A stretch of 23,054 nt of DNA from a virus. Within the stretch, counting starts at the first letter, position 1; each line of letters opens with the position of its first letter. The position numbers and the translations under genes are program-made. The notes beneath the pieces are model-generated. The model was not told the DNA's origin. It was given only the letters and a program-made list of their open reading frames with translations, and ran no database searches. Positions 1 through 23,054 of this stretch are shown piece by piece. The stretch is from IMG/VR virus record IMGVR_UViG_3300042465_004510, positions 1 to 23,054 of that record, one strand, 5' to 3'.

Positions 1-1
1 A

Positions 2-76
2 TTTCGGCAATGGTTCGATCAAAAAATTGATAATCGTTGGTGCGATTTGGGCGGTAAAGTGACAGTCTTGGCATAG
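2..76 (+). CDS. C-terminal end of an upstream gene (partial)
   Basis: An open frame enters from the left edge and ends at a TAG at 74-76, leaving about 24 C-terminal residues that include the string FDQKIDNRWCDLGGKV. The frame has no internal stop and reads like the end of a real protein, but it is too short to assign a family. The next gene has its own promoter just downstream, which fits a transcription-unit boundary here. Confidence 0.4.
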   Translation, partial: FRQWFDQKIDNRWCDLGGKVTVLA

Positions 77-95
77 TGTACTATTTATGGGCAGG

Positions 96-124
96 TTGAC
101 CAATAATTCCAGAAGTGCTATAAT
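96..124 (+). promoter_or_regulatory. sigma70-like promoter, leaderless type
   Basis: TTGACC at 96-101 and a perfect TATAAT at 119-124 are separated by 17 bp, and the -10 is preceded by TGC (extended -10). The expected start of transcription falls at about 130-132, on the ATG at 131 of the next gene, so the mRNA would have essentially no 5' leader. Confidence 0.75.
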
Positions 125-130
125 TTGGGT

Positions 131-388
131 ATGTTAGAATATTTCGAGCGTATTGATGAACTTGCGGCAAAAAGCCGCAAATTGCCCATGGATGCCTGTG
201 CAGACATGTTGACAATGTGCGAAGCGGCTCGAGATATTGCTGTGGAATTGAGCAAAGAGTTGGTTGACTGCCGAAGACGTGGGCGGCTTAGCGCCAGAAG
301 TGAAACTCTAATAACCCGTCTAGATGATTCCATAGCCAATGTAGAACGAATGTTGACCTATGCAATTTTATTGTACCCAACAAAATAA
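131..388 (+). CDS. small conserved-style phage protein, unknown function
   Basis: An 85-residue protein with no recognised family. It is largely helical by composition, charged, and has two cysteines (CADMLTMCEAA, and a third in VDCRRRG). I chose the ATG at 131 (MLEYFERIDE). A TTG two codons upstream, at 125, overlaps the -10 region of the promoter and would be transcribed poorly or not at all. There is no Shine-Dalgarno sequence, consistent with a leaderless transcript starting at the ATG. Its early-type promoter and small size suggest a host-interaction or regulatory protein, but that is inference only. Confidence 0.7.
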   Translation: MLEYFERIDELAAKSRKLPMDACADMLTMCEAARDIAVELSKELVDCRRRGRLSARSETLITRLDDSIANVERMLTYAILLYPTK

Positions 389-420
389 CCAATATAACTT
401 TAGTGCTACTTTTTAAGTAC

Positions 421-449
421 TTGACCGATTAATCTGGATATGCTATAAT
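421..449 (+). promoter_or_regulatory. sigma70-like promoter
   Basis: TTGACC at 421-426, 17-bp spacer, TATAAT at 444-449, with TGC just before the -10. It is nearly a copy of the promoter at 96-124 (both contain GCTATAATT). Transcription would start near 456, leaving about 20 bases of leader that carry AGGAG at 466-470, five bases before the ATG at 476. Confidence 0.8.
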
Positions 450-475
450 TACACAACACACAAACAGGAGTCCGC

Positions 476-1615
476 ATGAAAGTTGCAACAAAACCCCTTA
501 AACCAATGAATCCGCGTAGTCCCGACACAAACCACATGGGACTGGAACCCACCTGGCAGGTTCAGCCTATTGAACACCGAGTCAGCGCATTGGGCCGAGC
601 ACTTTCATGGTACAATTACTTTTACGGCAAGAAAGATGCTCGTGAGATGATTGTAAATTACTTGGAAGCACATGACCGCAAAGCAGATGTTCGTACACTT
701 AAACGCATCCCGGACAGCTCAATACGTTTGACCACAGGCTGGCTGTGTCGTATGAACATGATGGGCCTAGAACTAACTGAGCACGAGCAGATTAAGTTGG
801 ATAACCTTCTCAAAGAGATTTTGGAATCCAAACAAGATGATGTAGCAGAAGAAACACCAGTGGATGATGTAGTGCCTAAGATCACCATTCAAGATCGTCT
901 GCGTGAAAAAGTAGCAGATTGTGCTGGTGAACTTGAAGGACTGTTTGACGAGTTCCTAATCAGTGGTGCAAAGATGTCAGCAGACTTCAAACCTATCTCA
1001 GTTATTCGTGGAAAAAACGTTGCACCACAAATGGTCGGCACCATTGCTGATGTTTGGAAACGACGCCAAGCCGAGTTTGAAGAAGTAATTGCCGGCAAAG
1101 ATCCACAGCTGGTTGAAGCTTACGGCCATCTTGGCAAAATTCAGTTGCGTAATGTACTCAAGTTTTGCGAAACTGTGATCAATGATTGTGGCGCATACGT
1201 ACAGATCAAAAAAGTTGAGCGCAAGCCACGTGCTAAAAAAGCAGTGAGTCCAGAAAAGTTGGCCAGCAAATTTAAGTATCTTAAAGAATTTGCCGAACTC
1301 AAACTAACAAGTTTGCCAGCAACAGCTCTCGTCAACAAAACCGAAGCCTGGTTGTATGATACCAAGAAGCGCAAGCTTGTACATATTGTTGCAGATGAGT
1401 ACACCAAAGAATTTACTGTTAAAAGTAATTCTATCATTGGATTTAGTACAGCAGAGACAACTCAGAAAACACTGCGAAAACCAGCAGAACAGCTAAAAGC
1501 TATTACTACGGGTGGTAAGCCTTCGGCACGTAAATTCTTCAAAGATATCAAAGCCACAGAAGTAGCATGGAACGGCCGAGGTACAGAGAATCTAATCATT
1601 CTCAAGAGTTGGTAA
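476..1615 (+). CDS. conserved phage protein of unknown function, 379 aa
   Basis: The start at 476 has an ideal ribosome site (AGGAG at 466-470) and a strong promoter. The N-terminal third (about residues 25-115) is a tryptophan- and tyrosine-containing helical region. An acidic linker follows at about 120-135 (DDVAEETPVDD). The centre and C-terminus (about 140-379) are rich in lysine and include a basic patch near 255-265 (KKVERKPRAKKA). I see no catalytic motif, signal peptide or membrane segment. It is followed after 22 bases by the neck gene, so it may be co-transcribed with virion genes, but its own promoter looks early. Nucleic-acid or virion association is possible from its charge; the function is unknown. 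Confidence 0.85.
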   Translation: MKVATKPLKPMNPRSPDTNHMGLEPTWQVQPIEHRVSALGRALSWYNYFYGKKDAREMIVNYLEAHDRKADVRTLKRIPDSSIRLTTGWLCRMNMMGLELTEHEQIKLDNLLKEILESKQDDVAEETPVDDVVPKITIQDRLREKVADCAGELEGLFDEFLISGAKMSADFKPISVIRGKNVAPQMVGTIADVWKRRQAEFEEVIAGKDPQLVEAYGHLGKIQLRNVLKFCETVINDCGAYVQIKKVERKPRAKKAVSPEKLASKFKYLKEFAELKLTSLPATALVNKTEAWLYDTKKRKLVHIVADEYTKEFTVKSNSIIGFSTAETTQKTLRKPAEQLKAITTGGKPSARKFFKDIKATEVAWNGRGTENLIILKSW

Positions 1616-1618
1616 ATA
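1613..1618 (+). promoter_or_regulatory. TAAATA late-promoter box before the neck gene
   Basis: TAAATA, the core of the T4 late promoter TATAAATA, overlaps the TAA stop of the preceding gene. Transcription starting six or seven bases downstream would begin inside the hairpin at 1618-1639 and give a leader of roughly a dozen bases before the neck-gene ATG. Confidence 0.5.
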
Positions 1619-1639
1619 TTAGGGACAGGAGTCCCTAAT
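1618..1639 (+). promoter_or_regulatory. hairpin presenting the ribosome site of the neck gene
   Basis: A perfect 9-bp inverted repeat: ATTAGGGAC at 1618-1626 and GTCCCTAAT at 1631-1639, with the 4-base loop AGGA between. The loop is the Shine-Dalgarno core of the neck gene, and the right arm ends on the first two bases of its ATG (1638-1640). In RNA the stem would hold the start codon while exposing the ribosome site in the loop. Confidence 0.7.
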
Positions 1640-2405
1640 GGCTGACCAAACACTAGACCCGCTAAAAAAGAAACTTATTGAATACGTAGAACTGCAACTA
1701 GCAAGTCAGATTATTGACGTTGAACTAGATCCTGCACACTACGAAGCCGCGTATCAACGCACAATTGGTGTTTATCGCCAACGTGCACAGAATGCCTATG
1801 AAGAAAGCTACAGTTTCATGGAAATTCTCAACGATACCAATGAGTATACTTTACCGCAAGAGGTCACGCAAGTCAGACAAATCTTTCGTAGAACCATTGG
1901 TATGAGCACTGGGTCAGGTGGTGCGTCATCATTTGATCCGTTTGGAGCGGCCACACTCAATGTGTACTTGTTGAACTTCAATCAAGCCGCAGGTGGTATG
2001 GCCACCTATGATTTCTATCAACAATATGTTGAACTTGCGGCACGTATGTTTGGCGGTTACATCAACTATACGTTTAACCCAGTTACCAAAAAACTGCAAC
2101 TCATTCGTGATCCACGCGGCAGTGGAGAGGTGGTGTTGCTGTGGACCTACAACTTGCGCCCAGAAATTGTGCTGTTAAGCGACTTTCAGATAAGCCAGTG
2201 GATACGTGATTATATGGTGGCCGCCTGCAAGATGATCATTGGCGAGGCACGTGAAAAGTTTGGAACCATTGCCGGACCACAAGGTGGAGGCACTCTCAAC
2301 GGTGCCGCAATGAAATCAGAAGCACAAGCAGCCATGGACAAATGTATTGAAGAACTAAAACTTTATGTGGACGGCAGTCAGCCATTGACTCTAGTAATTG
2401 GATAA
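1638..2405 (+). CDS. 13: neck / head-completion protein, gp13-like
   Basis: A 255-residue protein. The N-terminus (about residues 8-65) is the usual opening of T4-type neck proteins: a helix with LIEYVELQLASQIIDVEL, then an Ala- and Tyr-rich helix (AYQRTIGVYRQRAQNAYEE), followed by a beta region with YTLPQEVTQVRQIFRR at about 70-90. A glycine- and serine-rich stretch lies at about 93-103. In T4, gp13 (309 aa) joins the filled head to the tail with gp14. This protein is somewhat shorter, as is common in environmental T4-like phages. Its ribosome site lies in a hairpin loop. The neck assignment rests on remembered family style and context; gp14 or another connector protein is the alternative. 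Confidence 0.6.
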   Translation: MADQTLDPLKKKLIEYVELQLASQIIDVELDPAHYEAAYQRTIGVYRQRAQNAYEESYSFMEILNDTNEYTLPQEVTQVRQIFRRTIGMSTGSGGASSFDPFGAATLNVYLLNFNQAAGGMATYDFYQQYVELAARMFGGYINYTFNPVTKKLQLIRDPRGSGEVVLLWTYNLRPEIVLLSDFQISQWIRDYMVAACKMIIGEAREKFGTIAGPQGGGTLNGAAMKSEAQAAMDKCIEELKLYVDGSQPLTLVIG

Positions 2406-2410
2406 CAATT

Positions 2411-3115
2411 TTGACTACATTGCTTGTGGGGTGTAGCTATCTACACAACATTGATCAAGTTCAGATCAACACTGATAAATTTAAAATTTGTGCTACGCCT
2501 GGCTCAGGTAATCAAAGCATGGCAGCACGAGTCGTCTACGAATGTAGCCAACAACAGTTTGATCAAGTTGTGGTAGTTTGGTCCGGTATCAATCGATTGG
2601 ATTTTCCAATTGGCAAAGCACTGCACAAAGTACAACCAAAAGACAAGTCTGGGCTGTATGACTATGGATACTTCACTGAAATTGGTGACATGGTCTGGTA
2701 TCACAGCGGAGGTTGGGGACTGAGTGGTTGCTCGGATCCTTGTCCAACATTTTTGCAATTGTTTTTTAAAAATCAATACCTGGGTTCCAGTGATCGCTAT
2801 CTAAGTGAAATGTCCCTCCTGTCTATAATACAAACACAATCCTTCTTGGCAAGTCGTGGTATCCCTTACAAGATGAGTTTTATATATGATGTCTATGCTG
2901 ACTATGCTGAGGCTCGATACTTTCCCGGTCTTGGTGAACTTGACAAAACATCACCGCTCAATTCAAATGTAGATTGGAAAAAATTTTATATAGACACGCC
3001 CATGTTTGAGTATGCACAAGACACCAAACAAATGTCCAAAGACCAGTTTCACCCCACATCCAATTGCATGATTGAATGGTTTAAAACTTACATGGACATT
3101 GACCTGACTGCTTGA
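2411..3115 (+). CDS. SGNH/GDSL-hydrolase-like phage protein
   Basis: A 234-residue protein with the blocks of the SGNH fold in order. VGCSY near the N-terminus gives nucleophile Ser9. GSGN at 31-34 provides the Gly of block II. VVVVWSGINR at 53-62 gives Asn61 of block III. DQFHP near the C-terminus gives the Asp211/His214 pair of block V. SGNH enzymes are esterases or acyl hydrolases; phage members are presumed to act on glycan acyl groups or virion carbohydrate, but the substrate is unknown here. It starts with TTG at 2411, six bases after the neck-gene stop. No ATG lies between there and the conserved first strand, so the weak start is probably real and implies translational coupling at low level. 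Confidence 0.75.
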   Translation: MTTLLVGCSYLHNIDQVQINTDKFKICATPGSGNQSMAARVVYECSQQQFDQVVVVWSGINRLDFPIGKALHKVQPKDKSGLYDYGYFTEIGDMVWYHSGGWGLSGCSDPCPTFLQLFFKNQYLGSSDRYLSEMSLLSIIQTQSFLASRGIPYKMSFIYDVYADYAEARYFPGLGELDKTSPLNSNVDWKKFYIDTPMFEYAQDTKQMSKDQFHPTSNCMIEWFKTYMDIDLTA

Positions 3116-3145
3116 TCTAATACGTGTATTGTGTTACACTAACAC
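3112..3145 (+). promoter_or_regulatory. extended -10 promoter overlapped by an operator-like dyad
   Basis: TTGATC at 3112-3117, 17-bp spacer, TACACT at 3135-3140 preceded by TGT. The -10 lies inside a perfect dyad, GTGTTA-CAC-TAACAC, at 3131-3145. The ATG of the exonuclease gene at 3146 sits five bases after the -10, so the transcript would be leaderless. The dyad could be an operator for a repressor that blocks polymerase. Confidence 0.6.
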
Positions 3146-3667
3146 ATGGACTTAATGATTGATCTTGAAGGGCTTGCAACAGGCCCAGACACATGTATTC
3201 TTACTATAGCCGCCCAAACGTTTGACCCGTTTGGGGAAGGTCATTATGACCAATGCTACTATGCTAGGGTGACACTAGAAAGTCAACCAGATCGAAAAAT
3301 TGAACAAGGCACAATTGAGTGGTGGGCCACACAACCTGCAATTGTACGGGACGAAGCTTTCAATGAAGAAGGTCGTATCCCGCTAGACCAAGCTCTAGAT
3401 GGATTAGCCAAACTGATTTGGCACTCCAACAGAATCTGGGCACAAGGCCCAACCTACGACATGAACATTCTAGAGCACGCCTACAAAAGCTATCACAAAC
3501 CCCTGCCTTGGAAATATTACATGGTACGAGACAGTCGTACTGTGTTCTCACTGTGGCCTGATCAACCTATTCCGCCCACTAGCCACCATGCGCTAGAAGA
3601 CTGTCGCAGACAAATTAGCATGCTACAGCGCACACTTGATCACCTTAACGTAACCTCTCTTAAATGA
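3146..3667 (+). CDS. dexA: DexA-like 3'-5' exonuclease (DEDDh fold)
   Basis: A 173-residue RNase-H-fold exonuclease of the Rv2179c/T4 DexA type. The first DEDD motif is MIDLEG with Asp6 and Glu8. The family hallmark TIEWW is at residues 56-60 (T4 DexA has the same TIEWW). The second acidic motif has Asp105 in TYDMNIL. The last motif is HHALED with His147 and Asp152, spaced as in DEDDh enzymes. DexA removes nucleotides from 3' ends of single-stranded DNA. It is shorter than T4 DexA (about 227 aa), lacking internal loops. The gene overlaps the next by four bases (ATGA), so the two are translationally coupled. It probably starts from the leaderless promoter directly upstream. Confidence 0.85.
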   Translation: MDLMIDLEGLATGPDTCILTIAAQTFDPFGEGHYDQCYYARVTLESQPDRKIEQGTIEWWATQPAIVRDEAFNEEGRIPLDQALDGLAKLIWHSNRIWAQGPTYDMNILEHAYKSYHKPLPWKYYMVRDSRTVFSLWPDQPIPPTSHHALEDCRRQISMLQRTLDHLNVTSLK

Positions 3668-4176
3668 CACTTCCTAAACTGCTTATCATTGGCAATGCCC
3701 GTCACGGCAAAGATACTGTATGCGATATCTTACGTGAAGAATTCGGCTATAGTTTTCGTTCTAGTTCGGACTTTTGTGCCGAAAAGTTTATCTATGATGA
3801 GCTCAAACTCAAGTACGGATATACCAGCTATGCCCAGTGTTTTGAGGATCGCCACAATCACCGAGCAGAATGGTATGACATGATTCATGAGTACTGTCGT
3901 GATGATTTTGCTAGACTGGGCCGAGAAATTTTTGCCGAAAACTCTATCTACTGTGGCTTGCGTAACAAAAGTGAGTTCCATGCCATGCGTAACACCCAGG
4001 TGTTTGACTACGCCGTCTGGGTAGATCGTAGCGATCACTTGCCTGCAGAAGACCGCTCTAGTATGAGCCTGGAAATCTGGATGGCTGATTATGTAATTGA
4101 CAACAATGGTACATTAGAAGATCTACAGCGAAACACTCGAGAACTAATGACTACGTTGTTAAAAATCCGCAGTTAG
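3664..4176 (+). CDS. P-loop nucleotide kinase, dNMP-kinase-like
   Basis: A 170-residue kinase-like protein. The P-loop GNARHGKDT is at residues 10-18 (Lys16 and Thr18 contact the phosphates), right after the first beta strand (KLLIIG). A lid- or Arg-rich region follows (FEDRHNHRAEW near 60-70), then a strand with VFDYAVWVDRSDHLP near 118-131, and a C-terminal MADYVIDNNGTLEDL typical of small nucleotide kinases. The likely role is phosphorylating deoxynucleoside monophosphates for phage DNA synthesis, as T4 gp1 does, but it is not a close T4 gp1 match. It overlaps the exonuclease gene by ATGA, and its 3' end overlaps the convergent HNH gene by 18 bases. Confidence 0.75.
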   Translation: MTLPKLLIIGNARHGKDTVCDILREEFGYSFRSSSDFCAEKFIYDELKLKYGYTSYAQCFEDRHNHRAEWYDMIHEYCRDDFARLGREIFAENSIYCGLRNKSEFHAMRNTQVFDYAVWVDRSDHLPAEDRSSMSLEIWMADYVIDNNGTLEDLQRNTRELMTTLLKIRS

Positions 4177-4503
4177 ATCACCAGGCTTCCACGGCAAGTC
4201 ACTACGAGTGATTTCTACCGAGCAATTCATGCAAATAGTTTTTAAGTTTCTAAAGTCACAATTGTTTAAATTACCGTCTAGATGATACACCATTAACTGT
4301 GCTGTTGTTCTTGCTTTGAAACCACATCTATCGCATGTGGTTTTCTTTTTGTATCCAGCCAACTGCCATCTAGGCTTCACTGCTGGTAATTTTTTTTGTT
4401 TTCTAATGCAGGCATTGCATCTTGAACGATAATAAATTTTACCATTGTGCCAGCCGTTGACTGCTGCCAGACTTTTATTACATACTTTACATAGTGGTCG
4501 CAT
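4159..4503 (-). CDS. HNH-type zinc-binding endonuclease-like protein
   Basis: A 114-residue protein and the only minus-strand gene in the window. It has two N-terminal zinc knuckle pairs (C5-x2-C8 and C29-x2-C32) and a second pair set, C57-x2-C60 and C91-x2-C94. The second set encloses an HNH-like core with His74-x-Asp76-Gly-Asn78 and a following Asn86 in RNLK. This is the small HNH style found scattered in T4-like phages. Whether it still cuts DNA is unknown. It could be a free-standing homing nuclease or a packaging-associated HNH protein. On the minus strand its ATG lies four bases after a TAAATA box, so it too may be made from a leaderless late mRNA. Confidence 0.7.
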   Translation of the reverse strand: MRPLCKVCNKSLAAVNGWHNGKIYYRSRCNACIRKQKKLPAVKPRWQLAGYKKKTTCDRCGFKARTTAQLMVYHLDGNLNNCDFRNLKTICMNCSVEITRSDLPWKPGDLTADF

Positions 4504-4507
4504 ATTT

Positions 4508-4513
4508 TATTTA
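4508..4513 (-). promoter_or_regulatory. TAAATA late-promoter box for the HNH gene (minus strand)
   Basis: The minus strand reads ACTAAATAAAAT before the ATG whose complement is at 4501-4503. The box ends four bases from the start codon, so initiation would fall on or next to the ATG. Confidence 0.4.
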
Positions 4514-4520
4514 GTTACAA

Positions 4521-4534
4521 ACCTTAATTAAGGT
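4521..4534. repeat. 14-bp palindrome between divergent genes
   Basis: ACCTTAATTAAGGT is a perfect palindrome in the 96-base gap between the minus-strand HNH gene and the plus-strand sheath gene. A TAAATA box lies outward on each side (4508-4513 minus, 4567-4572 plus). Its position suits an operator acting on both directions, but the function is inference. Confidence 0.5.
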
Positions 4535-4566
4535 GCAGTAACCAGGGCATCTTTTGTCGTAACCGA

Positions 4567-4572
4567 TAAATA
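4567..4572 (+). promoter_or_regulatory. TAAATA late-promoter box for the sheath gene
   Basis: GATAAATATC matches seven of the eight positions of T4 late-promoter TATAAATA (ATAAATA is intact). It lies 27 bases before the sheath ATG, leaving room for a leader with AAAAGGA at 4586-4592. Confidence 0.65.
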
Positions 4573-4599
4573 TCAGTAACATTTTAAAAGGATGCAATT

Positions 4600-7500
4600 A
4601 TGGCACTAGTATCTCCCGGCGTTGAAGTCACCGTAACTGACGAGTCGAACTACATTCCAGCGGCAACTAACTCCGTACCTTATATTTTGATAGCAACTGC
4701 TCAAAATAAAATTTCTGGTACAGGCGTTGGGGTAGCACCTGGCACATTGGCAGTTAATGCTGGCAAAGTTTACTTAGTAACAAGTCAACGAGATTTGGCT
4801 GCTACTTTTGGTAATCCGTTCTTCTACAAGACGTCGGCAGGCACACCAATCAATGGTTATGAGCTAAACGAATACGGATTATTGGCTGGATTCTCAGTAC
4901 TGGGAATCAGCAACCGTGCCTACGTTCAGCGAGCTGACATTGATTTATCAGAACTTACAGCTAGTTTAACACGTCCACTAGGAAGCCCAACAAGTGGTAC
5001 TTATTGGTTAGATACCACTAGCACTGTTTGGGGTATTTTTGTATGGAATGCTACTACTGGTACATTCACTAGTCGTGTACCAATCGTTATTGATAGTTCT
5101 ACTCAGCTTGATGGCGGCGTACCTAGCAACAGCATTGGCAACATTGGCGGCTATTGTGTCGATACAACCAATGCCAATAATCCAATTTATTATAAGGGTC
5201 CTGACAATACTTGGTTATTAGTTGGCAGCGACGCTTGGAAGTTATCATCACCTACTATACAAGGTACAATATCACTGACAGGTGTGTCACTGACTGCTGG
5301 TAACACTATCATCATCAACGGAACCTCAGTAGCAGTTCCAGTAGCGCCAAATAATAATCTGGCAGGTCTTGTTACTGCAATTAACAACGCATCTATAGCC
5401 GGCGTAGAGGCAGCCGCTGATTCCAGCGATCGTCTAACAATCTCAGCAGACAGCACAGCCGAAGCTGACGGATCCACTTTTGGTGGCGGCATTGTTAACA
5501 TTGACTCGGCCAGTACAGCTGGCTTGTTGACCACTATTGGTATCACAAGCGGAACGTATTATACTCCAGCTCTACAACAAAGCCCAAATTACACAGTGCC
5601 TCGTTGGAGAAGCACTGATCCTCAGCCACATCCAACTGGATCTGTATGGCAGATGTTGACCAATGTTAATTTGGGTGCCAACATTGTTGTCAAGCGTTTC
5701 GACGCAATCTTGGGAGCATTTGTCACACAAAGCACTCCAATTTACGCCAACGATGCGGCTGCAAACAAAGCACTTGATCCTACTGGTGGCGGTAGAAATA
5801 TTCCGCTTGACAGCTTATATGTTGAATTTAACAGTGATCCAGAGTTGAATGACATTGATGGTTATATCAACACATCAACACTAAAAATCTTTCAGCGTTG
5901 GGCAACCGGCGCTACTATAATCACTGGTGATGAAGTTAATCCAGTATTCACAAACAGCTCAACATTTACAATCCAGGCCAGCAGTGCTAATAGTGCCACG
6001 TTGTCGGCACCAGTGACTGCTACAATAGTTGGCACTACTCCTGCTGATTTCTGTGCGGCTGTTTCGGCAGCCGGTGTTCCTTTTGTGACTGCAACAGTGT
6101 CATCAGAAGGCGCAATAACATTGTCACATGTACAAGGTGGTGTTATTGCACTTGCTGACACATTTGGTACAGCAATCACCACTGCTGGCTTTGTTGACAC
6201 AGTGCAAGGTATACGTGATGGCGTTGGAATATACACTGGAGCAGTGCTGTTGTCAAACTGGGAGGTGTTAAGTTACACTTCTTCCAGCACAGCACCAAGT
6301 TTAGATCCTGCAGATGGTCGTTATTGGTATTATAGTGCAACTAATCAAGTTGATATTATGATTCAAGGTGGGTCTGGATGGGAAGGCTATCGGAACGTCA
6401 GCGTGGATGTGCGCGGCTACAATCTAACACAGACTGATCCAAACGGCCCAATTATTTCAACAACTGAGCCACTAACTCAAAGTGATGGCACAGCGTTAGA
6501 GTATGGCGATTTGTGGATTGATACTAGCAATTTGGAAGTATATCCATTGATCAAACGTTGGGAACTGTTCAACAGTATTGCACAGTGGGTTACAATAAAC
6601 AACACTGATCAAACCACCAGCAATGGCATTTTGTTTGCTGATGCACGTTGGGCTACAAACGGCACAACCGATCCCATCACTGACAATATTCCAACTATCA
6701 AGAGTTTGTTGACCAGCAACTATCTTGATCTAGATGCTCCAGACTCAACGTTGTATCCAACAGGAACTTTGTTATTCAACACACGTCGATCAGGATTTAA
6801 TGTTAAAACATTCAGCACAGATTATTTTAATCCAACAAGTTTCTCTGTTGATGGATACAGCAGTGTTACAAACTATGTGGTGAATGATTTAGCATTGTAC
6901 GAAGGTATAATCTATATTGCTATTGCCCCAGGTCAAGGAAATCTACCAACAAATCCAAGCTACTGGAGTGAGTTGCAAACCAATGCTTGGGTAACTTCTT
7001 CGGGTAACAAAGCAGATGGCAGCCCATACATGGGACGGTTATCACAGCGTCAGCTGATCGTGGCCGCAATGAAGAGCGCAATTGATACCCAGGATACATT
7101 GCGTGAAGAACAAAATCAATTCAATTTGATTGCTTGCCCAGGATATCCAGAATTGATTACCAACATGCTACGTCTTAACAACGAGCGTAGTAACACAGCA
7201 TTTGTTGTAGGTGATACACCAATGCGGTTGGCTCCAAATGGAACAGATATCGTTGCCTGGAGCACTGACAACAACGGTCTTGGATTTACAACTGGTGACG
7301 GCCTCACAACATCAAGCCCATATGTTGGTGTGTTCTATCCAAGTTGCCAGACCACAGATCTAAGCGGAAGCACTGTGGTACAACCACCAAGCCACATGAT
7401 GTTGCGTACTATTGTGCGCAGTGACGAAGTTGCTTATCCATGGTTGGCACCAGCTGGTGTACGTCGTGGCGTAATTGACAATGCTGACCGCATTGGATAC

Positions 7501-8001
7501 ATTGATGCCGCAACTGGCGAGTTTATAACTATTGCAACTGGCCAAGGCCTACGTGATGTGTTGTACCTTAACAAGATTAATCCAATTACATTCATTCCAG
7601 GTGTGGGTATTACCAACTATGGTAACAAGACTGAAAGTGCAGTTGCAAGTGCGCTTGATAGAATTAACGTGGCTCGATTGGTTGCTTATATCCGTGGTAG
7701 ACTCAACGAAATTGGTAAGACATTTGTGTTTGAACCAAATGATCAAATCACACGCAACGAGTTTACTAATGCAGTTGATGGTTTGATGATTGACTTGGTG
7801 GCAAAACGTGGTATTTACGATTACCTAATTGTGTGTGACCTCAGTAATAATACTCCTGCTCGTATTGACAGAAACGAACTATGGATGGATATTGCTATCG
7901 AGCCTGTAAAAGCTGTTGAGTTTATCTACATACCGGTGCGCATTAAGAATACTGGAGAATTGGCTTCTGGCCAAATTGCTAACTCATCGGCCGCGGCCTG
8001 A
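4600..8001 (+). CDS. 18: contractile tail sheath protein, gp18-like, enlarged
   Basis: 1133 residues, against 659 in T4 gp18. The N-terminus (ALVSPGVEVTVTDES) and the last 320 residues (from about 811, with GRLSQRQLIVAAMKSA, LREEQNQFNLIACPGYPEL, PWLAPAGVRRGVI and FEPNDQ) are conserved sheath regions. The region between is expanded. W-rich repeats lie near 130-170, 344-385, 570-600 and 635-670 (GTYWLDTTSTVW, GSVWQM, GRYWYY, GDLWIDTS). Two blocks resemble the flagellin IN motif (about 225-325, clear; about 453-524, weak). A segment at about 755-792 resembles a CBM5/12 carbohydrate-binding module (NYVVNDLALYEGIIYIA, PSYWSEL). The sheath contracts to drive the tube through the host envelope. The insertions would face outward. 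The start has a good ribosome site (AAAAGGA). Confidence 0.92.
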   Translation: MALVSPGVEVTVTDESNYIPAATNSVPYILIATAQNKISGTGVGVAPGTLAVNAGKVYLVTSQRDLAATFGNPFFYKTSAGTPINGYELNEYGLLAGFSVLGISNRAYVQRADIDLSELTASLTRPLGSPTSGTYWLDTTSTVWGIFVWNATTGTFTSRVPIVIDSSTQLDGGVPSNSIGNIGGYCVDTTNANNPIYYKGPDNTWLLVGSDAWKLSSPTIQGTISLTGVSLTAGNTIIINGTSVAVPVAPNNNLAGLVTAINNASIAGVEAAADSSDRLTISADSTAEADGSTFGGGIVNIDSASTAGLLTTIGITSGTYYTPALQQSPNYTVPRWRSTDPQPHPTGSVWQMLTNVNLGANIVVKRFDAILGAFVTQSTPIYANDAAANKALDPTGGGRNIPLDSLYVEFNSDPELNDIDGYINTSTLKIFQRWATGATIITGDEVNPVFTNSSTFTIQASSANSATLSAPVTATIVGTTPADFCAAVSAAGVPFVTATVSSEGAITLSHVQGGVIALADTFGTAITTAGFVDTVQGIRDGVGIYTGAVLLSNWEVLSYTSSSTAPSLDPADGRYWYYSATNQVDIMIQGGSGWEGYRNVSVDVRGYNLTQTDPNGPIISTTEPLTQSDGTALEYGDLWIDTSNLEVYPLIKRWELFNSIAQWVTINNTDQTTSNGILFADARWATNGTTDPITDNIPTIKSLLTSNYLDLDAPDSTLYPTGTLLFNTRRSGFNVKTFSTDYFNPTSFSVDGYSSVTNYVVNDLALYEGIIYIAIAPGQGNLPTNPSYWSELQTNAWVTSSGNKADGSPYMGRLSQRQLIVAAMKSAIDTQDTLREEQNQFNLIACPGYPELITNMLRLNNERSNTAFVVGDTPMRLAPNGTDIVAWSTDNNGLGFTTGDGLTTSSPYVGVFYPSCQTTDLSGSTVVQPPSHMMLRTIVRSDEVAYPWLAPAGVRRGVIDNADRIGYIDAATGEFITIATGQGLRDVLYLNKINPITFIPGVGITNYGNKTESAVASALDRINVARLVAYIRGRLNEIGKTFVFEPNDQITRNEFTNAVDGLMIDLVAKRGIYDYLIVCDLSNNTPARIDRNELWMDIAIEPVKAVEFIYIPVRIKNTGELASGQIANSSAAA

Positions 8002-8009
8002 TTAGAACA

Positions 8010-8015
8010 TAAATA
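8010..8015 (+). promoter_or_regulatory. TAAATA late-promoter box for the tail tube gene
   Basis: ACATAAATAAAC lies just after the sheath stop. The box ends 22 bases before the tube ATG, and the leader holds AGGAGA at 8025-8030, a strong ribosome site suited to a very abundant protein. Confidence 0.6.
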
Positions 8016-8037
8016 AACATATACAGGAGATTACACA

Positions 8038-8670
8038 ATGGCTGTTTCATCACTAACTAGAATGACAGTGCCTTTGGCAAGCGATCAAAGCAACCCAAAT
8101 CAAGGCCTGCTCATGCCAAAACTTAAATACCGCTTCCGAGTGGTATTTGAAAATCTTGGAGTAAGCACACCAAGAACCGAACTCACAAAACAAGTGATTG
8201 ACTTTACACGACCATCAGTGACATTTGATGAGATTCCAATTGAAATTTACAACAGCCGCATGTATTTGGCCGGTAAACACACCTGGGAAATGGCCACAGT
8301 TAACTTGCGTGACGATGCATCTGGCGAAGTAAGTCGTTTGGTCGGTGAGCAATTGCAGAAACAAATGGACTTTATGGAACAAGCATCGGCCGCTGCCGGC
8401 AATGACTACAAGTTCTTGACACGTTGCGAAATTCTTGATGGTGGTAATGGTACATCAACACCTGTGGTACTTGAGACCTGGGAACTATATGGTTGCTATT
8501 TAAATCAAGTGAACTACAATGACTTGAACTATGGATCAAGTGAGGCAGTGACTGTCACAATGCAAATTAGATTTGATAATGCATTGCAAACTCCAATTGG
8601 CTCAGGCGTTGGTGCAACAGTTGCTCGACTAGCTGGGTCAGTAGTAACTGGCACAGGAAATGCTGGCTAA
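8038..8670 (+). CDS. 19: tail tube protein, gp19-like
   Basis: 210 residues, near the usual size for T4-type tube proteins (T4 gp19 is 163 aa). Features of the family are visible: an N-terminal strand pair (LKYRFRVVFENLG at about 29-41), VIDFTRPSVTFDEIPIEIYNSRMYLAGKHTWE at about 53-84 in pieces, and a late WELYGCYLNQVNYNDLNYGSSEAVTVTMQIRFDNA block in pieces. The C-terminal 25 residues are glycine- and serine-rich and probably flexible. It stacks as hexameric rings inside the sheath to form the DNA channel. It follows the sheath gene, the T4 order, with its own late promoter box and a strong ribosome site. Confidence 0.9.
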   Translation: MAVSSLTRMTVPLASDQSNPNQGLLMPKLKYRFRVVFENLGVSTPRTELTKQVIDFTRPSVTFDEIPIEIYNSRMYLAGKHTWEMATVNLRDDASGEVSRLVGEQLQKQMDFMEQASAAAGNDYKFLTRCEILDGGNGTSTPVVLETWELYGCYLNQVNYNDLNYGSSEAVTVTMQIRFDNALQTPIGSGVGATVARLAGSVVTGTGNAG

Positions 8671-8679
8671 TAATACTAA

Positions 8680-9837
8680 ATGGCATTCGGACAAGATTTT
8701 CTCAAAGCTTTCTTTGGGAACGATTATGTAAGAGACTATACACATGCTTCAAAGGTCTTTAGATCTGCTGGCTATGAAAATTCGCCAAAGTTTAAATTCC
8801 TTTTTCATGTGTATTTCAACCTGAATACCACAGAAATACCACAACTTAATAATATTTTTTCCACACCCGATACATCAACTATCGGGCTGTTGGTTAAAAC
8901 AATTGATCTCCCAAAATTTAAATTAGATACCGAAGTACTAAATCAGTACAATCGTAAACGAGTCGTACAGAAAAAAATTCAGTATGATCCAATATCAATA
9001 AAATTTCATGATGATGGCGGCGACCTAATCCGCACAATGTGGTACAACTATTATTCGTACTACTATAAAGATCCCAATCAGCCCTACCGTGGTCAGACCA
9101 ACACAAATGGTAGCATTGGACAAAGTGCTACTCTCAGCAATGGGTTTGATTATAATTCTCGTGACATTTATGTCAACAATCGACAGGTCAATGACTGGGG
9201 CTACATTGGCGAAAGCTATTATGATAACACCACTGCCAGCGGTGGCAAGCCAGCTTTTTTCAAAGACATCAGTATATATGGATTTAATCAACACAAGTTT
9301 GTTGAGTATGTATTAATTAATCCCATGATATCCGAATGGTCACATGACACCTATGACTACAGTCAAGACAATGGTGTGATGGAAAATAATGTAAACATAA
9401 CATACGAAACAGTAAAATATTATTCTGGCGCCATTGGCGGCGTTCGACCAGATACCAATGTACAGGGATTTGCGTCACCGAGTTATTATGACCAACAATC
9501 AAGTCCATTGAGTCGCCCGGGCGGAACTCGTAGTATAATTGGTCAAGGTGGTTTACTTGATGTTGGCATAGGTATAATTGATGACTTGCAAGCAGGTTCA
9601 GTAGCAGGAGTCATTGGCGCAGTACAAAAGGCTGGAACGGCGTATAACACTTATAAAAATACCAGTATTAGATCAGTTGCCACTGAAGAGGCAATTGGAG
9701 CAGTGCAAGGAGTGTTACGAGGAACCAGCCAGGGCAATGCATCTAGCTCTGCAATTAATTCGTTGATCCCGGCCAACTTTACACAAAATGCAGCCACTGC
9801 ATTACAACGTCCAATATTCCCAACACCCAAGAAGTAA
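8680..9837 (+). CDS. tail-tube-fold structural protein, paralogue of the tube
   Basis: A 385-residue protein. Its first 110 residues echo the tube protein next door: KFKFLFHVYFNLN, a bridging LVKTIDLPKFKLDTEVLNQYN strand, and YDPISIKFHDD. The aligned block recurs later as FVEYVLINPMISEWSHD and NVNITYETVKYYSG (about 208-250). A large Tyr/Asn/Gly-rich insertion occupies about 120-195, and a low-complexity Ala/Gly/Ser-rich helical tail fills 290-385. The tube-initiator role (as gp54 or a baseplate cap) is a reasonable inference, not proven. No ribosome site precedes its ATG, which lies nine bases after the tube stop, so it is probably made by coupling at lower level than the tube. Confidence 0.7.
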   Translation: MAFGQDFLKAFFGNDYVRDYTHASKVFRSAGYENSPKFKFLFHVYFNLNTTEIPQLNNIFSTPDTSTIGLLVKTIDLPKFKLDTEVLNQYNRKRVVQKKIQYDPISIKFHDDGGDLIRTMWYNYYSYYYKDPNQPYRGQTNTNGSIGQSATLSNGFDYNSRDIYVNNRQVNDWGYIGESYYDNTTASGGKPAFFKDISIYGFNQHKFVEYVLINPMISEWSHDTYDYSQDNGVMENNVNITYETVKYYSGAIGGVRPDTNVQGFASPSYYDQQSSPLSRPGGTRSIIGQGGLLDVGIGIIDDLQAGSVAGVIGAVQKAGTAYNTYKNTSIRSVATEEAIGAVQGVLRGTSQGNASSSAINSLIPANFTQNAATALQRPIFPTPKK

Positions 9838-9840
9838 ATC

Positions 9841-10200
9841 ATGGGCACAGTAAATCAAATAAATGTCAATGTTGATCAAACAGTTAGAATTTTTGATCAG
9901 TTTTATAGATATGAAGTTGTTGTGCCGGTCAATGAGTACGATGCAGTCAACAGTTTTTTTGTTTCAATCTACAAAGATAAAGAAGCAGCCAGAAACTTTA
10001 CCACATCACTGTTTTATATTTCTCAAGAAACCAATGTACCAGCGTTGACTCTATTGAATCAAATACAAGAGCAAAACTCGGTTGAGTTGACACTGACCAT
10101 GACTTATTTTTTAAACGGAATCAGAAGCCCAAGCACATTGCTAGGCATTAATTCTGCCATCACTCCAAACTTGTTTACAGCACGTAATGTATTAGCATGA
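9841..10200 (+). CDS. small structural protein of the T4-like tail module
   Basis: A 119-residue protein. It is rich in strand-forming residues (VNVDQTVRIFDQFYRYEVVVP) and ends with LNGIRSPSTLLGINSAITPN, a conserved-looking tail. No catalytic motif is seen. It lies three bases after the tube paralogue and overlaps the gp4 gene by ATGA, so it is part of one tail-head translation chain. It is likely a virion component (neck or baseplate), with role unknown. Confidence 0.8.
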   Translation: MGTVNQINVNVDQTVRIFDQFYRYEVVVPVNEYDAVNSFFVSIYKDKEAARNFTTSLFYISQETNVPALTLLNQIQEQNSVELTLTMTYFLNGIRSPSTLLGINSAITPNLFTARNVLA

Positions 10201-10634
10201 GCAATTTTGCACAAGGGGTGTATCAACTACAAAACCCCAAAAAGTATGTGGGCAAAGGTAATCCTAGATATCGATCAGGGTGGGAATGGAGTTTTTTTCA
10301 GTTTTGTGACAACAACAATGCAGTGCTTGAGTGGGCCAGCGAAGCAATTGCAATAAAATATCTTAATCCAGTCACTGGCAAAATGAGCAACTATATACCT
10401 GATGTATTTTTGCGTTATCAAACACGAAACGACAAAGTGTGTACTGAGCTAATAGAAATCAAACCCAAAAGTCAAAGCATGGTCACAGAACGAATGAAAG
10501 ATCGAGATCGTGCCATTGTTGCCATAAACCATGCCAAGTGGGCCGCAGCTCAATCTTGGTGCAAACGTGCCGGAATAGTTTTTAGAGTAATCACTGAAGA
10601 ACAGATGTTCCGCAACGGTGGCAAAAAGCGGTAA
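10197..10634 (+). CDS. 4: head-completion nuclease, gp4-like
   Basis: 145 residues, against 150 for T4 gp4. The opening FAQGVYQLQNPKKYVGKGNPRYRSGWEW matches the T4 pattern (NPKKY and YRS-WE). The catalytic layout of a PD-(D/E)XK nuclease is present: Glu30 in SGWEW, Pro68-Asp69 in YIPDVFLRY, and Glu87-x-Lys89 in LIEIKPK. T4 gp4 (also called gp50/65) completes filled heads before tail joining. It overlaps the upstream gene by four bases. Its stop TAA lies in a palindrome with a TAAATA box that abuts the next gene's start codon. Confidence 0.85.
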   Translation: MSNFAQGVYQLQNPKKYVGKGNPRYRSGWEWSFFQFCDNNNAVLEWASEAIAIKYLNPVTGKMSNYIPDVFLRYQTRNDKVCTELIEIKPKSQSMVTERMKDRDRAIVAINHAKWAAAQSWCKRAGIVFRVITEEQMFRNGGKKR

Positions 10635-10641
10635 ATACCGC
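10628..10641 (+). repeat. palindrome with TAAATA box at the gp4/gp16 junction
   Basis: GCGGTA-AA-TACCGC is a perfect inverted repeat (10628-10633 and 10636-10641). The TAAATA box at 10632-10637 is its centre, and the ATG at 10642 follows at once. The TAA stop of gp4 (10632-10634) is also inside. Transcription from the box would begin near the ATG. Confidence 0.5.
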
Positions 10642-11142
10642 ATGACACGCAAACTCGAAGAACTGTTTAATATTTCATCAGACCATGGTGACATAGATTC
10701 GTCTGATGATCAATCCGGCGATGACATTGAAAAAAATCTACCCATACTTCCGGAAACACTGGCTGCAATTGATAAAATTGAGCAAGCCCTTCCTGCGGTT
10801 CGCGGACTAGAAGCCAGTGACAGTGAAATGGATAGTCTGGCCACCAAGGCCACAGAGAGTTTTGATAATCTCATGGATCTGGGTATGCAGGTAGATAGTA
10901 GATATGCCAGCGAAATATTTGCAGTGGCCAGCCAAATGCTGGGTCATGCCATTACTGCAAAAACTGCTAAAATGAATAAAAAGCTAAAGATGATCGACCT
11001 GCAATTAAAAAAAGCCAGATTAGATCAAGTAGAGGCTGGTGGCACAGCATTGCCCAATGCCGAGGGTCGTGTGTTGGATCGCAACGAGTTGTTGAAACAT
11101 CTAACACAACTTGGCGCAGAAAAATCCAATAACGGTAAATAA
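10642..11142 (+). CDS. 16: small terminase subunit, gp16-like
   Basis: 166 residues from the ATG at 10642 (T4 gp16 is 164). I prefer this to the GTG at 10618, which would sit inside gp4 and adds eight residues of no family character. The acidic N-terminus (about 10-35, DHGDIDSSDDQSGDD) is followed by a central coiled-coil region. The part YASEIFAVASQMLGHAITAK at about 90-115, then KMNKKLKMIDLQLKKARLDQ, resembles the central domain of T4 gp16. Small terminase forms rings that recognise or regulate packaging of concatemeric DNA and stimulates gp17. The large terminase is encoded about 5 kb downstream, not adjacent as in T4. Confidence 0.7.
   Translation: MTRKLEELFNISSDHGDIDSSDDQSGDDIEKNLPILPETLAAIDKIEQALPAVRGLEASDSEMDSLATKATESFDNLMDLGMQVDSRYASEIFAVASQMLGHAITAKTAKMNKKLKMIDLQLKKARLDQVEAGGTALPNAEGRVLDRNELLKHLTQLGAEKSNNGK
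11136..11141 (+). promoter_or_regulatory. TAAATA late-promoter box before the internal-protein block
   Basis: CGGTAAATAACAC overlaps the gp16 stop. The box ends 19 bases before the next ATG at 11161, and the leader has TAGGAC near 11148-11153 as a ribosome site. It would drive the block of probable internal proteins. Confidence 0.5.
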
Positions 11143-11160
11143 CACATTAGGACTGAATTT

Positions 11161-11760
11161 ATGAAAACATTTGTGCAATACTTAACAGAAAGCGAAAAAA
11201 CGTTTGACTATCGCATCAAGATTTGCGGCGATACTCCTCCAGACTTTGTAAAATCTTTGAAAGAAAAGTTAAAAAAGTTTGACCCAGTTAAGATTGGCGA
11301 ACCTAAAAAAACGCCCATCCAATCTAAACTAATTGACTTTCCGGATTATCCAAATGAAGCAGTGACCATCATCGATGCTACATTTCGCTATCCAGCTACG
11401 CCTCCACAAATCCAACAAATAGTTCGCCTATTGGGATTTGATGTAAATCGAGTTTGCATCAATGACCTGCACTGGAGCGAAGGCATGGACAAAGAGTTGT
11501 TGGGAATAGCTGACCAGAAAGATTTGTTAACCACAGATTATCCAGCGCCAGATGCTGAACAAAAACAGTTGAAGAAAGATTATGCCGCGGATGCACACGA
11601 CAAAGAAGTAGTGCGCAACTCCGCAGCCGGATCACGTTGGACTGTGGCTGGAGGCGTAACTCCGCCAGCTGAAACAACTAACGATTTGCCAATGGGAGTC
11701 AAGAGCCCAATGACAGCAGTCAAACGCCCACCCAAGCCAGCGACCGGCTTCCAAAAATAA
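11161..11760 (+). CDS. probable capsid-targeted internal protein
   Basis: 199 residues starting MKTFVQYLTE followed by SEK. The first ten residues resemble the capsid-targeting sequence of T4 internal proteins (MKTYQEFIAE), with a gp21-like L-x-E cleavage site at residue 10. The body has KICGDTPPDFVKSLKEKLKKFDPVK at about 21-44, a strand-rich middle with IDATFRYPATPPQIQQIVRLL around 79-98, and a disordered Ala/Pro/Lys-rich C-terminus from about 135. I do not recognise a function. The gene leads a run of four or five genes with similar N-termini, which suggests proteins packaged in the head and trimmed by the prohead protease. Confidence 0.65.
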   Translation: MKTFVQYLTESEKTFDYRIKICGDTPPDFVKSLKEKLKKFDPVKIGEPKKTPIQSKLIDFPDYPNEAVTIIDATFRYPATPPQIQQIVRLLGFDVNRVCINDLHWSEGMDKELLGIADQKDLLTTDYPAPDAEQKQLKKDYAADAHDKEVVRNSAAGSRWTVAGGVTPPAETTNDLPMGVKSPMTAVKRPPKPATGFQK

Positions 11761-11772
11761 GGAAAACATACA

Positions 11773-14022
11773 ATGACATTTTTTTACGACTTAAACAAAA
11801 AGCTTGACAGTATTCGTGCCAAGCCTGAAACTACAAACCAGCAACTCAATGAGCGTGACATGAGCCGTGCTGCCAAAGGCTACGAAAAGTACGGCAAAGA
11901 AGGCATGGAAGCATTGGCCAAGGCTGGCCGAGAAGGCAAGGCGCTAGATCCAATCCGTGCCAAATACAACAAGTATGACGAAAGCATGGGACAGGCCGAC
12001 GAGGGCAATGCGTTTTCGGGCGCAGTAGCAAAGGCCAAAGCTGACGGTATTCAACCTGGTGAAAAAGTCCAAGTCGGTGGAAAAGAATATCCGGTAAAAG
12101 AAGCGGCCAAATGGCGCGATGCCAAGTACAAAGACAAACTGTACACACAAGAACCTCCTGACTATGAAAACGATGATTACAGCATGGATGACTACTACAA
12201 TGGTCCAAAACCAGATGACTATCCTGGCTCAAAGAATCTAAAAGGTGGTGGTGAATTTGATCACAACGATCCTTTACAAAAAGGACAAGGTATTGGCCGT
12301 AGCGGCATCAAGCACAACATACTAGATCGTGGGCCAAGAAAAGGAATGCCATCAAGAGACCAAATCACCAGTCTCAAAGGCAGTATTAAGGATGCACACG
12401 GAACACATGCACGACCCAATCTACCCGAAGCTGATGCACCAATGACACCTAAACAAAAGTCATTTGCCAAACTTGCGCCGCCAGCAGACAAAATTACTTT
12501 TGCCGACAAGATTGCCGGTGCCAAACAAGAAGTTGATGAAATGCTAGGTGATGTTGCTGCCGAAGCAATGAAAGGCGCCATTGGTAAAATGGGTGCCAAC
12601 AGCCGCCAAGCCCAAACAACAATGAAGCACGTCAACGCCAGCAATGCTTCATCAAAAGTAAAATCCGCAATTGGAAAAGCATCAGCTGACATCAAGCCAG
12701 GTGCCAAGGGCTATACTGACAGAGCGGACGCACTCCGTGCTGCCGGCATTAAAGGTGCGCCAGGAGAAGTTGCAGAAGAAGATAACAGCCCGTTCACAGC
12801 ACACAAGCGTCCACGTGCAGAACGACCTAAAGTTGGCAGTGTTGAACGTGGAGCATTACATGATATTGAACACACAGCAACTGGGCGTAAAGTAACACGC
12901 AGAGTTGATCCCAATACTGGACACAGTGTTGGTGCAGATGATGATGCGCCGGCGAGCGGAGAAAAACGCGGACGTGGCCGTCCAGCAGGCAAAGGTGCAG
13001 GCAAAAGTATTGGGGCTAAAGGTCCAAGCGGCACTTCAAAGTTAATGAAACGTGAAGGCGAGCATGATGTTGAAGATCAAGGCGAATACGATCAAGAAGG
13101 CGATATGGCCAAAGACGACATCAAAACCATTGTGCGTCATGCACAGGCCTTGAGCAAAGTCTTGGGCGACAACGACAATTTGCCAGAGTGGGTACAATCA
13201 AAGTTGGCCAAGATTGAAAGCATGATGATTTCTATCGATGAATACATGCAGAATCAAGCTGGGGATGATGAAGAAGAACCCATTGCTGAAAAAGCAACAA
13301 GCAAGAAGCAACAGAAATTTATGGGCATGGTTCACGCCGCACAAAAAGGTGAAAAGCCAGCAAGCAAAGAAGTTGGTAAAGTTGCCAAGAGCATGGGTAA
13401 AAAAGACGCAGAAGACTTTGCTAGTACCAAACACAAAGGTTTGCCAGAAAAGAAATCAAAGAAAAAAGAAGTTGACGAAACAACAGTTGCAGGATCGGTA
13501 GCAGTTGGTGGCAAAGCCCCCAGCGATCCAGGCGCACCCAAGAAGCAAAAAGCCGCAGGCGGTTCTATGCAATACGGTAAAGGTGTTTATGAGTCAGCAA
13601 TTGCAGAAAGCTTTAATAAAAAATTAAGCAACCTACTCAATGAAGGCATGAGCATTAGCATGAATGTGGGCGAAGATGGTAAACAAAGTTTGACAGTAAA
13701 TGCCACTGATGAAGATGCTGTGCAATTGGCACAACTACTTAAAATGGCTGGCCTGGGCGGCAACGGAGAATCGTGTTCTTCATGTGGCCAGGCATCGGGT
13801 GGATGCGATCAAGTTCACGAAGAGTTAGCCAACAGTCCATCACCCGAGTACAGCGACACCGATACCATGGTCAATACTTTAAGTGATGGTTTAAACGGTC
13901 GTAAGAGTACTGGACAGACAGTGGGAGCTCCATTCAACCGTCAGCCTGCTCGACAAGGCTCAATGTACGAATCCAACGAAAAGCGTCTTTGGGAATTGTA
14001 CAACAGATACGACAGAACATGA
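11773..14022 (+). CDS. large mosaic internal or scaffold-like head protein
   Basis: 749 residues made of separate modules. The N-terminal module (about 1-70) is helical and basic (FFYDLNKKLDSIRA, RDMSRAAKGYEKYGKEGMEA). Residues 78-112 hold a small module, GVxPGEKVQVGGKEYPV type. An AT-hook-like GRGRPAGK is at about 397-405. A helical module DMAKDDIKTIVRHAQ, EWVQSKLAKIESMM is at about 444-495. A DUF3008-like module (KKQQKFMGMVHAAQKG, AKSMGKKDAEDFA, KHKGLPEK) is at about 508-566. A Cys cluster CSSCGQASGGC is near 667-678. LNE|G and IAE|S look like gp21-type sites. It is lysine- and acid-rich, mostly disordered. A scaffold or DNA-binding core protein in the prohead is the likeliest role. AAGGAA precedes the ATG, and ATGA overlaps the next gene. 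Confidence 0.7.
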   Translation: MTFFYDLNKKLDSIRAKPETTNQQLNERDMSRAAKGYEKYGKEGMEALAKAGREGKALDPIRAKYNKYDESMGQADEGNAFSGAVAKAKADGIQPGEKVQVGGKEYPVKEAAKWRDAKYKDKLYTQEPPDYENDDYSMDDYYNGPKPDDYPGSKNLKGGGEFDHNDPLQKGQGIGRSGIKHNILDRGPRKGMPSRDQITSLKGSIKDAHGTHARPNLPEADAPMTPKQKSFAKLAPPADKITFADKIAGAKQEVDEMLGDVAAEAMKGAIGKMGANSRQAQTTMKHVNASNASSKVKSAIGKASADIKPGAKGYTDRADALRAAGIKGAPGEVAEEDNSPFTAHKRPRAERPKVGSVERGALHDIEHTATGRKVTRRVDPNTGHSVGADDDAPASGEKRGRGRPAGKGAGKSIGAKGPSGTSKLMKREGEHDVEDQGEYDQEGDMAKDDIKTIVRHAQALSKVLGDNDNLPEWVQSKLAKIESMMISIDEYMQNQAGDDEEEPIAEKATSKKQQKFMGMVHAAQKGEKPASKEVGKVAKSMGKKDAEDFASTKHKGLPEKKSKKKEVDETTVAGSVAVGGKAPSDPGAPKKQKAAGGSMQYGKGVYESAIAESFNKKLSNLLNEGMSISMNVGEDGKQSLTVNATDEDAVQLAQLLKMAGLGGNGESCSSCGQASGGCDQVHEELANSPSPEYSDTDTMVNTLSDGLNGRKSTGQTVGAPFNRQPARQGSMYESNEKRLWELYNRYDRT

Positions 14023-14597
14023 AAACATTTCGAGATTATTTGTCAGAAACTGAAGATAGCCAACACTCGCCCAGTGTTGGTGATCCAGTTGGCATAGAAA
14101 TTGGATTTGACAATCTAATAGAAACCTATGTAGTTGATGTGCTAGATGATGGCATTGTACTACAAGGCGATGATGCAACATTGAAGTTGCTAGAAGAGTC
14201 TGGTTGTGTGTTTGAGAGAATTGCTCGTTATGGCCCAGTGGGGAACAGCAACGGCCAGGGATGGACACGCACTGTAGGCGAAGACACATCATCATTTGGA
14301 CATGAACTTGATTTAATTGGCAAACAAGCTGAGTTAGATCCAGTTGAGCCAGTGGGCGAAGCTGAGTATCAGGGACGTGAAGTATCACTGAACAAGCCCA
14401 TGGCAGGCGATGTTAAAAAAAGCAAAGTCTACGTTAAAAATGCCAAGGGCAATGTTGTCAAAGTAAACTTTGGTGACCCCAACATGAAGATTAAAAAATC
14501 AAATCCTGCACGCCGCAGGAGTTTTAGAGCACGCCACAACTGCGAGAATCCTGGACCAAAAACCAGTGCTCGTTATTGGTCATGTCGCGCTTGGTAA
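14019..14597 (+). CDS. internal protein with targeting-like start and Arg/Cys-rich end
   Basis: 192 residues from the ATG at 14019, which overlaps the previous stop as ATGA. An upstream GTG-like start at 13989 would overlap 34 bases and has no support. The N-terminus MKTFRDYLSETED copies that of the gene at 11161, with L-S-E as a cleavage site at residue 10. The middle contains a small strand-rich domain (about 24-75, VGDPVGIEIGFDNLIETYVV and LDDGIVLQGDD). The C-terminus (about 135-192) is a basic module with VYVKNAKGNVVKVNFGDP, KIKKSNPARRRSFRARHNC and a final RYWSCRAW, a module I remember as widespread in T4-like phages of water. Its job is unknown; the charge suggests DNA contact. Confidence 0.7.
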   Translation: MKTFRDYLSETEDSQHSPSVGDPVGIEIGFDNLIETYVVDVLDDGIVLQGDDATLKLLEESGCVFERIARYGPVGNSNGQGWTRTVGEDTSSFGHELDLIGKQAELDPVEPVGEAEYQGREVSLNKPMAGDVKKSKVYVKNAKGNVVKVNFGDPNMKIKKSNPARRRSFRARHNCENPGPKTSARYWSCRAW

Positions 14598-14609
14598 AAG
14601 GAAAATAAA

Positions 14610-14891
14610 ATGGCAAATGTTTACACATCACTGGGAAATACCACAGTATACACCGACAAGTTACAAATAGCTACCGCGGGCAATGCAGTCACATATCAAG
14701 CATACGCCGTGTCATTGGGGGGTGCAACCGCCGCGGGCAACATATACTCTGCCCCAATAACTATTCCTGCAAACACAGTGTTTGAAGTATACAGCGGTGC
14801 TGGCAACAAAGTCACAGTCACTGGCACACCATTTACTGCACTGGAATTAGGCACAGCAACATCTGCCACTCGCAGTGTGATACAGGCCTAA
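14610..14891 (+). CDS. small beta-rich virion-like protein
   Basis: 93 residues, rich in Thr, Ala, Val and Gly with few charges: TSLGNTTVYTDKLQIA, then SAPITIPANTVFEVYSGAG and KVTVTGTPFTALELG. This is the composition of small head-decoration or fibre proteins. No family is recognised. The ribosome site is strong (AAAGG at 14597-14601, starting inside the previous stop codon). It lies between internal-protein genes, so a head role is the best guess. Confidence 0.6.
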   Translation: MANVYTSLGNTTVYTDKLQIATAGNAVTYQAYAVSLGGATAAGNIYSAPITIPANTVFEVYSGAGNKVTVTGTPFTALELGTATSATRSVIQA

Positions 14892-14894
14892 TCA

Positions 14895-15281
14895 ATGCGA
14901 GCACGTGAGTTTGTCAGTGCCGTGTTGTCAGAAACAACTGATGCTAAAATTTCCAAACGTCAGCAATACTCTACCCGTGGGTTGAATATTTTTTCAAAGA
15001 AGATAGACAGTTACGATAGACTGTATGATTTAAATCGGTTAATGATGGCTGTAGCCAGCAGTGATGGAATAAACCCAATAGAAATGAATGCCGAAAGTTG
15101 GGTAGGTAAACACAATACTGCACACCCCTACACCAAAGAAGAACAAGCCATGCTTAAATTAGCATACAAAGCTGCCGGTCTAGCGCATATAGATTTAAAT
15201 AACGGTGATTTAGATAGTGAAGAAGCGCCTGGAGGCAACACTGTTAGTCCGGTTGTAAGTTTCAAAGGCTATCCAAGATGA
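14895..15281 (+). CDS. targeted internal protein A, tandem paralogue
   Basis: 128 residues starting MRAREFVSAVLSETTD and ending SPVVSFKGYPR. The start shows a T4-like targeting peptide with L-S-E at 11-13. The body has RLYDLNRLMMAVASSDG and ESWVGKHNTAHPYTKEEQAMLKLAYKAAGL, a small helical domain of a type I remember from other phages. It overlaps the next gene by ATGA. That neighbour has the same ends (MRAREF and SPVKAFKGYPR), showing an old tandem duplication. Confidence 0.65.
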   Translation: MRAREFVSAVLSETTDAKISKRQQYSTRGLNIFSKKIDSYDRLYDLNRLMMAVASSDGINPIEMNAESWVGKHNTAHPYTKEEQAMLKLAYKAAGLAHIDLNNGDLDSEEAPGGNTVSPVVSFKGYPR

Positions 15282-15667
15282 GAGCCCGAGAGTTTATCAC
15301 CGAGCAGGCTGCACAGTTGCCTTCTGAACAAGCTGATCCCATGCGTTATACCTATGTGGTTCCCGGACTCAGTGCCTCGGATCCATATCGCAATTATAGA
15401 TTTGGTGTAGCCCTAGCTCGAGCAAGAAGCGAAGCAATAAAAGATGATGTAAACCCCGACATGCCTGCATGGCATGATGAAACTGCATTTGGTGAGCATG
15501 GTATTATTGCTGGCATGACGCCTGGCATTGATAAACTTATTGATGCCGCATTGACAATGACAAAAACGCCAGGCGGTAAACACATGGTGTCAAGTGGGCC
15601 CAGTGAAGAGCCCAAATCAGTAACTACACAAAGCCCTGTAAAGGCATTTAAAGGATATCCTCGGTAA
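15278..15667 (+). CDS. targeted internal protein B, tandem paralogue
   Basis: 129 residues, almost the same length as the gene before it and with the same first six residues (MRAREF) and the same last pattern (SPVKAFKGYPR). The likely cleavage is after I-T-E at residue 9. The core differs: YRNYRFGVALARARSEAI, DDVNPDMPAWHDETAFGEHG and PGIDKLIDAALTMTKTPGGKH. The W-H and H-G features near 64-75 take the place of the WVGKHNTAHP region of copy A. Function unknown. Confidence 0.65.
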   Translation: MRAREFITEQAAQLPSEQADPMRYTYVVPGLSASDPYRNYRFGVALARARSEAIKDDVNPDMPAWHDETAFGEHGIIAGMTPGIDKLIDAALTMTKTPGGKHMVSSGPSEEPKSVTTQSPVKAFKGYPR

Positions 15668-15673
15668 ACTATT

Positions 15674-16111
15674 ATGAAAAAACTTTTAATTCTTTTAGCA
15701 CTTGTGCCTTGCTTGGCTATTGCACAACCCAAACAACGACCTGGCGTTATATATGACGCTGTGATTACCAGAGTCATAGACGGTGACACAGTAGGCATTG
15801 CTGCCACTTGGTTGCCTGCACCACTCAAACCAGAACTCAGTGTTCGTGTGTACGGTGTGGACACGCCGGAAAAAGGGCATCGTGCTCAGTGCCCTAGTGA
15901 AGCACAGCGTGGTGAAGCAGCCACAGCATTTACCAAGCAAGCAATTGCTAATGCACAAAAACGACAAATTGTACTCATGGACTGGGACAAGTATGGCGGC
16001 CGTGTACTGGGCGATGTGCTACTGAATGGACAAAGCCTGCGTGGCATGCTGATTGCCAACGGTTTTGCCCGTGAATACTACGGCGAAGCCAAAACTAGTT
16101 GGTGTAATTGA
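15674..16111 (+). CDS. secreted staphylococcal-nuclease-like nuclease (SNase)
   Basis: 145 residues. An N-terminal signal peptide (MKKLLILLALVPCLAIA, cut near residue 17) is followed by a complete SNase-fold domain. Calcium and catalytic residues are all present: Asp36/Asp38 in VIDGDT, Arg58 in SVRVYGVDTPE with Asp63 and Glu66, and Arg110 in DKYGGRV (equivalent to SNase Asp21, Arg35, Asp40, Glu43 and Arg87). The family cuts DNA and RNA to 3'-phosphate products. Export to the periplasm is implied, so targets could be host or superinfecting DNA at the envelope. It sits between internal-protein genes and the terminase, an odd place for a secreted enzyme. A predicted lipoprotein is unlikely because LVPCLAI is not a good lipobox. 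Confidence 0.85.
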   Translation: MKKLLILLALVPCLAIAQPKQRPGVIYDAVITRVIDGDTVGIAATWLPAPLKPELSVRVYGVDTPEKGHRAQCPSEAQRGEAATAFTKQAIANAQKRQIVLMDWDKYGGRVLGDVLLNGQSLRGMLIANGFAREYYGEAKTSWCN

Positions 16112-16121
16112 TAGACACTGC

Positions 16122-16154
16122 CTGCGGGCACGAGTAAATATGGCATGCCCGCAG
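16122..16154 (+). promoter_or_regulatory. inverted repeat flanking TAAATA box and terminase start
   Basis: CTGCGGGCA (16122-16130) and TGCCCGCAG (16146-16154) are perfect 9-bp arms. The 15-base loop contains the TAAATA box at 16135-16140, and the right arm includes most of the terminase ATG (16145-16147). In DNA this frames a late promoter; in a read-through RNA it would hide the start codon. Confidence 0.6.
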
Positions 16155-17695
16155 TTACCGAAACAGCATTAATTAAAAGTCCATACTCTTCAACAGTTTA
16201 CACCGATGAACAGATTGAAGAGTTTGTCAAATGCGCCGACCCCATCACTGGTCCAGAATATTTCATGGACAATTTTTTCTATATTCAACATCCCACACGT
16301 GGTAGAATGTTGTATCATCCATACGAATACCAAAAGCGGTTGATATATACCTATCACAACTATCGTTTCAGCATTTCAATGATGCCTCGACAAACAGGTA
16401 AGTCAACATCGGCAGCAGGTTACTTGTTGTGGTATGCCATGTTTGTACCTGATTCAACAATTTTAGTAGCCGCACACAAGTATACCGGCTCTCAAGAGAT
16501 CATGCAACGTATTCGATATGCTTACGAAAGCGTACCGGATCACATTAGAGCTGGTGTAACAAGTTACAACAAAGGTAACTTGGACTTTGATAACGGCAGT
16601 CGTATTGTGTCAGCAACAACCACTGAAAACACCGGTCGTGGTATGAGTATATCACTGCTATACGCAGACGAGTTTGCGTTTGTGCGACCTACTATTGCCA
16701 CAGAGTTTTGGACTTCTATTAGCCCCACACTGGCCACAGGTGGTAAGGCCATTATCACATCAACTCCCAACAGTGATGAAGACCAGTTTGCTTTGCTGTG
16801 GAAAGGTGCCAATCGTTGCGAAGACGAGTTTGGCAATCCCACCAATGTTGGCGTAAACGGATTCAAAGCATATCGCAGTTTTTGGAACGAACACCCGGAC
16901 AGGGATGAAACTTGGGCCAAACAACAACGTGCGGCCCTGGGAGTGGACCGGTTCCGACGAGAGATGGATTGTGAATTCATCATCAATGATGAAACACTAA
17001 TTGCGCCAACCAAGTTGTTTGATTTACAGGGTGTAGATCCCTTGTACAAAACAGGCGAAGTACGTTGGTACAAGCGACCAGAACGAGACAAAATTTATGT
17101 AGTAGGCCTGGACCCTAGTTTGGGCACTGGCGGCGACCCAGCAGCCATTCAAGTATTCGAAGCCAACACCACAGAACAAATTGCTGAATGGCGACACAAC
17201 AAAAGCGATATTGTTACGCAGGTTAGAACCCTAGTAGATATAATACACCACCTCAATGAGGTGGTCAAAGATCCCAAGAGCATTTACTACAGCGTAGAAA
17301 ATAACAGCATCGGTGAAGCCGCATTGATTAGCATTGCTGAATACGGAGAACAAAACATTGAAGGTTATTTCCTCAGTGAACCAGGTCGAAATCGCAAAGG
17401 ATTTAATACCAGCAACAAACCCAAACTTGCAGCCTGCGCCAAGTTAAAGCACTTGATAGAATCCAACAGATTAGGTATCAACAGCCGTAGTCTAGTAAGT
17501 GAATTAAAAACATTTGTTGCCAGTGGCGCCAGTTATGCAGCCAAAATGGGAGAAACCGACGATCTTGTGATGTCGACATTGCTAGTAATCCGTATGTTGA
17601 AAGTATTGCAAGATTACCACCCCAATCTTGACACACAAATGCGTGATCACCAAGATACTATAATTGAGCCATTGCCGTTTGTTATGACCTTGTAA
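16145..17695 (+). CDS. 17: large terminase subunit, gp17-like
   Basis: 516 residues (T4 gp17 is 610). The ATPase domain has Walker A as MPRQTGKST with Lys86, and Walker B as LLYADEFAF with Asp175 and Glu176 as catalytic carboxylate. The nuclease domain starts with VVGLDPSLGTGGD (Asp323, Asp331), continues with SVENNSIGEAAL (Glu385) and ends with TDDLVMSTLL (Asp472/473), the RNase-H-type triad of T4 gp17. It pumps DNA into the prohead and cuts it. The ATG at 16145 is four bases after a TAAATA box; no ribosome site is visible, so a leaderless late mRNA is suggested. It is shorter than T4 mainly at the ends. Confidence 0.93.
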   Translation: MPAVTETALIKSPYSSTVYTDEQIEEFVKCADPITGPEYFMDNFFYIQHPTRGRMLYHPYEYQKRLIYTYHNYRFSISMMPRQTGKSTSAAGYLLWYAMFVPDSTILVAAHKYTGSQEIMQRIRYAYESVPDHIRAGVTSYNKGNLDFDNGSRIVSATTTENTGRGMSISLLYADEFAFVRPTIATEFWTSISPTLATGGKAIITSTPNSDEDQFALLWKGANRCEDEFGNPTNVGVNGFKAYRSFWNEHPDRDETWAKQQRAALGVDRFRREMDCEFIINDETLIAPTKLFDLQGVDPLYKTGEVRWYKRPERDKIYVVGLDPSLGTGGDPAAIQVFEANTTEQIAEWRHNKSDIVTQVRTLVDIIHHLNEVVKDPKSIYYSVENNSIGEAALISIAEYGEQNIEGYFLSEPGRNRKGFNTSNKPKLAACAKLKHLIESNRLGINSRSLVSELKTFVASGASYAAKMGETDDLVMSTLLVIRMLKVLQDYHPNLDTQMRDHQDTIIEPLPFVMTL

Positions 17696-17701
17696 TAAAT
17701 A
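17696..17701 (+). promoter_or_regulatory. TAAATA late-promoter box before the 694-residue protein
   Basis: AATAAATAATAG overlaps the terminase stop region and ends six bases before the next ATG at 17708. The spacing is that of a late promoter with the start codon at the transcription start, so the message would be leaderless. Confidence 0.45.
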
Positions 17702-17707
17702 ATAGAT

Positions 17708-19792
17708 ATGAAAAATAATGCTGAACAGTCACTTTACGACTTACTAATAACACAAAATCTTGAACCAGAAATTTTAGATTCTGCAGGCAAGCCCGTCACT
17801 GATCCCAGCAAAGCTGAATTGTTTAGTTTTGATTATGTCACTGAGAATCAAGATTACGGCACTGTGGTTATTTTAATAGGCGACAATAACCAACTAGAAG
17901 TTTACTTTGGGGACAATCTTGGTCGCGGCATGGAGGCCAATGACAAAAGTGCTTGGTATGATTTCCTGCACCAACTCAAGAGCTTTGCAAGTCGTAACAT
18001 GATGACGTTTGGATTGAATAACATTGCCCGATTAAAGTATACCATGAAAGGCATGGCTGCCATCAAAGAAGGCTTGTTTGAAGGATATTACGGCCGAAAA
18101 AATATCAGCTACAGCGACCAGCCCAAGCAAGTGCGTTTGATGATCAAACACAATCGCAACATTGACGAAGGCGAAGCACGATATCGTGCAATAGAAAGCT
18201 TGTTTGTAGAAACCGCCGAAGGCGAACGGTTTAAATTGCCATTCCGTAATCTCATGGGCGGCCGAATCATGGCTAGACATGTCAGCGAAGGTGGGACACC
18301 ATATGATGCATTTGGCCAGCACATTGTTGAAGTAATTTCTGAAATAGGAACACTATCTAGATTTATACGAGCAACCCGTGGGAAACAATTTGCCGGACAC
18401 ACCGATGAATTGGTTGAAATTGCATTGCGACATTATAGCGATCTCAAGGATAAAGCAAAGCGAATGATAAGTCATCGAGGTTACTTGGAAGAACGAGATA
18501 TGTTTGATCCTGCAGAAATTTCTGAAAGTTCTGCCACAACGGATGTCATTCGAGACTTGTTCATTGAACAAAACGTAGATCAACGCATTGAAGAAGCATT
18601 ACCAATTCTAGCCCAGCTAGCAAACAAAAAGGAAAACAAAATGAGAGAAGCAGACGAATTTGAGTCCTGGACCAATCAGGTCATGGAGGGTACATGGGCG
18701 TTGCCAGATACACCAGAAGCTGATGCCAAGCTCAAAGAATTAATGAGCAAACCACTGATAGTGGGTGCCGATGCAACCAATGCCACTGAACAACTCTACG
18801 ACTTAGTTGGCGATGATGTGTTGTTTGATCGTTTAAACGACCTAGCAGATGCAGATCCCACGGCCAACTGCTGGGATGACGAAGACGTTATTAACCGACT
18901 TGGTGAGTTGGGTATCGACGTCAACCCCACTGTAAATGACATGGCACAAGATGCCGAAGCTGATGCTGAAAAAATGAACGAAGATGAAGACCACAGCCCA
19001 GTGGCCAATGCTATTACTCGTAGAATCTTGATGCAACGTCCAGACTTGCTGGAGAAATACGGTCCTGTAGCAGTCACGCAAGCCATTGACGATGTTGCAG
19101 ATTTTGTAGGTGATACGGAAGAAATTGGGTCAAGTGATGTCAGTGGTTGGATCAGACAAGTTGAACAGTCATTGGGCGGAGTAAATGAAGGTGATTTAAA
19201 CTTAATGCGTAAACGTGCCGGCATCCAGCAAGAGGCTGAAGAAGTCAACGAAGGCTTGGACCCAGCAAAACAACAACGACTCGACGATTTAATTGATCAA
19301 TATAAAGATGCTACTGACCCAATAGGTTATGATGACGATGCAGCTGATCCAAGTGAAGTCATTGCTCAAATAAGACAAGAGTTTGGTGATAAAATTGCTG
19401 ATACCATAGAACAAGGCCCTAGCTCACATTTTCCAAGAGATAATCACGCTCGTGGGTACGATCCACTAAATTCTTATGGAAGCTCACCTCGAGTAACAAA
19501 AGCCGGCAAGGTCAATCGTCAAGATGTTGCTTCTCTTAAAAGCAGATTACAACAACGAGCTGGTATCCACGCCGAACCAGCATTGCCAGAAGGTATTTTA
19601 GACACGGCTAAAAAGATTGGCAGTCGAGTGTTTGACAAATTAGGCGGCGGCAGTGATGAAGAGTTACTCAACAAGCTACGCAAAGACGCAGGCCTACCAC
19701 CAAGAATGGCTGTTCCAAATAAAAAAGATGTCGGCGAAGACCTTGACACTGACGGCGTCATGATGACTCGACCATCAAATATGAGTAGTTGA
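17708..19792 (+). CDS. large conserved phage protein of unknown function
   Basis: 694 residues. The N-terminal half (1-315) looks like a globular unit: GTVVILIGDNNQLEVYFGDN at about 52-71, WYDFLHQLKSFASRN, LKYTMKGMAAIKEGLFEGYY, and EGERFKLPFRNLMGGRIMAR at about 174-193. The C-terminal half is acidic and partly disordered, with WTNQVMEGTWALPDTPEA near 325, a helical acidic region, and three short repeats of the kind LNLMRKRAGI, LKSRLQQRAGI and LLNKLRKDAGL. Candidate gp21-type sites L-F-E|G and L-P-E|G occur. A virion-internal or packaging-linked role is possible because it follows the large terminase, but I do not recognise a family with known function. The unit ends at a clear terminator 24 bases downstream. 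Confidence 0.7.
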   Translation: MKNNAEQSLYDLLITQNLEPEILDSAGKPVTDPSKAELFSFDYVTENQDYGTVVILIGDNNQLEVYFGDNLGRGMEANDKSAWYDFLHQLKSFASRNMMTFGLNNIARLKYTMKGMAAIKEGLFEGYYGRKNISYSDQPKQVRLMIKHNRNIDEGEARYRAIESLFVETAEGERFKLPFRNLMGGRIMARHVSEGGTPYDAFGQHIVEVISEIGTLSRFIRATRGKQFAGHTDELVEIALRHYSDLKDKAKRMISHRGYLEERDMFDPAEISESSATTDVIRDLFIEQNVDQRIEEALPILAQLANKKENKMREADEFESWTNQVMEGTWALPDTPEADAKLKELMSKPLIVGADATNATEQLYDLVGDDVLFDRLNDLADADPTANCWDDEDVINRLGELGIDVNPTVNDMAQDAEADAEKMNEDEDHSPVANAITRRILMQRPDLLEKYGPVAVTQAIDDVADFVGDTEEIGSSDVSGWIRQVEQSLGGVNEGDLNLMRKRAGIQQEAEEVNEGLDPAKQQRLDDLIDQYKDATDPIGYDDDAADPSEVIAQIRQEFGDKIADTIEQGPSSHFPRDNHARGYDPLNSYGSSPRVTKAGKVNRQDVASLKSRLQQRAGIHAEPALPEGILDTAKKIGSRVFDKLGGGSDEELLNKLRKDAGLPPRMAVPNKKDVGEDLDTDGVMMTRPSNMSS

Positions 19793-19815
19793 CCTAAAAA
19801 CTAACTTCTGATAAA

Positions 19816-19839
19816 AAAAGGCAGATCTTTCTGCCTTTT
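19816..19839 (+). terminator. rho-independent terminator
   Basis: A perfect 10-bp stem, AAAAGGCAGA (19816-19825) and TCTGCCTTTT (19830-19839), with loop TCTT, followed by CCTTT. The T-rich right arm and the A-run at the left allow termination in either direction. It closes the late operon before the gp32 promoter. Confidence 0.85.
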
Positions 19840-19842
19840 CCT

Positions 19843-19871
19843 TTGACAAACTAAATAAAAGCACGTATACT
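19843..19871 (+). promoter_or_regulatory. sigma70-like promoter of gp32
   Basis: TTGACA at 19843-19848, 17-bp spacer, TATACT at 19866-19871. It follows the terminator at once. Transcription would start near 19878, leaving about 64 bases of leader with GAAAGG at 19926-19931 before the ATG. Confidence 0.85.
19852..19857 (+). promoter_or_regulatory. TAAATA late-promoter box inside the gp32 promoter spacer
   Basis: ACTAAATAAAAG lies within the spacer of the sigma70-like promoter, so gp32 may have overlapping early and late starts. The two modes could not be used at once. The match is the core only. Confidence 0.35.
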
Positions 19872-19941
19872 CAGTAGTGTGTACGTTAGTAAATTACACA
19901 TAGGCTTACATAGGCATTTAATTCTGAAAGGTAAAAACACT

Positions 19942-20922
19942 ATGGCATCATTAGCAGAAATCCGCGCAAGACTCGCAGCCGCAGAGTCTAACAAGGGCGG
20001 TCAATCACAAGGCGGCGACAACGCAATTTACCCACACTGGAACATTGATGAAGGCGCAAGCGCAACTCTGCGTTTCCTCCCAGATGGCAACAGTAAAAAC
20101 ACTTTTTTCTGGGTGGAACGAGCAATGATTAAATTGCCGTTTGCCGGTATCAAAGGTGAGATGGAATCCAAACAAGTTCAAGTACAAGTTCCTTGTGTTG
20201 AGATGTGGGGCGAAGCTTGCCCAATCTTGGCAGAAGTACGCACTTGGTTCAAGGACAAGAGTCTGGAAGACATGGGCCGTAAATATTGGAAGAAACGCAG
20301 TTATGTCATGCAGGGTTTCGTACGTGAAAATCCTCTCAGTGATGACAAGAGTCCAGAGAATCCAATCCGTAGATTTATCATTGGTCCACAAATCTTTGCT
20401 ACCATCAAGTCAGCATTGATGGATCCTGAGTTGGAAGAATTGCCAACAGACTTGCTACGTGGCTTGGATTTCCGTATCACAAAAACCAGCAAAGGCGGCT
20501 ATGCTGACTACTCCACCTCCAAGTGGGCTCGTAAAGAATCAGCACTAACCGAAGCTGAACAAGTTGCTGTTGAAGCGCATGGCTTGTTTGACTTGAGCAC
20601 ATTCCTGCCCAAGAAACCCGGCGATGTTGAACTTCGTGTAATGAAAGAAATGTTTGAAGCATCAGTAGATGGTCAACCATATGACACAGAGCGTTGGGGA
20701 CAATACTTCCGTCCTGCTGGTGTACAAGCACCTGCTGGCACCGCACCAGAAGCGGCACCTAAAGCAGTGTCAGCACCAGCGGCTAGCAAACCAGCAATGG
20801 ATGATGAGCCCCCTTTTGACACTGACGAAGCACCGGCAGCATCTGCGCCAGTGGCAGCCCCCAAGACCACACAGAAGGCCGAGGATATCTTGGCCATGAT
20901 TCGTGCTAGACAAAAACAATAA
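19942..20922 (+). CDS. 32: single-stranded DNA-binding protein, gp32-like
   Basis: 326 residues from the ATG at 19942 (T4 gp32 is 301). A GTG at 19879 opens the same frame but lies on the transcription start, lacks a ribosome site, and its extra 21 residues are unlike the family. The N-terminal MASLAEIRARLAA is the cooperativity region. The core has WNIDEGASATLRFLPDGNS, VPCVEMWGEACPIL, DMGRKYWKKRSYVMQGFV and NPIRRFIIGPQIF. The acidic C-terminus has DDEPPFDTDE and ends EDILAMIRARQKQ, the protein-docking tail. It coats single-stranded DNA in replication and recombination. Only Cys85 and Cys93 of the T4 zinc ligands seem kept (His64 and the last Cys are replaced). Confidence 0.88.
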   Translation: MASLAEIRARLAAAESNKGGQSQGGDNAIYPHWNIDEGASATLRFLPDGNSKNTFFWVERAMIKLPFAGIKGEMESKQVQVQVPCVEMWGEACPILAEVRTWFKDKSLEDMGRKYWKKRSYVMQGFVRENPLSDDKSPENPIRRFIIGPQIFATIKSALMDPELEELPTDLLRGLDFRITKTSKGGYADYSTSKWARKESALTEAEQVAVEAHGLFDLSTFLPKKPGDVELRVMKEMFEASVDGQPYDTERWGQYFRPAGVQAPAGTAPEAAPKAVSAPAASKPAMDDEPPFDTDEAPAASAPVAAPKTTQKAEDILAMIRARQKQ

Positions 20923-20934
20923 ACTTGTTAACGG

Positions 20935-20956
20935 TGGGTGTCCGCAAGGATGCCCA
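20935..20956 (+). terminator. hairpin with GCAA loop after gp32
   Basis: Arms TGGGTGTCC (20935-20943) and GGATGCCCA (20948-20956) form nine pairs, two of them G-T, capped by GCAA, a GNRA tetraloop. It is followed by CTTTGT, a weak T-tract. It could end or attenuate transcription after gp32, or stabilise the mRNA end. Its place between gp32 and the radical SAM gene supports treating it as non-coding. Confidence 0.5.
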
Positions 20957-20981
20957 CTTTGTCACTTATAACTACAACTTG

Positions 20982-22052
20982 ATGATAGAAGAAATCGAAT
21001 GGGAAATTAGCAGTCTTTGTAATGCTAGTTGCCCACAATGCCCACGTAATATCAATGGCGGAGCCACTTGGCCAGATTTGCCATTGACAGTTACCAGCGT
21101 CGATACGTTTTTGTTACCAGACGTTGCCAAGTTGTTACAGCAAGTTAAACGATTGTACCTGTGCGGCACCTACGGTGATCCAATTACCAACAAGCACTTG
21201 CTGAAGATTATTAAAACTGTGCGTGAAATAAACCCAGGTATCACCATTGATATTCACACCAACGGTGGACTACACAGTACTCAATACTGGCAGCATCTAG
21301 CTGAGTTGATTAATGGTAATGGCACTGTGTATTTTGCAATTGACGGGTTGGAAGATACCAATCACTTGTATCGTGTGAATGTAGATTTTGACAAAGCATT
21401 TGGCAATGCCTTGGCTTATATAAAAGCAGGCGGCACAGCAGTTTGGGATTTTATTGTATTCAAACACAACGAACATCAAGTTGACACTGCACAATCTTTG
21501 GCAAAAAGTTCTGGCTTTAAGAAAATTAATTTTAAAAAGTCCAGTAGATTTTTTGACAAGAATCACAGCTTCATTGACAAGTATCCGGTGTTGAATAGCC
21601 AGAAAGAAGTTGCATACTATTTGGAACCCAGCCAAAAGTTTTTGAACAATGACTATGAAAAAATTCATTGGTTCAACAACAACCAACAGTTAACTGAGTA
21701 TTTTAGTACCACCAGCATTAGTTGCTATAGTAAACAAATCAAAAAAATATTTGTCACTGTAGAGGGATATGTTTTTCCCTGTGGCTGGTTGCATGATCGC
21801 ATGTACGGTGAGAAGTCCACAAATCATCGTGACCAAATACAGTTAGACCACTTGTGGGAAATTGCAGGAGGAAAACGCCGATCCAATATTCATCACACTG
21901 CTGTGACAGATATTATTGCCGGTGATGGTAGTTGGTTTGACACCATTGAAAAGTCCTGGACCAATAGTAATCGACTTGAACGCTGTGGGTTACATTGTGG
22001 ACAAGAGATCAACTTAATCAAATACCAGAATGATATCACCTACGATTTATAA
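20982..22052 (+). CDS. radical SAM enzyme with C-terminal auxiliary Fe-S cysteines
   Basis: 356 residues from the ATG at 20982. A TTG at 20925 would add 19 residues that run through the hairpin. The radical SAM motif is Cys13-x3-Cys17-x2-Cys20 (CNASCPQC), preceded by IEWEIS as the first strand. LCGTYGDP near 62-69 and IDIHTNGG near 91-98 are the usual SAM-contact strands. The C-terminus keeps four cysteines (Cys248, Cys267, Cys335 and Cys339), a SPASM or twitch-like arrangement that would hold an extra cluster. It should cleave SAM to a 5'-deoxyadenosyl radical; the substrate is unknown. Members of this family modify peptides, sugars or cofactors. It precedes a PLP-enzyme-like gene by 73 bases. 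Confidence 0.8.
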   Translation: MIEEIEWEISSLCNASCPQCPRNINGGATWPDLPLTVTSVDTFLLPDVAKLLQQVKRLYLCGTYGDPITNKHLLKIIKTVREINPGITIDIHTNGGLHSTQYWQHLAELINGNGTVYFAIDGLEDTNHLYRVNVDFDKAFGNALAYIKAGGTAVWDFIVFKHNEHQVDTAQSLAKSSGFKKINFKKSSRFFDKNHSFIDKYPVLNSQKEVAYYLEPSQKFLNNDYEKIHWFNNNQQLTEYFSTTSISCYSKQIKKIFVTVEGYVFPCGWLHDRMYGEKSTNHRDQIQLDHLWEIAGGKRRSNIHHTAVTDIIAGDGSWFDTIEKSWTNSNRLERCGLHCGQEINLIKYQNDITYDL

Positions 22053-22066
22053 TTGCCCAAACGCAC

Positions 22067-22100
22067 TTGCACATTGGACTACTAGTGTGTTAAACTCACT
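22067..22100 (+). promoter_or_regulatory. possible extended -10 promoter with operator-like dyad
   Basis: TTGCAC at 22067-22072, 18-bp spacer, TAAACT at 22091-22096 preceded by TGT. The -10 is overlapped by an imperfect 17-base dyad AGTGTGTTAAACTCACT (22084-22100), 7 of 8 arm positions paired. It shares GTGTTA-AC with the dyad at 3131-3145. The leader to the ATG at 22126 is about 25 bases, without an obvious ribosome site. Confidence 0.4.
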
Positions 22101-22125
22101 GTTACAAGTAAAAAAGTAATACGCA

Positions 22126-22971
22126 ATGTTGATCGAACACAAACCATTACAAGATAAGGCAATAGTTGATGAGCTGTTTGCAACAGTTACACATCTGTGT
22201 GCCAACGATGTTGATATTGGGTTGTGGGATACCAAACAGCATATTGAAATTTTTAAACAATGGCTGAACACCGGAACAGCAACTACGCTGACAGGACTTG
22301 ATGATTTTAAGTTTTCGGCATTGTGTGTTGGTACATCAGATGCAATCAACAATTTCATACATCGTAACACTGCCAGGCGCCTACGTTTTAGCTGTGCAGA
22401 ATTTGTTTTGAGTAAAATAACTTGCAACAACATCAACGCCAGATGGAAATTTATTGAAGATGGCAAATTAGAACCCGGCGACGCAGTGGTGTTAAGTTTG
22501 CCGTTTTCCGGCAATGGTAGTAAGCACCCGGATCATGACATGATTCTAGACATTTGCACTAAATTGGGTATACCAGTGTGCCTGGATGTTGCTTATGTAG
22601 GCATTGCTCATAATCTGCACATAGACTTGACAGCACCTTGCATCACTGATGTCACTGCCAGCTTGAGTAAATCATTCTCAGTGATGTTGAGGCATGGTAT
22701 AAGGTTTACTAGAGAATACATTGATGACAGTGTGCAGTATGCCAGTGATCGGGGGATGTTGCCTAGACTCAACATTGTACTTGCAAGCAAACTGATGCAA
22801 AAGTTCCACAAAGACTACATTGTCAATAAGTATCTTTCCAAATATCGTACAGAGTGTGAAAAGTTGGGTCTTGACACAACAAACACAATAACGTTGGCAT
22901 TAGGCAACGATCAAGCATTTTCAAGGGGTGGATACAATCGTGTATGCATCACAGATGAAATTTTAACATAA
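22126..22971 (+). CDS. PLP-dependent aminotransferase-like protein
   Basis: 281 residues with the key steps of a fold-type I PLP enzyme. VGTSDAI at about 68-74 is the phosphate-binding turn. SLPFSGNGS near 125-133 stands where NPTG-type loops occur. Asp154-x2-Tyr157 (LDVAYVG) is the pair that holds the pyridine nitrogen and ring hydroxyl. Lys182 in SLSKSF is the Schiff-base lysine, with Arg189-His-Gly as the phosphate-contact arginine. It is much shorter than the usual 380-420 residues; the small domain at both ends looks reduced. The reaction and substrate are unknown. With the radical SAM gene it could form a two-enzyme biosynthetic pair inserted between gp32 and the next replication gene. 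Confidence 0.65.
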   Translation: MLIEHKPLQDKAIVDELFATVTHLCANDVDIGLWDTKQHIEIFKQWLNTGTATTLTGLDDFKFSALCVGTSDAINNFIHRNTARRLRFSCAEFVLSKITCNNINARWKFIEDGKLEPGDAVVLSLPFSGNGSKHPDHDMILDICTKLGIPVCLDVAYVGIAHNLHIDLTAPCITDVTASLSKSFSVMLRHGIRFTREYIDDSVQYASDRGMLPRLNIVLASKLMQKFHKDYIVNKYLSKYRTECEKLGLDTTNTITLALGNDQAFSRGGYNRVCITDEILT

Positions 22972-22992
22972 TTTTTTAAAGCGAGAAAGACC

Positions 22993-23054
22993 ATGGGAAA
23001 ACCATTTGACGTTTCAAAGTTCCGTAAGGAAATTACAAAAAGTATTGATGGCCT
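22993..23054 (+). CDS. uvsX: start of a probable UvsX-like recombinase (partial)
   Basis: Only the first 20 residues are inside the window: MGKPFDVSKFRKEITKSIDG, cut at the right edge. The wording FDVSKFRK-ITKSI resembles the opening of RecA-type UvsX proteins of aquatic T4-like phages as I recall them, and the position after gp32 supports a recombination gene. The Walker region is not visible, so this is a tentative name. A weak purine-rich ribosome site (GCGAGAAAGA) precedes the ATG. Confidence 0.45.
   Translation, partial: MGKPFDVSKFRKEITKSIDG

Follow-up and report, generated by a model that had tools for sequence, protein, structure and literature searches.

A radical SAM and PLP enzyme gene pair between gp32 and uvsX of an environmental T4-type virus: a possible accessory biosynthetic cassette

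The stretch of DNA analysed here (the window) comes from an environmental virus, as a fragment of 23,054 bases that contains T4-type terminase, single-stranded DNA-binding protein (SSB) and uvsX genes; the viral contigs near-identical to it are all shorter than 9 kb. Two uninterrupted open reading frames lie on the + strand between a gp32-type SSB gene (19936-20922, +; phrog_1192, 7.8e-68), which forms the left flank of the site, and the uvsX recombinase gene, whose first codons (22994-23054, +) form the right flank and which is complete in loci L002/L004. The first frame, P0001 (20982-22052, +), encodes a twitch-type radical SAM protein of 356 aa and follows the gp32 gene after a gap of 59 bases. 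The second, P0002 (22126-22971, +), starts after a further 73 bases and encodes a compact, fold-type-I PLP aminotransferase-like protein of 281 aa. Both frames fall exactly where a first-pass annotation had placed an enzyme gene pair between gp32 and uvsX. An in-frame TTG at 20925 is a possible alternative start for P0001, homologues of which start at or near 20982. The GC contents of the two genes (0.395 and 0.407) differ from that of the window (0.435), an offset so slight that base composition was dropped as evidence of recent acquisition. Among the other genes of the window, one at 15674-16111, just upstream of the terminase large subunit, appears by eye to encode a secreted thermonuclease-like protein (signal peptide and staphylococcal-nuclease-like region). 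A dNMP-kinase-like gene (3664-4176; phrog_139, 3e-15; PF21448 under cut-off) upstream of a tail-sheath-like gene could hint at modified nucleotides, and a small Cys-rich protein, possibly HNH-like by eye, is encoded between these two (4159-4503, -).

P0001 was placed in the radical SAM superfamily by its match to PF04055 (E = 1.3e-9; 38.8 bits against a cut-off of 29.5), and also matched phrog_21308 (3.3e-24). In an alignment of 46 homologues, the SAM-binding [4Fe-4S] motif C13-x3-C17-x2-C20 (CX3CX2C; 21018-21041, +) is invariant. So are four cysteines near the C-terminus, C248, C267, C335 and C339 (codons at 21723, 21780, 21984 and 21996), bearing out the extra C-terminal cysteines remarked on in the first-pass annotation. 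Their arrangement, which is of the twitch/SPASM type, points to a putative twitch domain with one auxiliary [4Fe-4S] cluster (21723-21998, +), cluster binding being predicted from the cysteine pattern. P0001 scored above none of the NCBIfam radical SAM equivalog cut-offs (best TIGR04317, 51 bits against a cut-off of 380); its catalytic residues are conserved and it is apparently an intact enzyme.

An AlphaFold2 model of P0001 (mean pLDDT 94.7) matched SkfB, BlsE, SuiB, anSME, MoaA, DesII and BtrN, with ChlB also scoring high. The best Foldseek match was SkfB (1.7e-11), and structural Z scores were 19.1 for SuiB, 18.9 for BlsE, 18.4 for SkfB, 18.1 for anSME, 18.0 for MoaA and 17.6 for DesII. 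Since these leading values lie close together, the fold of P0001 cannot choose between a peptide and a carbohydrate substrate. BlsE, the cytosylglucuronate decarboxylase of blasticidin S (PDB 7vob), is the second-best structural match (Foldseek 4.4e-11; Z calculated over 273 residues) and acts on a sugar. It is similar to P0001 in size, in its radical SAM core and in its C-terminal auxiliary-cluster region, but the two share 15% identity and the GGEP motif of BlsE is GTYGDP in P0001. The motif for the second cluster also differs, being reported as CxCxxC in BlsE (PMC3715490) and reading C-x18-C ... C-x3-C in P0001, and the P0001 locus has no nucleoside-sugar genes. BtrN, the butirosin twitch dehydrogenase (PDB 4m7t), is twitch-type like P0001 (Foldseek 3.1e-8; Z 15.8), but is shorter (∼250 aa) and only weakly similar in sequence (profile E = 0.018).

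The assignment of P0002 to the PLP enzymes is weak from this protein alone and firm with its relatives: P0002 itself matched the Pfam family Aminotran_1_2 at E = 0.025, under the cut-off, whereas PF00155 was matched by seven of ten family members (best 4e-7) and a P0002-family profile found aminotransferases in the PDB at 1.8e-4. A 42-sequence alignment of the family shows no variation at D154, K182, R189 or R272, and conservation of Y157 is 90% or more, in agreement with the earlier statement that Asp154, Tyr157 and Lys182 are kept. By motif, D154-x-x-Y157 (22585-22596, +) occupies the positions of D222/Y225 in AAT, and R272 near the C-terminus (22939-22941, +) that of AAT R386, associated with a substrate carboxylate or phosphate; K182, the Schiff-base lysine, and R189, at the phosphate-binding arginine position, span 22669-22692 (+). 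The AlphaFold2 model built from the same alignment (pLDDT 94.6) had HisC as its top Foldseek match (1.3e-11), and VIA-align superposed it on many aminotransferases and related lyases with Z of ∼21 over ∼270 of the 281 residues. In fold and in its Asp, Lys and Arg residues P0002 thus agrees with the fold-type-I PLP aminotransferases (AAT class I/II), and it is apparently a compact, complete HisC/AAT-like enzyme with both fold domains covered by the model. The first-pass description of the protein as reduced therefore holds for its size but not in the sense of degeneracy, and a broken or pseudo PLP protein is ruled out by the full predicted fold and the conserved residues. HisC itself (histidinol-phosphate aminotransferase; PDB 1uu1, 1h1c) shares the whole-chain fold and the catalytic Asp/Tyr/Lys/Arg positions, but is only ∼15% identical and longer (∼335 aa), and no histidine genes lie near P0002. 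CobD decarboxylase and C-S lyases matched the fold about as well as aminotransferases, so the modelled fold cannot tell aminotransferase from decarboxylase or lyase chemistry. DegT-type sugar aminotransferases were absent among the top VIA-align matches, which is no evidence of a difference.

The context of the pair was investigated in relatives sampled by terminase, which provided 49 loci with both gp32 and uvsX; three of these are near-copies of the window and the other 46 were counted. The gap between the two genes is empty in 16 of the 46, with spacing as small as 13 bases; the pair lies outside the T4 core. The remaining gaps hold diverse cargo, several items of which were named by eye from motifs, including sulfotransferase-, hydroxylase-, amidinotransferase- and glycosyltransferase-like genes, short-chain-type reductase (SDR) genes and radical SAM genes. 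At least three other phages have the P0001 family in this gap: in L111 and L136 it stands behind an SDR gene, and in L130 neither an SDR nor a PLP gene accompanies it. The gp32-uvsX site is an insertion hotspot, and position alone is therefore uninformative on a joint function of P0001 and P0002. A second recurrent cassette was seen between gp32 and uvsX in L102, L110, L088, L094, L058, L090 and L091, composed of a sulfotransferase-like gene, a twitch radical SAM gene, sometimes an Asp/Asn-hydroxylase-like gene, an SDR gene and a second twitch radical SAM gene.

Searches with P0002 only found no match in phage records, no cellular relatives, no true match in the PDB and, in viral contigs, near-identical sequences alone; relatives of 27-47% identity surfaced by following the radical SAM relatives, in a sensitive scan that used an alignment of the radical SAM subfamily. 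The lack of co-occurrence suggested by the P0002-only searches was accordingly rejected as a sensitivity artefact, given that such relatives stand beside radical SAM genes. After clustering of the radical SAM proteins at 90% identity, 43 non-redundant loci were left, and neighbours were counted within four genes. The PLP family is a neighbour at nine of the 43, in both gene orders. In L129, beside a DNA ligase gene, and in L133, the PLP gene directly precedes the radical SAM gene and their frames overlap; in L178 it directly follows it, and in L152, L165, L175/L170 and L181 a few genes at most separate the two. A Bacteriovoracaceae genome (L197) is among the nine. By comparison, the PLP family gave no match in 80 terminase-selected loci (1.07 Mb) and one match in ten terminase-selected contigs (∼2.1 Mb). 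Mapping the PLP label onto the radical SAM tree takes seven changes, six of them forced by starred branches, and mapping the radical SAM label onto the PLP tree takes eight, of which four are forced. The pairing thus recurs in phages that are distant from one another and in one bacterium or more, and is not a chance neighbourhood; the refuting outcome named in the first-pass annotation, genes that do not co-occur in relatives, was not observed. An SDR reductase is found within four genes at 21 of the 43 loci, and in no case do PLP and SDR genes stand beside the same radical SAM gene (0/43; P = 8.8e-4 if independent, an optimistic value since the sequences are related).

A scan for the PLP family gave 55 non-redundant members, which have within four genes a 2OG-oxygenase-like gene in 34 cases (adjacent in 27), an amidinotransferase gene in 29 and a radical SAM gene in nine. 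The oxygenases keep HxD...H and matched solved oxygenases weakly (AtsK, E = 0.014); in the nearest relatives of P0002 (L224-L227, 38-47% identical), such an oxygenase takes the place of the radical SAM protein. The closest solved relative of the amidinotransferases is the inosamine-phosphate amidinotransferase StrB1 of streptomycin biosynthesis (PDB 1bwd), matched by their profile at 3.7e-117 and 394 bits, compared with 252-261 bits for glycine amidinotransferase. The amidinotransferase is not a constant partner, as none is present in the 356-kb record that holds the radical SAM, 2OG-oxygenase and PLP set of L152. On the radical SAM side, the partner SDR resembles FabG, its Tyr and Lys being invariant, and the adjacent downstream gene at 14 of the 43 loci matched TIGR04324, named 'sporadic carbohydrate cluster 2OG-Fe(II) oxygenase', and TIGR04323, both under their curated cut-offs. 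Glycosyltransferase-like genes also occur among the neighbours in relatives. Beside the pair in the window there is no amidinotransferase, F180-type 2OG oxygenase or SDR gene, and the StrB1-like gene is absent from the whole 23 kb available for this phage. In L228 (6001-8315), two PLP-oxygenase-like pairs lie side by side on opposite strands and resemble paralogous modules, the second PLP protein being 29% identical to P0002.

We propose, with slightly less than even confidence, that P0001 and P0002 constitute an accessory two-enzyme biosynthetic cassette at the gp32-uvsX site, in which P0001 would generate a carbonyl for amination by P0002, on a small substrate that is probably sugar- or cyclitol-like. 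We infer the reaction, its order, the substrate and the purpose as follows. In P0001, a 5'-deoxyadenosyl radical and the auxiliary cluster would abstract a hydrogen and an electron at an unactivated carbinol or C-H position to leave a carbonyl, which P0002 would transaminate to an amine. In relatives bearing an SDR the carbonyl would be reduced in place of amination, and where a StrB1-like amidinotransferase follows the PLP gene it would convert the new amine to a guanidine. The most likely substrate would be a sugar, a cyclitol or a polyol of similar kind, whose product may decorate a glycan of the virion or host surface, DNA being a less likely recipient. Since PLP and SDR genes replace each other, one enzyme aminating and the other reducing, the product of the radical SAM enzyme is most simply read as a carbonyl, and an amidinotransferase behind the PLP gene fits because amidination needs the amine just made. 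In both BtrN-BtrS and DesII-DesV, the product of the radical SAM enzyme is subsequently transaminated, and the reaction of BtrN is oxidation of an alcohol to a ketone. For the SDR-bearing loci, a precedent by reaction logic alone is AprD4, the radical SAM diol dehydratase of apramycin biosynthesis, which hands its product to the NADPH reductase AprD3 (PMC5461906); the partner there is a reductase, whereas that in the window is a PLP enzyme. The StrB1-like, carbohydrate-cluster oxygenase and glycosyltransferase-like neighbours in relatives favour carbohydrate or cyclitol chemistry, and BlsE, DesII and BtrN, which act on sugars or cyclitols, are among the structural matches of P0001. Sugar building, one of the options raised in the first-pass annotation, is therefore the best fit to the neighbourhoods, with the fold of P0001 undiscriminating.

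Several points count against the carbohydrate model and suit instead an action of the pair on an amino acid or peptide, as in RiPP-like or non-proteinogenic amino acid chemistry, a reading we consider doubtful but well worth keeping in view. In the structural comparisons SkfB, SuiB and anSME, with their peptide or protein substrates, tie with BlsE, as does ChlB. P0002 is HisC/AAT-like, of the amino-acid aminotransferase type, whereas sugar aminotransferases are usually of the DegT/StrS type, and an amino acid or phosphate substrate would likewise be accommodated by its invariant C-terminal Arg. The carbohydrate model is further weakened by the lack of an amidinotransferase, F180-type 2OG oxygenase or SDR gene beside the pair in the window, by TIGR04324/TIGR04323 matches that stay under the cut-offs, and by the relatedness of the sequences on which the PLP/SDR exclusivity was counted. 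Amino-acid-tailoring pairs with a 2OG-oxygenase beside a PLP-type enzyme are known from natural products, and the closest relatives of P0002 adjoin such an oxygenase. On the other hand, the gaps of 59 and 73 bases, and the overlaps in L129 and L133, leave no room for a precursor peptide gene, so that a RiPP with an adjacent precursor gene is ruled out, though a distant one may exist; the amidinotransferase neighbour is nearer to the inosamine than to the glycine type, and the neighbour of the radical SAM gene matches carbohydrate-cluster families. It is unlikely, in our view, that the two genes are unrelated cargo that entered the hotspot separately and have no joint function. The high variability of the site, the occurrence of each family without the other in most loci, and the radical SAM genes without PLP at the same site in L111, L130 and L136 would agree with separate entry; repeated independent pairing elsewhere, as at the DNA ligase gene of L129, in both orders and with overlapping frames, and pairing in a bacterial genome, far over background, argue for a functional connection.

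Modification of DNA has also to be weighed. The first-pass annotation had pointed to thymidine hypermodification, in which the substrates of the pair would be 5-hydroxymethyl-dU derivatives in the phage DNA, on the pattern of Pseudomonas phage M6. M6 makes 5-(2-aminoethyl)dU (PMC6449724) and has a radical SAM/PLP-type pair, and the dNMP-kinase-like gene of the window would be in keeping with such a pathway. However, M6 gp053/gp052 show no profile similarity to the P0001 and P0002 families (hhalign probability 0.1 for both), the annotations being threonine-dehydratase-like for the M6 PLP protein and photolyase for the M6 radical SAM protein, and neither the M6 nor the Vi01 record holds a homologue of either family. 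The thymidylate-synthase/dUMP hydroxymethylase family PF00303 was found in none of eight related contigs longer than 300 kb and in one of 22 records, the window itself being a 23-kb fragment. An M6-type pathway is consequently set aside as very improbable. Less remote, though still improbable, is modification of another DNA base, such as a 7-deazaguanine derivative, with P0001 and P0002 carrying out late tailoring steps. A gene with the tRNA-guanine transglycosylase-like motif DSGGFQ is present in all eight related contigs longer than 300 kb and comes immediately after the PLP-2OG pair in L224-L226. This gene is recognised by its motif, with no Pfam, PHROG, NCBIfam or PDB match; it occurs without PLP genes, radical SAM-PLP pairs occur without it, and the neighbouring enzymes are of carbohydrate type. 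The DSGGFQ protein, of ∼510 aa (L224:7420-8994, L226:7466-8992 and the related contigs longer than 300 kb), is possibly a divergent DNA 7-deazaguanine transglycosylase.

Beyond the cassette proposed for the window, the loci may belong to a combinatorial pathway, widespread in phages, that is built from oxidiser and carbonyl-consumer modules and yields cyclitol- or sugar-like compounds, aminated or guanidinylated, to decorate the virion, host surface or DNA; we regard this wider generalisation as rather unlikely but not far-fetched. The oxidiser would be a radical SAM enzyme or 2OG-oxygenase and the carbonyl-consumer a compact PLP aminotransferase or SDR, with a StrB1-like amidinotransferase sometimes added, amounting to streptidine-like chemistry in free-living, mostly T4-like phages. 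In the part of the literature covered, there was no account of a radical SAM-PLP pair, an SDR alternative or a StrB1-like link in phages, and nothing directly relevant on the 'sporadic carbohydrate cluster' or on a phage amidinotransferase with radical SAM enzymes. The enzyme classes are known and their combination in phages appears undescribed, which, within that coverage, supports the earlier suggestion of an undescribed system. Sets of radical SAM and tailoring enzymes to which no purpose has been assigned are found in many environmental T4-like phages, and for modules of this kind the pairing, the SDR exclusivity and the StrB1-like and carbohydrate-cluster neighbours provide a first chemical hypothesis that can be tested. 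If the hypothesis is true, phages would synthesise compounds resembling amino- or guanidino-sugars, known until now chiefly from antibiotic producers, and might use them as a virion coat or to alter host glycans; the two proteins are small and modelled with confidence, and suffice to begin testing.

The nearest described cases are partial. In Pelagibacter phage Mosig EXVC030M, ∼3 kb separate a radical SAM relative from Mosig_00079, a P0002-family 'aminotransferase', but these homologues are distant and on opposite strands among many other tailoring genes. Campylobacter phages CP220/CPt10 are T4-like; their radical SAM clusters are interchangeable and they encode a putative glycine amidinotransferase (PMC2853527), sets for which no function was given (PMC2853527, PMC3322345); multiple radical SAM genes in such phages were called highly unusual in 2010. 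Their radical SAM proteins are distant from P0001 (26% identity over half the protein), and a P0002-family scan found no PLP homologue in CP220. The 'possible glycine amidinotransferase' of CP220 (L121:15240-16301) is a member of the StrB1-like phage family (E = 7.8e-59). In L022, L023/L024, L030, L035, L036/L037 and L039, as many as about ten radical SAM/twitch-domain-like paralogues stand in tandem.
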